The notes under the pieces are model-generated. The model made no database searches. It was given only the letters and a program-made list of their open reading frames with translations, and was not told the DNA's origin. 64,000 nt of DNA from Sphingosinicella sp. LHD-64. GTDB taxonomy: Bacteria > Pseudomonadota > Alphaproteobacteria > Sphingomonadales > Sphingomonadaceae. The position numbers were made by a program, and so were the translations under genes. Positions 1-64,000 of the stretch are shown here, in pieces (the stretch's first letter is position 1; every line of letters starts with the position of its first letter). The stretch is from positions 620,001-684,000 of the forward strand of contig NZ_JAVIFV010000004.1 in assembly GCF_031157375.1 (NCBI RefSeq), read 5' to 3'.

Positions 1-62
1 ACCGGGTCGGGCGTGCGTTCGGCGAGCCGGCGATAGAATTCGGCGATGTCGGCCTTCTTCAC
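1..62 (-). CDS. nth: Endonuclease III, N-terminal fragment (runs off the window)
   Basis: Only about 20 codons are visible; the gene continues past base 1. The start is a GTG at 62 whose last bases overlap the aminotransferase stop (GTGA), so it is probably translated by coupling. The peptide begins VKKADIAEFYRRLAE, which matches the usual N-terminus of alphaproteobacterial Nth, a base-excision-repair glycosylase/AP lyase for oxidised pyrimidines. Neither the helix-hairpin-helix nor the Fe-S cluster region lies in the window. It is the last visible gene of a leftward operon with dapB, which is a common neighbour in sphingomonads. The identification rests on this short stretch plus context. 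Confidence 0.7.
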   Translation of the reverse strand, partial: MKKADIAEFYRRLAERTPDP

Positions 63-1120
63 CTCAGCGAATCCAGCGCCGCGCCGAGCCGCTCCAGCCC
101 GCCCTCGACGACCTCGGTCGGCTGGCCGACGCCGATCCGGAAGCGGTCGGGCGAGCCGAAGAAGCGCCCGGGCACGATCGCGGTGTCGTAGCGTTCGCGC
201 AGCAGCCGGTTCAGCGCGTCGACGTCGCCGGCCAGGAGCCGGGGAAAGGCGGTGATGCCGCCGGTCATCGGCACGCAGTCGAGGTCGTCGCGGCCGGCGA
301 AGAAGGCGTTGGCGAGGGCGCGGTTGCGGTCGAGCAGCGCCGGCAGGTCGGCGGCGACCTCGTCCAGCCGGTCGAGCGCGAGCAGCGACAATTGCTCGGC
401 GGCATGGGCCTGGGCGACACCGTAGAGTTCGTTGAGGCGCCAGATCCGCTCCGCCAGGTCCGGTGCGGCGAGGATCCAGCCGCAGCGCAGGCCGCTCAGG
501 CCGTAGCATTTGGTGAGGCTGGAGATGCACACGAAGGCGTCGCCGAGCAACGCGGCGCTGGACTGGGCGGGGATCGCCGCATCGAGGAAGATCTCGTCGA
601 TCAGCACCCTGGCGCCGACCCGCTCCGCCATCTCGCCGAGCGCGCGCAGCGTCCCGGTGTCGGTGCGGTTGCCGGTCGGATTGTGGAGGTTGGTGAGGAC
701 GATCAGCTTCGTCGCCGGCGTCAGCGCGCGTTCGACGGCGTCGAGGTCGATCCGGAAGTCCGGCTCGGCGCGGGCGAAATGGCGCACCTCGGCCCCACAA
801 TGCAGCGCCGCGGCGGTCATCGGCTCGTAGACCGGATGCTCGACCAGCACCGCATCGCCCGGCGCGATCAGCGCCGCCATCGCCAGCATCGTCGCCATCG
901 AGGCCCCGTCGGCCATGACCACCTGATCGGGCGAGACGCCGCACTTGCGCGCGATCGCGGCGCGGAGCGCCGGGTAGCGGTAGCGGCTGGCGCCGTCGAG
1001 CTCGAGATCGGCGATGGTGACCGGGAAGCGGTCGAGCCGGCAGGGCGGCACCTCGCTCGACGACAGACCGTAGCGGACCGGGGCCTGGGTCTTCGCCCAG
1101 TACATGTAGTCGGACGCCAT
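59..1120 (-). CDS. PLP-dependent aminotransferase, class I/II
   Basis: 353-residue fold-type I aminotransferase. It shows the NPTGN loop (about 190-200), the LIDEIF aspartate that contacts the PLP ring, and the SSLTKCYGLSGLRCGW segment with the PLP-binding lysine. These are hallmarks of cytosolic class I/II enzymes that move amino groups between amino acids and 2-oxo acids; the substrate cannot be read from sequence. The start is taken at ATG 1120 because the first residues (MASDYMYWAKTQ) fit the family; the same frame stays open upstream but there runs antisense to the permease. It lies 5 bases after the permease and overlaps nth, so it belongs to the dapB-permease-aminotransferase-nth operon. 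An amino-acid salvage role is inferred. Confidence 0.88.
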   Translation of the reverse strand: MASDYMYWAKTQAPVRYGLSSSEVPPCRLDRFPVTIADLELDGASRYRYPALRAAIARKCGVSPDQVVMADGASMATMLAMAALIAPGDAVLVEHPVYEPMTAAALHCGAEVRHFARAEPDFRIDLDAVERALTPATKLIVLTNLHNPTGNRTDTGTLRALGEMAERVGARVLIDEIFLDAAIPAQSSAALLGDAFVCISSLTKCYGLSGLRCGWILAAPDLAERIWRLNELYGVAQAHAAEQLSLLALDRLDEVAADLPALLDRNRALANAFFAGRDDLDCVPMTGGITAFPRLLAGDVDALNRLLRERYDTAIVPGRFFGSPDRFRIGVGQPTEVVEGGLERLGAALDSLR

Positions 1121-1125
1121 CGCCC

Positions 1126-2460
1126 TCACGCGCCGAGCTTCCGCCTTCGCAGCCACCAGAGGCAGACCGGCACGCCGGCGAGCAGGATGAGGAAGCCGAT
1201 CGCGCTGTTGACCGGATGGTTCCAGATCGTGCCGATCACCGTCACCGCGCAGGCGACGACGAAGAACAGGGTCGTCCAGGGATGGCCGGGCACCTGGAAC
1301 GAGGCCGGCGCGGGATCGCGCCTGCGGAACACCAGCAGCGCCGCGCCGGTCATCGCGAACCAGATGAAATCGACCGAGACGACATAGCTCAGGATCTGGC
1401 CATAGGTGCCGGAGAGCGCGATCACGGTGGCGGCGGCGCCCTGCAGCAGGATGGCGGCGATCGGCGCATGCGTTTTCGGGTGCACCGCGGCAATGCCGCG
1501 GAAGAACAGCCGGTCCTCCGCCATCGCGAAATAGACGCGCGGGGTGGTGAGCATGCCCTGGCTCAGGAAGCCGAGCGCCGAGATCGCGATGCCGAGCGCG
1601 ATCAGGGTGGCGCCGGTCTCTCCCAGCGCGAGCCGCATCACTGCGGTGGCGGGGGTCGGCGATGCCGCGAGCCCCGCCGGCCCCAGCACGACCACGCAGG
1701 TCAGCGCGACGAGCGCATAGAGCGTCACCACGCCGATCACGCCGAACAGCAGGCCGCGGGCAAGGTCGCGACGCGGATCGCGCATCTCGCCGGCGACGAA
1801 GCTGGAGGTCTGCCAGCCGCCGTAAGCGAACATCACCGGCGTCAGCGCGGCGCCGATCGCGGCCAGCGTGCCGAGCGGCGGGGCCGGCGGGGGCGGGGCG
1901 TCGGCGCTCGCCGGAAAGGCCTGGGCGAGGAGGAGGCCGCACAGCACGAGCATGATGATGGCGCCGATCTTGAGCACCATCAGCACGGTCTGCACCGTGC
2001 CGCCGGCGCGCACGCCGAGGCAGTTGATCGCGGTCAGCAGCACCAGCGCCGCCACCGCCGGCACGGATTCGTGAACGCCGAGATGGGTGAGGTCGAGGAA
2101 GTAGCGCGAGAAGGTGATCGCCACCGCCGCCATGCCGCCCGACTGGATGACGAGAAGCAGCGACCAGCCGTAGAGGAAGGCCGGCACCGGCCCCCAGGCA
2201 TCGCGCAGATAGGCATATTGGCCGCCGACGCTCGGCCGCCGCGCCGCGAGCTCGGCATAGACGAACGCGCCGGCGATCGCGATCAGCCCGCCGATCAGCC
2301 AGACGCCGACGATCAGCAGCGGGGTATGGACATGCCGCGCCACCTCGGCCGGATTCACGAAGATGCCCGAGCCGATGATGCCGCCCATGACGAGCATGGT
2401 GACGTCGAACGGCCCGAGCCGCCGGACGAGGGAAGGCTGGCTCTCCGGCGGCTCCGCCAT
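1126..2460 (-). CDS. APC-superfamily amino acid permease
   Basis: 444-residue inner-membrane transporter with about 12 hydrophobic segments. The N-terminus carries the GGIIGSGIFVNPAEVA motif of the first transmembrane helix, where APC/LAT-type permeases bind the substrate backbone. RRPSVGGQYAYLRDAWGP after helix 2 is also typical of the family. Substrate specificity is unknown. The ATG at 2460 overlaps the dapB stop by one base (TGATG), which implies coupled translation; a TTG one codon upstream is less likely. The adjacent aminotransferase suggests amino-acid uptake followed by transamination (inference). Confidence 0.9.
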   Translation of the reverse strand: MAEPPESQPSLVRRLGPFDVTMLVMGGIIGSGIFVNPAEVARHVHTPLLIVGVWLIGGLIAIAGAFVYAELAARRPSVGGQYAYLRDAWGPVPAFLYGWSLLLVIQSGGMAAVAITFSRYFLDLTHLGVHESVPAVAALVLLTAINCLGVRAGGTVQTVLMVLKIGAIIMLVLCGLLLAQAFPASADAPPPPAPPLGTLAAIGAALTPVMFAYGGWQTSSFVAGEMRDPRRDLARGLLFGVIGVVTLYALVALTCVVVLGPAGLAASPTPATAVMRLALGETGATLIALGIAISALGFLSQGMLTTPRVYFAMAEDRLFFRGIAAVHPKTHAPIAAILLQGAAATVIALSGTYGQILSYVVSVDFIWFAMTGAALLVFRRRDPAPASFQVPGHPWTTLFFVVACAVTVIGTIWNHPVNSAIGFLILLAGVPVCLWWLRRRKLGA

Positions 2461-3215
2461 CAAAGGCCCAGCACGTCGATCATGGTGTAGCGTCCGGCCG
2501 GCCTGCCGGCGAGCCAGAGCGCGGCCTTGACCGCGCCGCGGGCGAAGATCGCGCGGCTCTCGGCGCGGTGGCCGAGCTCGATCCGTTCGCCCTCGCCGGC
2601 GAAGATCACCTGATGGTCGCCGGCGACCGATCCGCCGCGCAGGGATGCGTAATAGATTCCGCCCTCCTCGCGTCCGTGCGGCCCCTCCTGCATGCGGTCG
2701 AGGCGGTTGAGCGCCGCGCCGTCCGCCGCGCCGCGGCCCCGGTTGGCCGCCCCGCCGAGCAAGAGGGCGGTGCCGGAGGGCGTGTCGAGCTTGTGGCGAT
2801 GATGCATCTCGACGATCTCGACGTCCCAGTCGGGGCCGAGCCGCCGCGCCGCCTCCTCGACCAGCGCGCCGAGCAGGTTGACGCCGAGCGAGGTGTTGGC
2901 GGTCTGCAGCACCGCCACCCGTCCGGCGGCCGCCGCGACGGCCTCGAAATGCGCCGGCGTGAGCCCGGTCGTCCCGACGACGATCGGGGTGCCCGCCTTG
3001 GCCGCGGCATCGAGATGCACCTGGAGCGCGCCGGGAGCGGTGAAATCGACGAGCACGTCGCTCGCCGCCGCCAGAGCGTCGGGCGAGGCACGATCGCCGT
3101 GGACCACGCCGCCGCGGTCGATCCCGCCGGCGACGATCGCGCCGGCGCCGGTTGCCGCCTCGGCGATCGCGCGGCCCATCCGGCCCCCGGCGCCCAGAAT
3201 TCCGATCCGCACCAT
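2460..3215 (-). CDS. dapB: 4-hydroxy-tetrahydrodipicolinate reductase
   Basis: 251-residue enzyme of the diaminopimelate branch; reduces 4-hydroxy-tetrahydrodipicolinate to tetrahydrodipicolinate with NAD(P)H for lysine and peptidoglycan synthesis. Visible motifs: the Rossmann loop GAGGRMGR at about 7-14, VDFTAP, GTTGL, TANTSLGVNLL, and the signature VEMHHRHKLDTPSGTA with the catalytic His pair and Lys. The start is set at ATG 3215 because it puts the Rossmann strand at the N-terminus; an ATG at 3227 would add four residues. The length is normal for the family. First gene of the leftward operon. Confidence 0.96.
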   Translation of the reverse strand: MVRIGILGAGGRMGRAIAEAATGAGAIVAGGIDRGGVVHGDRASPDALAAASDVLVDFTAPGALQVHLDAAAKAGTPIVVGTTGLTPAHFEAVAAAAGRVAVLQTANTSLGVNLLGALVEEAARRLGPDWDVEIVEMHHRHKLDTPSGTALLLGGAANRGRGAADGAALNRLDRMQEGPHGREEGGIYYASLRGGSVAGDHQVIFAGEGERIELGHRAESRAIFARGAVKAALWLAGRPAGRYTMIDVLGL

Positions 3216-3260
3216 GGCCCGCTTCATGGGCGACCGGCGCGGCCGGGGCAAGCCCGACGA

Positions 3261-3286
3261 GGAACAGGCCAACGCCGTCCCGCGTT
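3261..3286 (+). promoter_or_regulatory. Candidate EcfG-type general stress promoter
   Basis: GGAAC at 3261-3265 and CGTT at 3283-3286, 17 bases apart, match the alphaproteobacterial EcfG/SigT consensus. The site faces the small membrane protein at 3321 and would give a leader of roughly 25-30 bases. It lies in the gap between divergent dapB and that gene. Pattern match only; no experimental support. Confidence 0.5.
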
Positions 3287-3320
3287 GGGCGCCCAATCCG
3301 TGAATCACAAGGAGGCTGAC

Positions 3321-3515
3321 ATGGCCGAACGTGAGAAAGAGGTGATCGTGACCAACGGGGGCGGTGGCGGCAGCGGCGTGCTGATCGCCGTGGTCCTGCT
3401 GCTGGCGATCATCGTCGCCCTGTTCTTCGTCTTCGGAGGCAATCTGATGAACGGCGGCGATGGCACCGACATCAAGGCCGACGTGAAGATCGACACGCCC
3501 GCCAAGAACAACTGA
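3321..3515 (+). CDS. Small single-span membrane protein, unknown function
   Basis: 64 residues. A charged N-terminus (MAEREKEVIVT) and a glycine run precede one strongly hydrophobic helix (about 20-42: VLIAVVLLLAIIVALFFVF), followed by a short polar tail. ATG 3321 is preceded by a good Shine-Dalgarno (AAGGAG, 3309-3314). Similar tiny inner-membrane proteins are common in sphingomonads but have no known role. The EcfG-like promoter upstream suggests stress induction (inference). A strong hairpin terminator follows. Confidence 0.75.
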   Translation: MAEREKEVIVTNGGGGGSGVLIAVVLLLAIIVALFFVFGGNLMNGGDGTDIKADVKIDTPAKNN

Positions 3516-3527
3516 CGTTTCGTTATA

Positions 3528-3552
3528 GCCCCGGCGCCGGTCGCGCCGGGGC
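3528..3552. terminator. Hairpin terminator between convergent genes
   Basis: A perfect 10-bp stem (GCCCCGGCGC / GCGCCGGGGC) with a 5-base loop lies between the small membrane protein and the convergent sulfatase gene. The U-run is poor, but position and stability suggest it serves both strands. Confidence 0.6.
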
Positions 3553-3555
3553 CTG

Positions 3556-5556
3556 CTACCGGCTTCCGGCCCGCAAGTGCCTCAGCCAGCGCTCCCGTGC
3601 CCAGTCATGGACCAGCCGGTCCGCGTCGGCCCGCTCAACCTCATCCAGCTCGTCATGGCGCTTCCATCGGCCGCTCCGGTCGGTCCAGAAACGGTTCCGG
3701 AACAGATCGAAGGTCGTGCGGGCGCCGGCCGGATCGACCAGGCCGATCGCGATCGGCCGGTCGAGCGTGCCGAGATACTGGAAGACCTTCCCGTCCGGCG
3801 CGCCCGCGAGATCGGCGCCGGCGGCGCGCAGGATGATCCCGCGCATGTCGGCGAGGCCGATCGGCCGGTCGAGCGGCACGCCCGGATCGCTCAGGATGAA
3901 CGGAATCCGCGTCTGCTGATCGTTCAGCATGTGGCCGTGGCCGAGGAAGCCGTCGTCGAACAGCGACTCGCCATGGTCGGCGGTGACAATGATCAGCGTC
4001 TCGTCGAGCACGCCGAGCCGCCGCAGCCGCCCGATCAGCGCGCCGATCAGCCGGTCGTTGTAGGCGATGGCGTTGAGATAGGTGCGCTCGACCCGGTCGC
4101 GGGTGGCGAGCGCGATCTCGCCGCGCGGGATCGGGTCGCCGGCGAGGATGCGGTCCATGCCGGGCCCGTAATAGGGGAAATGCGCGGATTGCAGGTTGAG
4201 ATAGAGGAAGCGGGGCCGTGCCCAGGCCACGCGGCTGCCCAGCGCCCGGTCGAACTCGCGCAGCAGGATCTTGCCGTCGATGTTGATCGATCCCTGCGCC
4301 GCGAAGGTCGAGGCGCGCTCGTCCTTGAGCATCGTGCCGTCGATGAACAGCGCGCCGCGGCGCATGCCGGTGAGCGCAGCAGTGTTGCCGAAATCCTCGG
4401 CCTGGCCGGAAATGACCCCGACCTCGTAGCCATTGGCGAGGAAATCGCGGACCAGCGACTGGCGGTCGTCGACCGGCGCCAACTCGCCCGAGAACAGGCT
4501 CTGCAGCGAGGCGGTGGTGAAGCCGACATGGGAATAGGCGGCGCGTGCCGCGCTGCCCCCGGCCACCAGCGCATCGAGGACCGGGGTCAGCGGCCGCCCG
4601 TCCACCTGCCGCCCGATCGCGTCGGCGCGGGTGCTTTCGAGCACGATCAGGATCACATTGCGCTTGCGTCCGGCGATCACCGGCGCCGGCGCCTCGGCAA
4701 GCTCGCCGGTGAAGGTAAAATCGCCACCGATCCCGTCCTCGTTCACGCCATTGTTCGGGATGTCGAGCGCATAAGGGTGGCGCGTCCCGTCGAACGGCTG
4801 GCCGTCGATCGGGTAGGAGTAGAAGCTCCAGCCGTCCCGGTCGAAGTCCGTCGCCTCGTGAAGCAGCGTGCCGATCGCGAGCGGCGCATTGAAGCGCGCC
4901 AGCGCGGCGCGGGCCTCGTCGATCCGGTTGACCCCGAAGAGGAGCGCGGCGGCGGCGAAGAAGCCGGTCAGGAGCCGGCCGGCGCCGATCCGGTAGCGGT
5001 CCGGGAGTGGCACCGAACCTTGCCAGGCACGACGCAGGAGGAAACGTGCGAGGACATAGAGCGCGGCCGCGCCGAGGCCGGCGATGACGACGAGGCCGGC
5101 CTCGCTCAGGCTGTAGAGCAAAGCGTCGGCGAGGCTCCCGCCGCCCAGGTTGCGGACGATCTGGAGGCTCATCGCGTCGCTGAAATAGGAGAGGGCCTGA
5201 TATTTCGCGATGGTCAGCCCGATCGCGCCGCCGCCGACGAAGAAGGCATAGTTGAAGTGGAAGAGCGGGGTGTCGGCCTTGCGCCCGTGCAGGCGCCGGA
5301 CGAGGCGGTAGAGCGCCGCGAAGACGAGCGCCTGGCAGGCGAGCAGGGCGATGAGGAAGGCGGCGATCGCGGGCGGCGTGTCGAGCGCCTGCGACTGGCC
5401 GAAGCCGCCCCCGAAGATCCCGTATTTGCGCTCGGCCAGCGCCAGCTCGACGAACAGCGTCGCCAGGATGGCGGCGGGCAGGGTGAGGCGGGAGGCCGTG
5501 GCCCATGACAGGCGCGGCCCGGCCTTGGCAGCAAAAGAGGCGGTCTCGGCGCGCAT
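3556..5556 (-). CDS. Membrane-anchored sulfatase-family hydrolase/transferase
   Basis: 666 residues: about five to six N-terminal membrane helices (roughly 15-235), then a periplasmic alkaline-phosphatase/sulfatase fold. NVILIVLESTRADA (about 320) supplies the metal-binding and nucleophile region. The Thr/Ser nucleophile region HVGFTTASLQSLFSG and the late metal site VTADHGESLFDDGFLGHGHM are clear. This layout resembles LTA-synthase and phosphoethanolamine-transferase relatives that modify envelope polymers or lipids. The DRDG and NGVNEDGIGGD stretches (about 240-280) look calcium-binding. ATG 5556 is the first start giving a membrane-compatible N-terminus. The substrate is unknown. Confidence 0.85.
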   Translation of the reverse strand: MRAETASFAAKAGPRLSWATASRLTLPAAILATLFVELALAERKYGIFGGGFGQSQALDTPPAIAAFLIALLACQALVFAALYRLVRRLHGRKADTPLFHFNYAFFVGGGAIGLTIAKYQALSYFSDAMSLQIVRNLGGGSLADALLYSLSEAGLVVIAGLGAAALYVLARFLLRRAWQGSVPLPDRYRIGAGRLLTGFFAAAALLFGVNRIDEARAALARFNAPLAIGTLLHEATDFDRDGWSFYSYPIDGQPFDGTRHPYALDIPNNGVNEDGIGGDFTFTGELAEAPAPVIAGRKRNVILIVLESTRADAIGRQVDGRPLTPVLDALVAGGSAARAAYSHVGFTTASLQSLFSGELAPVDDRQSLVRDFLANGYEVGVISGQAEDFGNTAALTGMRRGALFIDGTMLKDERASTFAAQGSINIDGKILLREFDRALGSRVAWARPRFLYLNLQSAHFPYYGPGMDRILAGDPIPRGEIALATRDRVERTYLNAIAYNDRLIGALIGRLRRLGVLDETLIIVTADHGESLFDDGFLGHGHMLNDQQTRIPFILSDPGVPLDRPIGLADMRGIILRAAGADLAGAPDGKVFQYLGTLDRPIAIGLVDPAGARTTFDLFRNRFWTDRSGRWKRHDELDEVERADADRLVHDWARERWLRHLRAGSR

Positions 5557-5593
5557 CCCGCCCCGATAGCGGCGAGGGCTTAAGACTCGGTTG

Positions 5594-5959
5594 TCAGCCC
5601 TTCGGCACGCGCCAGGCAAGGAGCAGCCAGCCGGCGATCATCGCGACGCCGCCGAGCGGCGTCACCATGCCGAGCCAGCGCATGTTGGCGAGCGCCATCA
5701 CATAGAGCGAGCCCGAGAAGAGCAGCACGCCGAGGCCGAGCAGGATCGCGACACCGCGCGTTCCCGGCAGCGCGGCGGCGCCGATCGCGACGAGGCCGAT
5801 CGCATGCCAGAGCTGGTACTGGACCGCCGTATGCCACCAGCCGAGCCGTTCCGCGTCGAGCACGGCCTTCAGTCCGTGCGCCCCGAACGCCCCCAGCGCG
5901 ACGCCGGACGCGGCGAGAAGGGCGCCGAGGAGCAATGCGAGCCGGGCCTCTGCGATCAT
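5594..5959 (-). CDS. DUF423 family small membrane protein
   Basis: 121 residues with four hydrophobic helices. The AFGAHGLKA motif near the N-terminus and WWHTAVQYQLWHA identify the DUF423 (YgdD-like) family of inner-membrane proteins with no established function. The length matches the family. It lies just upstream of the sulfatase on the same strand with a 37-base gap, so co-transcription is possible. Confidence 0.88.
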   Translation of the reverse strand: MIAEARLALLLGALLAASGVALGAFGAHGLKAVLDAERLGWWHTAVQYQLWHAIGLVAIGAAALPGTRGVAILLGLGVLLFSGSLYVMALANMRWLGMVTPLGGVAMIAGWLLLAWRVPKG

Positions 5960-6001
5960 GTGAGCCCGATAGCGCCGAAAACGCGCCGGATGAAGACCTG
6001 G

Positions 6002-6016
6002 ATAACCGTCTCTTAA
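6002..6016. promoter_or_regulatory. Near-consensus CtrA-like site
   Basis: ATAA-N7-TTAA, one mismatch from the CtrA full site TTAA-N7-TTAA, lies 25 bases upstream of the start at 6042. It falls in a GC-rich context where such AT blocks stand out. Pattern match only. Confidence 0.3.
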
Positions 6017-6041
6017 CCGAAAGCTGGAAAGGAGGTCGGCG

Positions 6042-6383
6042 ATGGGGGCGATTCACATCTCTGAGCAGGCCTGGCAAGGCAGCCGCTACGGCGCGGTCCA
6101 CGGCGCGTTGCAGCGCCTGCTCGACTCGGACGCCCGCCTCCTGCCGCCGGGGACCGAGGGCGTGATCGGCCGCGCCCAGTATCACTTCGCCCGGATCGGC
6201 AACCAGGCCGCCGCGGCGCGCCTCGAATCGATCTCGATTGCCCTGTTCCGCCTGCGCTGGGCGCACTGGACGCGGCGCGAGGCCGACCTGCGCGACGTCG
6301 GGCAGGAGCTCGGCGCGCTCGCCGAGCAATGGTTCCTCGCGGCGCCGATGCTGCCCGGCGAATCGCCCGACCACGCGGCCTGA
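6042..6383 (+). CDS. Conserved-type small soluble protein, unknown
   Basis: 113 residues, predicted mostly helical, with no signal peptide or membrane span and no recognised motif. ATG 6042 follows a strong Shine-Dalgarno (AAGGAGG at 6028-6034). Coding signs are the good start site and regular codon use. It sits 37 bases upstream of cobB on the same strand and may share its transcript. The CtrA-like box upstream hints at cell-cycle control, but only weakly. Confidence 0.6.
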   Translation: MGAIHISEQAWQGSRYGAVHGALQRLLDSDARLLPPGTEGVIGRAQYHFARIGNQAAAARLESISIALFRLRWAHWTRREADLRDVGQELGALAEQWFLAAPMLPGESPDHAA

Positions 6384-6420
6384 AATAGCCGCCGCCCGAT
6401 TTCGGCTCTAAGGGAGCCGG

Positions 6421-7131
6421 ATGACCGACATCCGCAACATCGTCGTCCTGACCGGCGCCGGCATCTCCGCCGAATCGGGTCTCGCCACATTCCGCGGGCC
6501 GGACGGCCTGTGGGAAGGGCATCGGGTCGAGGACGTCGCGACCCCGGAGGCGTTCGCGCGCGATCCCGTGCTCGTCCACCGCTTCTACGATGCGCGGCGC
6601 GCCAACCTGAAGACGGTCGCGCCCAACCAGGCGCACGCGGCGCTGGCCCGGCTCGACGCGGCCTGGCCGGGCGACCTCCTCATCGTCACCCAGAATGTCG
6701 ACGATCTGCACGAGCGCGCCGGCGCGACGCGGGTGCTGCACATGCATGGCGAGCTCAGGTCCGCCTGGTGCCGCGGCTGCGACGCCCGGTCGCGCTGGGA
6801 AGCGGATCTCGGCCACCATCCGCTTTGTCCGCGCTGCGGCACGGGCGGCGGGCTCCGGCCCGACATCGTCTGGTTCGGCGAGATGCCCTACGAGATGGAC
6901 CGGATCGACCGGGCACTGATGGACGCCGACCTGTTCGTCTCGATCGGCACCTCGGGCAACGTCTATCCCGCCGCCGGCTTCGTCCAGACCGCCCGCTATG
7001 TCGGCGCCCGGACGCTCGAGATGAACCTCGAGCCGAGCCTCGGCAGCACGCATTTCCACGAGAGCCGCATCGGCAACGCCGGCGCGCTGGTGCCGGCCTG
7101 GGTCGACGAGATCCTCGCGCCTACCCCATGA
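6421..7131 (+). CDS. cobB: NAD-dependent protein deacylase, sirtuin class III
   Basis: 236 residues. The NAD site GAGISAESG (12-20), TQNVDDLHE (90-98) and the catalytic His in HMHG (109) are intact, as are four zinc cysteines (about 117, 120, 136, 139). Tyr56 and Arg59 form the YxxR pattern that marks class III sirtuins, which prefer succinyl- or malonyl-lysine over acetyl-lysine. It therefore probably removes acyl groups from lysines of metabolic enzymes using NAD. Its 3' end overlaps the convergent hydrolase gene by 11 bases. Confidence 0.94.
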   Translation: MTDIRNIVVLTGAGISAESGLATFRGPDGLWEGHRVEDVATPEAFARDPVLVHRFYDARRANLKTVAPNQAHAALARLDAAWPGDLLIVTQNVDDLHERAGATRVLHMHGELRSAWCRGCDARSRWEADLGHHPLCPRCGTGGGLRPDIVWFGEMPYEMDRIDRALMDADLFVSIGTSGNVYPAAGFVQTARYVGARTLEMNLEPSLGSTHFHESRIGNAGALVPAWVDEILAPTP

Positions 7132-8152
7132 TCCGGTAGACGAGATCGGGCCGGACCACCTCGCGATTGCCGATCAGGCCGCTTTCCGCCCCCGCCAGCG
7201 TCGCGGTGAGGTCGGTGGAGACCGGTGGGCAGGTGAGAAAGTAGCTGTGATAGGCGATGTCGCTGTCGCCCTTCGCCGGCACCACGCGGCGGCAGTCGAC
7301 GACGACGATCTTCCTGGGCAGCAGATCGAGCATGCGCGGGCCGTCCGAACCCAACCGGTCGGGATTGGCCTTGGTCTTGTCGGAGACGAGCAGCGCCCGG
7401 TCGCGGCTGTTGTGATAGAGGGTGATGCGCCGTGCGATCTGCGGAAGGAGCCGCAGTTTTCCGTCCGTCTCGAAGGCGTCGTCATCCTCGTCGGGCGCGG
7501 CCAGCACGATCTCGTCGAACAGCCGCACCAGCCGGCGCGGTTCCTTGGAGAGCAAGGCCTGCAGGCCCTGGCGCAGCACGTAATTGCCCATCGAATGGGC
7601 GAGCAGGTGCAGGTTGCGGTTGCAATAGTCGTCCGGCTTCAGGCCGCAGACGAAGTCGTGCAGCTTCAGATAGGCGCGGGCGATTGCCGCGCCCGAGGAA
7701 CGGGCGTCCTCGCGGTCGCTGTAGTAGGACATCCAGGGGATCGCCTTGCCGTCCGCCGGCCAGCTGAACACGACGACGTTGAGCCGCCGCTTTTCGATCG
7801 TCACCTGATGGCCGAGCCGCGCGCCGGCATGCAGCGCCTCGACGAAGGTGACGTTGAAGCCGTGGATGAAGACGAGCGTGTCCGAACGCTCGTCGCCCAT
7901 CGCGGCGCGCAGATCGTCGAGGAAGCCGGCACTGCCCTGCCGGGCGAAGCCTTCCGCGGGCGCATCGGCCTTCGCCTCGGGATAGACGAAGACCGACTGG
8001 AACGCGGGCTTGCCGCCGCCGACGCCGTAATCGGCATAGCCGAAACGCAGCGCCGCCACCCCGTCCGGATTGAACTGCGCCCCGAACACCGCCTCCTTGT
8101 TGTCGGGCAGGTGGTTGCGGTTGGTGACGAAGAAGACGCGAATGTCCGGCAT
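7121..8152 (-). CDS. Alpha/beta hydrolase, DUF900-type
   Basis: 343 residues. LVFIHGFNVTFVEAL is the oxyanion-hole strand and LLAHSMGNYVL supplies the nucleophile elbow (GxSxG-like, HSMGN), as in DUF900 serine hydrolases. A late Asp and a His (IAYHSYF) could complete the triad. No signal peptide is evident, so it is probably cytosolic. Substrate unknown. ATG 8152 gives the typical family N-terminus (IRVFFVTNRN). It overlaps cobB tail to tail. Confidence 0.87.
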   Translation of the reverse strand: MPDIRVFFVTNRNHLPDNKEAVFGAQFNPDGVAALRFGYADYGVGGGKPAFQSVFVYPEAKADAPAEGFARQGSAGFLDDLRAAMGDERSDTLVFIHGFNVTFVEALHAGARLGHQVTIEKRRLNVVVFSWPADGKAIPWMSYYSDREDARSSGAAIARAYLKLHDFVCGLKPDDYCNRNLHLLAHSMGNYVLRQGLQALLSKEPRRLVRLFDEIVLAAPDEDDDAFETDGKLRLLPQIARRITLYHNSRDRALLVSDKTKANPDRLGSDGPRMLDLLPRKIVVVDCRRVVPAKGDSDIAYHSYFLTCPPVSTDLTATLAGAESGLIGNREVVRPDLVYRIMG

Positions 8153-8233
8153 GGCCCCTCCCGTTCAAGGCGTGACCCGGAACGCGCCGGTTTTCAACCT
8201 GTGCTCTTCCCGGTACCGGCGGCGCTGCCGGCG

Positions 8234-8818
8234 CTACAGGCTGCGGATCAGCTTCACAGCCACCGCGGCCCAGGGCGGGTCGGTGACCACCGTCTGCCGC
8301 CCGCCCGCGCCCAGCGGCAGGATGTGGAGCTTGCCCCCGGGCTGCCCCGGGACAGGCTCCTCGCGCCCGATCAGGCGGCCGAACAGGAAGCGGCCGGCGG
8401 GGCGGGGGACGAGGATGTCGCGGTTGAGCGCGCCGGCGAACTGCTCGGGTGCCAGCCGGTTGAGCCAGATCTCGTCGCCGCTGCGATAGTCGCCGACGCC
8501 CGAGCCTACGGTGACCGCCACCAGCCCGGGCGCGGTCTGCGGCGGCACCACCACGCCGGTCCGGCGCGGGGCATGGGCGCCGTCATGGTCGAGCGTCGCG
8601 GCGATCGGCACGTCGGCGCGGTCCGGCAATTGCACCAGGTCCCCCGCCTCGACGCCGAGCGCCCGCGCGATCCGGTTGAGCCAGCCGACCGAGACGGTGC
8701 GGGTGCCGGTCTCGAGCCGGCCGATCGTCTGCGGCGTCGTCGGCGGATCGCAGCGGTCGGCGACGTCCTGCAGGGTCATCCTCCTGGCGCGGCGGACTTC
8801 GCGGATGCGGGTGATCAT
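8234..8818 (-). CDS. XRE-family transcriptional regulator with S24-like C-terminal region
   Basis: 194 residues. Residues 1-62 form a Cro/C1-type helix-turn-helix (MTLQDVADRCDPPTTPQTIGRLE and VGWLNRIARALGV). The C-terminal half (about 85-194) resembles the beta-rich peptidase-S24/LexA-like sensor fold: the GDEIWL segment is visible and a trailing VAVKLI strand follows. A clear Ser/Lys dyad for autocleavage is not obvious. It is divergent from the DUF6456 gene at 8952, and the shared gap holds several GAAC/GTTC half-sites, so it probably regulates itself and its neighbour (inference). Confidence 0.8.
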   Translation of the reverse strand: MITRIREVRRARRMTLQDVADRCDPPTTPQTIGRLETGTRTVSVGWLNRIARALGVEAGDLVQLPDRADVPIAATLDHDGAHAPRRTGVVVPPQTAPGLVAVTVGSGVGDYRSGDEIWLNRLAPEQFAGALNRDILVPRPAGRFLFGRLIGREEPVPGQPGGKLHILPLGAGGRQTVVTDPPWAAVAVKLIRSL

Positions 8819-8851
8819 GGGCCGTCCTCTTTACTTTGCGTGACTTGCGCC

Positions 8852-8886
8852 GAACCGGACCAGTTCATATGCGAACCGATACGGTT
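8852..8886. promoter_or_regulatory. Candidate operator cluster between divergent genes
   Basis: GAAC (8852), GTTC (8863) and GAAC (8873) half-sites lie close together. GTTC-N6-GAAC spans 8863-8876, and the inverted repeat AACCG-ATA-CGGTT spans 8874-8886. Their position between the XRE regulator and the DUF6456 gene suggests a binding site for that regulator. Confidence 0.4.
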
Positions 8887-8951
8887 ATTTCTCTTTCCTA
8901 CAGGTGCGCCGGAATGGCAAGTAGATTCTGCAAGCGAGTCGGGGGAGAGAC

Positions 8952-9446
8952 ATGCGGAACAGATTGCTGGCGGAGCGGCCGCTGCCGCAGGACGGGGCGG
9001 AGCGCAAGCGGGGCACCGGCACCGGCCGGCACCCGGCGCGGTCGGTCACCGTCAACCTGGCGGAATCGCCGCTCGGCTGGCTGAAGGCACGCGGCCTGGT
9101 GAGCGATCGGCAGTTCGATGCCGGCGAGCAGTTGCGGGCGGACTGGGAGCGCGCCCAGCTCGCGCCGTCGGTGACGATGCGCTGGGACGCCGCTTCGCCG
9201 GGCCGCAATCGCGCCGCGCCCTTCGCGCCCACCAATCCGACGGAAGCCCAGCTCGCGGCGAAGCGCCGGTTCGAGCAGGCGATCGACACGGCCGGGCCGG
9301 GCCTTCGCGACATCCTCTGGCGGATCGTCTGCGCCGGCGAGGGAATGCGCGATGCGGAGCGGGCCCTGGGCTGGCCGGCCCGCGCCGGGCGGCTGGTGCT
9401 CGGGTTCGCGCTCGACCGGCTGGCCGATCACTACCGGATGAGATGA
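8952..9446 (+). CDS. DUF6456 domain protein
   Basis: 164 residues, basic, soluble. The segment SPLGWLKARGLVSDRQFDAGEQLR through the C-terminal AERALGWPARAGRLVLGFALDRLADHY matches the DUF6456 pattern of alphaproteobacterial proteins. These sometimes occur fused to helix-turn-helix domains and look DNA-binding. The function is not established. Divergent from the XRE regulator, which may control it. ATG 8952 follows GGGGGAGA. Confidence 0.75.
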   Translation: MRNRLLAERPLPQDGAERKRGTGTGRHPARSVTVNLAESPLGWLKARGLVSDRQFDAGEQLRADWERAQLAPSVTMRWDAASPGRNRAAPFAPTNPTEAQLAAKRRFEQAIDTAGPGLRDILWRIVCAGEGMRDAERALGWPARAGRLVLGFALDRLADHYRMR

Positions 9447-9510
9447 GCGCTTCAAATCCGTCTTGCCGCCGAAACGATCCCGGTCGAAAAGGGCGGCGGG
9501 GAGGGAGCAG

Positions 9511-10854
9511 ATGGCCAGCACCGCCGCGGGGGAAGGCGAGGAGCCGACGCGCATCATGGACGCACCGATGCCGGTCCGGGCCGCGCCGGCCGCGCAACGG
9601 ATCGAGGCGCTGGATTTCGTCCGCGGCGTCGCCCTGTTCGGCATCCTCCTGATGAACATCGTCGGCTTCGGCCTGCCCGATTCCCAGGTCAACCCGACCA
9701 ATGCCGGCGGCGCGACCGGCGCCAACCTGCTGGTCTGGATCGTCGGCCAGATCGGCGTCGAGGGGACGCAGCGCGCGCTCTTCTCGATGCTGTTCGGCGC
9801 CAGCACGATCCTGCTGACCTCCCGGCTCGAAGCCTCCGGGCGGAGCGATGCCGCCGACATCTATTTCCGCCGAAGCCTCTGGCTGGTCGCGCTCGGCTTC
9901 ATCAACGCCTTCCTGTTCCTGTGGTGGGGCGACATCCTCTACGCCTACGGCGTCGCCGCCCTGTTCCTGTTCGCCTTCCGCAAGCTCCCGCCGCGAAGGT
10001 TGCTCGGGCTCGGCATCTTCGTGCTGCTGCTCGCCGCCGCCTGGAGCACATACGAAACGCTCGATCTGATCGCGAAGCATGACGCCGCGATCGCCGCGCA
10101 GGCGGCCTATGACAGCGGCGCCGAGCTGACCCCCGGGCAGGACGCCGCGCTCGGCGCGTGGGAAGGCGCGCGCACCGCCTTCAAGGCGACGCCGGAGGGC
10201 ATGCAGCGGATGACCGAGGCGATGCGCGGCGGGTATGTGTCGGCTTTCCGTCAGGTCGCGCGGATCAACGCGGTCTGGCAGACTTGGGGCCTCTATCGCT
10301 TCTTCTTCGACATGTTCGGGATGATGCTGATCGGCATGGGGCTGTTCCGCCTCGGCGTGCTGACCCTGGAGCGTTCGACCCGGCTCTATGTCGCGATGAT
10401 GGTGGCGGGCTACGCGATCGGCATCACCGTCAATGTGCTGGAGACGCGCTGGATCATCGATCACCAGTTCAGCGCGATTTCCTTCGCCCAGGCGAACATC
10501 AGCTACGATGTCGGGCGGCTGGCGATGACGATGGGGCATCTCGGCGTGCTGCTGCTGTTCGTGCGCGCGGGGATGCTCGGGCCGGTGCGGCGCGCCTTCG
10601 CCGCGGTGGGGCAGATGGCGGTGACCAACTACATGATGCAGTCGGTGATCGCGGCCGCCCTGTTCGTCGGCCTCGGCTGGTACAACCAGCTCGAACGCTA
10701 TCAGCTCTATTACGTCGTGCTCGCCACCTGGGCGTTCCAGCTCGTCTTCAGCGTCGTCTGGCTGCGCGCGTTCCGCTTCGGCCCGGTCGAATGGGTGTGG
10801 CGCTGGCTGACCTATCTGCAGAAGCCACCGCTCCGTCGCACCGCTGCGTCTTGA
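9511..10854 (+). CDS. DUF418 family multispanning membrane protein (YeiB-like)
   Basis: 447 residues with about 10 hydrophobic helices. RIEALDFVRGVALFGILLMNIVGF near the N-terminus is the YeiB/DUF418 signature, and the C-terminal 160 residues (through FGPVEWVWRWLTY) match the DUF418 domain. The family has no firm function; acyl-transfer or transport roles have been proposed. ATG 9511 is chosen because GGGAGG lies 6-7 bases upstream; a start 48 bases earlier lacks a good site. Confidence 0.87.
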   Translation: MASTAAGEGEEPTRIMDAPMPVRAAPAAQRIEALDFVRGVALFGILLMNIVGFGLPDSQVNPTNAGGATGANLLVWIVGQIGVEGTQRALFSMLFGASTILLTSRLEASGRSDAADIYFRRSLWLVALGFINAFLFLWWGDILYAYGVAALFLFAFRKLPPRRLLGLGIFVLLLAAAWSTYETLDLIAKHDAAIAAQAAYDSGAELTPGQDAALGAWEGARTAFKATPEGMQRMTEAMRGGYVSAFRQVARINAVWQTWGLYRFFFDMFGMMLIGMGLFRLGVLTLERSTRLYVAMMVAGYAIGITVNVLETRWIIDHQFSAISFAQANISYDVGRLAMTMGHLGVLLLFVRAGMLGPVRRAFAAVGQMAVTNYMMQSVIAAALFVGLGWYNQLERYQLYYVVLATWAFQLVFSVVWLRAFRFGPVEWVWRWLTYLQKPPLRRTAAS

Positions 10855-10915
10855 GCGGCGGGGCCAAGCGGCGCTAGGAAGGTTGCAGATGGAAACGCAA
10901 CCAGGAGTCGCTGCC

Positions 10916-11593
10916 ATGATCATCTACGGGTCGTCCCTGTCGCCGTTCGTCCGCAAGGTCGTCGCCTTTGCGGCCGAGAAGGGGGTCGCGGTCGAGAACC
11001 AGATCGTCCGGCCGGGTGAGGACAATCCGGATTTCCTGGCCTGCAGCCCGTTCCGCAAGATCCCGGCGCTGCGCGACGGCGATTTCCTGATTTCCGATTC
11101 CTCGGCGATCATCTCCTATCTGGAGGCGCTCCGGCCCGAGCCGAACCTGATTCCGACGGAGCCGCGCGCCCGGGCGCGGGCGATCTGGTTCGACGAGTTC
11201 ATGGACACGATCCTGTTCGATTGCGGGCGCAAGATGTTCTGGAACCGCATCGTCGCGCCACTCACCGGCCGGCAGGGCGATCTGGTGGCGGCCGAGAAGG
11301 CCGAGCGCGAGGAACTGCCGCCTTTGTTCGACTATCTGGAGAGTGTGATCCCGGACAGCGGATTCCTCGTGGACGACCGGCTCACCCTGGCCGACATCGC
11401 GGTGGCGAGCCCGTTCGCCAATTTCCACCACCTCGGCATCGCGGTGAACCCGGCGACCCATCCGCGTCTCGCCCGCTATGCCGCGGCCATGCTGGCGCGG
11501 CCGAGCTACGCGACTCAGCTGGAACGCGAGACGGGATTCCTGGCGCGGTTCCTGCCCGATGGTCCGGCCGCGGTGGCGCCCGCGGCGGCCTGA
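10916..11593 (+). CDS. Glutathione S-transferase
   Basis: 225 residues with the two-domain GST layout. The thioredoxin-like N-domain has MIIYGSSLSPFVRKV (Ser at the active position), cis-Pro in RKIPAL and the glutathione-contacting DSSAII. The C-domain is helical, with the conserved LTLADIAVASP N-capping motif. Conjugates glutathione to, or reduces, electrophiles in the cytosol. ATG 10916 has CAGGAG upstream; ATG 10889 with AGGAAGG is the alternative and would add nine residues. Confidence 0.9.
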   Translation: MIIYGSSLSPFVRKVVAFAAEKGVAVENQIVRPGEDNPDFLACSPFRKIPALRDGDFLISDSSAIISYLEALRPEPNLIPTEPRARARAIWFDEFMDTILFDCGRKMFWNRIVAPLTGRQGDLVAAEKAEREELPPLFDYLESVIPDSGFLVDDRLTLADIAVASPFANFHHLGIAVNPATHPRLARYAAAMLARPSYATQLERETGFLARFLPDGPAAVAPAAA

Positions 11594-11712
11594 CAATTCG
11601 GTCCGTCGCGCACATCTTGCCGTTCGCCGAAGAAATAGAGTTAACGCAATTTCAGCCTGCATCCGGCGGGCCGGAAAGGCGTTAGGGCCCGCGAATACCA
11701 GCGGGGACTCTC

Positions 11713-12075
11713 ATGCCTCTTGATCCTTCGGCGCACGCCGGCGCCCGGTCCCGGCGTCGCGAGCGGCGCTACGCGATGCGGCTGCCCGCCGCGATCCGCG
11801 ACGGCAACGTCTTTCTTCCGGCCGTGCTCTGCGATCTTTCGCAAGGCGGCGCGCTGGCGCAGAGCCGGACCCCGCCGCCGCAGGGCCGGGCGGTGACCTT
11901 CCGTGCCGGTGACCTCGAATGCGCCGCGCGGGTGGTGTGGGTCCGAGGCCAGCGTTTCGGCCTCATCTTCCAGACGCCGATCAGCGCGACCGCCCTGCTC
12001 GTCGCAATGAGCCGGACCCGCGCGGTTCTGGACGGACCGTCGGCCATGCTGGCGGAGCGCGAGGTTCGCCGCTAA
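11713..12075 (+). CDS. PilZ-domain protein
   Basis: 120 residues. Basic RRRERR near residue 15 and DLSQGGA near 45 resemble the PilZ RxxxR and D/NxSxxG motifs that bind cyclic-di-GMP. Strand VVWVRGQRFGLIF completes the barrel pattern. A single-domain PilZ protein usually links c-di-GMP level to surface, motility or polysaccharide output; the partner here is unknown. The 118-base gap upstream shows no clear promoter. Confidence 0.78.
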   Translation: MPLDPSAHAGARSRRRERRYAMRLPAAIRDGNVFLPAVLCDLSQGGALAQSRTPPPQGRAVTFRAGDLECAARVVWVRGQRFGLIFQTPISATALLVAMSRTRAVLDGPSAMLAEREVRR

Positions 12076-12107
12076 GGCCCGGTCGACGACCATTTTCAGG
12101 GCCCTTC

Positions 12108-12686
12108 ATGTTCCGCGCGCTTTACGACTGGACGCTCCGGCTGGCCGGGCACCGCCACGCCGACCGGTACATGGCGGCCGTGTCCTTCGCCGAATCCTCC
12201 TTCTTCCCGATTCCGCCGGACGTGATGCTGGTGCCGATGATGCTCGCCCGGCGCGAACAGGCCTACCGGATCGCGACGATCTGCACGATCTCCTCGGTGC
12301 TCGGCGGCGTCCTCGGCTATGCGATCGGCATGTTCCTCTACGAGAGCGTCGGCCAGTGGCTGATCCGGCTCTACGGCATGGGCGAGGGGATCGGCGAGTT
12401 CCGGCTCTGGTATCAGGAATGGGGCGCGGCGATCATCCTGATCAAGGGCATGACCCCGATCCCGTTCAAGCTGGTGACGATCGCGAGCGGCATCGCCGGG
12501 TTCAATTTCGGCCTGTTCCTGCTGACCGCGACGATCACCCGCGGCGCGCGCTTCTTCCTGATCGCCTTCCTGCTCCACCGTTACGGCGCGCCGATGCAGG
12601 AGTTCATCGAGCGGCGGATGAACCTGATCGGGACCTTGTTCCTGATCGCGCTGGTCGCCGGCTTCGGCGTGGTGGCGCTGCTGTGA
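12108..12686 (+). CDS. YqaA/DedA-like inner-membrane protein
   Basis: 192 residues with about four to five hydrophobic segments. AVSFAESSFFPIPPDVMLVPMM and the LIKGMTPIPFKLVTIASG stretch are diagnostic of YqaA-family (SNARE-associated/VTT) proteins related to DedA, proposed lipid or ion transporters at the inner membrane. ATG 12108 is supported by the family N-terminus. The stop shares a base with the next start (TGATG), so the two genes are coupled. Confidence 0.87.
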   Translation: MFRALYDWTLRLAGHRHADRYMAAVSFAESSFFPIPPDVMLVPMMLARREQAYRIATICTISSVLGGVLGYAIGMFLYESVGQWLIRLYGMGEGIGEFRLWYQEWGAAIILIKGMTPIPFKLVTIASGIAGFNFGLFLLTATITRGARFFLIAFLLHRYGAPMQEFIERRMNLIGTLFLIALVAGFGVVALL

Positions 12687-13069
12687 TGGTGCCGCTGCTC
12701 GCATCGCTCCTCGCGATCCCGCCGGCCGCGGCCGTCCCGGCCTGGGAGGCGATCGACGCGCCGGGCGGGTTCGTCCAGACCTTTGTCGACGCGAACGGGA
12801 TCGCGCGGGAGGGCGACGTCGTCCGGTTCCGGGTGCGCGGCCTGTTCGAGCGGACCATGGCGACCGGCATGCGCGCGATGATCGCCCACTGGCAGGTCGA
12901 TTGCGCCGCCCGGAACGGACGGATGACGCGCCTCGAAACCTATGGCGAGGACGATCGGCAGCTCTCCGCCCGCGATCTCTCCGTCGAGGAGGAGCCGGTC
13001 CAGCCGATCGGCGATCGGCCGGAGGACGCCGCGATGCTGCGCCGGATTTGCGAGACGCCGGCACGGTAG
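12686..13069 (+). CDS. Secreted protein, possibly surface-adhesin-E-like
   Basis: 127 residues with a cleavable-looking signal (about 1-16, ending AAAVPA). The mature part contains aromatic and charged strands plus a single Cys pair (about 72 and 123), and a C-terminal pattern (PIGDRPEDAAMLRRICE) seen in small periplasmic proteins of sphingomonads. No firm family assignment. It starts on the last base of the YqaA-type gene and is certainly co-translated with it. Confidence 0.6.
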   Translation: MVPLLASLLAIPPAAAVPAWEAIDAPGGFVQTFVDANGIAREGDVVRFRVRGLFERTMATGMRAMIAHWQVDCAARNGRMTRLETYGEDDRQLSARDLSVEEEPVQPIGDRPEDAAMLRRICETPAR

Positions 13070-13132
13070 GTTCTCGGCGAGGAAGCTCCCTCCCTGCTCG
13101 CATGGAGGGGAGCTTCCAGAAGTCGATCGGCT

Positions 13133-13957
13133 TCAGGCCTGCCACACGCCGGTCGCGGCGGTGGCGCGGACATAGTCGGCGAAGTCGCGCGGCTTGCGGC
13201 CCAGCGCCTCCTCGACGCCATGCGCGACGGCGCTGTTCCGTCCGTCGAGGACGACGGTGAACAGCTCCATCAGCATCGCGATGACGTCCCCGGGCACGTG
13301 CGGCCGCATCGCCGCGGCGAAATCCGCGCCGCCGATCTCGGCATAGCGGATGTCGCGGCCGGCCGCGGCACCGATCTCGGCCACCGCCTCGGCGAAGGTG
13401 AGGGCGCGCGGGCCGGTCACTTCGTAGAGCCGGTCGAGATGGCGGTCGTCGGTGAGCGCCGCGACGGCGACGTCGGCGATGTCGTCGGCATCGATGAACG
13501 GCTCCGGCACCGGTCCGGCGGGCAAAGCGACCTCGCCGGCGAGGATGCTGTCGACCAGATAGCCTTCGCTGAAATTCTGGTTGAACCAGCTCGCCCGCAC
13601 GATCGACCAGGGGACGCCCGACTCCTGCAGCGCCCGCTCGGCGCGCTGCGCGCCGGGCTCGCCGCGGCCGGAGAGGAGGACGATCTGGCCGACGCCCTTG
13701 TCGCGCGCGATCGCGCCGAGCCGGGCGATGTCGTCGGCGGCGCCGTCGACCATCAGATCGGGCTGGTAGGTCACATAGGCCTTCGAGACGCCGTCGAGCG
13801 CGTCCGCCCAGGTTTCGGGCCGGGTCCAGTCGAAGGCGGGAGTGCTCGAGCGGGAAACGGCGCGGGTGGCGATGCCGCGTACGGTGAGCCGGTCGGTGAC
13901 GCGGACGCCGGTCTTGGCGGTGGCGCCGATGATGAGAACGGGGGCCTGGCTGGTCAT
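13133..13957 (-). CDS. NmrA-like NAD(P)-binding oxidoreductase/regulator
   Basis: 274 residues. VLIIGATAKTGVRVTDRL is the Rossmann GxxGxxG variant of atypical SDR/NmrA proteins; VLLSGRGEPGAQRAERALQESGVPWSIVRASWFNQNF is the family's central segment. It lacks an obvious Tyr-x3-Lys pair, so it may be a redox sensor or a quinone reductase-like enzyme. ATG 13957 puts the Rossmann strand at the N-terminus. Divergent from a TetR regulator with a strong palindrome between them, so it is most likely that regulator's target. Confidence 0.85.
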   Translation of the reverse strand: MTSQAPVLIIGATAKTGVRVTDRLTVRGIATRAVSRSSTPAFDWTRPETWADALDGVSKAYVTYQPDLMVDGAADDIARLGAIARDKGVGQIVLLSGRGEPGAQRAERALQESGVPWSIVRASWFNQNFSEGYLVDSILAGEVALPAGPVPEPFIDADDIADVAVAALTDDRHLDRLYEVTGPRALTFAEAVAEIGAAAGRDIRYAEIGGADFAAAMRPHVPGDVIAMLMELFTVVLDGRNSAVAHGVEEALGRKPRDFADYVRATAATGVWQA

Positions 13958-13978
13958 GGCTGGATATCCTCTGCTCGG

Positions 13979-14001
13979 AAATACGAGATAATCTCGTATT
14001 T
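13979..14001. promoter_or_regulatory. TetR operator palindrome
   Basis: Perfect 11-bp inverted repeat AAATACGAGAT / ATCTCGTATTT around one central base, in the 100-base gap between the NmrA-like and TetR genes. A further half-site (CTCGTATTT) follows at about 14018-14026. Size, symmetry and position fit a TetR-dimer operator controlling both divergent genes. Confidence 0.8.
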
Positions 14002-14057
14002 GCAAAAGCCGATAAACTCTCGTATTTGATTCGTCAAGCGGATTCGAGGAGACTGGA

Positions 14058-14678
14058 ATGGCGACGGGAAAGGCGACGCTGGTGCCGACCCAGCAGCGCA
14101 GCCGGGAGCGGTTCGAGCGCATTCTCGCCTCGGCCGCCGAGCTGCTGGTCGAGAAGGGCAGCGAGGAGTTCCGGATGAGCGACGTGGTCGCGCGGAGCGG
14201 CGTCCCGTTCGGCTCGCTCTATCAATATTTCCCGGACAAGACGGCGATCGTCGGCACGCTCGCCGCGCGCTATGATGCGATCGGCCGCGCCTGCGTCGAG
14301 GGCGAGCTCGCGGCCGTCGCCGCCGTCTCGGACGTGAAGCCCGCGCTCGGACGGATCGTCGACGGCTATTACCGGATGTTCGCCGACGCCCCGGTGATGC
14401 GCGCGATCTGGCAGGCGACGCAAGCCGATCGCACGCTCCAGGCCCGGGACGCGCAGGAAGGCGCACATCTGGCGTCTCTCCTGGGCGACACCCTGGCCCG
14501 CGTCGCTCCGGAGGTCGACGCCACGCTGCGCGGCACGTTCGCCGACATCGCCATGGTCCTCATCGCCGCCGCCGTCCGCCACGCCCTCGTCCTCGCTCCG
14601 GACGAGGCCGAGCGCTCCCTGGCATTGTTCAAGGCGATGTTGCCGGAGATACCGGCCGGCCTCCCGTCAGCGCGCTAG
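14058..14678 (+). CDS. TetR/AcrR-family transcriptional regulator
   Basis: 206 residues. The N-terminal helix-turn-helix runs through RFERILASAAELLVEKG, FRMSDVVARSGVPFGSLYQYF (about 15-60), as in TetR proteins; the C-terminal all-helical ligand domain resembles the TetR_C 41-type. It probably represses itself and the divergent NmrA-like gene through the palindrome at 13979. The inducer is unknown. Its TAG stop overlaps the convergent gene's stop within CTAG. Confidence 0.92.
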   Translation: MATGKATLVPTQQRSRERFERILASAAELLVEKGSEEFRMSDVVARSGVPFGSLYQYFPDKTAIVGTLAARYDAIGRACVEGELAAVAAVSDVKPALGRIVDGYYRMFADAPVMRAIWQATQADRTLQARDAQEGAHLASLLGDTLARVAPEVDATLRGTFADIAMVLIAAAVRHALVLAPDEAERSLALFKAMLPEIPAGLPSAR

Positions 14679-15394
14679 CGCGGCTCGCAGGCCTGACGAT
14701 CGCCGTCGAGGCAGGCGGCGACCTGCGCCTCGTAGGCTGCGCGCCGGCGGGCGACTTCGGCATCATGCGCGGCGATCGCCGCCTGATGCTCCTCCTCGGT
14801 GCGACGGATCGATTCCTCGCGATCGACGACCGCCTGCTCATAGTCGGCCTGCGCCTGCTCGGCGCGCTGCCGCGCCGCCTCCTGCTCGGCCGCAATATTG
14901 GCGTTGAGCCGCGCCACGACCGGGCTTTCGACCGCGTTGATTTCCTGGCGCCGCTGTTCCTGGAGCGCCGCCCATTCGGCATTGGCGGCGGTGTCGGTGC
15001 CGACCGGAGCGGGCGGAGCCTCGACGGCGACGACCGGCGTTTCCGTGAGCGGCACGTCCGCGGCCGGCGCGGGCATATCATAGGTCACCGACGAGGGGGG
15101 CAGATCCATCGTGCCGACATGGCCGGGCGTGACGGTGGGCGGCGGCGGCAACGGCGGCGGCAACGGCGGCGGTGTCGCGGAGAAAGGCGGCGGGCGTACG
15201 ATCGGGATCGCCGGGCCGTTCTCTTCGATCCTGGGCGACGGTTCCCGAGGCGCAGCTTCGCTGCGCTGCGCTGCTTCCGGCGGCGGAAGGCTTTCGAGCA
15301 GATCGCCGAGCGGCCGCTCGGGTTGCTGAGCCGTCGCGGGAGCGGCGAGCACCGCCGCTGCGAGGAGCATGCCGGTAAACTCTCGTCTCATCAT
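14675..15394 (-). CDS. Secreted proline-rich/coiled-coil protein, unknown
   Basis: 239 residues. Signal peptide at about 1-22 (cut after ATAQ), then a proline-rich stretch (about 60-100) with repeated PPPLPPP blocks, then a charged helix rich in Glu, Gln, Ala and Arg (about 145-225) that should form a coiled coil. Two Cys near the C-terminus could pair. Overall layout recalls TolA-like periplasmic linkers but no family is recognised. Two adjacent ATGs (15394, 15391) are possible starts. Confidence 0.65.
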   Translation of the reverse strand: MMRREFTGMLLAAAVLAAPATAQQPERPLGDLLESLPPPEAAQRSEAAPREPSPRIEENGPAIPIVRPPPFSATPPPLPPPLPPPPTVTPGHVGTMDLPPSSVTYDMPAPAADVPLTETPVVAVEAPPAPVGTDTAANAEWAALQEQRRQEINAVESPVVARLNANIAAEQEAARQRAEQAQADYEQAVVDREESIRRTEEEHQAAIAAHDAEVARRRAAYEAQVAACLDGDRQACEPR

Positions 15395-15532
15395 TTCACA
15401 GTTCCATGAACGGCCTGAGCGCGCCCTGAACGGCTGGGTCGCGCGAAGGTTTCGCAGGCGGATCAGCCGCTTCGCGAAACCGCGGCTCGAGGCCGGCGTT
15501 CCGCCTGCGCAACCTTCACCGGAGAGACCGCG

Positions 15533-15985
15533 ATGAAGCGCTACGCCTATGCCTGGATCACCCTCGCCTTCTTCCTGATCTCGTTCGGCCTGCACTGGCT
15601 GTTCGGCTGGTATGCCTTCGTCGACGAGGCGCGCGAGCATGGGCAGTCGCCCGAGCTTTCCGGCTATCTCGCCGAGATGGGGCGCGACACGTTCGAGAAC
15701 TGGCAGTCCGAATTCCTCCAGCTGATCTGGCAGGTCGTCGGGCTGGCCTATTTCCTCTATATCGGCTCGCCGGCTTCCAAGGAGAATGACGATCGGCTGG
15801 AGGCGAAGATCGACGCGCTGCTGCGGATGAACGGCGGCGAGAAGGCGGAGGCGCTGATCGACGAGATCGACCGTCACTATCTGCGCACCGGCGGCCATGC
15901 CCGGCCGCATGGACACGAAGCCGAGCTGGCCAAATCGGCCGGACGTGGCGTGCCCCATGTGGCGGCGGCCGGCCAGGCGGGGTAG
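15533..15985 (+). CDS. DUF6766-like small membrane protein
   Basis: 150 residues with two hydrophobic helices (about 6-26 and 60-80), FGLHWLFGWYAF and WQSEFLQLIWQVVGLAYFLYIGS, which resemble the DUF6766 pattern, and a long polar C-terminal tail. ATG 15533 follows a plausible site (GGAGAG). The 138-base upstream gap contains an inverted repeat (GGTTTCGC / GCGAAACC near 15471-15505) but no clear promoter. Function unknown. Confidence 0.72.
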   Translation: MKRYAYAWITLAFFLISFGLHWLFGWYAFVDEAREHGQSPELSGYLAEMGRDTFENWQSEFLQLIWQVVGLAYFLYIGSPASKENDDRLEAKIDALLRMNGGEKAEALIDEIDRHYLRTGGHARPHGHEAELAKSAGRGVPHVAAAGQAG

Positions 15986-16012
15986 AATGACCCTCGTTCG
16001 GGGAGGAGCGAT

Positions 16013-16501
16013 ATGCGTGCGACGCGGACATGGGCGGTTTTTGCGGTTGGCGTGCTGAGCGGCGCGGCCTTGCTGCTGTCGCCATCGCTGGCGGCCGACC
16101 CGCCGCGCAAGGCGCCGCCGGCACATGACACGCGCGGACCGCATCCGGGCCGCGACATCGTGCAGGAAGCGGCCGTGCCGGGACCCGAGATCGGCTTTCG
16201 CGGCTGCGCCTATTTCGCGGACGCGGGCTTTGCCGGGCAACGGGCGGACGTGCAGGATGGGGCGTCCGTCGAGTGGCTGGGCCGCGCGTGGGACAACCGG
16301 ATCTCATCGGTCGCCTGCGCGAGCGGATGCCGGCTGATCGGGTATGAGAACATCAACTATGGGGGCGCGCGGCGGAATTTTACGGGCGCCGTGGCGGACG
16401 CGGGGGCCGGCTGGAACGACAGGGTCAGCGCGCTGAGGGTGGTCTGCGCGGCCGCGGCGCCGCACGGTGCCGCACATGAGGGAGCGCCCAAGCCGCATTA
16501 A
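16013..16501 (+). CDS. Secreted beta/gamma-crystallin-like protein
   Basis: 162 residues with a signal peptide (about 1-28). The mature core (about 65-145) has two Greek-key-like repeats. CAYFADAGFAGQ and IGYENINYGGARRNF each begin one repeat, and WDNRISS and WNDRVSA end them. These match the N/D-N/D-x-x-S-S calcium motif of bacterial beta/gamma crystallins and I36-type inhibitors. Three to four Cys suggest disulfides in the periplasm. A calcium-binding or protease-inhibitor role is inferred. Confidence 0.75.
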   Translation: MRATRTWAVFAVGVLSGAALLLSPSLAADPPRKAPPAHDTRGPHPGRDIVQEAAVPGPEIGFRGCAYFADAGFAGQRADVQDGASVEWLGRAWDNRISSVACASGCRLIGYENINYGGARRNFTGAVADAGAGWNDRVSALRVVCAAAAPHGAAHEGAPKPH

Positions 16502-16511
16502 GGCGCAAGGG

Positions 16512-17021
16512 TCAGGCGGGGATCGGCCGCGGCCTGGCGAGACGAATCGGTGGCAGGCCGTCGCGTTCGGCCCGGGCGGCGAGCTCGTCCCTGCGGGCGA
16601 CGAGGCGGTCGCGCAGCGCCAGGAGATCGACGCCGGTGCGGCGGCAGCGGGCGAACAGGCCGTTGGACGGACGCTCCAGCTTCTTCACCTGAGGGGCGAT
16701 CTCGGCACGGAGGGCGGCGATCCGGCCTTCGCAGGCGTCACCGTCGTCACCGGCTTCGATCGCGTCGACGAGGCGCATGACGCCGTCATGCCCGGCGCAG
16801 ATGGCGGCAAGGGTGACGCCGTCGATCCGGCCGGAGAAGGCGGGATAGAAGACCTCCTCCTCGATCAGCGTGTGGATCTTGAGTTCCGTGCAGATCTGGC
16901 GGGCGAGGCGGGCCTTGCGGGCGCGGTCGCGCGCGTGGGCGAAGGCCTGGAACAGGTTTTCGAGCGTGCGATGTCCCGCGCGAAGCACGGCGATCGCATC
17001 GGCGAACTCGGCATTGGCCAT
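16512..17021 (-). CDS. Hemerythrin HHE-domain protein
   Basis: 169 residues. The cation-binding pattern is visible: GHRTLENLF (about 16-24), KIHTLIEEEVFYPAF (about 48-62) and GHDGVMRLVDAIE (about 80-92), which supply His and Glu ligands for a di-iron site in a four-helix bundle. Such cytosolic proteins bind O2, NO or iron. ATG 17021 is preceded by GGGAGGG. A basic C-terminal tail (about 130-169) is an extension. Probably monocistronic. Confidence 0.88.
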   Translation of the reverse strand: MANAEFADAIAVLRAGHRTLENLFQAFAHARDRARKARLARQICTELKIHTLIEEEVFYPAFSGRIDGVTLAAICAGHDGVMRLVDAIEAGDDGDACEGRIAALRAEIAPQVKKLERPSNGLFARCRRTGVDLLALRDRLVARRDELAARAERDGLPPIRLARPRPIPA

Positions 17022-17153
17022 GGCAGCCCTCCCCAAGTGCCGCTGGGCGGCATCGTTGCGACAGGGAAGAACGCATCGCCCGCCTTTTGGTATCCGCGCG
17101 CGACGGAAATGCCGGATTCTGCGACGGAATGTTGCGGTGCAATAGTGCAGTGC

Positions 17154-17178
17154 GGAACCAGCGCCGCCTGCGCCGGTT
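17154..17178 (+). promoter_or_regulatory. Weak candidate EcfG-type promoter
   Basis: GGAAC at 17154-17158 and GGTT at 17175-17178, 16 bases apart, approximate the EcfG consensus (one mismatch in the -10). It points at the small gene starting at 17217. Confidence 0.35.
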
Positions 17179-17216
17179 GAGCTTCGGCCATCAACGCGAG
17201 GGAGGGAAACGAGGCG

Positions 17217-17411
17217 ATGGAGCCCGACCACAAGGATTACTACCTGGCGCGCGCCGAGGCCGAGCTGACGCTGGGCGACGAGGCGACGGACGATCGCGCC
17301 GCTTGGGCCCATTTCCAGCTGGCCGGCCGCTATTTCGACCTCGCCTTCGGCGGGGCGGAGGATCGGGGCGCACCCGCGCAGCCGATGCCTGAACAGCGCA
17401 GCGCGGCCTAG
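17217..17411 (+). CDS. Small acidic soluble protein, unknown
   Basis: 64 residues, predicted helical (HKDYYLARAEAELTLGDEA and AWAHFQLAGRYFDLAF) with no membrane span or signal. ATG 17217 follows GGGAGG at 17202-17207. Composition is typical of sphingomonad small helical proteins of unknown role. The EcfG-like box upstream would make it a stress gene, but this is weak. Confidence 0.6.
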   Translation: MEPDHKDYYLARAEAELTLGDEATDDRAAWAHFQLAGRYFDLAFGGAEDRGAPAQPMPEQRSAA

Positions 17412-17510
17412 TTCCCCCCTTATCGGATTGTGCACCGATCCTTTTGCCTGTCCACAAGGCAGGCGCCGGGGACAGAATCCCCGACGTGCACGCCAGAGGG
17501 CGGCCGCGGC

Positions 17511-17630
17511 TCAGTCGGCGGTGTCGGCGACCGTCTCGCCCACCGACTCCACGTCGCGGCCGATGCCGCGCACCGTATTGCAGGCGGTGAGGAGGATGGC
17601 GGCGCCCAGCAGGACGGTGATGATACGCAT
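17511..17630 (-). CDS. Entericidin-like small lipoprotein
   Basis: 39 residues, translated by eye. Signal helix MRIITVLLGAAILLTAC ends in the lipobox LTAC (Cys17); the mature part NTVRGIGRDVESVGETVADTAD matches the entericidin A/B (EcnA/EcnB) pattern of tiny membrane lipoproteins. A strong Shine-Dalgarno (GGAAAGGGAA) precedes ATG 17630. Entericidins are linked to stationary-phase stress and lysis; the role here is not shown. Overlooked easily because of its size. Confidence 0.85.
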   Translation of the reverse strand: MRIITVLLGAAILLTACNTVRGIGRDVESVGETVADTAD

Positions 17631-17781
17631 TGCGAGTTCCCTTTCCACGCGCGAATCTCTGACACCGTTTCGCCGCCGTCGCAATATGCGAGGCGGTGGG
17701 CGGAGCGTTAAGGTCCAGACTCATAAGCCTCCGGTCAGGGCGGCGGCCTATGATCGGCGCCAGAGCAGGAGGCGCGTCATC

Positions 17782-18219
17782 ATGTTCCACAGCCTTGTCG
17801 CGATCGCCCTGGCGGCGGCGGGTCCTGCGGGGGGCCAGGCACCGGACCGGATCGCCTATAGCGGCTTCGGCAACGGCTGGACCGGCGGGCGCACGACCTG
17901 GTCGATCGACCGAACGGGGCGCGGGCACTATGAAAGCACGGAGAGCGGGCGGCAGGAGTCCGGGCGGTTCGACGCGGGGGCAGAGGGATTCGCGCGCGTC
18001 CGCAGCCTGCTTGCGCCGCTCGAGGGCCTCGAGGAGATGCCGTGCGACGCCGGCGGCATCACCGATCAGGCGATGGGCGGGCTGAGCTGGGAACGCGGCC
18101 GCGAGGCCAGATCGCTGCGTCTCGATTTCGGCTGCGCGCACGACAACGATGCGGACGCCTGGACCCGATACGGCGAGGCAAGCGCGCTGATCGTGGAATG
18201 GGCGACGCAGGCGCGGTAA
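17782..18219 (+). CDS. Secreted protein, unknown
   Basis: 145 residues. A short signal peptide (about 1-19, ending GGQA) is followed by a beta-rich mature part; WSIDRTGRGHYESTESG resembles small periplasmic proteins that report on surface charge or stress, but no family is recognised. Two Cys (about 89 and 118) may bond. ATG 17782 is chosen because AGGAGG lies 10 bases upstream and gives a signal peptide directly. Confidence 0.62.
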   Translation: MFHSLVAIALAAAGPAGGQAPDRIAYSGFGNGWTGGRTTWSIDRTGRGHYESTESGRQESGRFDAGAEGFARVRSLLAPLEGLEEMPCDAGGITDQAMGGLSWERGREARSLRLDFGCAHDNDADAWTRYGEASALIVEWATQAR

Positions 18220-18258
18220 GGTCACCGGCCGGGAAGCATCAGGCAAGGGGAGGAACCG

Positions 18259-18732
18259 ATGGGGGGACCGGGTTTCGCGGCGATCGCCGCGGCGATGCTG
18301 ACAGCGCAATCGAATGCGGAGGCCGGGTCCTGCGCGATCAGCTACGGGGCGGACGAAGCGATCGCCGCGCTCATTCGCGACAAGGGCTTCTCGTTCGACA
18401 CGTACGACCGGCTGTGCCCTGCGCTGCGCCAGCACGGGCTGGAGCTGGTCATCGTCGGCGGCAAAGGCGTCATGGAGGAACGCGCCTATGGCTGGGCAAC
18501 CCTGTCGGCCCGCCGCGTCGCGACCCATGCGCGCAGCGACATCAATTTCAACTCGATCACGCTGTACCAGGCGACGGACGAGCCGGCGGCGGCGGATGCG
18601 CTGTACGAGTCGATCAACGGCTCGGCGGACGGGATCGCCGACGACATGGCGGAGCTCGTCCAGTCGATCGAGCAGGAGGAAGCGCGGCTGCGCGCCGCCT
18701 TTTCAGCCGAGGGCGGCAGGAGAGAGCGTTGA
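18259..18732 (+). CDS. Secreted protein, unknown
   Basis: 157 residues with a short N-terminal hydrophobic stretch (about 4-22) that is probably a signal peptide, one likely Cys pair (about 25 and 53), and a helical C-terminus rich in Glu and Ala. ATG 18259 follows AAGGGGAGG. No family recognised. It is the last host gene before the GTA cluster and shares its strand; two terminator-like hairpins separate it from the small terminase gene. Confidence 0.6.
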   Translation: MGGPGFAAIAAAMLTAQSNAEAGSCAISYGADEAIAALIRDKGFSFDTYDRLCPALRQHGLELVIVGGKGVMEERAYGWATLSARRVATHARSDINFNSITLYQATDEPAAADALYESINGSADGIADDMAELVQSIEQEEARLRAAFSAEGGRRER

Positions 18733-18738
18733 CGTTTT

Positions 18739-18788
18739 TACCATATTGGCACTTTTCTGTTGACAGCGTGACGCTGATATGGTACTCA
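18739..18788 (+). promoter_or_regulatory. Candidate GTA cluster promoter
   Basis: TTGACA (18760-18765), a 17-base spacer and TACTCA (18783-18788) form a plausible but weak-ended promoter. It lies inside an 8-bp inverted repeat TACCATAT (18739-18746) / ATATGGTA (18777-18784), which may be an activator or repressor site. This AT-richer block is the only obvious promoter-like sequence ahead of the 17-kb GTA gene run. No TTAA-N7-TTAA CtrA site is seen. Confidence 0.45.
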
Positions 18789-18820
18789 TCACGCAAGCTG
18801 GGCAAATGTAGCTGATTCGC

Positions 18821-18845
18821 ACGGCCCGCTCCCCGGGCCGTTTTT
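18821..18845 (+). terminator. Terminator-like hairpin in GTA leader (first)
   Basis: Stem ACGGCCCG / CGGGCCGT (8 bp) with a 5-base loop followed by a run of U's (TTTTT from 18841). It is placed downstream of the candidate promoter and upstream of the small terminase gene, so it could act as an attenuator or end a short leader RNA. Confidence 0.7.
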
Positions 18846-18852
18846 CTTGGGT

Positions 18853-18885
18853 GGCCGGCGCGGCGTTCGCCGCGGCCGGCTTTTT
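18853..18885 (+). terminator. Terminator-like hairpin in GTA leader (second)
   Basis: GCCGGC and GCGGCG pair with CGCCGC and GCCGGC (one bulged base), followed by TTTTT at 18881-18885 and then directly by the Shine-Dalgarno GAGGAGAGG. Only 17 bases separate the U-run from the start codon. Confidence 0.65.
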
Positions 18886-18902
18886 CTTTGAGGAGAGGGG
18901 TG

Positions 18903-19430
18903 ATGGCGCTGAGGAAGGCGGAGCTGACCCGGGCGGCGTTCGGGCGGCCGCAGTTGCAGAAGCCCAAGCCCAGGGCATTCACCAAGGCGAAGGAGGACAA
19001 GTTTCTCGCCGCGCTGGCGGCGACCTGCAATGTGACGCAATCGGCGCGGCGGGCCGGGGTGAGCAAGGCCGCGGTCTATGAACGGCGCCAGAAATCCGCC
19101 GCGTTCCGCGCGCGCTGGGCGGCGACGGTGGGCGAGGCCTATGCCAATCTCGAGCTCGCCATGCTGGAGCGGATGATGAACGGCACGGTGAAGACCGTGC
19201 GGCGGGCGGACGGCTCCGTCGACGAGACGCGGGACTATCCGAACGCGATCGCGCTGCAATTGCTGCGGCTCCACCGCGAGACGGCGATCGAGGCAGAGCA
19301 GGAGCATGATCCCGAGGAGATCGAGGAAGTGCGCGTGCGCCTCGCCGAACGGATCGAGCGGCTGCGCAAGCGGATCGCGACGGACGCCGGGCGGCAGGCG
19401 GGGAAGGGCGACGCAACGGACGCGGCATGA
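18903..19430 (+). CDS. GTA small terminase (RcGTA g1 equivalent)
   Basis: 175 residues, basic N-terminus. A helix-turn-helix is visible at about 35-65 (FLAALAATCNVTQSARRAGVSKAAVYERRQ), the DNA-recognition part typical of TerS. An oligomerisation helix region (about 75-130) and a charged tail follow. TerS recognises or gates DNA for packaging; in GTAs it is thought to do so without sequence specificity. ATG 18903 sits after GAGGAGAGG. Its stop overlaps the terL start (ATGA), so the two are coupled. Confidence 0.85.
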   Translation: MALRKAELTRAAFGRPQLQKPKPRAFTKAKEDKFLAALAATCNVTQSARRAGVSKAAVYERRQKSAAFRARWAATVGEAYANLELAMLERMMNGTVKTVRRADGSVDETRDYPNAIALQLLRLHRETAIEAEQEHDPEEIEEVRVRLAERIERLRKRIATDAGRQAGKGDATDAA

Positions 19431-20743
19431 GCCGTCACCCGATGGCCGAACAGGCACGGCTGCTGGCCGGCACAGACGCCGCGACGGCGTGGCGCCTGCT
19501 GACGCAAATGACGCCGGCCGACGTCCTGCGCTTCGACGTCAGTTTCGAAAGCTGGGCCGATGACGGCCAGCATCCGCCGGACGGCGAGGGCTGGCGAACC
19601 TGGCTGATGATGGCCGGGCGCGGCTACGGCAAGACCCGGGCCGGGGCGGAGTGGATCACCGGGTTGGCGACCAGACGAAAGGGGTGCGCGATCGCCCTGG
19701 TCGGCGCGACGATCGACGAGGTCCGCAAGGTCATGATCGAGGGCGAGAGCGGGCTGATCGCGGTCGGCAAGCGCTACGGGCTGAGGCCCAGATGGGAGCC
19801 GAGCCTTGGGCGGCTCAGCTGGCGCGGCGGCAGCGTCGCTTATTGCTATTCGGGGGAGAATCCGGACGGGCTGCGCGGGCCGCAGCATCATTTCGCCTGG
19901 TGCGACGAGCTCGCCAAATGGGCGCGGCCCGAGGCGACCTGGGACAATCTGCAGTTCGGCCTGCGCGCCGGCCCGCGGCCGCGGGCGCTGGTGACGACGA
20001 CGCCGCGGCCGATCCCGCTGCTCCAGCGGCTGAAGGGCGGGCGGCGGACGGTGGTGACGACCGGGCGGACCGACCGCAACATCACGCTGTCGGCCGACTT
20101 CGTCGACCTGATGGTGGAGACCTATGGCGGCACCCGGCTCGGCCGGCAGGAACTGGACGGCGAACTCTTCGACGAGGTCGAGGGCGCCCTGTGGACCCGC
20201 GCGCTGATCGAGAAGCGGCGGGCCAGGGCCCCCGACACGTTCCGGCGGGTGCTGGTGGGCGTCGACCCGCCCGCCGGCGCCGCCGGGACGTGCGGCATCG
20301 TGGTGTGCGGACTGGGCGTGGACGGGATCGGCTATGTGCTCGACGATTGCAGCGTCGCGGGACGATCGCCGGAGGGCTGGGCGCGGGCGGTCGCGGATGC
20401 GGCGGCGAGCTGGGGTGCCGACCGGATCGTGGCCGAGACCAACCAGGGCGGGGCGATGGTGGAGAGCATCCTGCGCGGCGTCGATGCGGCGCTGCCGGTC
20501 CGGCCGGTGACGGCGCGCTACGGCAAGGCGCAGCGGGCCGATCCGGTCGCGCTGCTGTTCGAGCGCGGCAAGGCGCTGTTTGCCGGGGCGTTCCCGGCGC
20601 TGGAGGACGAGCTGTGCGGATTGGTCGCCGGCGGTGACCATGGGAGACCGGGACGGAGCCCGGACCGAGCCGACGCGATGGTCTGGGCGATGGCGGAGTT
20701 GACGGGCGGAGTGGCGAAGGAGCCGCGGGTCCGGGCACTCTAG
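19427..20743 (+). CDS. terL: GTA large terminase (RcGTA g2 equivalent)
   Basis: 438 residues. Walker A is AGRGYGKT (63-70), Walker B HFAWCDELAKW (D160/E161). The C-terminal RNase-H-like nuclease shows VGVDPPAG (first Asp), ETNQGG and DRADAMVWAM (last Asp). It is the ATP-driven motor and nuclease that fills capsids headful by headful. Length and motifs match GTA TerL. ATGA overlap with the small terminase gene. Confidence 0.95.
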   Translation: MSRHPMAEQARLLAGTDAATAWRLLTQMTPADVLRFDVSFESWADDGQHPPDGEGWRTWLMMAGRGYGKTRAGAEWITGLATRRKGCAIALVGATIDEVRKVMIEGESGLIAVGKRYGLRPRWEPSLGRLSWRGGSVAYCYSGENPDGLRGPQHHFAWCDELAKWARPEATWDNLQFGLRAGPRPRALVTTTPRPIPLLQRLKGGRRTVVTTGRTDRNITLSADFVDLMVETYGGTRLGRQELDGELFDEVEGALWTRALIEKRRARAPDTFRRVLVGVDPPAGAAGTCGIVVCGLGVDGIGYVLDDCSVAGRSPEGWARAVADAAASWGADRIVAETNQGGAMVESILRGVDAALPVRPVTARYGKAQRADPVALLFERGKALFAGAFPALEDELCGLVAGGDHGRPGRSPDRADAMVWAMAELTGGVAKEPRVRAL

Positions 20744-20790
20744 GCGTTCGCGCGCCGGGAGGGGCTGGATCGTCCAACAACTGCGCTGCC

Positions 20791-20819
20791 CGTCACTCCG
20801 GATTGGATCCGGGGTGACG
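20791..20819. repeat. REP-like palindrome
   Basis: CGTCAC...GTGACG frames the inner CCGG...CCGG arms, a typical sphingomonad REP form beginning CGTCA. It lies in the 99-base gap between terL and the reversed PRC-barrel gene. Single copy here, related to the pairs at 22477-22557, 23336-23423 and 24256-24627. Confidence 0.65.
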
Positions 20820-20842
20820 AGCAGGGCTTGGGTACGGCGCCC

Positions 20843-21223
20843 TCAGAAGGGGACTCCGTAGTAGCCGTAGACGCGTTCGCCGTAGATGCGGTCGTAGGTC
20901 GGCTCCTGGTTGGGCTCGTAATAGGGCGCGCCCTCGATCTTCGCCTTGTCGAGATCGACGACATAGCCGCCTTGCTGCGTGTCGTAGTCGAGCACGTCCC
21001 AGGGGAGCGGGTAGTAGCGTTCGCCGAGGCCGAACAGGCCGCCGAAGCTCAGCACCGCATAATCGACGCGGCCGGTACGCTTGCCGACCATGAAGTTCTT
21101 GATGCTGCCGAGCTTCTCGCCCTGGCGGTTGTAGACGGCGGTGCCTTCGACCCGGTCGGAGGCGATCAGATCGCCGGACTCGCTGCGCGCGAGCGTGGCG
21201 GTGACGTCGGTTTGATGGGCCAT
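20843..21223 (-). CDS. PRC-barrel domain protein inserted in the GTA cluster
   Basis: 126 residues. The PRC-barrel strands are visible: IASDRVEGTAVYNRQGEKLGSI, GRVDYAVLSFGGLFGLGERYYPLPW and a late YVVDLDKAKIEGAP. These soluble barrels occur in photosynthetic reaction-centre H-type and RNA-processing proteins and also as stand-alone stress proteins. Tyr-rich C-terminal tail (YGERVYGYYGVPF). ATG 21223 follows AAGGAG. It lies on the opposite strand to the GTA genes, between terL and portal, so it is probably not a particle component. Confidence 0.88.
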   Translation of the reverse strand: MAHQTDVTATLARSESGDLIASDRVEGTAVYNRQGEKLGSIKNFMVGKRTGRVDYAVLSFGGLFGLGERYYPLPWDVLDYDTQQGGYVVDLDKAKIEGAPYYEPNQEPTYDRIYGERVYGYYGVPF

Positions 21224-21334
21224 GGAGCAGCTCCTTTGGTTCGAGGTTAGGAGTTTGGATTCAACGGCTTGGAGCGGCGCACGTTCCGGGCCGGGGATGG
21301 TTTTCCGGCGGAAGGGCCGAAACAGGAGACGAGC

Positions 21335-22513
21335 ATGAAATGGTTTGGCCGCAAGGCCGTCCGGGAGACCGGGCGGCCGTTTCTGTTTGCGGGACTGCGC
21401 GGGCTGTTCGCCGCCGAGCCCTGGCCGCGGAGCTACGAGGCGCAGGTGCGCGAGGCCTATCTCGGCAATCCGGTGGCGCAGCGGGCGGTGCGGCTGGTGG
21501 CGGAGAGTGTGGCGGGCGCGCCGGTCTATGCGGTGGAGGGCGCCGACGTGCCGGCTGTGGCGCTGGTGACGCCGGCATTGCTGGAGACGGCGGCGACTCA
21601 GCTGCTGTTGCACGGCAATGCGTTCGTGCAGATCGTGCAGGACGGGGAAGGGCGGGCGGCGGAGCTGTTCGCGCTGCGGCCCGAGCGGGTGACAGTCGAG
21701 GCGGACGCGCACGGCTGGCCGGCGGCCTACGTCTACAAGGTCGGCCCTTCGACAGGCTCAGGACAGGTGAGGGGGAGCCGGATCGCTGCGCGCGACGGGC
21801 TGGGACGGCCGGGGCTGGTCCATGTGAAGGCGGCGCATCCGCTCGACGACCATTACGGGCTGGGGTGTCTGGGCGCGGCGGCGGGCGCGGTGGCGGTCCA
21901 CAATGCGGCGGCGACGTGGAACAAGGCGCTGCTCGACAATGCAGCGCGGCCGTCGGGGGCTTTGGTCTACGAGGCGGGCGACGGGGCGGCGCTGTCGGCT
22001 GACCAGTTCGAGCGGCTGCGCGCCGAGATGGAGACACAGTTTTCCGGGGCCGGCAATGCCGGGCGGCCGCTGCTGCTCGAGGGCGGGCTCAGATGGCAGG
22101 CGATGAGCCTGACGCCGGCGGACATGGATTTCGTCGGGCTGAAGGCGGCGGCGGCGCGCGAGATCGCGCTGGCCTTCGGCGTGCCGCCGATGCTGCTCGG
22201 GCTGCCGGGGGACTCGACCTACGCCAATTATCGCGAGGCGAACCGGGCGCTGTGGCGGCTGACCGTGCTGCCGATGGCGGAGAAAATGCTGCGCAGCATC
22301 GGTGACGCGCTGGCGGCGTGGTGGCCGGGACTGAGGCTGTCCGTCGACGTCGACCGGATCAGCGCGCTTGCCGAGGACCGGGAGCGGCTGTGGCGGCAGG
22401 TGAGCGCAGCAGATTTCCTGAGCGACGCGGAGAAACGCGAGATGCTCGGTTTCGCGCCCGGGGAGAAAACTGAATTCGTCATCCCGGCGAAAGCCGGGAT
22501 CTCAGGACAATAA
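21335..22513 (+). CDS. GTA portal protein, HK97 family (RcGTA g3 equivalent)
   Basis: 392 residues. Dodecameric ring through which DNA enters the head. PWPRSYEAQVREAYLGNPVAQRAVRLVAESVAGAPVYAV at the start and FGVPPMLLGLPGDSTYANYREANRALW later are family signatures. ATG 21335 follows ACAGGAGA. Two REP-type repeats are written into the frame: GPSTGSGQVRG at about 138-148 (bases 21745-21770), and the last residues EFVIPAKAGISGQ from the repeat at 22477. The core appears intact, so the additions are probably tolerated. Confidence 0.93.
   Translation: MKWFGRKAVRETGRPFLFAGLRGLFAAEPWPRSYEAQVREAYLGNPVAQRAVRLVAESVAGAPVYAVEGADVPAVALVTPALLETAATQLLLHGNAFVQIVQDGEGRAAELFALRPERVTVEADAHGWPAAYVYKVGPSTGSGQVRGSRIAARDGLGRPGLVHVKAAHPLDDHYGLGCLGAAAGAVAVHNAAATWNKALLDNAARPSGALVYEAGDGAALSADQFERLRAEMETQFSGAGNAGRPLLLEGGLRWQAMSLTPADMDFVGLKAAAAREIALAFGVPPMLLGLPGDSTYANYREANRALWRLTVLPMAEKMLRSIGDALAAWWPGLRLSVDVDRISALAEDRERLWRQVSAADFLSDAEKREMLGFAPGEKTEFVIPAKAGISGQ
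21745..21770. repeat. Interspersed repeat inside the portal gene
   Basis: CCCTTCGACAGGCTCAGGAC matches the common sphingomonad short interspersed repeat (a related longer form is at 28741-28792). It is read in frame as PSTGSGQ and so adds a Gly/Ser-type loop to the portal protein. Confidence 0.65.
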
Positions 22514-22557
22514 GGCTCATCAGGTCTCCATGAGACCCCAGCCTCCGCTGGGGTGGC
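22477..22557. repeat. Inverted REP pair at the portal 3' end
   Basis: The left palindrome starts CGTCATCCCGGCGAAAGCCGG (22477 on) and the right one (hairpin ACCCCAGC-CTCC-GCTGGGGT, 22535-22554) is its inverted relative: about 19 of 25 bases match and both inner ends carry TCTCA. The left half encodes the portal's final residues and stop; the right half lies just ahead of the DUF6127-like gene. Confidence 0.7.
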
Positions 22558-22579
22558 GGCCTTTCGGAGGATCGAGAAA

Positions 22580-22900
22580 ATGGCGAACGATGGTCAGGCC
22601 GCCATGCTGGCGCTGCTCGTCGCGCAGGCGGAAGGGCAGGGCGCGGACATGGTGACGCTGCGCGCCCTGATCGAGGAGGCGAGCGGGGTGGGGGCGGAGC
22701 GGGCGCTCGCCGCGCTGGGGCTCACCGACGAGGAGGCGCGGCGCGACATGGACGACCTGCGCGAGCTGCTGCGCGCCTGGCGGGACGCCAAGGCCTCGGC
22801 GTGGAAGGCAATGGTGAGCTGGGCGGTCCGGATCGTGCTGGCGTTGCTCGTCGCCGGAATGGTGGTGAAGATGGGGCTGCTGGAGCTGATGCGTGTCTGA
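22580..22900 (+). CDS. DUF6127-like small membrane protein in the GTA head module
   Basis: 106 residues. Helical, charged cytosolic part (about 1-75, with MVTLRALIEEASGVGAERALAALGL), then one transmembrane helix (about 80-100, WAVRIVLALLVAGMVVKMGLLEL). I recognise the pattern as DUF6127-like with moderate certainty. Same strand as the GTA genes, between portal and protease, and overlapping the protease start by 8 bases, so it is expressed with them. A membrane role in particle assembly or release is inference. Confidence 0.72.
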   Translation: MANDGQAAMLALLVAQAEGQGADMVTLRALIEEASGVGAERALAALGLTDEEARRDMDDLRELLRAWRDAKASAWKAMVSWAVRIVLALLVAGMVVKMGLLELMRV

Positions 22901-23321
22901 CCGGGCTGGGCCCCGGCCTGCGCCGGGGCGCACTGGCGTGCGGTTTGCGGGCTATGCCGCCGTGTTCGACCGGCCGGACCGGGGCGGGGACGTGGTGCGG
23001 GCGGGGGCGTTTGCGCGGACCCTCGGGCGCGGGGCCGGGGCGGTGCCGCTGCTCTGGCAGCACGATCCGGCGCGGCCGATCGGGCGGGTGGAGTATCTGA
23101 AGGAGGACCGGCGCGGTTTGCGGGTGATCGGGCGGCTGGTGGATGCGCGGGCAACGCGGCTGGTGAAGGCCGGCGCGGTCCGGGGCTTGAGCTTCGGCTA
23201 TCGGGTACGGGGTGCGCGAGGCGATGGGCCGCGCGAGCTGACGGAGCTGGAGTTGGTTGAGGTGAGTCTTGTGACGCTGCCCATGCAGCCGCGGGCGCGG
23301 GTGCATATGGTGGAAGCTTGA
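22893..23321 (+). CDS. GTA prohead protease, HK97 family (RcGTA g4 equivalent)
   Basis: 142 residues. FAGYAAVFDRPDRGGDVVRAGAF is the U35/HK97 protease opening; His57 in LLWQHDP and Ser100 in RGLSFGYRV are the catalytic pair. It trims the capsid scaffold (delta domain) during head maturation. GTG 22893 overlaps the preceding stop, giving coupled translation. Length normal for GTA gp4. The capsid gene, its substrate, is unusually 1.4 kb away because ppk2 and the GIY-YIG gene lie between. Confidence 0.93.
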   Translation: MSDRAGPRPAPGRTGVRFAGYAAVFDRPDRGGDVVRAGAFARTLGRGAGAVPLLWQHDPARPIGRVEYLKEDRRGLRVIGRLVDARATRLVKAGAVRGLSFGYRVRGARGDGPRELTELELVEVSLVTLPMQPRARVHMVEA

Positions 23322-23335
23322 GAGCGGCATCCTTT

Positions 23336-23423
23336 CGTCATGCCGGGCTTGACCCGGCATCCACCTTCTTTCAGCCAATGTGCACGAGAAGAAGGTGGAC
23401 CCCGGATCAAGTCCGGGGTGACG
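23336..23423. repeat. Inverted REP pair between protease and ppk2
   Basis: Two copies of a roughly 35-base element face each other: left from CGTCATGCCGGGCTTGACCC (23336), right ending in GGGGTGACG (23423). The inner arms CCACCTTCTT / AAGAAGGTGG are perfect. The whole can fold as a long hairpin directly upstream of ppk2. Same CGTCA-start family as the other pairs. Confidence 0.75.
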
Positions 23424-23444
23424 GCAAGAAGGGGTGGCCCGGCC

Positions 23445-24224
23445 ATGGGGAAGCTCAAGCGCAAGGAGTATGAGGCGCTGCTCGCGCCGATGAAGGAAGA
23501 GCTGATCGAGATGGCGCACTGGGTCGACGAGACCCGGCAGCGGGTCGTGATCCTCTTCGAAGGACGCGACACGGCGGGGAAGGGCGGGGCGATCCAGGCG
23601 ATCGCCGGGACGCTCAATCCGCGGCAATGCCATGTCGTGGCGCTCGCCAAGCCGACCGAGCGCGAGGCGACGCAATGGTATTTCCAGCGCTACGTCGCGC
23701 ACCTGCCGGCGAAAGGCGAGGTCACCCTGTTCGACCGCAGCTGGTACAACCGCGCCGGGGTCGAGCGGGTGATGGGCTTCTGCAGCGAGGAGCAGGCGGT
23801 GGCGTTCCTTGACACTGCGCCGGCGTTCGAGAAGCAGCTCGTCGATGACGGCATCCTGCTCTTCAAATACTGGCTGTGCTGCGACCAGGAACGCCAGGAA
23901 GAGCGGTTCGCCGAGCGGCTGAACGACCCGCTGAAGAGCTGGAAACTGTCGCCGATCGACCTCGAGGCGCGGCAGAAATACGGGGACTATACCAGGGCGC
24001 GCGAGGAGATGCTGGCGGCGACGCACAGCGACGTCGCGCCGTGGACTTTGATCGACTTCAACGACCAGAAGCTGGGGCGCCTGACGCTGATCCGGGATCT
24101 GCTCGACCGGCTGCCCGAGCTGAAGCTGCCGGCGGCGAAGGTGAGCTTCCCCGCGCTCAAGGGCAAGCCGCTCAAGGAGAAGTTCGGGGTGGTGAAGCCG
24201 ATCCCGGAGTTTCCGGTCGGCTAA
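23445..24224 (+). CDS. ppk2: Polyphosphate kinase 2 inside the GTA cluster
   Basis: 259 residues. Walker A EGRDTAGKGG (39-48), Walker B FDRSWYNRAGVERVMGF (from 96) and the lid region QERQEERFAERLNDPLKSWKLSPIDLEAR are all complete, as in class I PPK2. It phosphorylates nucleoside di- or monophosphates from polyphosphate, or the reverse. ATG 23445 is preferred: the frame continues upstream only through REP sequence. It is not a particle component in known GTAs; energising nucleotide pools during starvation-induced GTA production is only a suggestion. Confidence 0.94.
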   Translation: MGKLKRKEYEALLAPMKEELIEMAHWVDETRQRVVILFEGRDTAGKGGAIQAIAGTLNPRQCHVVALAKPTEREATQWYFQRYVAHLPAKGEVTLFDRSWYNRAGVERVMGFCSEEQAVAFLDTAPAFEKQLVDDGILLFKYWLCCDQERQEERFAERLNDPLKSWKLSPIDLEARQKYGDYTRAREEMLAATHSDVAPWTLIDFNDQKLGRLTLIRDLLDRLPELKLPAAKVSFPALKGKPLKEKFGVVKPIPEFPVG

Positions 24225-24255
24225 AGATCTAACACCGACCGGTGGACAAACTTAA

Positions 24256-24286
24256 CGTCATTCCCGCGAAGGCGGGAACCCAGCTT
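24256..24286. repeat. Left 31-bp terminal inverted repeat of the GIY-YIG unit
   Basis: Starts CGTCATTCCCGCGAAGGCGG and ends CCCAGCTT. About 26 of 31 bases match the inverted copy at 24597-24627. The inner TTCCCGC-GAAG-GCGGGAA forms its own hairpin. Confidence 0.8.
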
Positions 24287-24315
24287 TTTGGCATTTCGGT
24301 GTGGAGGAATGAGTA

Positions 24316-24594
24316 TTGAGAGGCGGTTGGGTCTACCTGTTGGCGAACCGTTATCGCGGCACGATCTACACGGGCGTCACGGCGGACTTACGCGCGCGAG
24401 TATCGCAGCATCGCGAGCGGCCCAGCGGCTTCGTTGATCGCTACCGCGTGAACCGGCTCGTTCATGTTGAGGAATATCCGACCATCGCGCGCGAGAAGGC
24501 CATCAAGAAATGGCGACGCGAGTGGAAGATCGAGCTGATCGAGCGAGACAATCGCGATTGGCTGGATCTCTATGAGCATCTCATAGGCCTGTGA
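24316..24594 (+). CDS. GIY-YIG endonuclease, UPF0213-like
   Basis: 92 residues. WVYLLANRYRGTIYTG contains the paired GIY and YIG strands (YLL at 7-9, YTG at 18-20), Arg26/28 and His32 follow, and Glu60 in ARE KAIKKWRREW is the metal-binding catalytic residue. Such stand-alone domains cut or nick structured DNA. The start is TTG 24316, with GGAGGA at 24303-24308; an ATG at 24308 is out of frame. The stop lies two bases before the right inverted repeat, so the gene fills the REP-bounded unit completely. Confidence 0.88.
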   Translation: MRGGWVYLLANRYRGTIYTGVTADLRARVSQHRERPSGFVDRYRVNRLVHVEEYPTIAREKAIKKWRREWKIELIERDNRDWLDLYEHLIGL

Positions 24595-24596
24595 AG

Positions 24597-24627
24597 AAGC
24601 TGGGCCCCCGCTTTCGCGGGGGTGACG
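24597..24627. repeat. Right 31-bp terminal inverted repeat of the GIY-YIG unit
   Basis: Starts AAGCTGGG and ends GGGGGTGACG; inverted partner of 24256-24286. Together they delimit a 372-bp unit holding only the GIY-YIG gene. Confidence 0.8.
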
Positions 24628-24674
24628 AGGAGGTGAGGCGCCTCCCGAAATGCCCGACGAATTCGAATTGCATC

Positions 24675-24703
24675 GCCCTCGCCGGGATTGGCGGGGGCTT
24701 TTT
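24675..24703 (+). terminator. Terminator-like hairpin just upstream of the capsid gene
   Basis: GCCCTCGCC / GGCGGGGGC (9 bp, one wobble) with a 6-base loop, then TTTTT. It leaves 24 bases to the capsid start, including the Shine-Dalgarno GAGGAG, so there is no room for a promoter between them. It resembles the second hairpin before the small terminase gene. Confidence 0.75.
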
Positions 24704-24727
24704 CATTTGTAGTGAGGAGACGATGAC

Positions 24728-25855
24728 ATGATCGAGGTGAAGGCGGATGCGCTGGAGGCGTCGTTCGAGGCGCTGGAGCGGGAAGCGGATGACGTCGCGG
24801 CGTTGCGCGGCGAGGTGGCGGCGCTGAAGGCGCGGGTGGAGGCGGAGGCGCTGGCGGACGCGCGGCCGGCGCTGTCCGGGGTCAAGGCGGCGAATGCCTC
24901 GCCGTTCGTCGAGCGCTATCTGCGCAAGGGGCTCGAGGCGGGGCTGGAGCTGAAGGCATTGTCCGGCGCGAGCGATGCGGCGGGCGGCTATGCGGTGCCG
25001 GAGGAGATCGACGCGGCGATCGAGCGGACGCTCGCGGCGGTCTCGCCGATCCGGGCCATCGCCAATGTCGTGAAGGTGGGATCGAGCGGCTATCGCAAGC
25101 TCGTCACCTCGGGCGGCACGCCGTCAGGCTGGGCGAGCGAGACGGGGGCGCGGGCCGAGACGGCGACGCCGACCTTCAACGAGATCGCGCCGCCGTTCGG
25201 CGACCTCTACGCCAATCCGGCGGCGAGCCAGGCGATGCTCGACGACGCGGCGTTCGATGTCGAGGCGTGGCTGGCCAACGAGATCGCGATGGAGTTCGCG
25301 CGGGCCGAGGGTGCGGCGTTCATCTCGGGCAACGGGACGAACAAGCCGCGCGGCTTCCTCGCCGCGCCCAATGCGGCGACGGCGGACGGGGTGCGGCCGT
25401 TCGGGACGCTGCAATTCCTCACCACGGGGGTCGCCGGCAATTTCCCGGCGAGCAACCCGCAGGACAAATTGATCGACCTCGTCCAGGCGCTGCGCTCACC
25501 CTACCGACAGGGCGCGGCGTTCGTGATGAACTCGGCGACCGCGGCGCGGATCCGCAAGTTCAAGACGTCGGACGGCGCGTTCATCTGGCAGCCTGGGCTG
25601 GTGGCGGGACAGCCCGATACCCTGCTCGGCTATCCGGTGGTGGAGGCCGAGGACATGCCGGACGTGGCGGCGGATTCGCTGTCGGTCGCGTTCGGCAATT
25701 TCCGGGCGGGTTACCTGATCGCCGAGCGGGGCGAGACGCAGATCCTGCGCGACCCCTTCACCAACAAGCCATTCGTCCACTTCTACGCGACGCGGCGGGT
25801 CGGCGGGCAGGTGATGAACTCCGAGGCGATCAAGCTGCTGAAGTTCGCGGTCTAG
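24728..25855 (+). CDS. GTA major capsid protein, HK97 fold (RcGTA g5 equivalent)
   Basis: 375 residues. An N-terminal coiled-coil delta/scaffold segment (about 1-60, rich in Glu/Ala) is removed by the prohead protease. The HK97 core follows: AAGGYAVPEEIDAAIERTL, the E-loop, GNGTNKPRGFL, DTLLGYPVV and the C-terminal LRDPFTNKPFVHFYATRRVGG strand. ATG 24728 follows GAGGAG. A hairpin with U-run lies upstream and a 14-bp-stem hairpin directly downstream, so expression of this abundant protein may be tuned separately. Confidence 0.95.
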   Translation: MIEVKADALEASFEALEREADDVAALRGEVAALKARVEAEALADARPALSGVKAANASPFVERYLRKGLEAGLELKALSGASDAAGGYAVPEEIDAAIERTLAAVSPIRAIANVVKVGSSGYRKLVTSGGTPSGWASETGARAETATPTFNEIAPPFGDLYANPAASQAMLDDAAFDVEAWLANEIAMEFARAEGAAFISGNGTNKPRGFLAAPNAATADGVRPFGTLQFLTTGVAGNFPASNPQDKLIDLVQALRSPYRQGAAFVMNSATAARIRKFKTSDGAFIWQPGLVAGQPDTLLGYPVVEAEDMPDVAADSLSVAFGNFRAGYLIAERGETQILRDPFTNKPFVHFYATRRVGGQVMNSEAIKLLKFAV

Positions 25856-25867
25856 CTCCCTCCAGTC

Positions 25868-25907
25868 GATGTGACTCCTCCGGGGCAGGCCCGGGAGGAG
25901 TCACATC
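25868..25907. promoter_or_regulatory. Long hairpin downstream of the capsid gene
   Basis: Perfect 14-bp arms GATGTGACTCCTCC (25868-25881) and GGAGGAGTCACATC (25894-25907) with partial pairing inside the 12-base gap. No U-run follows, so it is not a standard terminator; it may protect or process the capsid mRNA 3' end. Confidence 0.65.
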
Positions 25908-25935
25908 AGGGCGAGCGGCCAGTGGGAGAGGGGCG

Positions 25936-26214
25936 ATGGGGTTTTATCTGAAGGACCCGCAATCACGGGTCGATTATGCGATCGACTGGGCCGTGCAGCT
26001 GAACGGCCAGGCAATCGCCGAGAGCAGCTGGGCGGTCGTGCCCGACGAGGCAGGTGGCATTGCCGTGGAGGAATCAGGCTTTGATGGCAGCCGCAGCGGC
26101 GCGCGCTTGAGTGGCGGCGTGATCGGCCACGTCTACAGCATCGGCAACCGGGTCACGCTGTCGGACGGCAGCGTCGACGCGCGATCGATCACCTTGCGGG
26201 TAGAGGACAGATGA
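25936..26214 (+). CDS. Phage fibre-tail adaptor-like protein
   Basis: 92 residues: FYLKDPQSRVDYAIDWAVQLNG, then SWAVVPDEAGGIAVEES and a beta-rich end VYSIGNRVTLSDGSVDARSITLRVED. This is the pattern of small phage proteins annotated as fibre-tail adaptors. It is not among the standard RcGTA genes but sits in the operon between capsid and connector. Its stop overlaps the next start (ATGA). Its place in the particle is unknown. Confidence 0.75.
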   Translation: MGFYLKDPQSRVDYAIDWAVQLNGQAIAESSWAVVPDEAGGIAVEESGFDGSRSGARLSGGVIGHVYSIGNRVTLSDGSVDARSITLRVEDR

Positions 26215-26747
26215 CCGGCGCCGAACCGGGGCCGGCGGCCGTGTCGTTGCCGGAGCTGAAGGCGTTCCTCAGGATCTTCAACGACGAGGAGGATGCGCTG
26301 CTGGCCGGGATGGTGCGCAGTGCCGCGGCGGCCTGCGAAGCCTTTACCGGGCGGCTGCTGATCGCGCGCGCCGTCGAGGACATCCTGACGGCTTCCATGC
26401 GCTGGGCGCGGCTGGGAACCGCGCCGGTCAATGCCATCGAGGCGGTGTCGGAGCTTGCGCCGGACGGGGAGGAGACCCCGCTCGCCGCAGATGCCTTTGC
26501 CGTCGATATCGACGGTGCAGGCGAAGGCTGGGTGCGGCTGGTCCGGCCGATCGAGGCCAAGCGGGTTCTCGTGCATTACCGGGCCGGGCTGACAGGCAAT
26601 GCCGCGACCATGCCCGAGGCGCTGCGCCACGGCATCATCCGCCTCGCCGCCCATCTCTACACGCACCGCGACGCGCCGGCCGACCATGCGCCGCCGGCAG
26701 CCGTGACCGCGCTCTGGCGGCCGTGGCGCCGGCTTCGATTGAGGTGA
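26211..26747 (+). CDS. GTA head-tail connector (RcGTA g6 equivalent)
   Basis: 178 residues. SLPELKAFLRIFNDEEDALLAGMVRSAAAACEAFTGR is the helical opening of gp6/phiE125-gp8-type connectors; the C-terminal PEALRHGIIRLAAHLYTHRD helix is also typical. It docks under the portal and links it to the tail. ATGA overlap with the gene before and a 5-base gap to the next. Confidence 0.88.
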   Translation: MTGAEPGPAAVSLPELKAFLRIFNDEEDALLAGMVRSAAAACEAFTGRLLIARAVEDILTASMRWARLGTAPVNAIEAVSELAPDGEETPLAADAFAVDIDGAGEGWVRLVRPIEAKRVLVHYRAGLTGNAATMPEALRHGIIRLAAHLYTHRDAPADHAPPAAVTALWRPWRRLRLR

Positions 26748-26752
26748 GCGGG

Positions 26753-26965
26753 ATGTTCGAACAACTGATGCGCAGGATCGATGTACGCGCCCGGCGCGCT
26801 GCGGACCAACGCCGCGCGGACCTTGCGCGGCAGATGGCGGCGGACGCGCCGGGAGATGTCACGGTGCAGGTCGAGGATCAAGGGATCGTGATGTCGGGGC
26901 GGGGCTTGCGGCGCCGGACGGCGCTCGATCCGGCCCTGCGCTGGATCGTGGAGACGAGGCGATGA
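26753..26965 (+). CDS. Small GTA protein in the g7 (stopper) position
   Basis: 70 residues, strongly basic. No family motif is clear, and it is shorter than a normal g7 stopper (around 110 residues). Position between connector and tail terminator and the tight ATGA overlap with the next gene support it as a particle gene, either a reduced stopper or a replacement. Confidence 0.65.
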   Translation: MFEQLMRRIDVRARRAADQRRADLARQMAADAPGDVTVQVEDQGIVMSGRGLRRRTALDPALRWIVETRR

Positions 26966-27351
26966 TCAGCGCCGGCGAGGCACTCCTGGCGGCTGCGATC
27001 CAGCGACTGCGGAGCGTGAAGGGACTGACGGGGGTGCACGAGCGCGCGCCGGTCCAGGCCGCCTTCCCGCACGCGACCGTCGAGGTTGGGCCGGAAGTCG
27101 GCTGGGGCCACAAGACCGGGCTGGGGCGCGAGCTGCGCCTGGCCGTGATCGTCCGCGACAAAGGCGAGCGGCCCGAGCGGCTGCGCCGGCTGATGGATGC
27201 GGCCGAGGCGGCTGTCGGGGAGGTCGAACCGCTTCCGGAGGGCTGGCAGATCGTGACGCTCAACTTCCTGCGCAGCCGGACCGTCAGGGACGGCACCAGC
27301 TGGGCTGGCGTGCTCGATTTTCGCGCGCGGATGCTTGCGGCGCCCGACTAG
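26962..27351 (+). CDS. GTA tail terminator, DUF3168 (RcGTA g8 equivalent)
   Basis: 129 residues. The DUF3168 layout is visible: an N-terminal helix (AGEALLAAAIQRLRSVKGL), strands around HATVEVGPEVGWGHKTG, and RLAVIVRDKGERPERLRRLMDAAEAAV. It caps tail polymerisation at the head-proximal end. ATGA overlap with the upstream gene. Confidence 0.88.
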   Translation: MISAGEALLAAAIQRLRSVKGLTGVHERAPVQAAFPHATVEVGPEVGWGHKTGLGRELRLAVIVRDKGERPERLRRLMDAAEAAVGEVEPLPEGWQIVTLNFLRSRTVRDGTSWAGVLDFRARMLAAPD

Positions 27352-27375
27352 CGGCCGCGGCGACCCGCGCGCGGG

Positions 27376-27783
27376 CTATTGCGGCGTCGCGGGCGCCGGT
27401 TGCGGCGTGGTCGCGGCCGTCTGCGGCGCGGTGGCCTGCGCCGGAGCCTGCTGCGGCTCCGGATGCGCGTCCGCATATTCGCCGCGGTAGCGCTCGATCA
27501 TGTTGGCGCGGATGTCCTCCATGGTCATGCGGGCATCCTCCTCCGCCTGGGCGCGCGTGCTGGCGTTGCGGCCGTCGCGCGCGACCATCGCCGCGCGGAA
27601 ACCGTTCGCGCGGTCGCCGCACTGGTTGGGCAGCGCGGCTTCGAACGCCGCCGGCTGTGCTTCCGCATTGAGCTGGGCACGCAGATACTCGCGCAGGCAG
27701 ACCGAATAGGCGTCCCGCGCACTGTTGACGCCTTCATTCTGGAGGGCCGCACCGGCGGCGAACGCAAGCAACACTGACAGCAT
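27376..27783 (-). CDS. Reversed secreted protein inside the GTA cluster
   Basis: 135 residues. Short signal peptide (about 1-14), Cys pair (about 29 and 55) and a low-complexity Pro/Ala/Gln/Thr tail (about 108-135). The middle is helical and charged. No family recognised. It faces against the GTA genes between tail terminator and tail tube, so it is a host cargo gene rather than a particle part. Confidence 0.65.
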   Translation of the reverse strand: MLSVLLAFAAGAALQNEGVNSARDAYSVCLREYLRAQLNAEAQPAAFEAALPNQCGDRANGFRAAMVARDGRNASTRAQAEEDARMTMEDIRANMIERYRGEYADAHPEPQQAPAQATAPQTAATTPQPAPATPQ

Positions 27784-27829
27784 CCTAACCCCCTATTTTT
27801 CAGTTGCTTGAGAAGAAGGAGATTGCGCC

Positions 27830-28237
27830 ATGAGCGCCGAAAAAGGAAGCGCATTCTTGCTGAAGATCGGCAATGGCGGCGCCCCGCCGGGCTACGCCAC
27901 GATCGCCGGCATGCGCACGACCCAGATGTCCGTGAACGGCGAAGCGGTGAACGTCACCAGCAAGGAGTCCGGAGGGTGGCGGGAGCTCCTGTCCGGGGCC
28001 GGCGTGCGATCGGTCTCGGTGGCGGCGAGCGGCATCTTCACCGGCTCGGTGGCGGAAGGGCGGCTGAAGTCCAATGCGCTCGGCGGCCTTGTCGACGATT
28101 ACGAGCTGAGCTTCGAGAGCGGCGAGCGGATGCGGGGCAGGTTCCTGGTGACCCGGCTCGACTATGCGGGCGACTATAACGGCGAGCGCACCTACACGCT
28201 CGCGCTCGAAAGCTCGGGCGCGGTGGCGGCGGCATGA
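27830..28237 (+). CDS. GTA tail tube protein, TP901-1-like (RcGTA g9 equivalent)
   Basis: 135 residues. KGSAFLLKIGN, TTQMSVNGEAVNVTSKES and GWRELLSGAGVRSVSVAASGIFTGS are signatures of the TP901-1 major-tail family; ESGERMRGRFLVTRLDYAGDYNGERTYTLALESSG ends the barrel. It polymerises as rings to form the tail tube. ATG 27830 follows AGAAGGAGAT. The stop overlaps the next start. Confidence 0.93.
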   Translation: MSAEKGSAFLLKIGNGGAPPGYATIAGMRTTQMSVNGEAVNVTSKESGGWRELLSGAGVRSVSVAASGIFTGSVAEGRLKSNALGGLVDDYELSFESGERMRGRFLVTRLDYAGDYNGERTYTLALESSGAVAAA

Positions 28238-28551
28238 GCCGGCCGGCAAATCCGGCGCGGGGCGAAGCGGCGATCGTCGTGAACGGCGAAGCGCTCGTAC
28301 TGCGCCCGACCTTCGAGGCGCTGGTCGCCGCGGAGGAAGAGCTGGGGGCGCTGTTCGCGCTCGTCGAGCGCGCCGCGGCGGGCGGGCTGAAGCTCGGTGA
28401 GATCGCCACCCTGTTCTGGCACTGCGTGGCGGATCGGGGCGAGAGCTGTACGCGCACCGGGATCGGCGACGCCATCGTCGAGGGCGGACTGGCGCGGGCC
28501 ACACCGGCACTGAAGGTCCTCCTGACCCAGATCCTGCAAGGACGTGTTTAG
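28234..28551 (+). CDS. GTA tail assembly chaperone (RcGTA g10 equivalent)
   Basis: 105 residues: GEAAIVVNGEALVLRPTFEALVAAEEELG... is the GTA gp10/TAC-type pattern, with helical C-terminus. It guides tape measure and tube assembly and is not kept in the particle. Overlaps the next gene by 8 bases. Confidence 0.87.
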   Translation: MSRPANPARGEAAIVVNGEALVLRPTFEALVAAEEELGALFALVERAAAGGLKLGEIATLFWHCVADRGESCTRTGIGDAIVEGGLARATPALKVLLTQILQGRV

Positions 28552-28732
28552 GGCAGGGGCAGGCCGGCTTGCCGGACTGGCTGGCGCGCTGCTCGGCTGG
28601 CGGCCGGAGGAGTTCTGGCGTGCGACGCCTGCCGAGCTGGCGGCGATCCTGGTGGCACTGACCGGCACGACGCAGGCGCCGGCCTCGCGCGGCGATCTCG
28701 CGCGGCTGATGGAGATGTTTCCCGATGGATGA
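28544..28732 (+). CDS. GTA second tail chaperone, short (g10.1-type)
   Basis: 62 residues. RLAGLAGALLGWRPEEFWRATPAELAAIL matches the short TAC_6-type chaperone. GTG 28544 lies within the end of g10 (8-base overlap), so translation is coupled. A ribosomal frameshift, as in other phage chaperones, is not indicated, since no slippery heptamer was seen in the overlap. Confidence 0.8.
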   Translation: MFRAGAGRLAGLAGALLGWRPEEFWRATPAELAAILVALTGTTQAPASRGDLARLMEMFPDG

Positions 28733-28740
28733 AGAGATCG

Positions 28741-28792
28741 ATCCTTCGACATGCCGTTTCGGCTTCGCTCAACGGCTGCTCAGGACGAGCGG
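28741..28792. repeat. Interspersed repeat before the tape measure gene
   Basis: CCTTCGAC... and ...GCTCAGGACGAGCGG with a palindromic centre, a longer relative of the repeat inside the portal gene. It stands between the second chaperone and the tape measure and remains open in the tape measure frame, but the true start at 28810 lies after it. Confidence 0.55.
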
Positions 28793-28809
28793 GACAAGGA
28801 GATGAGGTC

Positions 28810-29376
28810 ATGGACGAGGAAATCGAAAGATTGATCGTCAGCGTGCGCGCCGACACCTCGGTCTTCGCGCGCGACGTCGCGACGATGCGGGCCGAGCTGG
28901 ACGGACCGTTCGCAGCCGGGGCGGACCGGGCCGGACGGGCGCTCGAGACCGCGCTGGCGCGGGCGGTGCGCACGGGCAAGCTCGGCTTCGAGGATCTGAA
29001 GCGGGCCGCGCTGTCGGTGATGGCCGAGATTTCGGCGGCCTCGATCGGCGACGGCCTTGCGGCCATCTTCGGCGGTGGAAAGGGGGGCGGCAGTCCGATC
29101 GGATCGCTCGCTGCCCTGCTCACAGGCGTGCCGGGGCGCGCGACGGGCGGGCCGGTATCGCCGCAGCGGCCCTATCTGGTCGGCGAACGCGGGCCGGAGC
29201 TGTTCGTGCCGACGGCGAGCGGAAGGATCGAGACGTTGCGGGCAGGCGATGCGCGGGAGGTGCGGCTCAGCATCACCGTGAACGCGCCGGCCGGCCGGGA
29301 AGCGGGGGCGCTCCAGGCGTCGAGCCGGCAGGTGGCGCGGGCGGTCAAGCGCGCGCTCATGCAGGTGGAGGATTGA
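28810..29376 (+). CDS. GTA tape measure protein, short (RcGTA g11 equivalent)
   Basis: 188 residues. Helical N-terminal half (IERLIVSVRADTSVFARDVATMRAEL..., about 5-90) and a C-terminal region with Gly-rich GGGKGGGSPIGS, then AAGGPV-type motif ATGGPVSPQRPYLVGERGPELFVP, common in tape measure C-termini. The short length is expected for a GTA, whose tails are short. ATG 28810 follows AAGGAGATGAG; the upstream frame is repeat sequence. Confidence 0.87.
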   Translation: MDEEIERLIVSVRADTSVFARDVATMRAELDGPFAAGADRAGRALETALARAVRTGKLGFEDLKRAALSVMAEISAASIGDGLAAIFGGGKGGGSPIGSLAALLTGVPGRATGGPVSPQRPYLVGERGPELFVPTASGRIETLRAGDAREVRLSITVNAPAGREAGALQASSRQVARAVKRALMQVED

Positions 29377-29377
29377 G

Positions 29378-31666
29378 ATGGGCCATTGGCTTGCGCCGGC
29401 CGGCAGCGCCAAGACGCTCGGCACGGTGAAGCGTTTCGATGCGCGCTACTGGACCGTCGATTTTCCGCGCCCGATGATGGCGAGCGTGGTGACGACCGGA
29501 CCGAACGCGCTCCGGATCGAGACGGTGTCCTACACGGCGAACGACCTTGCCGGGTTGATCTGGGAAGCTGAGGACCGGTGGGATCACCCGCTGCTAAGAT
29601 ACGAGACAAAGAAGGATTTCCGGCGCTGCCGACTGTCCTTTTGCTGGCGATCGGGTGGATTGCTGCCGCTCGACGCCGTGAACGGACCGACGCTCACCAT
29701 CGAAGGGCGCGATGCGGCGGGGGCGGCGCGGACCTGGTTCGTGCGGCTGTGGAACTATGCCGAGGGCACGCCTGAGGATGCGCTGGTCATGTTCGATTTC
29801 GATGCGCTGGCCGGTGGCTGGGAAGCGGACGATCCTGTCTTTGCCGGAGACATCGACCGGCTGTTCGTCTCGCTCGCCTCGCCGGGCTATACCGGCGTGG
29901 ACCTGCCGCTCGCGGCGCCTGCGGAGGGCTGGGCAGAGCTCGCGGACATCGCGTGCGACGGATCGGGCTCCGTGCTGGGACAAGGCGACGCGCTGGTGCC
30001 CGAGCACGATCTCAGGATCGCGACCGGCTATGACGATCTCTATCACCTGACGCCGGCGCGGGTGCTGCGCAACACCGCCTGGCTCGGCTATCGCAAGGCG
30101 ATCAACCACTATGTCGGGATGAGCCATTATTTCCGGCTCGAGGCGCTGGGCGGCGGATTCTACGTCAGCCTGGCCGGCGGGGTGCTGAACACCCCCTGCG
30201 CCGCGTGGCATCGCGATTTCGCGGCGAAGGCCAAGGCGCTCGGCTTCGAGCTGATCGTCTCGCTCTCCTACGAGCTGCTCGATCAGCATTGCTGGAACGA
30301 TTGGAAGCAGCGCGCGGCGGACGGATCGCCGGCGCTGACCGGATGGGAGCCGCCTTCCACGCTGCTGTCGCCCGCCCATGAGGGTGCGATGAACTATCTG
30401 CGGCTCGTCGCGCGCGCATTCGCGGCGATGCTCCTGGAGGCTGGCCTGCCGGTGCGGTTCCAGGTGGGTGAGCCGTGGTGGTGGGTGACGGCGGATGGAC
30501 GCATCTGCCTCTATGATGCGGCTGCTGTGATGGTCTTCGCACCGGCGCCGATCCCGGACGTGCGGACGCCGCTCGACGCGATGCAGACCGCGACGCTGGA
30601 CGCGGCGGGCGCCGTGCTGGCGGCATCGACGGCGGCGCTCTGCGTGGCGGTCCGGGATCTGGCGCCTGAAGCCGAGACGCTGCTGCTGGTCTATCTGCCG
30701 ACCGTGCTCGATGCAGCGGCGCCCGAGGTGAGGCGGGCGAACGTGCCGCTCGGCTGGGCCGTGCCGGCCTTCGATGTCCTGCAACTTGAGGATTATGACT
30801 GGGTGACGTCGGGCCGCTCGGGCGCGACGGCCGGCGCCGTCGCGGCGATGGCGGCGCGGCTTGGCTATCCGCCGGAAGCCCAACACTATCTCGCCGGATT
30901 CGTGCTGTCGGGCGACGACGCGCATCAATGGTCGGCGATTGCGCGCGCCGCCGAGGCTGCCGAGCGGCGTGGTGCTGCCGAGGTGTTCGTCTGGGCGCTT
31001 CCGCAGGTGCTGCGCGACGGTTTCGTCCATTTCGGAAAAGGGGAAGGGGAGGTGGAAGCTTTCGACGACGTGCGCTTTCCGATCGCGCTCGGGCGCGAGG
31101 CCAGCGTGGAGCCGGCCTTCTCCACCGCAATCGTGACGACGGCGAGCGGCGCCGAGCAGCGCAATGCCGAATGGGCGGATGCGCGGCTGCGGTTCGACGT
31201 GGGACCGGGCGTGCGCGGCGAGGCGGACATTCAGACGCTCATCGGCTTCTTTCGTGCCCGGCACGGTGCCGCGGTTGCGTTTCGGTTTGAGGATCCGTTC
31301 GACAATTCTTCCAACGGGATGACGGGCATCCCTCAGATAGCCGATCAGGATATCGGCACCGGCGACGGAGCGCGGACCGACTTCCCTCTCATCAAGGCAT
31401 ATGGCGCGCAGCAACGGCGGATCACCCGGCCGGTGCCGGGTAGCGTGCGGGTGGCCGTGGACGGTGTCGAGCGGATCAGCGGCTGGACGCTCGGGCCGAA
31501 GGGGATCGTCAACTTCGCCGTGCCGCCAGCTTCCGGGGACGTGATCGCCGCAGGGTTCCGGTTCGACGTGCCGGTGCGATTTGCGGAGGATCGGCTCAAT
31601 GTCAGCTGCGCGACTTTCGCGGCCGGCGAGATCCCGTCGGTGCCGCTCATCGAGGTTCGGGAGTAG
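29378..31666 (+). CDS. GTA distal tail protein with DUF2460 C-domain and large TIM-barrel-like N-part (g12 equivalent)
   Basis: 762 residues, over three times the size of RcGTA gp12 (about 210). The C-terminal domain (about 555-762) matches DUF2460: VRFPIALGREASVEP, RFDVGPGVRGEADIQTLIGFFRARHG and RFEDPFDNSS. Residues 1-200 are beta-rich. Residues about 200-550 look like a glycoside-hydrolase-type TIM barrel, with FELIVSLSYELLDQHCWNDW, FQVGEPWWW and YLAGFVLS stretches. I recall similar fusions described as non-contractile tail sheath proteins, but the match needs a search. Tightly spaced after g11. Confidence 0.87.
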   Translation: MGHWLAPAGSAKTLGTVKRFDARYWTVDFPRPMMASVVTTGPNALRIETVSYTANDLAGLIWEAEDRWDHPLLRYETKKDFRRCRLSFCWRSGGLLPLDAVNGPTLTIEGRDAAGAARTWFVRLWNYAEGTPEDALVMFDFDALAGGWEADDPVFAGDIDRLFVSLASPGYTGVDLPLAAPAEGWAELADIACDGSGSVLGQGDALVPEHDLRIATGYDDLYHLTPARVLRNTAWLGYRKAINHYVGMSHYFRLEALGGGFYVSLAGGVLNTPCAAWHRDFAAKAKALGFELIVSLSYELLDQHCWNDWKQRAADGSPALTGWEPPSTLLSPAHEGAMNYLRLVARAFAAMLLEAGLPVRFQVGEPWWWVTADGRICLYDAAAVMVFAPAPIPDVRTPLDAMQTATLDAAGAVLAASTAALCVAVRDLAPEAETLLLVYLPTVLDAAAPEVRRANVPLGWAVPAFDVLQLEDYDWVTSGRSGATAGAVAAMAARLGYPPEAQHYLAGFVLSGDDAHQWSAIARAAEAAERRGAAEVFVWALPQVLRDGFVHFGKGEGEVEAFDDVRFPIALGREASVEPAFSTAIVTTASGAEQRNAEWADARLRFDVGPGVRGEADIQTLIGFFRARHGAAVAFRFEDPFDNSSNGMTGIPQIADQDIGTGDGARTDFPLIKAYGAQQRRITRPVPGSVRVAVDGVERISGWTLGPKGIVNFAVPPASGDVIAAGFRFDVPVRFAEDRLNVSCATFAAGEIPSVPLIEVRE

Positions 31667-31669
31667 GCC

Positions 31670-32485
31670 GTGACCAGCTTTCTGCAGCGGGAGTTGATCA
31701 CCGTCGCCTTGTGCTGGCGCCTCGAGCGGCGGGACGGTGCGGCGCTCGGCTTCACCACGCATGACCGCGACCTGTCGATCGACGGACTGATCTATCGTGC
31801 CGCTCCCGGGATGTTGCCGTCGTCGATCAGCCTGTCGGATGGATTCGATGCGGACATGCTCGACGTCGAAGGCGCGCTGACCAGTGACGCGATCCGGGCC
31901 GCCGATCTCAAGGCCGGTCGGTGGGATGGGTCCATCCTCTCGGTATTCATGGTCGATTGGCGCGATCCGGCAGCACAGAAGCTATCCGTCGCGCGCGGCG
32001 AGCTCGGCGAGGCGACCCTGAAGGGCGACGGCTTCGAAGCCGAGCTGAAAGGGCCGACCGCCATCCTGGACCGGCCCGTCGCCGAGCAGACCTCGCCCGA
32101 ATGCCGTGCGCTCCTGGGTGACCGCCGATGCCGGATCGACATGGCGCCGCGCACCCGGCTCACGCGGATTGCCGCGGTGATCGCCGAAGACGTGGTGGAG
32201 GTCGCCAGCGCCGCGCCCGGCAATGCCTATGCCTACGGCCGGCTGCGCTGGATCAGCGGACATTCGAGCGGGCTCGAGAACGCCATATTGCGTTCCGACG
32301 ATACGCGTCTGACGTTGCGCGACGCGCCCGATCTGGCGCCGCAGACCGGCGACCTCGTCGAAATCCAGGAAGGGTGCGACAAGAGCCTGGCGACCTGCGC
32401 GAGCCGGTTCGCCAATGTCGCGAATTTTCGCGGAGAGCCGCACCTGCCGGGTATGGACCTGCTGACCCGCTATCCGGGCGCCTGA
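31670..32485 (+). CDS. GTA hub protein, DUF2163 (RcGTA g13 equivalent)
   Basis: 271 residues. DUF2163 region at the N-terminus (LQRELITVALCWRLERRDG, LGFTTHDRDLSI) and a C-terminal BR0599-like part. Cys145, 154, 236 and 243 are spaced as in tail-tip hub proteins that bind an Fe-S cluster (lambda gpL and, as I recall, RcGTA gp13). GTG 31670 is three bases after the g12 stop. It forms the ring between distal tail and tip. Confidence 0.9.
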   Translation: MTSFLQRELITVALCWRLERRDGAALGFTTHDRDLSIDGLIYRAAPGMLPSSISLSDGFDADMLDVEGALTSDAIRAADLKAGRWDGSILSVFMVDWRDPAAQKLSVARGELGEATLKGDGFEAELKGPTAILDRPVAEQTSPECRALLGDRRCRIDMAPRTRLTRIAAVIAEDVVEVASAAPGNAYAYGRLRWISGHSSGLENAILRSDDTRLTLRDAPDLAPQTGDLVEIQEGCDKSLATCASRFANVANFRGEPHLPGMDLLTRYPGA

Positions 32486-32498
32486 TCAGCTTTGTTTC

Positions 32499-32520
32499 CG
32501 GGGCAGCTTCGCCCCCGATT
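32499..32520 (+). promoter_or_regulatory. Short hairpin with U-run before the GTA lipoprotein gene
   Basis: GGGGC-AGCTTC-GCCCC followed by CCGATTTTTA. The stem is only 5 bp, but the arrangement (hairpin, U-run, about 10 bases, AAGGAG, ATG) repeats that found before the terminase and capsid genes. Confidence 0.45.
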
Positions 32521-32541
32521 TTTACACGAAGGAGACTGACC

Positions 32542-32688
32542 ATGCGGCATCTCGCCTGTCCTGGATCGCTGCTGCTCGCCCTCGGCGCCTGCGCGCACAT
32601 TCCCGATCATATCCGAGTGGAAGTGGACGGAAACGCGGTCGAGATCGTCAAGAAACCGGCAATCGCGCCCGCTGATGAAGACGAATAG
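32542..32688 (+). CDS. Small lipoprotein in the GTA tail module
   Basis: 48 residues. Signal MRHLACPGSLLLALGAC ends in lipobox LGAC (Cys17). The mature part is short and acidic (HIRVEVDGNAVEIVKKPAIAPADEDE). AAGGAG lies upstream of ATG 32542. It overlaps the peptidase gene by 14 bases. Not a standard RcGTA gene. It is reminiscent of small lipoproteins in phage lysis or exclusion loci, but nothing shows which. Confidence 0.72.
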   Translation: MRHLACPGSLLLALGACAHIPDHIRVEVDGNAVEIVKKPAIAPADEDE

Positions 32689-33076
32689 CGGCGTTACCAT
32701 CGTGGAACGGGCGCGCACCCTGATCGGGGTGCGCTTCCGCCCGAAGGGCCGGAATGCAGAGAGCGGGCTGGACTGTGTCGGTGTCGTAGCCATGGCCGCG
32801 GGGATTGTGCGCCCGCCGGATGGCTATGCGCTGCGCGGCGGATCTCCTGAACACCTTGCGGACGGGCTATGCGCGGCCGGCTTTCGTCTGTCCGAAACGC
32901 CCGATCCGGGTGACGTGCTCGCGATGCGCGCCGGGCCGGAACAGCTCCATCTCGGCATCTGGACCGGCGCGGGACTGGTGCACGCGGACGCAGGCCTGCG
33001 CCGGGTGGTCGAGCGTCCCGGCAGCCCGCCCTGGTCCGTCCTCGGCATCTGGCGGCGCATTTTCGAGGAGGCATGA
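32675..33076 (+). CDS. GTA NlpC/P60 peptidase (RcGTA g14 equivalent)
   Basis: 133 residues. Cys34 (GLDCVGVV), His92 (LHLGIW) and a following His/Asp (VHADAG) make the NlpC/P60 catalytic set. It cuts cell-wall peptides so that the tail tip can pass DNA. ATG 32675 lies inside the lipoprotein frame; the stop is directly followed by the g15 start. Confidence 0.93.
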   Translation: MKTNSGVTIVERARTLIGVRFRPKGRNAESGLDCVGVVAMAAGIVRPPDGYALRGGSPEHLADGLCAAGFRLSETPDPGDVLAMRAGPEQLHLGIWTGAGLVHADAGLRRVVERPGSPPWSVLGIWRRIFEEA

Positions 33077-35236
33077 ATGGCGACCCTGGTGCTCACCGCG
33101 GTTGGCAGCGCGATCGGCGGGCCCATCGGCGGCGCGATCGGATCGATCCTGGGCCAGCAGATCGACAATTCGCTCTTTGCGCCCAAGGCCAGGCAGGGGT
33201 CGCGGCTTGGCAGCCTGGCCGTACAGACATCCGCCTACGGCACCGATATCCCCAGGATCTTTGGAATGATACGCGTGGCCGGCACCGTGATCTGGGCGAC
33301 CGACCTCGTCGAAAGCCGGTCGACGAGCAGCGGAGGCAAAGGACGTCCCAAGACCATTTCCTATTCCTATTCCGCGAATTTTGCCGTCGCGCTGTCCGCC
33401 CGGCCCATCCGGACCGTTCGGCGGATCTGGGCCGACGGCAAGCTGCTGCGGGGCAGCGCAGGCGACTTCAAGACGCAGACAGGCTATCGTCTCCACGCCG
33501 GCGACGAGGATCAGGATGCCGATCCGCTGATCGCGGCGGCCGAGGGGGCAACCCAGGCGCCGGCCTTCCGCGGCCTTGCCTATGCCGTGTTCGAGAACTT
33601 CCAGCTTGAAGATTATGGCAACCGCATTCCCTCCCTGAGCTTCGAGGTGGAAGCGGACGAAGCGCCGGTGACGATCGGGGCCATTGCGGAGGCGTTGGCG
33701 GGGCCGGCGCTCGCGGCTGACGCTGCAACCCCGCTCTTGCATGGCTATGCGGCCGGCGGAGACAGCGTGCGCAACGCAGTTGAGGCGCTGGCAGACATTG
33801 CTGCATTGTCGCTCGTCGATCGGAATGGTCGGCTGTGGCTGGGAAGCAACGTCGGTTCTCCGGTGCCGGTCGATGGCGCCGGGGAGACAGCGCGACGCCA
33901 GATGACGCGGCGCGCGCTTGCCACCCTGCCTGGTGAGGTCAGCATTGCCTATTATGACACGGCTCGCGACTATCAGGCGGGTCTTCAGCGGGCTTTGGCT
34001 GGCGCGCCCGATGGCCGCGTGGTCGAGCGGCGCGACGTCCCCGCGGCGCTCTCCGCAGGAGCGGCCAAAGGTTTGGCGGAAGGCCGCCTGGCCGTCCTTC
34101 GAACCGGGCGCACCCGCGCCAATCTGTCGCTTGGCTGGGCGTACGCGGCGCTGCGGCCGGGCAATGACGTGATTCTTTCGAGCGAAGCCGGCCTGTGGCG
34201 CGTCCGACGATGGACGTCAGAGCGAATGTCGATCGCGCTGGAGCTTGTCCGGATTGGAAACGGATTCCTCCACGAGCCGGCGACGGCGACGCCGGGAAAC
34301 GGCGTACGTCAACCCGATCTGGTTCATGGACCCACGACTCTGCGGGTCTTCGACTTGCCGCTGGGCGAGCCGCAGGGCGCGCAGCCGTCGCTCCTCGTGG
34401 CTGCCGCCGGGATCGAGGACGGTTGGCGGCGGGCGGCGCTCATGGCGAGCTTCGATGACGGGGCGAGCTGGCAGGATGCCGGTGTGACCGCGCCGGCGGC
34501 GACGATGGGCACGGCACTGACCGCGCTGGGTACGGGGAATTCGGCCCTGTTCGACGAGGTCGCGAGCCTCGAGGTCGAACTGCTGAACGAGACGATGTGG
34601 CTGGAAAGCGCCGGTGACGACGCGCTTGCGAATGGTGCCAATCTCGCCTTGGTGGGCAGCGAGTTGATCCAGTTCGGCAGCGCCCTCTGGCTGGGCGGTC
34701 GGCGTTTTCGGCTGAGGCACCTGTTGCGTGGGCGTCGTGGCACCGAATGGGCGGCAGCGGCGCATATATCGGGTGATCCCTTTGCGTTGATCGAACGCGA
34801 GAGCCTCGCAACCATCGATGCGCCGATCGGGGCGGCAGGTGCTTCGGCACGCGTGACGGCGAACGGCGTCGGCGACGACGAGCCCGTCAGTATCGACCTC
34901 TCGATCACCGCGGAGGCCCTGCGACCACCGGCGCCAGTCCATTTGGAGGCAGAGCGGCTGACCGATGGAGGTGTCCTGATCCGCTGGATTCGGCGCAGTC
35001 GTCTCGGCTGGACCTGGCTGAGCGACAGCGACACGCCGCTCGGCGAGGAAAGTGAATCCTATCGCCTTCTCTTGTCCGGCGAAGGATTCGAACGCGTGGT
35101 TACGCTGAGTTCGGCTTCCCACGTCTACAGCGCTGCCGATCAGGTCTCCGATGGCTGGGTCGGGGCGCTTCATATCGCGGTCGCACAGATCGGAACCCAT
35201 GCGGTGTCGCGCCCAGCAGAAATCCTGTTCGAATGA
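33077..35236 (+). CDS. GTA tail tip/host-specificity protein, shortened (RcGTA g15 equivalent)
   Basis: 719 residues versus about 1300 for RcGTA gp15. The N-terminus MATLVLTAVGSAIGGPIGGAIG and PRIFGMIRVAGTVIWATDLVE match gp15, and the middle fits the Phage-tail_3 domain. The TIM-barrel region expected in RcGTA gp15 is absent; a TIM-like part occurs instead in the g12 equivalent. C-terminal fibronectin-type stretch around LRPPAPVHLEAERLTDGGVLIRWIRRS. GAGGAG precedes the start. Confidence 0.9.
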   Translation: MATLVLTAVGSAIGGPIGGAIGSILGQQIDNSLFAPKARQGSRLGSLAVQTSAYGTDIPRIFGMIRVAGTVIWATDLVESRSTSSGGKGRPKTISYSYSANFAVALSARPIRTVRRIWADGKLLRGSAGDFKTQTGYRLHAGDEDQDADPLIAAAEGATQAPAFRGLAYAVFENFQLEDYGNRIPSLSFEVEADEAPVTIGAIAEALAGPALAADAATPLLHGYAAGGDSVRNAVEALADIAALSLVDRNGRLWLGSNVGSPVPVDGAGETARRQMTRRALATLPGEVSIAYYDTARDYQAGLQRALAGAPDGRVVERRDVPAALSAGAAKGLAEGRLAVLRTGRTRANLSLGWAYAALRPGNDVILSSEAGLWRVRRWTSERMSIALELVRIGNGFLHEPATATPGNGVRQPDLVHGPTTLRVFDLPLGEPQGAQPSLLVAAAGIEDGWRRAALMASFDDGASWQDAGVTAPAATMGTALTALGTGNSALFDEVASLEVELLNETMWLESAGDDALANGANLALVGSELIQFGSALWLGGRRFRLRHLLRGRRGTEWAAAAHISGDPFALIERESLATIDAPIGAAGASARVTANGVGDDEPVSIDLSITAEALRPPAPVHLEAERLTDGGVLIRWIRRSRLGWTWLSDSDTPLGEESESYRLLLSGEGFERVVTLSSASHVYSAADQVSDGWVGALHIAVAQIGTHAVSRPAEILFE

Positions 35237-35248
35237 TCGGAGAGCCCT

Positions 35249-35743
35249 ATGACCGAAACCAGTGCGCGTTTCGCGCTGCCCTTCATCCTGCCTGGCCAAG
35301 CGCAGAAGGAGATTTTTCACAATGAGGCGCTGACAACGATCGATTGTGCGCTGCACAGTTGTGTGAAGGGGTTCGCAACCGAACCTCCCGCCGAGCCGGT
35401 GTCCGGCGAGGGGTGGATCGTCGAAGCCGGAGCATCGGGCGCCTGGGCCGGTCGGACAGGCTGTCTCGCGACCTGGACTTCGGCCGGCTGGCGCTTCGTC
35501 TCGCCGGTTCCCGGCATGATGGTGTGGGACAAGGAAGCCTCCCACTGGATATATTGGAACGGTGAGGCGTGGTCCGACGGCGCGATGCCGGCTGCCGCGC
35601 TGATGATAAATGGCGAACAGGTGGTTGGCCCCCGCCAACCTGATATTCCAACTCCTTCTGGTGGAACGACAATCGACGCTGAATCTCGGTCGGCGATAGG
35701 GGCGATAATTGTCACATTAAAGTCACACGGTCTGATTGATTGA
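35249..35743 (+). CDS. DUF2793 tail-associated protein
   Basis: 164 residues. ARFALPFILPGQAQKEIFHNEALTTIDCALH is the DUF2793 signature; then a carbohydrate-contact-like beta part (GWRFVSPVPGMMVWDKEASHWIYWNGEAW). Such proteins close alphaproteobacterial GTA and prophage tail operons and may help adsorb to the recipient. It lies 12 bases after g15 and ends the cluster. Confidence 0.87.
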   Translation: MTETSARFALPFILPGQAQKEIFHNEALTTIDCALHSCVKGFATEPPAEPVSGEGWIVEAGASGAWAGRTGCLATWTSAGWRFVSPVPGMMVWDKEASHWIYWNGEAWSDGAMPAAALMINGEQVVGPRQPDIPTPSGGTTIDAESRSAIGAIIVTLKSHGLID

Positions 35744-35751
35744 AATTTGTC

Positions 35752-35766
35752 TTGCATCCGATGCAA
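35752..35766. promoter_or_regulatory. Palindrome upstream of ompA
   Basis: TTGCATC-C-GATGCAA, a perfect 7-bp inverted repeat around one base, in the 196-base gap between the GTA cluster and ompA. It could be a regulator site for ompA. The rest of the gap (35767-35939) shows only the Shine-Dalgarno GGGGAAG. Confidence 0.4.
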
Positions 35767-35939
35767 CTCGAAGGCCGGTGCGTCGTTTGCCGACGCGCTG
35801 TGAGCCTTCGTTCATCTTCCCGGTGAACTGCGGCTTTTCAGCAACAGGTGAGGGGCGAAGCGCGCTTGCACGCAAACTCCGCTTACCGTAAGGAGTTCAC
35901 GTCGTTCCCGATCGGGACGCAGAAGAAAGGGGAAGATTT

Positions 35940-37076
35940 ATGCGGAAGCTCGCCATTGTAGTGGCGCTGTCGTCCACCGTCCTCGCGACTCCGGCTTTTG
36001 CGCGCAATGGCGCGTGGTATGTCGGCGGCGATTTCGGTGCCATGATCGTTGAGGACATCGGGTTCGACTTCGGGCGTCCCCAGACCATCCCGGGCGGCGA
36101 TGCCCAGGTCGAGATCGATCATCGTTATGGCTTCGACGGCGGCCTCTATGCGGGTTACGATCTTGGCGCGTTCCGGATCGAAGCCGAGGTCGCTTACAAG
36201 CGGGCCAGGCTTGATGAGGTCGAGAGCGTTATCGCGCTGCCCGGCATCGGTGCCGGTGGGCCGATTGCGCAGACGGTATTCCCGGCCGGTGGTGGTAACA
36301 CCACAGCGCTCAGCTTCATGGTCAACGGCCTGCTGGACTTTGGCGATGAGGATGGCCTCAGCGGGTTCGTGGGCGGTGGTGTCGGCGTGGCTCGTGTCAG
36401 CTACAACAACCAGCGCATCTTCGAGAACCAGGGCGCTTTCCTCGATGATTCCGACACGCGTTTCGCGTGGCAGCTCATCGCCGGTGTCCGTCAGGCGGTC
36501 ACAGACAATATCGACGTGACGCTGAAGTATCGTTTCTTCAACGCCGACGATATCGAGACGGTGAACTTCCTCGGCGACGTGTCGTCGACGCGGTTCCGGT
36601 CGCACAGCCTGTTGGGTGGCATCACCTTCAACTTCGGCGCTCCGCCGCCGCCCCCGCCGCCTCCGCCGCCGCCGCCGCCTCCCCCACCGCCGCCTCCGCC
36701 GCCGCCTCCCCCGCCGCCGCCTCCGCCGACGCCGGGTCCGTTCATCGTGTTCTTCGACTGGGATAAGTCGGACATCACGCCGCAGGCGGCTGCGATCCTG
36801 GACAACGCGGCTGCTGCGTACCAGCAGACCGGACAGGCGCGTGTGGTGCTCGCGGGTCACGCCGACCGCTCGGGTTCGGCCGACTACAACGTGGGCCTCT
36901 CGCAGCGTCGTGCCGACAACGTCCGCCAGTATCTGGCCGGCCGTGGCGTGCCCGATGGCGCGATGTCGACCGAAGCATTCGGCGAAAGCCGTCCGCTGGT
37001 CGAGACCGCCGACGGCGTTCGCGAGCCGCAGAACCGGCGCGTGGAGATCACCTTCGGCCCCGGCTCCGGCTGGTAA
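35940..37076 (+). CDS. OmpA-family outer-membrane protein with polyproline linker
   Basis: 378 residues. Signal peptide (1-21, ending AFA), eight-strand-type beta barrel (about 25-230), a run of 29 prolines (235-263), then the OmpA peptidoglycan-binding domain (264-378) with VFFDWDKSDITPQAA and LAGHADRSGSADYNVGLSQRRADNVRQYL. It anchors the outer membrane to the wall. The proline run, coded by CCG/CCC/CCT/CCA, is a spacer and would need EF-P for smooth translation. A strong terminator follows. Confidence 0.95.
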   Translation: MRKLAIVVALSSTVLATPAFARNGAWYVGGDFGAMIVEDIGFDFGRPQTIPGGDAQVEIDHRYGFDGGLYAGYDLGAFRIEAEVAYKRARLDEVESVIALPGIGAGGPIAQTVFPAGGGNTTALSFMVNGLLDFGDEDGLSGFVGGGVGVARVSYNNQRIFENQGAFLDDSDTRFAWQLIAGVRQAVTDNIDVTLKYRFFNADDIETVNFLGDVSSTRFRSHSLLGGITFNFGAPPPPPPPPPPPPPPPPPPPPPPPPPPPPPTPGPFIVFFDWDKSDITPQAAAILDNAAAAYQQTGQARVVLAGHADRSGSADYNVGLSQRRADNVRQYLAGRGVPDGAMSTEAFGESRPLVETADGVREPQNRRVEITFGPGSGW

Positions 37077-37119
37077 GAAGGTAACCCTCCGCTTCGGCGG
37101 CGGGTTGATCACAGAATTG

Positions 37120-37150
37120 GGAGCCGGTTCTTCGGACCGGCTCCTTTTTT
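37120..37150 (+). terminator. Rho-independent terminator after ompA
   Basis: Stem GGAGCCGGT / ACCGGCTCC (9 bp), loop TCTTCGG, then TTTTTT. One of the clearest terminators in the window. Confidence 0.92.
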
Positions 37151-37251
37151 GTGGGTTTCATCGTACGCACGGCGGTGCGGCCTCGGCGCCCCTGTTCGAT
37201 CTCAGACAGCTCTGGTATCGGCGCCCCGATTCACGCTGAATTGGAGCGAAG

Positions 37252-38613
37252 ATGCGTATTGCAGTTGTCGGGACCGGTTATGTCGGTCTGGTGTCGGGTG
37301 CCTGCTTTTCCGACTTCGGGCACGACGTCGTTTGCGTCGACAAGGATGCCGGCAAGATCGAGGCGCTCGAGCGGGGCGTGATGCCGATCTTCGAGCCGGG
37401 CCTCGATCAGCTCGTCGCCCGTAATGTGGCCGGGGGGCGGCTGTCATTCACGATGGATTTGGCAGCTGCGGTCGACGGTGCCGAGGCGATCTTCATCGCG
37501 GTTGGGACGCCCTCGAGACGCGGCGATGGTCATGCAGATCTGAGTTATGTGTTCAGCGCGGCGCAGGAGATTGCGGCCGCATTGACCGGGCCGGCCGTGA
37601 TCGTCACGAAATCGACGGTCCCCGTAGGCACGGGCGATGAAGTCGAGCGGATCGTGCGCGAGACGGCGCCGGGCAAGCAGGCCTGGGTCGTCTCGAATCC
37701 CGAATTCCTGCGCGAAGGAGCGGCGATCGAGGATTTCAAACGCCCGGATCGCATCGTCGTGGGCACCGAAGATCCACGCGCGATCGAGATGATGAGAGAG
37801 GTTTATCGATCGCTTTATCTCAACAAGGCGCCGCTGCTCTTCACCTCGCGCCGGACCGCCGAGATCATCAAATATGCAGCGAACGCTTTCCTGGCGACCA
37901 AGATCACCTTCATCAACGAAATCGCTGACCTTTGCGAAACGGTAGGTGGGGACGTGCAGGATGTCGCCCGCGGCATCGGCCTGGACGGTCGGATCGGGGC
38001 CAAATTCCTGCACGCCGGGCCGGGCTATGGCGGCTCCTGCTTTCCCAAGGACACGCTCGCCCTGTTGAAAACCGCTGAGGACTATCAAACGCCGCTGCAC
38101 ATCGTCGAAGCCGTCGTGAAGGTAAACGACGCGCGCAAGCGGGCGATGGGCCGCAAGGTGATCCGGGCACTCGGCGAGGAGCCACGCGGCAAGACGGTGG
38201 CGCTGCTTGGCCTGACCTTCAAGCCAAATACCGACGACATGCGCGATGCGCCGTCGATCGCGATCGTGCAGGCGCTCGAGGACGCAGGCGTGAAGGTTCG
38301 TGGCTACGATCCCGAAGGCGCGGAACAGGCCCGTCCGCTTATGCCCAATGTGGAATTGTGCACGAGCCCTTACGAGGCCGTGCGGGGCGCTGACGCGGTC
38401 GCGCTCGTCACCGAATGGGATGTGCTGCGGGCACTGGATCTCAAACGGATCGCCCAGGCGATGGCGGCCCCGGTGCTCGTCGATCTTCGCAACATCTACC
38501 CGCCCGAGGAGGTTGAGGCCGCTGGCCTGGCCTGGCATGGTCTCGGTAAGCCGGCGCGGCCGGCCAGGGTTCAGCTGAAGCTCGCCGAAACCCTTCGGTC
38601 CGAAGCCCGTTGA
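37252..38613 (+). CDS. ugd: UDP-glucose 6-dehydrogenase
   Basis: 453 residues. N-terminal Rossmann GTGYVGLVSGACFSDFGH (7-24), NPEFLREG (149-156), and the catalytic Cys263 in GPGYGGSCFPKD. It oxidises UDP-glucose twice with NAD to UDP-glucuronate for polysaccharide or lipid sugars. Length and motifs are standard. ATG 37252 follows GGAGCGA. The sodC gene lies 22 bases downstream. Confidence 0.97.
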   Translation: MRIAVVGTGYVGLVSGACFSDFGHDVVCVDKDAGKIEALERGVMPIFEPGLDQLVARNVAGGRLSFTMDLAAAVDGAEAIFIAVGTPSRRGDGHADLSYVFSAAQEIAAALTGPAVIVTKSTVPVGTGDEVERIVRETAPGKQAWVVSNPEFLREGAAIEDFKRPDRIVVGTEDPRAIEMMREVYRSLYLNKAPLLFTSRRTAEIIKYAANAFLATKITFINEIADLCETVGGDVQDVARGIGLDGRIGAKFLHAGPGYGGSCFPKDTLALLKTAEDYQTPLHIVEAVVKVNDARKRAMGRKVIRALGEEPRGKTVALLGLTFKPNTDDMRDAPSIAIVQALEDAGVKVRGYDPEGAEQARPLMPNVELCTSPYEAVRGADAVALVTEWDVLRALDLKRIAQAMAAPVLVDLRNIYPPEEVEAAGLAWHGLGKPARPARVQLKLAETLRSEAR

Positions 38614-38635
38614 ACGCCGAAAGGGAGACGAGACG

Positions 38636-39157
38636 ATGAGATCAGCATTGATCGGTGCGAGCGGCATTGCCGCGCTGGCCATCGCCACGGGTGTCGCGGC
38701 GCAAGCGGGCGGCGGTTCGGCCCAGGCCGATCTGCGCAAGACCGAGGGACAGGTTGTCGCGCGGGCAACGGTCGAGCAGGCCGGCGAGGCGGTCCGTCTG
38801 CGGATCGAGGCGAGCGGACTGCCGGCGGGCACCTATGGCGCGCATATCCACACGGCCGGCCTTTGCGACGCGCCCGATTTTGCGAGTGCGGGCGGCCACT
38901 GGAATCCCATGTCCAGGCAGCATGGCCGCGAGAATCCCCAAGGCGCGCACATGGGCGATCTGCCCAATCTCACCGTGGCCGGGAACGGCACCGGCAGCCT
39001 GACGTTCGACATTCCCTCGGCGCAGCTGCGGGGCGGTCACCATCCCTTGCTGGACGCTGATGGCGCTGCGGTGATCATCCATGCCAGCCCGGACGACTAT
39101 CGGACAGATCCCACCGGCAACAGCGGGGCGCGGGTGGCCTGCGGGGTTCTGAACTGA
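38636..39157 (+). CDS. sodC: Cu/Zn superoxide dismutase-like, periplasmic
   Basis: 173 residues with signal peptide (1-22). Metal ligands are visible: GAHIHTAGLCD, GGHWNPMSRQHG, HMGDLPNL, VIIHASPDDYRTDPTGNSGARVACG, where Cys pairs (CD... and ACG) form the disulfide and the Arg guides superoxide. It turns superoxide into peroxide in the periplasm. It follows ugd closely and may share its message. Confidence 0.92.
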   Translation: MRSALIGASGIAALAIATGVAAQAGGGSAQADLRKTEGQVVARATVEQAGEAVRLRIEASGLPAGTYGAHIHTAGLCDAPDFASAGGHWNPMSRQHGRENPQGAHMGDLPNLTVAGNGTGSLTFDIPSAQLRGGHHPLLDADGAAVIIHASPDDYRTDPTGNSGARVACGVLN

Positions 39158-39170
39158 TCGTTCGCGAGCG

Positions 39171-40793
39171 CTAAACGGGTTCGCCCGCGGCGCGTGCGCG
39201 CTCGACCTTCGTCGCTTCGAGCGTCGCTAAGTGGCGGGCGCCGATCCAGAGACCGATCAGCGTCAGGACCGGCATGAAGTAGAGAGCCGCGATCCCGACC
39301 GCGATGTTGCGGTCGGCCAGCCCCATCATCTGACCGGCAAAATAAGGACCGAGCGCGAGGCCGACCATGGTCGTGCCCAGGATGTAGGTCGCTCCGGCAG
39401 TTGCGCGCATCCGCGGCAGCACCAGATCCTGCAGCGTCGCCACCGCCGCCCCGACCCAGGCGGAAGCGAACATATGCGCGATCGGGTTCACCCAATAGAA
39501 AGCGGCGAGATTTTCAGTGGTAAGCAGGAACCCAATAAGTGGGATCGGCAGCACGACCGAGAGCATGTTGACGAAGATACGGCCGCGCGGGTCGCGCTGT
39601 CGCCAGAGATCGGACAGGTAGCCGCCAAGGATGACGCCGATCGCCGCAGAGGCAGCAGACGTCGAGCCGATGATCAGACCGACCTCCGCCTTGGCGGTGA
39701 GGCCGGCGAGATAATGCGCCGGGGCGGCGCCGCCACCGTAGAAATGCTCCTCGACATAGAAGGGGATCCAGAAGCTTGTCGCATAGGTGACGAATGAGAT
39801 GCTGCCGAAGGCGATGGCAAGAATGAGGACGACGGGCGAGCCCCAGATCAGCGCATAGACGGGTGGATCGCGATGCTTCAGCGACTGCACCCAGGAAAAG
39901 ATCGCATAGACACCGAGACCGTAGGCGAGCCACTGCGCGCCAGTGCCGGTGACGAGGTAGAGACCATAACCGATTATTGCGGTGAGGCCGAGCGCGAGGA
40001 GATTTGGCATCAGCGCGCCAGGGATGCGGGCGACGTTCAACAGAGTCAGCGGCGGCAGAATCGCGACCAGTTCCTTCCCGAAATCGCGCCAGGCATTGGG
40101 GCGCACCACCGGCTGCGGCCGTCCTTCCGAGGCGCCGCGCATCGGTTCGCGCAGGGTGAGCACCCAAAGGGCGAGCAACAGACCAGGCAGGCCGACGGCG
40201 AGGAAGGCCGCCTGCCAACCGGCGAGACCGAGCGGCGCATCGGCCACGATCGGATAGGCCGCATTCCATTTGGCGACCACGAGGCCGCCGATCGGCAGGC
40301 TGAGCGCGCCACCGATATAGAGGCCACTCGAGTAGATAGAGAGGGCGGTGGCGCGCCGTTCCTTGGGGAAGCTATCCGAGATCATCGAATAAGCTGCAGG
40401 CGAGGCGCTGGCCTCACCGATGCCGACGCCGATACGGGCCGCCGCAAGCATCCCGAAGCTGGTCGCGAAACCGGACAGGGCAGTCATCGACGACCACAGC
40501 GCCAGCCCGATCGCCATCAGCCGGCCGCGGTACCAGCTGTCGGCGAGGCGGCCGAGCGGGATGCCGAACAGGGCGTAGAAGACGGCGAAGGCCGTGCCGT
40601 ACAGGAAGCCGATCTGAGCGGGCTCAACATTTAGGTCGCGTTGGATGTCACCAACGAGAATCGAAATGATGTGCCGATCGATGAAGTTGACGATGTAGAC
40701 GAGGACGAGGACGAACAGGGCATACCAAGCATAGCCGCCGATCCGCGGTTTTGCCTGAGTCGCGGCGGCGGCTTCCTCGCCCATCGACGCCAT
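39171..40793 (-). CDS. MFS transporter
   Basis: 540 residues, about 12-14 transmembrane helices. N-terminal VNFIDRHIISIL and the loop-2/3 motif GRLADSWYRGRLMAIGLALWS are MFS signatures; GIGEASASPAAYSMISDSFPKERRATALSIYSSG is motif C-like and recalls the spinster/phthalate-type subgroup. Start ATG 40793 chosen because GGGAGG lies 6 bases before it (40800-40805); ATG 40799 would touch that site. Substrate unknown. Confidence 0.9.
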   Translation of the reverse strand: MASMGEEAAAATQAKPRIGGYAWYALFVLVLVYIVNFIDRHIISILVGDIQRDLNVEPAQIGFLYGTAFAVFYALFGIPLGRLADSWYRGRLMAIGLALWSSMTALSGFATSFGMLAAARIGVGIGEASASPAAYSMISDSFPKERRATALSIYSSGLYIGGALSLPIGGLVVAKWNAAYPIVADAPLGLAGWQAAFLAVGLPGLLLALWVLTLREPMRGASEGRPQPVVRPNAWRDFGKELVAILPPLTLLNVARIPGALMPNLLALGLTAIIGYGLYLVTGTGAQWLAYGLGVYAIFSWVQSLKHRDPPVYALIWGSPVVLILAIAFGSISFVTYATSFWIPFYVEEHFYGGGAAPAHYLAGLTAKAEVGLIIGSTSAASAAIGVILGGYLSDLWRQRDPRGRIFVNMLSVVLPIPLIGFLLTTENLAAFYWVNPIAHMFASAWVGAAVATLQDLVLPRMRATAGATYILGTTMVGLALGPYFAGQMMGLADRNIAVGIAALYFMPVLTLIGLWIGARHLATLEATKVERARAAGEPV

Positions 40794-40868
40794 GGCCATC
40801 CTCCCGATTGTTGTTCTTTCCACCAATGGCTAGCAGAGCGTCGCACTTTGGCAACCGGGCGAGGAAGC

Positions 40869-41348
40869 ATGTCGACCGCCGTCCTCTTCGTCTGTCTCGG
40901 GAATATCTGCCGCTTCCCGTTGGCAGAGGCCGCGCTTCGCGCCGAGGCGGAACGGCGCGGACTCGAGGTCGACGTGGATTCCGCGGGGACAGGCGACTGG
41001 CATGTCGGGCATGCGCCCGACCCGCGCGCGCAGGCTGTCGCGCGGCGCAACGGCCTCAATATCGCGCATCTTCGTGCCCGGCAGGTGTCCCGGGAGGATT
41101 TCGACCGCTTTGATCACATCATCGCGCTCGACGGTCAGAATCTGCGCAATCTTGCCACCATGCAGCAACCGGGGAGCCGCGCGGGGATCTCGCTCCTGCT
41201 CGATCATATTCCGGGGCGGGAGGGCGCGGACGTCGTCGACCCCTATTATGGTGCGGACGCCGGATTCGATGTTACATGGTCGGACGTAACCGAGGGCGCC
41301 AGGGCGCTCGCGTGCAAGATCATGGCCGGAGATCAAACGAGCCGATAG
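40869..41348 (+). CDS. Low-molecular-weight protein phosphatase with altered P-loop
   Basis: 159 residues. P-loop VCLGNICRFP: Cys9, Asn12, Cys14 and Arg15 are in place, but the usual Ser/Thr after Arg is Phe16. The general acid region VVDPYYGAD (DPYY) and SAGTGDWHVGHAPDPRAQAVA match the family. Normally it removes phosphate from Tyr, often on exopolysaccharide kinases. The Phe should slow turnover or change substrate. Tail overlaps thpR by 16 bases. Confidence 0.88.
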   Translation: MSTAVLFVCLGNICRFPLAEAALRAEAERRGLEVDVDSAGTGDWHVGHAPDPRAQAVARRNGLNIAHLRARQVSREDFDRFDHIIALDGQNLRNLATMQQPGSRAGISLLLDHIPGREGADVVDPYYGADAGFDVTWSDVTEGARALACKIMAGDQTSR

Positions 41349-41866
41349 CGTTCGACTTCGGTATAGACCGCGCCTTCCGGGGTCAGCCTGCTCTCGAACA
41401 GAGCGAAGGCAGCGATGCGGAAGGGCGGGCTCGACAAGCCTCCAGCTTCCTCGAACAGGCTCCCCACCGGTCCAGCACCGCGATTGAGCCGCGCGAGCGT
41501 GATGTGCGGCAGATAGGCGCGCTGTTCCGGCGCCAGGCCGACCCGCGCGAGGGCCTGATCGACCTTCTTGTGCAGCGCGTTCAACGGCTCGTGCGGCGTG
41601 ACGCCGGCCCAGACGGCCTCTGGCTGGCCCCGCCGGTCGAACGCACCGATCCCCTTGAGGGTGATCTCGAACCCGGGGTGATGGATGCAGCCGAGAGCGG
41701 CATGGATATCCTGTGCCAGATGGCGGTCGACCTCGCCGATGAAGCGAATCGTAAGATGGAGCTGTTCGTCGGTCTGCCAGCGTGCGCCGCTGACTCCCCC
41801 CATCGCGCCGAGCAGGAATGCCCGAATATTCCCGGGTGGACGGATGGCAACGAAAAGCCGGTGCAT
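41333..41866 (-). CDS. thpR: RNA 2',3'-cyclic phosphodiesterase (2H family)
   Basis: 177 residues. Two HxTx motifs, HLTIRF (about 37-42) and HITLARL (about 121-127), define the 2H phosphoesterase site. MHRLFVAIRPP is the family's opening. It opens 2',3'-cyclic phosphates on RNA ends (older name 2'-5' RNA ligase). Convergent with the phosphatase gene. Confidence 0.92.
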   Translation of the reverse strand: MHRLFVAIRPPGNIRAFLLGAMGGVSGARWQTDEQLHLTIRFIGEVDRHLAQDIHAALGCIHHPGFEITLKGIGAFDRRGQPEAVWAGVTPHEPLNALHKKVDQALARVGLAPEQRAYLPHITLARLNRGAGPVGSLFEEAGGLSSPPFRIAAFALFESRLTPEGAVYTEVERYRLV

Positions 41867-41983
41867 TCACGCCTATTATGCCTTTGATGACCGCCTGAAA
41901 ACGGGCGCTGGCCTTCGCCGGGATGGCAGTTTGCGCCGGTTTCGCTTGAAAGCAGGCCGTAATCCCACGATATTACCCCCATT

Positions 41984-41999
41984 CGGCGAATTTTCGCCG
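41984..41999. promoter_or_regulatory. Palindrome upstream of the Bax-inhibitor-1 gene
   Basis: CGGCGAA-TT-TTCGCCG, 7-bp arms, 20 bases before the start at 42020 and just ahead of GATGAGGAG. Could be an operator or a 5' UTR hairpin. Confidence 0.35.
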
Positions 42000-42019
42000 G
42001 AGATGAGGAGTTTTGAGAG

Positions 42020-42757
42020 ATGGCTAATTGGTCTGACCCGCAAGTCCGCGGATCGGCGCAGGCGACGGGAACCGTCGGCACGCGCGACGTCGCGTTCGAC
42101 GCCGGCCTGCGGTCCTACATGCTGTCGGTCTACAATTATATGGCGTCGGGCGTGCTGCTCACCGGCGTCGTTGCCCTGCTGTTTGCGCAGTGGGAAGGCG
42201 CGCCGGCGGTGCTGTTCGGCCCGGGTATCCTCAAATGGGTGATCATGCTGTCGCCGCTGGCCTTCGTGATGGTGCTGAGCTTCGGCATCAACCGGCTGTC
42301 GACCGGTGCGGCACAGGCCCTGTTCTGGGCGTTCTCGGTGGTGATGGGCCTCTCCATGGCCTCGATCTTCTTCGTGTTCACGGGCACGTCGATCGCGACG
42401 ACCTTCTTCGCGACCGCCGCGGCGTTCGTCAGCCTCAGCCTCTACGGCTACACGACGAAGCGCGACCTTTCCGGCTTCGGGACGTTCCTGATCATGGGCG
42501 TCGTCGGCCTGATTGTCGCGATGCTGCTGAACCTGTGGCTTCAGTCCTCGGCCTTGCAGCTGGTGATCAGCGCCATCGGCGTGCTGCTGTTTGCGGGCCT
42601 GACCGCTTATGACACGCAGCGGATCAAGAGCATGTACGCCTATGTCGCCGGCACGGACATGATCGGCAAGACGGTGATCATGGGCGCGCTGTCGCTCTAT
42701 CTCGACTTCATCAATATGTTCCAGTTCCTGCTCAGCTTCCTGGGCAACCGCGAATAA
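42020..42757 (+). CDS. Bax inhibitor-1/YccA family membrane protein
   Basis: 245 residues with seven hydrophobic helices. NYMASGVLLTGVVAL, LFWAFSVVMGLSMASIFFVFTG and the C-terminal TAYDTQRIKSMY with its conserved Asp pair are UPF0005/BI-1 hallmarks, a pH-gated calcium-leak family. Long polar N-terminus (about 1-35). ATG 42020 follows GAGGAG. Terminator downstream. Confidence 0.93.
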   Translation: MANWSDPQVRGSAQATGTVGTRDVAFDAGLRSYMLSVYNYMASGVLLTGVVALLFAQWEGAPAVLFGPGILKWVIMLSPLAFVMVLSFGINRLSTGAAQALFWAFSVVMGLSMASIFFVFTGTSIATTFFATAAAFVSLSLYGYTTKRDLSGFGTFLIMGVVGLIVAMLLNLWLQSSALQLVISAIGVLLFAGLTAYDTQRIKSMYAYVAGTDMIGKTVIMGALSLYLDFINMFQFLLSFLGNRE

Positions 42758-42782
42758 TCGACACGGAAGTCAGAACGGATTG

Positions 42783-42812
42783 GGGGCTCGGCGGCAACGC
42801 CGGGCCCCTTTC
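42783..42812 (+). terminator. Rho-independent terminator
   Basis: Stem GGGGCTCGGCG / CGCCGGGCCCC (11 bp with one wobble), loop GCAA, then TTTCTTCTT. Ends the Bax-inhibitor gene. Confidence 0.87.
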
Positions 42813-42856
42813 TTCTTGACCGAACGAAGGGAATCTCTCGCGATCGCGTTAGGAAG

Positions 42857-43486
42857 ATGCCGCTGCGGATTGGATCTGTGCTGGATGTAGGCGTTTTGCC
42901 GGACGAGAAGTCTTCGCCCTCCGCCGGCGAGACGACGGAACGCGCATTGATGATGCACGTCGCCGGTGGCAATGCCGCGGCGTTCCGGCAGCTGACCGAG
43001 CGCCACACGCCCCTGGTCCACGCGCTCGCCTGGCGCCTGCTGGGCGATGCGGCCGAAGCGGAGGACGTGGTGCAGGAGGCGTTCGTCAAGCTCTGGGTCA
43101 ACGCGAAAGGCTGGACGCCGACCGGCGGCGGGCTGGGCGGCTGGTTGCGGCGGGTCGCGACCAATGCCTGCCTCGACCGGCTGAGACGGCGGCGTTTCGT
43201 GAGCGACGAGGCAGCGCCCGAACGCGCCGACGAGGCACCGACGGCGGATGCGATGATCGACGCCGAGCGGCGGCGCGCGGCGGTGACGGCTGCGATCCAG
43301 GCATTGCCCGATCGCCAGCGGGCCGCGATCGTGCTGACCTATCACGAAGGCGTGTCCAATGCCGAAGCGGCGGCAATTCTCGGAGTTGGCGTGAAGGCGT
43401 TTGAATCGCTCCTGGTCCGCGCCCGTCAGGCCCTGACGCGCGCGCTTGCCGGCGAAGGCTTCCTCGGCGGAGGGGAGGGCGCATGA
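42857..43486 (+). CDS. ECF-type RNA polymerase sigma factor
   Basis: 209 residues. Sigma region 2 (about 45-115: HALAWRLLGDAAEAEDVVQEAFVKLW, WLRRVATNACLDRLRR) and region 4 (about 150-195: ALPDRQRAAIVLTYHEGVSNAEAAAILGVGVKAFESLLVRARQAL) are clear. It redirects RNA polymerase to a stress regulon. The start may be ATG 42857 (used) or ATG 42950. Its stop overlaps the next gene's ATG, a classic sigma/anti-sigma arrangement. Confidence 0.93.
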   Translation: MPLRIGSVLDVGVLPDEKSSPSAGETTERALMMHVAGGNAAAFRQLTERHTPLVHALAWRLLGDAAEAEDVVQEAFVKLWVNAKGWTPTGGGLGGWLRRVATNACLDRLRRRRFVSDEAAPERADEAPTADAMIDAERRRAAVTAAIQALPDRQRAAIVLTYHEGVSNAEAAAILGVGVKAFESLLVRARQALTRALAGEGFLGGGEGA

Positions 43487-44406
43487 GCACGCAGCCGTAC
43501 GATGCCGCGCTCGACGCGCTGCTGGCCAACTATACGCCACCGCCCATGCCGGAGGGCCTGGCGGCGCGTGTTGCCGAGGCGGCTGTCACTCTGCCGCAGG
43601 AGGCATCCCGTTCCGCGGCACGCCCCTGGCGGGATCGCCGTGGCAGCTGGCTGCGCCGCCCGCTCGTGATCGGCGGCGCCGCGTTCGGCCTTGCCTTCAG
43701 CGGCGCGGTGGCGGCGACCTATGTCGGGGTTCCACTGCCGCCAAAGGTTCAGTCGGTGCTGGCAGAGCTGCCGTTCGTCCGGGTCAAGGCCGAGCCGGAA
43801 GCACCCAAGGCCCCGCCCCGGAAGGCATTGCCGGCGCGTGCCGAGGAGATGCGCCCGGCGACGGCCGGGGATGCACAGCCAAGGGCCGAACGCCCGTTGC
43901 GCGCCTTCTGGCGCGAACTTTCTCCTTACGAACGCCGGCGCCTCTACGACGCGCCGCCGGGGCGGCGACTCGCGGTCGCCAAGCAGATCGTCGATTCCCG
44001 TCGCTCGGTCGGGTTGCCGACGCCGGGCGCTGAACGGATCGAGCGCGCCTTCGATCGCCGGCGGGCTCGGGCCGTCGAGCGTGATCCGGTGGCGACGGCC
44101 CGGATCGAGAACCGGCGCGCGATCCGGCGGGCCCGCATCCGCGCCGAGATCGAGCGGCGCCGGGAGATCGCGCCGGCGCTTCCTGTCGAAGTGCCGTCGG
44201 ACATCGCCTCCTCTGACATTGATCCCGGCGCAGCCAGGCTCCCGGACAACAATTTCATGCCGGCCGATCCGGATCGCGCGGAGCGTTTCCGTGCGTTTCG
44301 CGAGGAACGGCTGGAACGTCGTCGGGCACTGCGCGAGGAGCGGCTGCGGCGCTGGCGGGCGCGACAGGAACGCCGGCGCGAAGGGTTCGTCGAGCCGCCG
44401 CGTTAA
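43483..44406 (+). CDS. Membrane partner of the ECF sigma factor (probable anti-sigma)
   Basis: 307 residues. Cytosolic N-terminus (about 1-58, ALDALLANYTPPPMPEGLAARVAEAA), one transmembrane helix (about 63-85), then a periplasmic Pro/Arg/Glu-rich region with several long runs of Arg/Glu (about 150-300). No zinc-type anti-sigma motif is visible. The coupled start and membrane layout suggest an anti-sigma or sensor, but the family is not recognised. A secreted protein follows 50 bases later. Confidence 0.7.
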   Translation: MSTQPYDAALDALLANYTPPPMPEGLAARVAEAAVTLPQEASRSAARPWRDRRGSWLRRPLVIGGAAFGLAFSGAVAATYVGVPLPPKVQSVLAELPFVRVKAEPEAPKAPPRKALPARAEEMRPATAGDAQPRAERPLRAFWRELSPYERRRLYDAPPGRRLAVAKQIVDSRRSVGLPTPGAERIERAFDRRRARAVERDPVATARIENRRAIRRARIRAEIERRREIAPALPVEVPSDIASSDIDPGAARLPDNNFMPADPDRAERFRAFREERLERRRALREERLRRWRARQERRREGFVEPPR

Positions 44407-44456
44407 GGGCAGCGAGAGGCGCGGCCGGCCTCTCTTTCCAAGCGAAGGAGAATAGT

Positions 44457-44972
44457 GTGAAGACCATCTTTCTCGCCGGCCTGGCCGGCCTACTCTGCCT
44501 GCCGTTGGCGGCCGGCGCCGAGCCGGTGACCCGTACCCGGACCGTCGAGACGCCGCGGTACGAAGGCTCGCGAACCACGACCGTCGACCGCGAAGCGCGG
44601 ACGATCGCGCGTGACGGCACCCTGACCCGCCTGTCCGATGGCGCGGTGGCCACCCGTTCCTACGATCGCCAGCGCACCGACGCCGGCGTCGTCGCCTCCG
44701 GCGCGACGACGCGATTCAACGGCGATACGCGCAGCTTCGATTATAGCCGCGAGCGCACGGCGCGCGGCTATCGCGCCGAGGGCAGTGCGACGGGTTTCAA
44801 TGGGCGGACCTACGACTATCGTGCCGGCGCGCGGCGCACGTCTAACGGCTACGTCCGCGGTCGCGGCGTCCGGAACAGTGACGGCGAACTCGTCGCCGGC
44901 CGCCGTGTCGCCGTGCGACAGGGGCCCTATGGCGGCACCCATCGGCGGGCCACCCGCTTCGGCCGCCGCTGA
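44457..44972 (+). CDS. Secreted Arg/Thr-rich protein, unknown
   Basis: 171 residues with signal peptide (1-21, ending AGA). The mature protein is basic and low in hydrophobics, with loose repeats (RTRTVETPRYEGSRTTTVDREARTI; SATGFNGRTYDYRAGARRTSNGYVRGRG). No family known. GTG 44457 follows GAAGGAG. It may be co-expressed with the sigma/anti-sigma pair. A terminator follows. Confidence 0.68.
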   Translation: MKTIFLAGLAGLLCLPLAAGAEPVTRTRTVETPRYEGSRTTTVDREARTIARDGTLTRLSDGAVATRSYDRQRTDAGVVASGATTRFNGDTRSFDYSRERTARGYRAEGSATGFNGRTYDYRAGARRTSNGYVRGRGVRNSDGELVAGRRVAVRQGPYGGTHRRATRFGRR

Positions 44973-45001
44973 GCCTCGGCTCCCTTCACCCCCAGAGAGC
45001 C

Positions 45002-45034
45002 AGCCCGCTCCGCTTGTGTGCGGAGCGGGCTTTC
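45002..45034. terminator. Hairpin terminator between convergent genes
   Basis: Perfect 12-bp stem AGCCCGCTCCGC / GCGGAGCGGGCT, loop TTGTGT, short TTCT tail. It lies between the secreted protein and the convergent hydrolase gene. Confidence 0.78.
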
Positions 45035-45921
45035 TATGCGCCGAGATGCCGCCGGAAGAAGTCGAGCGTCGCGGCCCAGGCCTGCTCCGCGGCCGCGCGG
45101 TTGTAGCGGGCGGCGGACGTGTCGTTGTGGAAGGCGTGATCGACATCGGGATAGGTGATCTCGGTCACGTCCTTGCCCGCGGCCCGCAAGGCAGCGACCC
45201 ATGGCCCGGCGGTCGCGTTTACCCGGGTATCGCGGCCGGCGAGAATGACGAGCTCGGGCGCGACGAGGCGCGACGCTTCGGCAGGGTCGGGCGCGGGGCC
45301 GTAGAAGGACACGGCGGCCGCAAGACTGTCGCCGGCCGCGAGCGCCACGCGATGGACCATTGCGCCGCCCCAGCAGAAGCCGACGATGCCGACCTTGCGC
45401 TGTCTTTCCTGCAGCACTCCCAGTCTCCGGACAGTCTCGGTCCCGTCGGCGATGGTCCGAGCCATGTCGAGCTGGCCGATCATCTCGCGTGCCCGGTCCT
45501 CATCGGCGGGTGTCCCGCCGGCGCCACTCAGGAAATCGGGCGCGACGGCCTGGTAGCCGGCCACCGCCAACCGCCGGGCCACGTCGCGGATGTGATCATT
45601 GAGGCCGCGATTCTCATGGATCACGACCACTGCAGGCACGGGATTTGCGGCCTGCGCGGCGCCTTCGGGCATGGCCTGATAGCCACGCAGCGCGCGCCCG
45701 GGCGCGACCTCCCACTCCACTTCCTGTCCCTGAATCCCCGGCGCGTCGGGCGGTACCTGCGCCGCCGCCGCCCGGCAGGCGACGCTGGACAGCAGCATCG
45801 CTGCCGCCGCGCTGCCGCCGGCGATCCGGGTCAGCTCGGCCATGAAGGCACGGCGGTCCATGCCTTCGTGGGTGAACCGGTCGTAGAGCGCGATCGCCGC
45901 GCGCAGCACGGGATCGCTCAT
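45034..45921 (-). CDS. Dienelactone-hydrolase family protein, exported
   Basis: 295 residues. N-terminal MDRRAFM...AAAAMLLSSVACRAAAA after about 20 residues looks like a Tat or lipoprotein signal. The catalytic Cys in GFCWGG, Asp in GRDTRV and His in DHAFH form the DLH triad, and EVVVIHENRGLNDHI-type opening (VVIHENRGL) fits. Hydrolyses lactones or esters; natural substrate unknown. ATGA overlap with the GST gene, so both are one operon. Confidence 0.88.
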   Translation of the reverse strand: MSDPVLRAAIALYDRFTHEGMDRRAFMAELTRIAGGSAAAAMLLSSVACRAAAAQVPPDAPGIQGQEVEWEVAPGRALRGYQAMPEGAAQAANPVPAVVVIHENRGLNDHIRDVARRLAVAGYQAVAPDFLSGAGGTPADEDRAREMIGQLDMARTIADGTETVRRLGVLQERQRKVGIVGFCWGGAMVHRVALAAGDSLAAAVSFYGPAPDPAEASRLVAPELVILAGRDTRVNATAGPWVAALRAAGKDVTEITYPDVDHAFHNDTSAARYNRAAAEQAWAATLDFFRRHLGA

Positions 45922-46553
45922 GCCGGCTCCTCCTGCTTGGGCATCAGCGCGTCGTCGAGCTCGTTGGCGCGGATCGCCGCCGGACGGGACTGGAGGCGGC
46001 CGACATAGTCCTCGAAGGCCGGTCGCTTCGGAATCGTGCCGAACATCAATCCCCAACCGATCTGCGCGCCGACATAGACGTCGGCGGCGGTGAACTGATC
46101 CCCGCAGATATACGGCCCGGGCAGGATCGCGTGCTCGAGATTGTCGATCGTCTCCTCGAAGCAGCCATAGCCGACGAAGCCTTTCTGCTCGGGCCCGACC
46201 TCGACCTTGAGCGCCTGATTCGTCACCGCGGCCTCGACCGGGCCGGCGGTGAAGAACAGCCAGCGATAATAGGGGCCGCGTCGCTCGCTGCCGTGCGGCG
46301 GCGCGAGATTGGCCTCGGGAAACGCATCGGCGAGATAGGCGCAGATCGCCGCGCATTCGGTGACGACCGTGTCGCCATGCCTGATCGCCGGCACCTTCCC
46401 CATCGGATTGATCGCGAGATAGTCGATATCCTTCATCGACGTGCCGAAATCGAGCGTGACCGTCTCGTAGGGCGCGCCGACCTCCTCCAGCATCCAGCGG
46501 ATGATCCGCCCGCGGGACTGTGGATTGGTATAGAAGGTGAGGGATCGGGTCAT
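45918..46553 (-). CDS. Glutathione S-transferase
   Basis: 211 residues. Thioredoxin-like domain with TFYTNPQSRGRIIRWMLEE (Ser/Gly active region), cis-Pro in GKVPAIRH and TECAAICAYLAD; helical C-domain with FTAADVYVGAQ. It probably detoxifies electrophiles, and pairing with a DLH-type hydrolase suggests ring- or lactone-compound handling (inference). ATG 46553 follows AGGAGA. Confidence 0.9.
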   Translation of the reverse strand: MTRSLTFYTNPQSRGRIIRWMLEEVGAPYETVTLDFGTSMKDIDYLAINPMGKVPAIRHGDTVVTECAAICAYLADAFPEANLAPPHGSERRGPYYRWLFFTAGPVEAAVTNQALKVEVGPEQKGFVGYGCFEETIDNLEHAILPGPYICGDQFTAADVYVGAQIGWGLMFGTIPKRPAFEDYVGRLQSRPAAIRANELDDALMPKQEEPA

Positions 46554-46670
46554 GGCGACTCTCCTGTCTGATCGCCGGGGAGATAGCAGTTTCGCTGCCT
46601 TCACGGCAGGTCTCAACGCGCGTGCAGCGGCTGTCCCGACAACGCATCATGACGGTGCCGCGCCGCATAG

Positions 46671-46685
46671 TTAACCGGGAAATAA
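46671..46685. promoter_or_regulatory. Near-consensus CtrA-like site
   Basis: TTAA-N7-ATAA (one mismatch from TTAA-N7-TTAA), 23 bases upstream of the wall hydrolase start. CtrA commonly controls cell-cycle and wall genes in alphaproteobacteria. Confidence 0.4.
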
Positions 46686-46708
46686 CTCCTCGCGCCTAGG
46701 GCAGAGCC

Positions 46709-47617
46709 ATGTTCGAACGTGGCCTGCTCCTCGCGCTGCTGGTGCTGCTGGCATCATGCGTGCCGCCGGCCGCGGCCCGCCATGCCGAAGTGCCGGAGGT
46801 GCAGGCCGTTTCGCTCGAGACTTTTCGGCATCTCCCGGCCGAGCGCATTCCCGAGGTCATCGACACGCTCACCGCGCCCGGCACGGCCGCTGCGCCCTTT
46901 GCGGGCGGCACGGACGTCACCGGTCGTGCGCTCGATTGCCTCACGGCCGCGGTCTACTATGAGGCGCGTTCCGAGGGGACCGACGGCCAGCGTGCCGTCG
47001 CCCAGGTGGTGCTGAACCGGGTGCGTCACCCGGCCTTTCCGCGCGGCATCTGCGGCGTCGTCTTCCAGGGCGCGCAGCGCGCCACCGGCTGCCAGTTCAG
47101 CTTCACGTGCGACGGTGCGATGCGGCGTGCGCGCGAGCCCGTTGCCTGGGAACGCGCCCGCGACATCGCCGAGGCGGCGCTTGCCGGCCATGTCTATGCG
47201 CCGGTTGGCCTTGCCACCCATTTTCACACCACCGCGATCCACCCTTGGTGGGCGTCATCGATGCGGCGCGCCGTCACGGTCGGCTCGCACATCTTCTACC
47301 GCTGGCCCGGCCGGTGGGGCGATCCGATGGCCTTCCGCCGCCCCTATGAAGGGGGTGAAGGCGGATTGCCCGCGCAGGCCGCCGCCGCGACGCCGTCGGA
47401 ATCGCCGGATACGGAAATGGTGATGGGTGTCGCCATCCATCGCAGCAACGCACCGGCCCCGGCTTCGAATCGCCCGGGGCGCGCCGATCTGGTCCAGATC
47501 GAGAGCGTTCAGGGCGTGCGCATCCATCGGGGCGGCAGCTTTCCGCCATTCGAGACGAGGGCGGTCGACGAACCGGCGCCGGCAGGCGAGGGCGCGGCCG
47601 CTGCGTTGACCCGCTAG
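46709..47617 (+). CDS. SleB-type cell wall hydrolase
   Basis: 302 residues. Signal/lipoprotein-like start (LLVLLASC, Cys17). Hydrolase_2 domain at about 75-200: ALDCLTAAVYYEARSEGTDGQRAVAQVVLNRVRHPAFP with the catalytic Glu, and THFHTTAIHPWWASSMRRAVTVGSHIFYR. Cleaves peptidoglycan. The C-terminal 100 residues are low-complexity. CtrA-like site upstream. Stop shares CTAG with the convergent GNAT gene. Confidence 0.9.
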   Translation: MFERGLLLALLVLLASCVPPAAARHAEVPEVQAVSLETFRHLPAERIPEVIDTLTAPGTAAAPFAGGTDVTGRALDCLTAAVYYEARSEGTDGQRAVAQVVLNRVRHPAFPRGICGVVFQGAQRATGCQFSFTCDGAMRRAREPVAWERARDIAEAALAGHVYAPVGLATHFHTTAIHPWWASSMRRAVTVGSHIFYRWPGRWGDPMAFRRPYEGGEGGLPAQAAAATPSESPDTEMVMGVAIHRSNAPAPASNRPGRADLVQIESVQGVRIHRGGSFPPFETRAVDEPAPAGEGAAAALTR

Positions 47618-48048
47618 AACGGATAATCGTAGCGCAGGAAGCCCTTGAAGCGCGCGACCTTGTCATAGAGGGCGCGCGCGGCCCGGTTGTCTTCCTTGGT
47701 CAGCCAGTAACAGGCCGACGCGCCTCGTGTCCGCGCGGCCTCTGCGACTGCGGCGATCAGTGCGCGCGCCACGCCTTTGCCGCGCACCTCCGGCGCCGTG
47801 AACAGGTCCTGGAGATAGCAGACCTCGCCCTTCCAGATGTGCGGATGGAACAGATAGTGGGTGATCCCGACCGTCCGGCCGTCGATCCGCGCCCCGAGCC
47901 CGTGAACTTTGTCGCCGGCCATCAGCAGCTGCCAGGTCCGCACATAGTCCTCGTCGGGAAGGGGATCGTTGTAGAAGGCCTTGTAGCCGCGGGCGAGCAT
48001 CTCCCAGTCGGCGCGGTCGGCCGGCGCAAGCGGTGCAATCTCGATCAC
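47614..48048 (-). CDS. GNAT-family N-acetyltransferase
   Basis: 144 residues. Acetyl-CoA loop FTAPEVRGKGVARALI (R/Q-x-x-G-x-G/A) and the late NRAARALYDKV helix are GNAT motifs A and B. It transfers acetyl to an amine; substrate unknown. ATG 48048 overlaps the NYN gene's stop, so translation is coupled. Confidence 0.9.
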   Translation of the reverse strand: MIEIAPLAPADRADWEMLARGYKAFYNDPLPDEDYVRTWQLLMAGDKVHGLGARIDGRTVGITHYLFHPHIWKGEVCYLQDLFTAPEVRGKGVARALIAAVAEAARTRGASACYWLTKEDNRAARALYDKVARFKGFLRYDYPF

Positions 48049-48761
48049 CGGACCCGCTTCACGTAGGCGGCGCCGCTTTCGCGGCGCTCGACCTGGAAGT
48101 TCGGGATTGCCTCGATCATGTCGGAAAGCCGCGTATAGCCGTAGCTGCGCGCGTCGAACGAGGAACGGTTGCCGGCGAGCTTGCCCACCTCCGACAGGCT
48201 GGCGAAGCCGCGTTCATCGCGCTTGGCGTTGCGCCACGCGTCGGCGATCACCCTCACGACGCTTGGGTCGATGGCGGAACCTTCCCCGCCCTCGCCGTCC
48301 GCCTCGTCGGTGCGGGCCAAGGCGCCGACGTCGATGAAGCGCGTACAGGCCTGACGGAAGCTCTCCGGCGTCTTCGCCGTCCCGAAGCCGTAGACCGGGA
48401 AGCCGTCCTGCCGGATTCGCATCGCGAGCGGCATGAAATCGCTGTCGCTCGACATGATGCCGAACCCCTGGACATGGCCGCGATAGAGCATGTCCATCGC
48501 GTCGATCACCATCTTCATGTCGGTGGCGCTCTTGCCCTTGGTGACGTCGAACTGCTGCTGCGGCTCGATCGCGTGGCGATGGGTCATCGCCGCCCAGCCC
48601 TTCAGCGCCGGCTTCTGCCAGTTGCCATAGGCGCGGCGCACGTTCACCGTGCCGAGCTCGGCGAGGACGGTGAGCACCGGGTCCAATGAATCCGGCGAAG
48701 CGTTGTCCGCGTCGATCAGCAACGCGACATTGCGTGCGCGAAAACCATTGTCGTCGGCCAT
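48045..48761 (-). CDS. NYN-domain RNase-like protein with C-terminal LOTUS/OST-HTH
   Basis: 238 residues. PIN-like NYN core: LLIDADNASP (14-23), KGKSATDMKMVIDAMDML and GIMSSDSDFMPLAMRIRQ carry the acidic metal-binding residues. The C-terminal part (about 165-235) has SLSEVGKLAGNRSSFDARSYGYTRLSDMIEAIPNF, an OST-HTH/LOTUS RNA- or G4-binding domain. A ribonuclease acting on structured RNA is likely. In an operon with GNAT. Confidence 0.9.
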   Translation of the reverse strand: MADDNGFRARNVALLIDADNASPDSLDPVLTVLAELGTVNVRRAYGNWQKPALKGWAAMTHRHAIEPQQQFDVTKGKSATDMKMVIDAMDMLYRGHVQGFGIMSSDSDFMPLAMRIRQDGFPVYGFGTAKTPESFRQACTRFIDVGALARTDEADGEGGEGSAIDPSVVRVIADAWRNAKRDERGFASLSEVGKLAGNRSSFDARSYGYTRLSDMIEAIPNFQVERRESGAAYVKRVR

Positions 48762-48921
48762 GGGGGTCCTCTACGCCAGATCACAGAATGGAAACGCCGA
48801 ATAGCACAGGCCCAAAGAGAGTCGAATGCGGTGAAGCCGCAGGCGCATGCGGTGGGTCGCGGTGCACGGGATCACGAAACCGCGTAGATTCCAGCGCTTT
48901 GTCGAGCAGGGGAGCCGAAAC

Positions 48922-50112
48922 GTGGCGCTCGCCGCGCTGATCGCCGCCTATCAGGAATCGGCCGAGCCCGGGGCGCTGCGCGCCGCCTTGCCGCTGGCCG
49001 GGCGCACCGTTCTCGAGCGCCAGGCGCGGCTGGCTCATGCTGCCGGCGCACGGCGGATCATCGTGCTGGTCGAACGGATGCCGGCCGCGCTCACCGCCGC
49101 GCTCGACCGCCTGCGTCGGGAGGGCCTGCCGCTCCAGGTCGCCCGCGGCGTCGAGGAGGCAGCGGCGGCGATCGAGCCCGAAGACCGTCTGCTCGTCATC
49201 GCCGACGGCGCGATCGCCGACGGCAGTCAGCTCGACCGGCTGGCTGTGGAGGAGAGCGCGATCGTCCTCACTGTCCCCGACAGCACCCATGGCGAGCTCT
49301 ACGAGCGGATCGACGCCCATGCCCGCTGGAGCGGTCTCGCGGCAATCGACGGCGCCATGCTGAAGAGCACCGCGGCAATGCTGCGCGACTGGGATCTCCA
49401 GTCGACCCTGCTGCGCCGGACACTCCAGGCCGGCGCCCGCCATCTGCCCGCCGATGCGCCGGTCGCGATGCTCGACAGCCTCACCGACGTCGCCCAGGCC
49501 GAGCGCCAGATCCTCGAAGGTGCCCGTGCCGCCCGCGGCGGCTGGGCCGCGCGGATGCTGGCGCCGCTCGAGCGGACGGCGACCTCGCTTCTCATGGCGA
49601 CACCGGTCACCACGATCGGCGTGGGCACGGCCGGTGCGGTTCTGACCGGACTCGGTGCGGTCTTCCTCGGCTATGCCTGGCTCTGGACGGGCCTCATCCT
49701 GATGCTGCTGGCGACCCCGCTCGAGGGGATCGCGCTGCGCCTCGCCCGCCTGCGCATGCAGCCCGACGCGCGGCGGGCCTGGTGGCGGCATCTGCTCGAT
49801 GCTTTCGGAGGCGCCGGACTCATCGGGCTCTCCTATTCGGTCGGCCAGACGTACGGCTGGGGCATGATCCTGCTCGGGTTCGTCACGCTCGCCTTCATGA
49901 TCGCGCTCGAACCCGAAAAGAAAGCACGTCGGCCGCGGGGCCGTATCGCATTGGCCGGCCGCAAGAATCTGATTTGGCTGCTGCTTCCGGCCGCTCTGGC
50001 CGGCGGCTGGCATCTCGGCCTCGCCTTGCTGGCCGCCTATGCTGCGGCCTCCTTCTTCTGGGCGCAGCACGAAGCGCATGGCGCGCGGCCGAACGGCGCC
50101 GGCGCGAACTAG
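48922..50112 (+). CDS. Nucleotidyltransferase-like membrane protein
   Basis: 396 residues. The N-terminal part (about 1-185) resembles a sugar-nucleotidyltransferase Rossmann fold: ALPLAGRTVLERQARLAHAAGARRIIVLVE... and DRLLVIADGAIADG. The C-terminal part (about 215-385) has five or so hydrophobic helices. The layout recalls bifunctional cytidylyltransferase/CDP-alcohol transferases, but the CDP-alcohol D-x2-DG-x2-AR motif is missing. GTG 48922 is chosen, with AGGGGAG 7 bases upstream; ATG 48847 has no such site. Confidence 0.7.
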   Translation: MALAALIAAYQESAEPGALRAALPLAGRTVLERQARLAHAAGARRIIVLVERMPAALTAALDRLRREGLPLQVARGVEEAAAAIEPEDRLLVIADGAIADGSQLDRLAVEESAIVLTVPDSTHGELYERIDAHARWSGLAAIDGAMLKSTAAMLRDWDLQSTLLRRTLQAGARHLPADAPVAMLDSLTDVAQAERQILEGARAARGGWAARMLAPLERTATSLLMATPVTTIGVGTAGAVLTGLGAVFLGYAWLWTGLILMLLATPLEGIALRLARLRMQPDARRAWWRHLLDAFGGAGLIGLSYSVGQTYGWGMILLGFVTLAFMIALEPEKKARRPRGRIALAGRKNLIWLLLPAALAGGWHLGLALLAAYAAASFFWAQHEAHGARPNGAGAN

Positions 50113-50735
50113 CTTTGGCGGGTTGGCCGCCCGGCGACCTCGATGGCCGTTGCAATTGCCTGCTCCACGCTCATCTCGCTGGTGTCGAGCAGAACTGCAT
50201 CCTCGGCCTGGCAGAGAGGGGCGGCGCCGCGGCCCGTGTCGCGCTGGTCGCGCGCGCGGATGTCGGCGAGGACGTCGGGGAGATGGACATTGAGGCCGAG
50301 GCGCTTCAGCTCCATGAAGCGGCGCTCAGCACGCGCCTCCGGGCTGGCCGTGACGAAGAGCTTCACGTCGGCGTGCGGGGCGATGACTGTGCCGATATCG
50401 CGGCCATCGAGAACGGCCCCGCCGACCTGGTCGGCGAATCGGCGCTGACGCTCGAGCAGAGCCTGGCGGACGAGCGGATAGACGGAAATGCGCGAGGCGA
50501 TTCCGCCCACCGTCTCGCTCTTGAGTTCCGGATCGTCGAGATCGATCTGCGCGATATCGGTGGCGCGGGCGGCGGAGAACTCGCTGTCCGGATCGCCGCC
50601 GGTCTGCAGCAGATTCAGTGCGGTGGCGCGGTAGAGCACGCCGGTGTCCATGTGGGGCAGGCGAAAATGGCGGGCGAGCGCCTTGGCGATCGTTCCCTTG
50701 CCGCTGGCGGCGGGCCCGTCGACGGCGATGATCAT
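50109..50735 (-). CDS. cmk: Cytidylate kinase
   Basis: 208 residues. P-loop GPAASGKGT (7-15), MDTGVLYRATAL and LDGRDIGTVIAPHADVKLFVTASPEARAERR are Cmk signatures; RDQRDTGR lies in the lid. Phosphorylates CMP and dCMP. ATG 50735 places the P-loop at the N-terminus. Shares CTAG with the convergent gene's stop. Confidence 0.97.
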   Translation of the reverse strand: MIIAVDGPAASGKGTIAKALARHFRLPHMDTGVLYRATALNLLQTGGDPDSEFSAARATDIAQIDLDDPELKSETVGGIASRISVYPLVRQALLERQRRFADQVGGAVLDGRDIGTVIAPHADVKLFVTASPEARAERRFMELKRLGLNVHLPDVLADIRARDQRDTGRGAAPLCQAEDAVLLDTSEMSVEQAIATAIEVAGRPTRQS

Positions 50736-50891
50736 GCCGGCGCCAACGCGCGGGGCCTGAAAAGGAGGCAAGGCGGGCGGTGCATGACGGGGCCTTTGAC
50801 AGCCGCCCGGCCATGTGGCAAGGCGCCCGCCGATCGGCGCTTTCCCTGCGGCGGAGCGCTCGTTTTCTATTTCTGACGGAGACTTTCACCC

Positions 50892-51224
50892 ATGGTGAAG
50901 CCTGAGTGGGGCACCAAGCGGACTTGCCCCAAATGCGGAACCCGCTTCTACGACCTCGGCAAGGACGAGCCGGTCCAGTGCATCGCCTGCGGCGTCGCCT
51001 GGAATCCCGAGCCGGTGCTGAAATCGAAGCAGCCGCTGCCCTTCGAATCGGCCAAGCCCGAGGTGGAGGCCGAGAAGGAGGATACGGATCTGGTCGAGGC
51101 CGGCGACGATCTCGACATCGACGTCGATGAGGAAGCCGAGCAGAATCCGGACGACGAGGTCGATCTCGGCGGCGACGACGATATCGGCGTCCCCGGCGCC
51201 GGCGACGAGGACGAAGAGGTCTGA
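50892..51224 (+). CDS. FYDLN-acid (TIGR02300) family protein
   Basis: 110 residues. Zinc-ribbon-like start (CPKCGTRFYDLGKDEPVQCIACG) contains the FYDL signature; the rest is a long Asp/Glu tail (about 60-110). Alphaproteobacterial family of unknown function. ATG 50892, about 150 bases from divergent cmk. A perfect 12-bp REP-like hairpin follows. Confidence 0.92.
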   Translation: MVKPEWGTKRTCPKCGTRFYDLGKDEPVQCIACGVAWNPEPVLKSKQPLPFESAKPEVEAEKEDTDLVEAGDDLDIDVDEEAEQNPDDEVDLGGDDDIGVPGAGDEDEEV

Positions 51225-51234
51225 TTTTCCGTCA

Positions 51235-51262
51235 CGCCATTCCCGCGGAAGCGGGAATGGCG
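51235..51262. repeat. REP-like hairpin after the FYDLN-acid gene
   Basis: CGCCATTCCCGC-GGAA-GCGGGAATGGCG, perfect 12-bp stem; preceded by TTTTCCGTCA, so it belongs to the same CGTCA-start repeat family as those in the GTA cluster and may also end transcription. Confidence 0.7.
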
Positions 51263-51365
51263 GAAAAGGGAGCGAGCGAGGGCGCGAACGCTCTTGCCTC
51301 GTGGCGGCGCCTCCCTTACATGCGCCGCTCACCACCGGGTCGCCCAGGCCCGGCGCGAAGGGTTC

Positions 51366-51441
51366 GGGGCCGTAGCTCAGCTGGGAGAGCGTCGCAATGG
51401 CATTGCGAAGGTCAGGGGTTCGATCCCCCTCGGCTCCACCA
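51366..51441 (+). tRNA. tRNA-Ala (anticodon GGC)
   Basis: 76 bases with encoded CCA. Acceptor GGGGCCG / CGGCTCC, D-arm GCTCAGCTGGGAGAGC, anticodon stem TCGCA / TGCGA with loop ATGGCAT (GGC reads GCC), T-arm AGGGG-TTCGATC-CCCCT. All arms pair (one G-U in the acceptor). Confidence 0.97.
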
Positions 51442-51678
51442 TCCTACTTTCTCCTATACATTCGAAAATAATAGCTATTTCTCCAAGCAACGGCTCATGC
51501 CGTGTATTTTTTGGCGCGTGTATCGACCTTCGATCAGCGTTGCTGGCCACTGAAACCGGTGTCATCGCGGTGCAGCATTGTTGTCATTGCAGCGCAGCAT
51601 GGCAGCCATCGAAGCGCAACGCGACGGGCCTAGCGACCCCTTCGACCGCAATGAGCGGCGATCCAGACAAGGGGTTTC
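51442..51678. other. Gap between tRNA-Ala and the TonB receptor
   Basis: 237 bases, noticeably AT-rich at 51460-51530. I see no gene, att-like repeat of the tRNA end, or clear terminator; it presumably carries the receptor promoter. Confidence 0.4.
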
Positions 51679-54201
51679 ATGATGACGATCCGGGGTTTTG
51701 CCTCCGCGGGCCTGTGCGCCTTTCTCGCCAGCACCAGCAGCATCGCGCTGGCCCAGCCCGCCACCGACACGGGCGATGCCGTCGAGTCGCCGGGCGACGA
51801 TATGGGCGACGAGATCATCATCACCGGCCGCGCCGGCGCCGGCGAGCGCACCCGGCTCGAGACCAGCTATGCGATCACCTCGATCGACAATGACATGCTG
51901 CGCTCGCGCGCGCCGTCCAGCGTCACCGAGGCGCTGAAATCAGTTCCGGGCTTCTGGGTCGAGGCTTCGGGCGGCGAGGGCAGCGGCAACGTCCGCGCGC
52001 GCGGCATCCCGGTCGACGGCTTCGGATCGATCACCCTGCTCGAGAACGGCCTGCCGGTGCAGCACGATCCGTCGCTCGGCTACCTCAATGCCGACCAGGC
52101 GTTCCGCATCGACGAATCGATCGAGCGGATCGAGGTGGTGCGCGGCGGCCCCTCGTCGATCTTCTATTCGAACGCGCCGGGCGGCGCGGTCAACTTCATC
52201 ACCCGCCAGGCGACCGACCGGCTGACTGGGGTCGCGCGCGTCCTCTACGGCCCGACCGCGAACCTCTTCCGCTTCGACGGCTGGATCGGCGCGCCGCTCG
52301 GCCGGGGCTGGAGCCTCGGCCTCGGCGGCTATTACCGCAGCGAGGACGGGGTGCGCGATCCGGGCTTCACCGGCAACCAGGGCGGGCAGATTCGCGCCGA
52401 CCTCAATTACGATTTCGGCAATGGCCGGATTTCGCTCGGCTACAAAAGGATCGACGACAACACGATCTTCTACACCGGCATCCCGCTCACCAAGGATCGC
52501 AACGGCGACGTCGTCGGCCTGCCCGGCTTCAACCCGCATTACGACACGACGGCGAGCCGGGCGACGGCGTTCCTGACGCTGCGCGACGCCAACGGCACGG
52601 TCTTCTTCGACAATGCCGACGGCACCGACGTAACGCTCGACCAGTTCAGCCTGCTCGCCGAATGGGAGTTCGCGCCGGGCTGGCAGCTCACCAACCGGGC
52701 GCGCTACCGCGACTCGCTGACGGTTCGGAACGGCGTCTATCCGGCCTCGATCAGCACGGCGACGACGTTCCTCAACCAGAACCGTGCGTCGCTGCTCGCC
52801 GCCTTCCCGGGCGCGACCAGCGTCCAGTTGCGCTACACCGACACGGGCGAGGCGTTCGACGTGACCGGGCAGAACGGCAATGGCGACGTGTTCATCAACG
52901 CCGCGCGGCCGGTGACTGTCGACGAGAGCGAGTTCCTCAACGACTTCCGCCTCGCCCACACCTTCGACATCGGCGGGATGACGCACGATTTCGCGATCGG
53001 CTTCTATTATGCCCGGATCGAGGAGACGTTCGTCCGCTATTCGGCCTCGACCCTGCAGGACGTTTCCGGCAATTCGCGGCTGCTCGATCTGGTCGCGCTG
53101 AACGGCGCCGGGCAGGTGGTGGGTTCCGCGACCGAGAACGGTGTCGTGCGCTACGGCTCGGAATTCGCCAATGGCAGCGGCACCCAGGATACGTTCGCGC
53201 TCTATGCCGCGGACGAGTGGCAGGTCACGCCGGACCTGCGCATCGACGCCGGCATCCGCTGGGAGACGGTGAGCACCGAGGGCGCGCAGGAGGGCAGCAC
53301 GACCGTCAATCTCGGCGATCCGACGACGCTCGCCGACAACAATGTCCTTGCCGGCAACGGCGTGTTCACACCGTTCGACCGGCAGTTCGACCGGGTCGGC
53401 TACACGATCGGCGCCGACTGGCGGTTCATGCCGCGCGCCGGCCTGTTCGCGCGCTACACCTCGGCCTTCCGCCTGCCGAGCGTCGGCAGCTTCATCACCA
53501 GCGCCACGGCGGTTCCGCGCGTCCAGGGGATCGACCTGTGGGAGGCGGGGCTGAAATACCAGTCGCGCTTCGCCAGCCTCTACCTCACCGGCTTCCTCAC
53601 CGACTTCAATTCCTACGGGATCGGCAACACGCGGTTCGACACGGTGACCAACGGCTATGTCACCCAGACGGTCTACACCGACACGCGCGCCTATGGCGTC
53701 GAGTTCGAGGGGACCGTCCGGCCGACCTCGTGGTTCGACTTCACCCTCAACGCGACCTGGCAGGAGCCGACCTTCCGCAACCTGCGCTATGACGAGCTGA
53801 CCACGGTCAATGGCGTGCCGACTTTGGTGGCGCGCGACTATACCGGCAACCAGCTGATCCGGGTGCCGAAGCTCGCGCTGCGGGCGACGCCGGCGGTGAC
53901 CCTGTTCGAAGACCGGCTGCGGGCGCAGGTCGATATCGAGCATTATACGAAGCGCTATGCCGACGCCGCGAACACGTCAGAGCTGCCGGCCTATACGGTG
54001 GTCAATGCCAGCGTCCGTTTCCGGCTCACCGACCAGATCACGCTCTGGGCCTATGGCGACAACCTGACCAACGAGATCGGCCTCACCGAAGGCAATCCGC
54101 GGGCGGGCGAGCTGACCAGCGGGCAGGCGAACGACCTCCTGTTCATCGGCCGCCCGATCGTCGGCCGCAACGTCCGCTTCGCCGTGGACTTCCGCTTCTG
54201 A
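51679..54201 (+). CDS. TonB-dependent outer-membrane receptor
   Basis: 840 residues. Signal peptide (about 1-25), plug domain (about 45-170: SVTEALKSVPGFWVEASGG, VRARGIPVDGFGSITLLENGLPVQ, RIEVVRGGPSSIFYSNAPGGAVNFITRQ), and a beta barrel ending in Phe (VRFAVDFRF). Imports a scarce ligand with energy from TonB. No TonB-box or ligand can be assigned. Its stop overlaps the following hydrolase gene's ATG (TGATG), so both are made together. Confidence 0.95.
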   Translation: MMTIRGFASAGLCAFLASTSSIALAQPATDTGDAVESPGDDMGDEIIITGRAGAGERTRLETSYAITSIDNDMLRSRAPSSVTEALKSVPGFWVEASGGEGSGNVRARGIPVDGFGSITLLENGLPVQHDPSLGYLNADQAFRIDESIERIEVVRGGPSSIFYSNAPGGAVNFITRQATDRLTGVARVLYGPTANLFRFDGWIGAPLGRGWSLGLGGYYRSEDGVRDPGFTGNQGGQIRADLNYDFGNGRISLGYKRIDDNTIFYTGIPLTKDRNGDVVGLPGFNPHYDTTASRATAFLTLRDANGTVFFDNADGTDVTLDQFSLLAEWEFAPGWQLTNRARYRDSLTVRNGVYPASISTATTFLNQNRASLLAAFPGATSVQLRYTDTGEAFDVTGQNGNGDVFINAARPVTVDESEFLNDFRLAHTFDIGGMTHDFAIGFYYARIEETFVRYSASTLQDVSGNSRLLDLVALNGAGQVVGSATENGVVRYGSEFANGSGTQDTFALYAADEWQVTPDLRIDAGIRWETVSTEGAQEGSTTVNLGDPTTLADNNVLAGNGVFTPFDRQFDRVGYTIGADWRFMPRAGLFARYTSAFRLPSVGSFITSATAVPRVQGIDLWEAGLKYQSRFASLYLTGFLTDFNSYGIGNTRFDTVTNGYVTQTVYTDTRAYGVEFEGTVRPTSWFDFTLNATWQEPTFRNLRYDELTTVNGVPTLVARDYTGNQLIRVPKLALRATPAVTLFEDRLRAQVDIEHYTKRYADAANTSELPAYTVVNASVRFRLTDQITLWAYGDNLTNEIGLTEGNPRAGELTSGQANDLLFIGRPIVGRNVRFAVDFRF

Positions 54202-55679
54202 TGCGGCGGATCGCGATCCTGTTCGCGGCCGTGCTGGCCGTCGCCACACCCGTAGCGGCGGCCGGCCAGGCGGCGCCGGACGTCACCGTCGCCGGCGAGA
54301 TCGCCGGCGCCGACCACCAGACCTATCGCGAGGTGCGGTTCGACGTGCCGGAAGGGGTCGAGCGGATCACGGTGACGCTGAGCTACGACAAATCGAACCG
54401 GACAGTCGTCGACATGGGCGTGTGGGATCCGGCGCGCTTTCGCGGCTGGAGCGGCGGGACGCGCGACCGCTTCACGATCGCGGCAAGCGACGCGACGCCG
54501 GGCTATCTGACCGGCGCGCTACCGGCGGGGCGCTGGCGGGTGCTGCTGGGGGTACCCAATGCACGGGCGGAGAGCCGGGCGGCCTACACGGTCAATGTGT
54601 TCTTCGATCGCGGGGATGAGCGGCGCGCCAGCGCGGCGATCGCCGATCCGCCGCTTCGCGCCGGGCCGGGCTGGTTTCGCGGCGACCTCCACATGCACGA
54701 CGCCCACAGCGACGGAAGCTGTCAGAGCCGCGCCGGCCGGCGCGTGCCGTGTCCGCTGTTCCGCACCGTCGCGGCGGCGGGCGAGGCGGGGCTCGATTTC
54801 ATCGCGGTCACCGACCACAACACCACCGCGCATTTCTCAGGGCTGCGCGAGCTTCAGCCCTATTTCGACGCGCTGCTGCTGATCCCGGGGATCGAGGTGA
54901 CGACCTTCGGCGGCCATGCCAACATCTTCGGACCGACGCGGTTCGTCGATTTCCGGGTCGGGACGGCGGGGGTGCCGGACGTCCGGACGCTGCAACGCGA
55001 CGTGGCGGCGGCGGGCGCGATCATGTCGCTCAACCATCCGGCCTTGCCGTCGGGCGAGCAGTGCATGGGCTGCGGCTGGACCTGGCCGGAGACCGACTTC
55101 AGCGCGGTGACGGCGATCGAGGCGATCAACGGCACGATGACCGAAGGGCCCTATGCGGGTCTCGGCTTCTGGTATGCGCGGCTGAACGAGGGCCACCGCC
55201 TGACCGGCATCGCCGCCAGCGACAATCACGATCCGGACGTGACCGCCGGCAACCCGCCGCCGGGCCCCGCACCCATCGGGCGGCCGCGGACCGTCGTCCA
55301 TGCGCGGGACCTGTCGACGCCGGCCATTCTCGACGGTATCCGCGCCGGCAACGTCTTCCTCGACGTCGAGGGGACGGCCAACCGGCTGCTGGAGGTCGAG
55401 GCCGAGGCGGGTGGACAGCGTGCCGTGATGGGCGGGGCGTTGCCGGGCCGCCGGGGCGTAGCGATCCGGGCGCATGTCGTCGGGGCGGCCGAGGCGTCGG
55501 CCGAGCTGGTGCGCAACGGGGAGCCGGTCGGGGCGCGGCAGCCGGTCGGGTCGGACGATGCGCGGCTGACGATGCGCCTGGAGGCCACGCAGGCCTGCGG
55601 CTGGATCGCGGTCAATGTGCTGAGCGGCGCGGGGCGGCCGCTGCTGATCGGCAATCCGGTCTATCTGACCTGCCGGTAG
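54201..55679 (+). CDS. CehA/McbA-family metallohydrolase, periplasmic
   Basis: 492 residues. Signal peptide (1-21), an N-terminal beta domain (about 25-145), then a PHP-type metal site: DLHMHDAHSDGSC (about 155-167), VTDHNTTAHF, GIEVTT, LNHPA and ASDNHDPD. The CehA/McbA name comes from carbaryl hydrolases, but most members have unknown substrates. Being coupled to the receptor gene it probably acts on the imported compound. Overlaps the convergent HerA-like gene by 19 bases. Confidence 0.9.
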   Translation: MRRIAILFAAVLAVATPVAAAGQAAPDVTVAGEIAGADHQTYREVRFDVPEGVERITVTLSYDKSNRTVVDMGVWDPARFRGWSGGTRDRFTIAASDATPGYLTGALPAGRWRVLLGVPNARAESRAAYTVNVFFDRGDERRASAAIADPPLRAGPGWFRGDLHMHDAHSDGSCQSRAGRRVPCPLFRTVAAAGEAGLDFIAVTDHNTTAHFSGLRELQPYFDALLLIPGIEVTTFGGHANIFGPTRFVDFRVGTAGVPDVRTLQRDVAAAGAIMSLNHPALPSGEQCMGCGWTWPETDFSAVTAIEAINGTMTEGPYAGLGFWYARLNEGHRLTGIAASDNHDPDVTAGNPPPGPAPIGRPRTVVHARDLSTPAILDGIRAGNVFLDVEGTANRLLEVEAEAGGQRAVMGGALPGRRGVAIRAHVVGAAEASAELVRNGEPVGARQPVGSDDARLTMRLEATQACGWIAVNVLSGAGRPLLIGNPVYLTCR

Positions 55680-57142
55680 CGGCGCTCGGGCGCGTCGTCG
55701 GCCGGCTCACCCGGGCGGGTCGACCAGCCGAAATGGGGGAAGGTGATCGCGCGGCGGCCGCCGAGATCGACGCGCACGACGATGATCTGCCGCTCCTCCA
55801 TGAAGGCGAGGACGCGCTTGAGGCGGCTCGTCGAGCTGGTGCCGTAGGCCTCGGCGAGGGCGGTCTCGGACGGGCTTTCCGCCTCGTCGCGCGCGGCCCG
55901 GGCGAGCAGCAGGAAGACCGGCAGCATGTCCTCGGGCAGGGTCGCGCCGAGGGCGAGGACGCCGTGCCAGCTCTCGTCGCCGTCGATGCCGGCGCGGGCC
56001 ATGGCGAGGCGGGTGCGGAAGGCGATGAGGTCCAGGCCTGGTGTGGCGAGGCCGAGCATCCGACAGCGAAGCTGGAAATCCTGGTACAGGGTAGCGACGG
56101 GCTGGAAGGCGGTGCCGGGCTCGGCGGCGAGGCCGGCGAGCGCGGACTCGACGATGGTGCGGGCCTTGTCGTCGTCCATGTCGATCCGCGGCACGTTGCT
56201 TGGCGGCGGCGTATCGGCGGTTTCGAGGGTGCGCAGCACCTCGTCGGCGCTCGGTGGCGCGGGTGGGACGGGGAGGGGGATGAGCTCGGCTGCGACCCGC
56301 ACGAGCAGGTCGTCGAGGCCGATTGCGTCAGCGGTGGGCAGAGGGATCAGCTTCGGGCTCGAGCTGCGCGCCTGGGTGCGGACCGGCCCGATGCGGATGT
56401 TGACCGGGCGGCGCGACAGGGCCGGGCCGAGCGCGAGGAACTGGCCGCGGGCGAGGTCGCGGATCGCCTCGGCCTGGCGGCGTTCCATGCCGAGCAGATC
56501 GGCGGCGCGGGCCATGTCGATGTCGAGGAAGGTGCGGCCCATCAGGAAGTTGGAGGCCTCGGCGGCGACATTCTTGGCGAGCTTGGCGAGGCGCTGGGTG
56601 GCGATCACGCCGGCAAGGCCGCGCTTGCGGCCGCGGCACATGAGGTTGGTCATCGCCGCGAGCGACAGGCGGCGCGCCTCGTCGCTGACCTCGCCGGCCG
56701 CGGCCGGGGCGAAGAGCTGCGCCTCGTCGACCACGACCAGCACGGGATACCGGTGGTCGCGCGGCGCTTCGAACAAGGCGGAGAGGAAGGCGGCGGCGCA
56801 GCGCATCTGCGCGTCGATCTCCAGCCCCTCGAGACTGAGCACGACCGAGGCGCGGTGCTCGCGGACCCGGGCGGCCATGCGGGCGATCTCGGCGGTGCTG
56901 TACTCGCTCGCCTCGATCGCGGTGTGGCCGAAGGCGTCGCCCAGCGAGACGAAATCGCCCTCGGGATCGATCACCACCTGCTGGACGAGGCCGGCGCTTT
57001 CCTCGAGCAGGCGGCGCAGCAGATGCGACTTGCCCGAGCCGCTGTTGCCCTGGACGAGCAGACGCGTGGCGAGCAGCTCCTCCAGGTCGACCTCGGCCGG
57101 CGCGCCGTCGCCGCCCGTCCCCATTTCGATTCTCACGGACAT
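55661..57142 (-). CDS. HerA/DUF87-type ATPase
   Basis: 493 residues. Walker A GNSGSGKS (32-39), IDPEGDF (Walker-like strand), Walker B LVVVDEAQL (D139/E140) and TQRLAKLAKNVAAEASNFLMGR (sensor/arginine region) match HerA-like DNA translocases. C-terminal helical part (about 320-480) may be regulatory. No NurA neighbour is seen. ATG 57142. Role in DNA repair or export unknown. Confidence 0.88.
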   Translation of the reverse strand: MSVRIEMGTGGDGAPAEVDLEELLATRLLVQGNSGSGKSHLLRRLLEESAGLVQQVVIDPEGDFVSLGDAFGHTAIEASEYSTAEIARMAARVREHRASVVLSLEGLEIDAQMRCAAAFLSALFEAPRDHRYPVLVVVDEAQLFAPAAAGEVSDEARRLSLAAMTNLMCRGRKRGLAGVIATQRLAKLAKNVAAEASNFLMGRTFLDIDMARAADLLGMERRQAEAIRDLARGQFLALGPALSRRPVNIRIGPVRTQARSSSPKLIPLPTADAIGLDDLLVRVAAELIPLPVPPAPPSADEVLRTLETADTPPPSNVPRIDMDDDKARTIVESALAGLAAEPGTAFQPVATLYQDFQLRCRMLGLATPGLDLIAFRTRLAMARAGIDGDESWHGVLALGATLPEDMLPVFLLLARAARDEAESPSETALAEAYGTSSTSRLKRVLAFMEERQIIVVRVDLGGRRAITFPHFGWSTRPGEPADDAPERRYRQVR

Positions 57143-57203
57143 GATCCGTCCTTGGCCGGAAAGACGGGTCGGGGACAAGGGCCGCGACGGTCAGGTCAGG
57201 CCT

Positions 57204-57674
57204 TCAGCCCCGGCACCTCTCCTCGACCTCGGCCCTCGCTTCGGCGAGGCCCGCCAGATCGACGGTCATGGCGAGGTTTCCGCCACCGTCCGACCGGGTC
57301 CGCACATCGAGGCGGGACGCAGAGGCGATGTCGGCGAGGATGGTCGGAAGCGACCCGTCGTCGATGTGGATGGTGTCTTCCAGCACGTGCACCTCGGCCG
57401 GCTTCTCCATGCCGTCATCGACGCGGTAGTGGATGGTGCGCGGCTGCGGATCGCGGCGGCCGGCCGGCGCCACGTTCACCGGGGTTCCGATCAGGACGGC
57501 GAGCGGCCCGCCGCGATCGCACGACAAGGCGAGATAGCCGACGCCGTCGCGCGCGATCTTCTGCGCCGAGGCACCGGGCGTGGCGCCGCTGTCCCGGTCG
57601 CGAACCTTCCACTGATCCTCGCCGCCACCGCAGGACGCGATAAGCAGCGCGCCGAGGATCGCCAATGTCCGCAT
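57204..57674 (-). CDS. Lipoprotein, unknown
   Basis: 156 residues. Signal MRTLAILGALLIASC with lipobox IASC (Cys15), then a Gly-rich start and a beta-rich body (VGYLALSCDRGGPLAVLIGTPVNV; TIHYRVDDGMEKPAEVHVLEDTIHI). No family recognised. ATG 57674 has a nearby AGGAAGAGA. Upstream of the HerA-like gene on the same strand. Confidence 0.75.
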   Translation of the reverse strand: MRTLAILGALLIASCGGGEDQWKVRDRDSGATPGASAQKIARDGVGYLALSCDRGGPLAVLIGTPVNVAPAGRRDPQPRTIHYRVDDGMEKPAEVHVLEDTIHIDDGSLPTILADIASASRLDVRTRSDGGGNLAMTVDLAGLAEARAEVEERCRG

Positions 57675-57756
57675 GGTCTCTTCCTTCGCTGCGCGGTCGC
57701 GGCCGCATCCTGCCGGGGACAATGTTGCACCGGCGATTTGGATGCATCCGGCCGCT

Positions 57757-58965
57757 TCAGCCGGTCGTCAGCAGCTCCGGGGCGAGGGCGGCGTCCGGCA
57801 TCAAGACGCCGGCGTCGAGGCCGAGCCAATCCGCCATCAGACACAGTTCCGCCATCAGGCGTTCCTCCGTTTCCGCCGGTGCACCGGGCTCGAGATTTAT
57901 GGAACGGACGAGGAGGCGGCGCTGCTGCCGGTCGCTCTTGAGGTCGACCCGGGCGACGAGGCGGCCGTCCATCAGGAAGGGGAGAACGTAGTAGCCGAAG
58001 ATGCGTTTGGGCGCGGGCACGTAGATCTCGATCCGGTAGCGGAAGCCGAACAGCCGTTCGGTGCGGCCGCGCTCCCAGATCAGCGGGTCGAACGGGGCGA
58101 GCAAGGCCTGGCCGGCGATGCGGCGCGGGCGGCGGGCCTCGGCGTGAAGGAACGCGGGCTGGCGCCAGCCTTCGATGGCGACCGGGATCAGGGTGCCGGC
58201 CTCGACCAGTGCATCGAGACCGGCGCGGCTTTCGGCGACGTCGAGGCGGAAATAGTCGCGCAGGTCGGCAGCGGTGGCGACACCCAGGGCTTGCGCCCCC
58301 AGCTCGACAAGCTGGCGGTGGGCATCGACCTTGCCAGGGGTCGGCAGGTCCAGGATCGCGGCGGGGATCACCCGTTCGGTGAGGTCATAGACGCGCTCGA
58401 AGCTGCCGCGCCGGGTGGCGGTGGTGATCTGGCCGGACCAGAAAAGCCATTCCAGCGCCTGCTTGGTCTCCCCCCATTCCCACCAGCCGCTGCGGCTCTT
58501 GCCATGCTCGAAATCGGAGGCTGCCATCGGCCCGTCGGTCTGAAGGCGTTTGAGGATCGCCTCGGCCGCCGGTCGGCGCCCGTGGGCGAAGGCGCGCAAG
58601 CTGCGCCAGCCGCGCTCGCCGCGCGCCGCCTCGTCCATCCGCCAGCGCAGCAACGGGTGGAGCGCGAGCGGGAGCATGGACGCCTCGTGCGCCCAATATT
58701 CGAACAGGCGGCGCTCGCCGCGCTTCCCCCAGACGGAATGGTCGAGGAGGCTGCGGTCATAGGGGCCGAGCCGCGAGAAGGCGGGAAGATAGTGGGCGCG
58801 GGCGAGGACGTTGACGCTGTCGATCTGGTGGAGGCCGAGCCGTTCGATCGTGCGGTGCAGATGGCCTTTGTTGACCGAGTCGGGACGCGCCGCACCGAAG
58901 CCCTGGGCCGCGAGGGCGATCCGGCAGGCGGCGGGGAGGGTGAGCTTTTCCTGCGGTCGAGTCAT
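57757..58965 (-). CDS. ycaQ: AlkX/YcaQ-family DNA glycosylase
   Basis: 402 residues. The catalytic QxD motif Gln47-Ile-Asp49 sits in LGLHQIDSVNVLARAHYLP. Three winged-helix-like segments follow, with LLAPFDPLIWERGRTERLFGFRYRIEIYVP as a hallmark. The family removes alkylated bases and unhooks interstrand crosslinks. ATG 58965. QxD is the AlkX form; AlkZ has QxQ. Confidence 0.93.
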   Translation of the reverse strand: MTRPQEKLTLPAACRIALAAQGFGAARPDSVNKGHLHRTIERLGLHQIDSVNVLARAHYLPAFSRLGPYDRSLLDHSVWGKRGERRLFEYWAHEASMLPLALHPLLRWRMDEAARGERGWRSLRAFAHGRRPAAEAILKRLQTDGPMAASDFEHGKSRSGWWEWGETKQALEWLFWSGQITTATRRGSFERVYDLTERVIPAAILDLPTPGKVDAHRQLVELGAQALGVATAADLRDYFRLDVAESRAGLDALVEAGTLIPVAIEGWRQPAFLHAEARRPRRIAGQALLAPFDPLIWERGRTERLFGFRYRIEIYVPAPKRIFGYYVLPFLMDGRLVARVDLKSDRQQRRLLVRSINLEPGAPAETEERLMAELCLMADWLGLDAGVLMPDAALAPELLTTG

Positions 58966-59091
58966 GGATGCATGAGAACATATGGGAAACGCTTGTCAAG
59001 CACGGCGCTCGAAACCGGCAGCGAATAGCGTTTGCCGTGGGGCGGGAAGAGGCATAGCCTCGCACCATTCAATCGGAGGGGGAGAGTCCGG

Positions 59092-59451
59092 ATGAAGACC
59101 GAGCGTCAACTCACGCGCCGTTCCTTTCTTGGCCGCGTCGCGGGCGGCGTCGCCATCACCGGCGGCGCGATCGTCGCCTTGCAGGGAAAGGCGGAAGCCG
59201 GACAGGTCAGCGACAATGACAGCGGACCCAATTCCGACCCGCCTGGCCGCGGCTATACCGGCGTCACGGATTCGGACAGCGGCGCCAATTCGGACCGGCC
59301 CAACCACGGCCGCAGCGGCGGCCGGCGGCGCGGCATTCAGGGCTGCACCGACAGTGACAGCGGCAGCAATTCCGATCCCGCCGGCCGCGGACGCGGCACC
59401 GGCCGTTCGGACGGAGATCCTAGCGATCCGGCGGGCTGCGGCCGGCGCTGA
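59092..59451 (+). CDS. Tat-exported Asp/Ser-repeat protein
   Basis: 119 residues. Twin-arginine signal RRSFLGRVAGGVAITGGAIVAL (9-30). The mature part consists of three loose repeats with the core D-S/N-D-S-G-x-N-S-D-x-x-G/H-R-G (about 40-55, 60-77, 86-105), separated by Gly/Arg spacers, and two Cys (about 85 and 117). The acidic repeats could bind calcium or other cations. Start ATG 59092 follows GGAGGGGGAGAG. No known family. Confidence 0.75.
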   Translation: MKTERQLTRRSFLGRVAGGVAITGGAIVALQGKAEAGQVSDNDSGPNSDPPGRGYTGVTDSDSGANSDRPNHGRSGGRRRGIQGCTDSDSGSNSDPAGRGRGTGRSDGDPSDPAGCGRR

Positions 59452-59461
59452 TCGCGTCAAT

Positions 59462-59502
59462 AAAAATCGGGAGGAGGCGCTGGTGGGGTGGCGCCTCCTC
59501 CC
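59462..59502 (-). terminator. Bidirectional hairpin terminator
   Basis: Perfect 12-bp stem GGGAGGAGGCGC / GCGCCTCCTCCC with a 10-base loop. Reading leftward it is followed by ATTTTTA, a good U-run that ends the autotransporter message; rightward it may stop the Tat-exported gene. Confidence 0.85.
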
Positions 59503-59550
59503 TTCCGGCCGCCAAGCGCGGTCAGAAATCGTAAGTTTCGAAACTTCGCA

Positions 59551-61347
59551 TCAGAACTGGATCCCCACGCCCGCATTGGCACCGGCGCGGCCGCGGGTGT
59601 CGATCGTCGCGCCGGCGCGGATCACGGCGCGGCCATTGTCGGTGCGGGTGGAGAGGCCCATCGCGAAGGCGCCTTCGCCCTGGAACAGGCCGGTGCCGAA
59701 GGCGATCATGCCGCGGCCCGCGTCAACCGCCTGCGGCAGTGACGCGGCGGCAAGGGCGCCGGCGGTGCCGGCCTCGGAGTCGCGGCGGAGGCTGTCCATG
59801 TCGCGGCCGAGCAGGTCGAAGCGCGCATCGATATAGGCTTGCGCTTCCGCGACCGCGCTCTGGATACCGGCTTGGAGCTGGGCGACGTTGACCGCATCGG
59901 TCGCCGCGACGCCGGGAGCGACGTTGCCCAGCCGGACCGGGGCCGCGCCGGGGCCGAAGGTCACCGACCGGCCGCCCGCATCATATTGGACGGAATTGCG
60001 ACCCAGCGCGACCGCCTCCTGGGCGACCGTGTTGGTGGCGGCGAGCTGGTCGCCGTTGACCGCATCGGTCGACCCGGCGGCGACGCGGCCGGCGGCGACA
60101 TTGTGGACCGCCACCGGCGCCCCGCCGGCGCCGACCAGCGTCACGTCGTTGCTGACCGTGCCGCCGTTGGGAACCGTCGGCGTGGCGGTGTTGGAATATT
60201 GGATCGGGCTGATCGCGCTGCCCGTGACGCTGTTCTCAATCACCGTGATCCGGGTCTCGTGGTCGGCGACCTGCTGGTTGGTGGCGAAGAGCTGGCCGCC
60301 ATTGACCGCGTCGGTCGAGGATGCGGCAAGCGCGCCATCCCGAACATTGTGCAGCCCGACCGCGCCGGCGGCCGCGCCGACCAGGGTGGCCTCGTTGGTC
60401 GGCGTGCCGGCATTCGGCGTGGTCGGCGTCGCCGCGTCGGCATAACGGACCGGGCCCGGTGTCCCGCCACCTCCGCCACCCGCCTCGAGCGCCGTGATCC
60501 GGGTCTCATGATTGGCGATGGTGGTGCTGTTGTTGGTGACCCGCGTGTCGATCGCCGACACGTCGTCGGCGACGCCCTGGAGCTGCGCGACATTGACCGC
60601 ATCGGTCGCGGCCGAGCCGGCGGCGACGTTGGTGACCTGACGGGTCGCACCTGCGGCGCCGACCGAGAATTCGCCGGTGGAGGTCTGTGCCGTGTCGAGG
60701 CCGAGTGCGGCATAGCCGGCCTGCGCACCGCGCGTGGCGGTCGAGCCGGCGCCGATCGCAACGCTGTTTGCCGCGCCGGCGCGGGAATCGGCGCCGATCG
60801 CGATCGAGCCGGTTGCACCGGCGTCCGCACGGGCGCTGTTGCCGAAGGCGATGGCGTCGATGTCGGCGGCGGTGGCGGCCTCGCCGTTGGCGCCGAGCCC
60901 GGTGATCTGGTTGCCGCCGATCGCGATGCCGGCGGGATTGGTAAGGCTGATGCCGTCCGCCTGGACGTTGCAGCCGTCGGCCGGATCGACGACATTGCCG
61001 TTGGTGTCGAGCACCTGCAGCGAGATCGGCGCGCCGGCGGCCGCGTTCGAAAGCAGGCCGGCGACATTGGTGTTGAGATCGGGAATGAGCTGCCCGACGA
61101 TCGGGATGATCGCGATCACGTCGAGGATCGAATTGACCCGGTCCTCGATCGGGTCGACGATGCCGTTCGCCACCGGCCCGAGCACGTCGGTCACCGCCGA
61201 GCGCGGCAGCCGGATTCCGGTGCAGACATTGACGACGGCGGTCTGGGCCTGCGCCCGAGCCGGAACCAGCGTGGCGCACGTTGCGGAAATGAGGGCGCAG
61301 CTCAGAAGCAGCTTGCGTCCGATGTGGCGATTCTTGCGAGTAGGCAT
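59551..61347 (-). CDS. YadA-like trimeric autotransporter adhesin
   Basis: 598 residues. Signal peptide (about 1-35), a passenger with YadA-head-type repeats (AIAFGNSARADAGATGSIAIGADSRAGAANSVAIG, about 165-200), several stalk/connector repeats (AATDAVNVAQLQ, SSTDAVNGGQL, GSTDAVNGDQL), and the C-terminal four-strand anchor (about 525-598, LPQAVDAGRGMIAFGTG to VGIQF). Forms a surface trimer that mediates adhesion. ATG 61347 follows AAGGGGAA. Confidence 0.92.
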   Translation of the reverse strand: MPTRKNRHIGRKLLLSCALISATCATLVPARAQAQTAVVNVCTGIRLPRSAVTDVLGPVANGIVDPIEDRVNSILDVIAIIPIVGQLIPDLNTNVAGLLSNAAAGAPISLQVLDTNGNVVDPADGCNVQADGISLTNPAGIAIGGNQITGLGANGEAATAADIDAIAFGNSARADAGATGSIAIGADSRAGAANSVAIGAGSTATRGAQAGYAALGLDTAQTSTGEFSVGAAGATRQVTNVAAGSAATDAVNVAQLQGVADDVSAIDTRVTNNSTTIANHETRITALEAGGGGGGTPGPVRYADAATPTTPNAGTPTNEATLVGAAAGAVGLHNVRDGALAASSTDAVNGGQLFATNQQVADHETRITVIENSVTGSAISPIQYSNTATPTVPNGGTVSNDVTLVGAGGAPVAVHNVAAGRVAAGSTDAVNGDQLAATNTVAQEAVALGRNSVQYDAGGRSVTFGPGAAPVRLGNVAPGVAATDAVNVAQLQAGIQSAVAEAQAYIDARFDLLGRDMDSLRRDSEAGTAGALAAASLPQAVDAGRGMIAFGTGLFQGEGAFAMGLSTRTDNGRAVIRAGATIDTRGRAGANAGVGIQF

Positions 61348-61602
61348 GACGATTCCCCTTTTGAATCTGATTTCACCTGCGTTGTTCGCAAGGGTGATTA
61401 TTGAATCAAAAGATTAATTCGACTTTTTACTTGAACTTATCTGATCGCGTATTTTGAGTCCGATACAAAGTTCATTTCGGATATTTAGACGAACCCGGCC
61501 GCGAGCGGACCTTGATGGGCCGGCGTCTCGATACGGGACGCTGGAGGCAGAGCGGCGGCGGGGCGCTTGCAACCTTTTGGTAAATGAATTCTTAATGACG
61601 GC
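61348..61602. other. AT-rich gap upstream of the autotransporter
   Basis: 255 bases, including the most AT-rich stretch of the window (about 61365-61490). It should carry the autotransporter promoter on the minus strand; no confident -35/-10 pair is called. A TAAA-N7-TTAA block at 61581-61595 resembles a CtrA site but overlaps the ribosome-site region of the next small gene. Confidence 0.4.
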
Positions 61603-61776
61603 ATGAATCGCCTGTCGCCCCTGATCGCTCGCCGGATCGACCCGACGGCCACCGCCCAGGTGGACGTGGCCGTTCCTTTCGCCGGCATCGATGCGGCGAT
61701 CTGGCTGGATGATCTGAGGCTGTTCGCCACCGCCTGGATCGGCGGGCTGATCTTCTTCGGAACCCTGCTGGGCTAG
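61603..61776 (+). CDS. Small membrane protein, unknown
   Basis: 57 residues, translated by eye. Polar N-terminal part (MNRLSPLIARRIDPTATAQ...) and one hydrophobic C-terminal helix (LRLFATAWIGGLIFFGTLLG). ATG 61603, stop TAG at 61774-61776. Upstream spacing lacks a strong Shine-Dalgarno, so the call is tentative. Convergent with the following transporter. Confidence 0.55.
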   Translation: MNRLSPLIARRIDPTATAQVDVAVPFAGIDAAIWLDDLRLFATAWIGGLIFFGTLLG

Positions 61777-61783
61777 CGTTCCG

Positions 61784-63121
61784 CTAGACCGTCGGCGGGA
61801 GGACTTCCTTGTCGACGCATTCGACGTCGTCGCAGGCCTTGTGCAGCTTCCAGGCGAGCCAGGCCGAAATCAGGCACATGGCGGCGGCGAGGAGGAGCTG
61901 GTCCTCACCCTCGATCCCGAACAGCGACAGCGCGCCGGCGATGATCGAGCCGATCACCATCGCGCCCGAATTGACGATGTTGTTGGCCGCGACGGTGCGC
62001 GCCGCCTGCGACTTGGGGACGGTGGTGGTGAGGAAGGCGTAGAGCGGCACCACGAACATGCCGCCGAAGATCGCGATGCCGAGCAGGGAGCCGAGCAACG
62101 GCCAGTTGCCGGAATGGTTCATGAAGGCGCCGAGATCGTAGAGGCTGCCGTCGGTCGTCCCGACCCAGCTCGCCGAGACGAGATGGAAGGCGACGACGAA
62201 CAGGCCCATGACGAGCACCGCCGGCGTCGAATAGCGCGCCGAGACCTCGCCCTTGAGCAACCGGTTGACCGCGACCGAGCCGATCGCGACGCCGATCGAG
62301 AAGATGGCGAGGAACAGGCTGGCGACCGCCTTGTCGGCGGTGAGCACATTCTTCACCAGCGGCGGGAACTGGATGAACAGCACCGCGCCGATCGTCCAGA
62401 AGAAGCTGATCGAGACGATGGCGAGGAAGAGGCGCGGGATGTGCAGGGTCGCCGCGATCAGGCGGTAGGAGGAGCGGAAGACGTTGAGATCGATGACGTG
62501 GCCGCCCTCCAGCGCCGGCGCCGGCGGCACCCGGCGGCCGGAGAGGTAGCCGACGACCGCGATGAGGATCACCGCGATGGCCGAGGCCTCGATCGAGATC
62601 ATGCCGGCGAGGATCGTGCCGCCGAGGATGGCGATATAGGTGCCGGCCTCGACCAGGCCGGTTCCGCCCAGCACCTCGTCGGGCTCCAGATGCTGGGGCA
62701 GGATCGCATATTTGATCGGGCCGAAGAAGGTCGAATGGACGCCCATCGCGAAGAGGGCGAGCAGCAGCAGCGGGATCGCCACCGTGTGCACCATGATTCC
62801 CTGCCAGGCCATCAGCAGGCCGCCGGCGCCGACCAGCATGATCGCCACCTCGCACGCCTTGACGATGCGGATGATGCGCGCCTTGTCGGTCGCGTCGGCG
62901 AGCTGCCCCGACAAAGCCGACAGCAGGAAGAAGGGCAGGATGAAGATCGCGGTGGTGACCGCGCTGAACCAGAATTCCGACGCCTCGTCGTTATAGACCT
63001 GGTAGACGACGAACAGCACCATCGCGTTCTTGAACAGGTTGTCGTTGAACGCGCCCAGCAGCTGGGTCGTGAACAGCGGCAGGAAGCGCCGCGTGCCGAG
63101 AAGATGGGTTGCGCCGGTCAT
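61784..63121 (-). CDS. LplT-like MFS transporter
   Basis: 445 residues, about 12 helices. RRFLPLFTTQLLGAFNDNLFKNAMVLFVVYQ is the LplT/Aas-associated opening, and STFFGPIKYAILPQHL is a second hallmark. LplT flips lysophospholipids back into the inner membrane for reacylation. No acyltransferase is fused or adjacent here. ATG 63121, about 32 bases downstream of pepA on the same strand. Confidence 0.9.
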   Translation of the reverse strand: MTGATHLLGTRRFLPLFTTQLLGAFNDNLFKNAMVLFVVYQVYNDEASEFWFSAVTTAIFILPFFLLSALSGQLADATDKARIIRIVKACEVAIMLVGAGGLLMAWQGIMVHTVAIPLLLLALFAMGVHSTFFGPIKYAILPQHLEPDEVLGGTGLVEAGTYIAILGGTILAGMISIEASAIAVILIAVVGYLSGRRVPPAPALEGGHVIDLNVFRSSYRLIAATLHIPRLFLAIVSISFFWTIGAVLFIQFPPLVKNVLTADKAVASLFLAIFSIGVAIGSVAVNRLLKGEVSARYSTPAVLVMGLFVVAFHLVSASWVGTTDGSLYDLGAFMNHSGNWPLLGSLLGIAIFGGMFVVPLYAFLTTTVPKSQAARTVAANNIVNSGAMVIGSIIAGALSLFGIEGEDQLLLAAAMCLISAWLAWKLHKACDDVECVDKEVLPPTV

Positions 63122-63152
63122 CGCTGCTCTTCTGGCCCCCGGAAGAGACTGC

Positions 63153-64000
63153 TCAATTGCCGTCCGAGGAAGGGGCGGCGACGGGCTGGAAATTGCGGAC
63201 GAAGCGATCCAGCAGCCTCACGCCGAAGCCGGCATAGCCGTCCGGCACGGTCGGCTGGTCCGCGCCCATGTCGACCCCGGCGATGTCGAGATGCGCCCAG
63301 GGCGTGCTTTCCACGAAGAAGCCGATGAAATGGGCCCCCAGACCGGCTCCGGGGCTGCCGCCCTCATCCGAATTCTTGATGTCGGCGATGTCCGAATCCA
63401 TGTCGTCGGCATAGTTGGAGTGAAGCGGCAGGCGCCACAGCTCCTCGCCGGTGTCGCGGCCGGCGGCGAGCAATTGCCCGGCGAGCCCGTCATTGCGGCT
63501 GAACAGGCCGGCATATTCGTTGCCGAGCGCGGTGGTGACCGCGCCGGTCAGGGTGGCGATGTCGACGATCGCGGCGGGGCGGAACCGCCGCTCGGCCAGC
63601 GCAACGGCGTCGGCGAGGACGAGGCGGCCTTCGGCATCGGTATTGATGATCTCGATCGTGCGCCCGTTCATGGCGCGCACCACGTCGCCGGGCCGGCTGG
63701 CGTTGCCGCCCGGCATGTTCTCGGCCAGCGCGGCGATCGCGACGACGTGGACCGGCGCCCGGGCGCGGGCGAGGCTGAGCACCGCGCCGACGGCCGCGGC
63801 GGCGCCGGCCATGTCGCCCTTCATCGCCGACATACCGGTCCCTGGCTTCAGCGAGATTCCGCCCGAATCGAAGGTGATGCCCTTGCCTGCCAGTACGACG
63901 GGCGCATCGGGCGAACCCGCGCCGCGATATTCGACGATGAGCATCCTCGGTGGCCGTTCCGACCCGCGGCCGACCGCGAGGATCGATCCCATGCCGAGTC
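63153..64000 (-). CDS. pepA: Leucyl aminopeptidase, C-terminal part (runs off the window)
   Basis: About 282 residues of the M17 catalytic domain. LGMGSILAVGRGS, VLAGKGITFDSGGISLKPG, MKGDMAGAAAAVGAV and the signature NTDAEGRLVLADAV (two-zinc site) are present; the N-terminal domain lies beyond base 64000. It releases N-terminal amino acids from peptides. The frame stays open to the window end. Confidence 0.96.
   Translation of the reverse strand, partial: LGMGSILAVGRGSERPPRMLIVEYRGAGSPDAPVVLAGKGITFDSGGISLKPGTGMSAMKGDMAGAAAAVGAVLSLARARAPVHVVAIAALAENMPGGNASRPGDVVRAMNGRTIEIINTDAEGRLVLADAVALAERRFRPAAIVDIATLTGAVTTALGNEYAGLFSRNDGLAGQLLAAGRDTGEELWRLPLHSNYADDMDSDIADIKNSDEGGSPGAGLGAHFIGFFVESTPWAHLDIAGVDMGADQPTVPDGYAGFGVRLLDRFVRNFQPVAAPSSDGN

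Follow-up and report, generated by a model that had tools for sequence, protein, structure and literature searches.

A pair of inverted CGTC-class REPs and the small GIY-YIG nuclease gene enclosed by them form one co-evolving unit, which is found across many genomes. The original prediction was made for a single copy in the window (the whole stretch of 64,000 nucleotides of Sphingosinicella sp. LHD-64 analysed here), and described a REP element carrying its own nuclease, similar to REP/RAYT systems but with another class of enzyme. This description is strongly supported, and as a general one, by the flanking of homologous genes, the matching of REP types within genomes, the REP numbers of genomes with and without the nuclease, and a residue of the enzyme that tracks the class of REP. 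The features of the window copy and the other CGTC sequences near it are as follows.

24256–24289, forward strand: left CGTC-class REP CGTCATTCCCGCGAAGGCGGGAACCCAG with matched inner tail, tag outward (inverted-pair search, pattern match, ssDNA fold)
24303–24311, forward strand: ribosome-site-like GGAGG and an ATG whose frame differs from that of the nuclease (read from the sequence)
24316–24594, forward strand: GIY-YIG nuclease, 92 codons, TTG start (ORF list, Pfam match)
24594–24627, reverse strand: right CGTC-class REP CGTCACCCCCGCGAAAGCGGGGGCCCAG with matched inner tail, tag outward (inverted-pair search, type pattern, ssDNA fold)
23336–23364, forward strand: GGGCTTGACCC-type CGTC REP forming the first arm of a dimer without a gene, which overlaps the ppk2 ORF at its start
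23395–23423, reverse strand: second arm of the gene-less dimer at the ppk2 start, tags outward (also at G000:C4:643398)
22477–22504, forward strand: solo CGTC REP at the end of the portal ORF, with which it overlaps
20791–20819, no strand assigned: palindrome of 29 bp, CGTC-tagged at each end, of the same form as the collapsed palindromes of empty sites

The two arms are 34 nt long and 82% complementary, being the longest inverted pair listed for positions 23800–25200. Each of them folds as single-stranded DNA into a hairpin with a 7-bp stem and a 4-nt loop (−8.4 and −10.2 kcal/mol, z about −3), and carries an outward CGTC tag and a CCCAG tail. A 22-base pattern of the REP has one match in the window, namely the left arm, with 0.02 expected. 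The sole gene between the arms is the TTG-started frame of 92 codons (Pfam GIY-YIG, E = 9.5e-10), the stop of which ends 2 bases ahead of the 31-bp right repeat originally described. Both the inverted REP pair around the gene and the nuclease as the only content of the unit, as had been proposed, are confirmed. The last codons of the portal ORF are supplied by the CGTC REP at its 3′ end (22477–22504).

All of the near-invariant residues Y7, Y18, G20, R28, H32, E60, K64, W66, R68, W70, K71, N79, W82 and D84 are present in the window protein. When 184 sequences are aligned, four residues immediately ahead of the catalytic Glu (E60) and one near residue 34 are missing from the window copy. Because these four residues are missing and the ATG lies out of frame, the window copy may be decaying, and is probably ageing. 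The predicted models have a pLDDT of 95.7 for L002, a paralogue in the same genome, and 91.3 for the window protein. The closest solved structures by sequence profile are the UPF0213 proteins 1zg2 (2.6e-8) and 1ywl (3.2e-6), and 1zg2 is also the sole fold match at E ≤ 0.001 (5.7e-4, TM 0.57), followed by Slx1 entries at 0.013 and weaker. NCBIfam gave no name for the window protein; 21 of 61 members of the nuclease family matched group I intron endonucleases weakly, with none of the matches shown lying above a cut-off. A defence-gene reading was rejected, as the PADLOC matches were only weak (best 2.2e-4), and so was carriage by phages, as 50,697 phage records gave no tblastn match at E ≤ 1e-5.

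Five GIY-YIG places were found in the genome at E ≤ 0.001 (L001–L005). L001 is the window copy; L002, L003 and L004 are its paralogues at 57, 53 and 51% identity, and L005 is more distant (39%). An inverted repeat pair surrounds all five, with scores from 18 to 38.5 and differing sequences: L001 and L004 are flanked by the TTCCCGCG type, L002 by TGCCAGCG, L003 by a mixture, and L005 by another repeat. L004 is frameshifted, and L002, of the CCAGC stem type, appears to be an intact resident copy. The distant gene at L005:1430–1830 lies between copies of a different inverted repeat, TTCCCGAGCGAAGTCGAGGGA; therefore, the association of repeat and nuclease may extend beyond this clade. With up to two mismatches allowed, a 26-base pattern of the window REP matches the genome at 16 places, some of which have another stem base; its reversed control matches nowhere. 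The patterns of the three REP types gave 12 (stricter stem-C), 106 and 6 matches, the 106 being those of the CCAGC stem type, with several subtypes pooled. Among 33 CCAGC REPs listed, all nine close neighbour pairs have their tags outward, which is the same layout without the gene.

The set of homologous loci was made up of the best 80 of 538 hits from genome contigs, 29 loci of the family and 80 further listed family hits, giving 194 loci with the five above, of which 191 were distinct and 185 usable. A homologue at E ≤ 1e-8 is present in 80 of the 119 genomes of the family sample. With an inverted pair counted at a score of at least 14, such a pair flanks 148 of the 185 homologous genes, whereas it was found around 5 of 327 neighbouring ORFs and in 5 of 602 displaced windows; the remaining 37 genes have no clear pair. 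The search for flanking repeats around homologues, which the original prediction had suggested as a check on itself, thus leaves the idea unrefuted. Of the 148 pairs, 121 have an outward-pointing tag on the left arm and 5 only an inward one; in 22 the direction is unclear.

The ends of the unit were examined in a profile of 127 of these pairs (21 were skipped). It was aligned on the tag, so that the identity of the tag letters is built in, and what informs is how near to chance the arms are outside and by how much they exceed swapped partners inside. Outside the tag, arm-to-arm identity is 0.20–0.47, which is near chance (0.24–0.37 for swapped partners); inside, it is high to about +29, fades by about +35, and exceeds that of swapped partners to about +34. 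At the variable stem base, +10, identity is 0.98 within a copy but 0.27 with swapped partners. Arm similarity stops at the tag over the 127 pairs, but the recent copies in two genomes (G067 and G106) share some 10–50 bp beyond their tags, by which the mobile ends are blurred there. The eight bases outside the CGTC tag at these 127 loci are poor in G (7–15%) and rich in C and T, possibly a preference in the site of insertion.

With L002 as the query, 50 of 144 genomes sampled from the class contain a homologue, as do 84 of 249 sampled from the phylum. A further 125 loci were taken from these two samples and from plasmids, at least four of them being additional family loci, and 120 of the 125 were new and usable. 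At these loci, mostly outside the family, a pair is present in 80 of 120, and only 50 of the 80 have the tag on the left arm. By eye, a plasmid copy of the nuclease in Rhizobium tumorigenes (L231:1331–1952) has no CGTC REP within 170 bp on either side.

Where a genome has several nucleases, most of them are flanked by a matched REP pair of their own. In the 27 genomes with at least two copies (84 copies), the two arms of a copy match in 73 of 84 cases, compared with 56 of 242 for arms swapped within the same genome, and the copy's own right flank is strictly the best in 61 of the 73, with about 22.5 expected. Paralogues less than 65% identical share a REP type in 10 of 103 pairs, whereas all 18 pairs above 65% (18 of 18) do so, 16 of them being recent duplicates within G067 and G106.

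Four REP classes were defined over 120 loci, with C, A or T at the variable stem position or with a CTTGA-type loop, and 7 of 127 loci remained unclassed. A scan of all alignment columns for association with REP class brought out residue 70 of L002 (K65 of the window protein), which stands beside an invariant Trp, five residues after the catalytic Glu. This residue is Lys in 32 of 32 stem-C units, Ala in 35 of 36 stem-A units, Lys in 9 of 11 stem-T units, and Arg or Asn in 35 of 41 units with the CTTGA loop. Using only relatives less than 55% identical, it alone predicts the REP class at 98 of 120 loci, the same loci on which it was chosen, compared with 44 for the next best column and 9.5 for the median column; the top 30 of 4186 column pairs all contain it. 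In phylogenetically independent pairs taken from one FastTree tree, residue 70 differs in 8 of 15 pairs of different class versus 6 of 31 of the same class (p = 0.038), the largest excess in class-different pairs of any column.

For held-out loci, with the rule fixed before scoring, the prediction was right in 23 of 34 cases, versus 20 of 34 by guessing the majority class. Without one unit of an unmodelled class, the figure is 23 of 33, where 14.1 are expected and 2 in 10,000 shuffles did as well, and without three near-identical plasmid copies it is 21 of 30. The link between residue and REP holds, with the simple rule weaker in the held-out loci; a universal one-residue code is too simple, since 10 of the 33 held-out units miss. 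The Neisseria homologue has Lys at the place of residue 70 and lies beside TTCCCGC repeats, as expected from the rule, with the repeats arranged differently.

The three REP types were also counted in 118 genomes of the family, where the reversed-pattern control gave 0 in every row. The median number of REPs is 18 in the 79 genomes with the nuclease versus 1 in the 39 without, and at least ten REPs are present in 51 of 79 versus 5 of 39 without a detected nuclease. The p-values of these counts are optimistic since genomes share ancestry, although 91 genera were sampled. None of the three types occurs in eight nuclease-carrying genomes. A match to the Y1 transposase domain of RAYTs (Y1_Tnp, PF01797) was found in 22 of the 118 genomes and not in the genome of the window; REP number is unrelated to its presence (medians 12 and 8, p = 0.28), and 33 of the 42 genomes with at least 20 REPs have no such match. 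REP number hence follows the presence of the nuclease and not that of RAYT, and RAYT was rejected as the mobiliser on the missing match in the window's own genome and the missing correlation in the family.

In the sections of Di Nocera et al. 2013 (PMC3733652) drawn on here, CGTC REPs are described by a CGTC tag, a stem of 8–9 bp, a loop of 4–5 nt and a CCA-like tail, and as multi-copy sequences, mostly of alphaproteobacteria, the majority of which occur as head-to-head dimers. The same sections report no dedicated transposase for them and, for the species listed, no case of CGTC sequences flanking a tyrosine transposase gene. The window REPs show the tag, a 4-nt loop and a CCCA tail, with 7 paired bases, one below the published 8, and the multiple copies and outward-facing close pairs of the same genome agree with this superfamily as well; here, a GIY-YIG gene lies inside the dimer. 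REP/RAYT systems are the closest precedent in working, with an enzyme gene flanked by palindromes that are probably processed, lineage-specific repeats, and many gene-less dimers. Different from them, where an HUH Y1 enzyme (PF01797) goes with GTAG REPs, the present units combine a PF01541 GIY-YIG enzyme with CGTC REPs, and membership of the REP/RAYT group fails on the enzyme. Among the papers listed by the literature searches, often a portion of those matching and with most subscription papers outside the collection, no link between GIY-YIG genes and REPs was found. One paper containing both 'repetitive extragenic palindrom' and 'GIY-YIG' mentions them separately, and the portions of PMC1564403, PMC12306157 and PMC6006769 considered hold no such link.

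Five copies 96–99% identical are present in G067 and four copies 82–99% identical in G106, with differing outer flanks. In G067, the sequence shared beyond the tags runs into another dispersed repeat (GTCGGGAAAGCGGACATTC ... GTCCGCAATGTCGG); the nuclease units there (L117, L118) are located within this repeat or next to it, and L248 is a diverged copy of it that has no unit. The original prediction had pointed to empty sites as a further check, and these do exist on plasmids, so that the idea is not refuted here either. At the fnrL site of Sphingobium plasmids, seven records carry the unit and four are empty; of these four, two retain a gene-less 29-bp palindrome composed of the two tags, and two have other repeats. 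On a plasmid of Azospirillum lipoferum, the unit and REP dimers lie between sufB and sufC, where the four relatives examined have neither the gene nor a CGTC REP. In Sinorhizobium meliloti Ak57, an intact unit adjoins an internally deleted one between the same REPs (L230:1100–1501), and two relatives examined keep the collapsed palindrome; the deleted remnant is possibly a step from the unit to a gene-less repeat. By eye, filled and empty flanks are too different for a target-site duplication to be read. Close copies scattered through a genome and the presence/absence polymorphism fit mobility, and transposition may underlie them. Since many units, among the matches listed, occupy sites conserved between genomes, the unit moves rarely and its gene is mostly passed on by descent, as is the case for RAYTs.

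What kind of system could account for these units? The reading that we hold to be probable is a 'nuclease REPtron', in which a GIY-YIG gene has matched inverted CGTC REPs as its ends and recognition sites. The nuclease would recognise its own REP as a hairpin or as an exposed single strand, e.g. at replication forks, and would nick it, and the repair or copying of the hairpin-bounded segment could then spread the unit. Internal deletion would give gene-less REP dimers and 29-bp double-tagged palindromes, and these derivatives, presumably still targets of the enzyme, would make up much of the CGTC REPs of the genome. The window copy would be one such unit, probably an ageing one, in a GTA cluster. 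GIY-YIG enzymes are hydrolytic and are not known to have a joining activity, which counts against this reading.

In a wider form, to which we lean only slightly, CGTC REPs at large are the ends and gene-less derivatives of REP-specific GIY-YIG nuclease units; the enzyme is unrelated to RAYT, a residue at the side of the active site sets the palindrome that is read, and enzyme and repeat diversify together. The GIY-YIG nuclease is a leading candidate for the missing partner of the CGTC REP class. This names a testable enzyme for repeats that the 2013 survey left without one, offers a candidate reason for the abundance of CGTC palindromes in alphaproteobacteria, and points to an origin of REP systems with two unrelated classes of enzyme. 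It also provides a natural set of nucleases of about 90 residues, for which the flanking DNA and, to some extent, a single residue may allow the sequence preference to be guessed.

Other explanations have to be weighed against the nuclease REPtron. It is conceivable, though rather doubtful to us, that the protein is an Ssn-type single-strand endonuclease policing or tuning DNA uptake and recombination, with the REPs as its targets, and that gene and REPs move by homologous exchange at REPs (cassette exchange) and not by transposition. Ssn proteins are likewise small GIY-YIG proteins and the closest precedent for the enzyme; the family is said to cut single-stranded DNA, reportedly in a Nature Communications article of 2025, which may have reported part of the present findings. 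The Neisseria gonorrhoeae homologue, 49% identical to the window protein, is presumably SsnA, and SsnA is reportedly a sequence-specific ssDNA nuclease. Cassette exchange would also suit the Sphingobium site, where the unit is replaced on some plasmids by a collapsed palindrome and on others by different repeats. The gonococcal gene lies among dRS3-like repeats, and the dRS3 of Neisseria are classed as CGTC-1 REPs in the sections of PMC3733652 drawn on. However, the close copies in G067 and G106 are dispersed and differ in their outer flanks, and the four empty Azospirillum sites examined offer no CGTC REP to recombine with.

The same four sites argue against a homing endonuclease whose gene has been inserted into its own recognition site, with the REPs as the split site. 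We regard this as unlikely: the fold is a GIY-YIG one, and the collapsed palindromes at the same position in relatives (two sites) could be uninterrupted sites, but a complete REP and not a half-site stands on each side, and REPs elsewhere stay intact in nuclease-carrying genomes. It is very improbable that RAYT transposases mobilise the CGTC REPs with the nuclease as a passenger, since the known precedent of REP/RAYT is set against the Y1_Tnp results and the report on CGTC-flanked tyrosine transposase genes given above. That intergenic REPs are simply common and happen to flank the gene can be practically dismissed; several other CGTC REPs do occur in the window, yet the contrast between homologues and neighbouring ORFs and the matching of types within genomes exclude chance flanking by background REPs.

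The site of the window copy was also compared with that of relatives. The ppk2 gene (23340–24224) is located inside the GTA cluster between protease and capsid, and its ORF start overlaps the gene-less CGTC REP dimer. Neither ppk2 nor the nuclease is present in any of 29 capsid loci of relatives, and the protease lies 19–338 bp ahead of the capsid gene in 23 of the 29, versus 1409 bp here. The original prediction had taken other GTA clusters to have no such unit at this point, but the junction minus the nuclease alone was not seen; because ppk2 and the nuclease are both extra here, the window site is not a clean empty-site comparison. Of the proposed mobile REP unit, the wide recurrence of a REP–nuclease unit is borne out, but mobility of the window copy, as originally stated, is not supported, and its gene looks partly decayed. 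In three close relatives (L196, L200 and L202), no protease lies within reach and the gap ahead of the capsid gene holds other sequence, and L199 carries a solo CGTC REP there; the gap appears to be prone to insertion.
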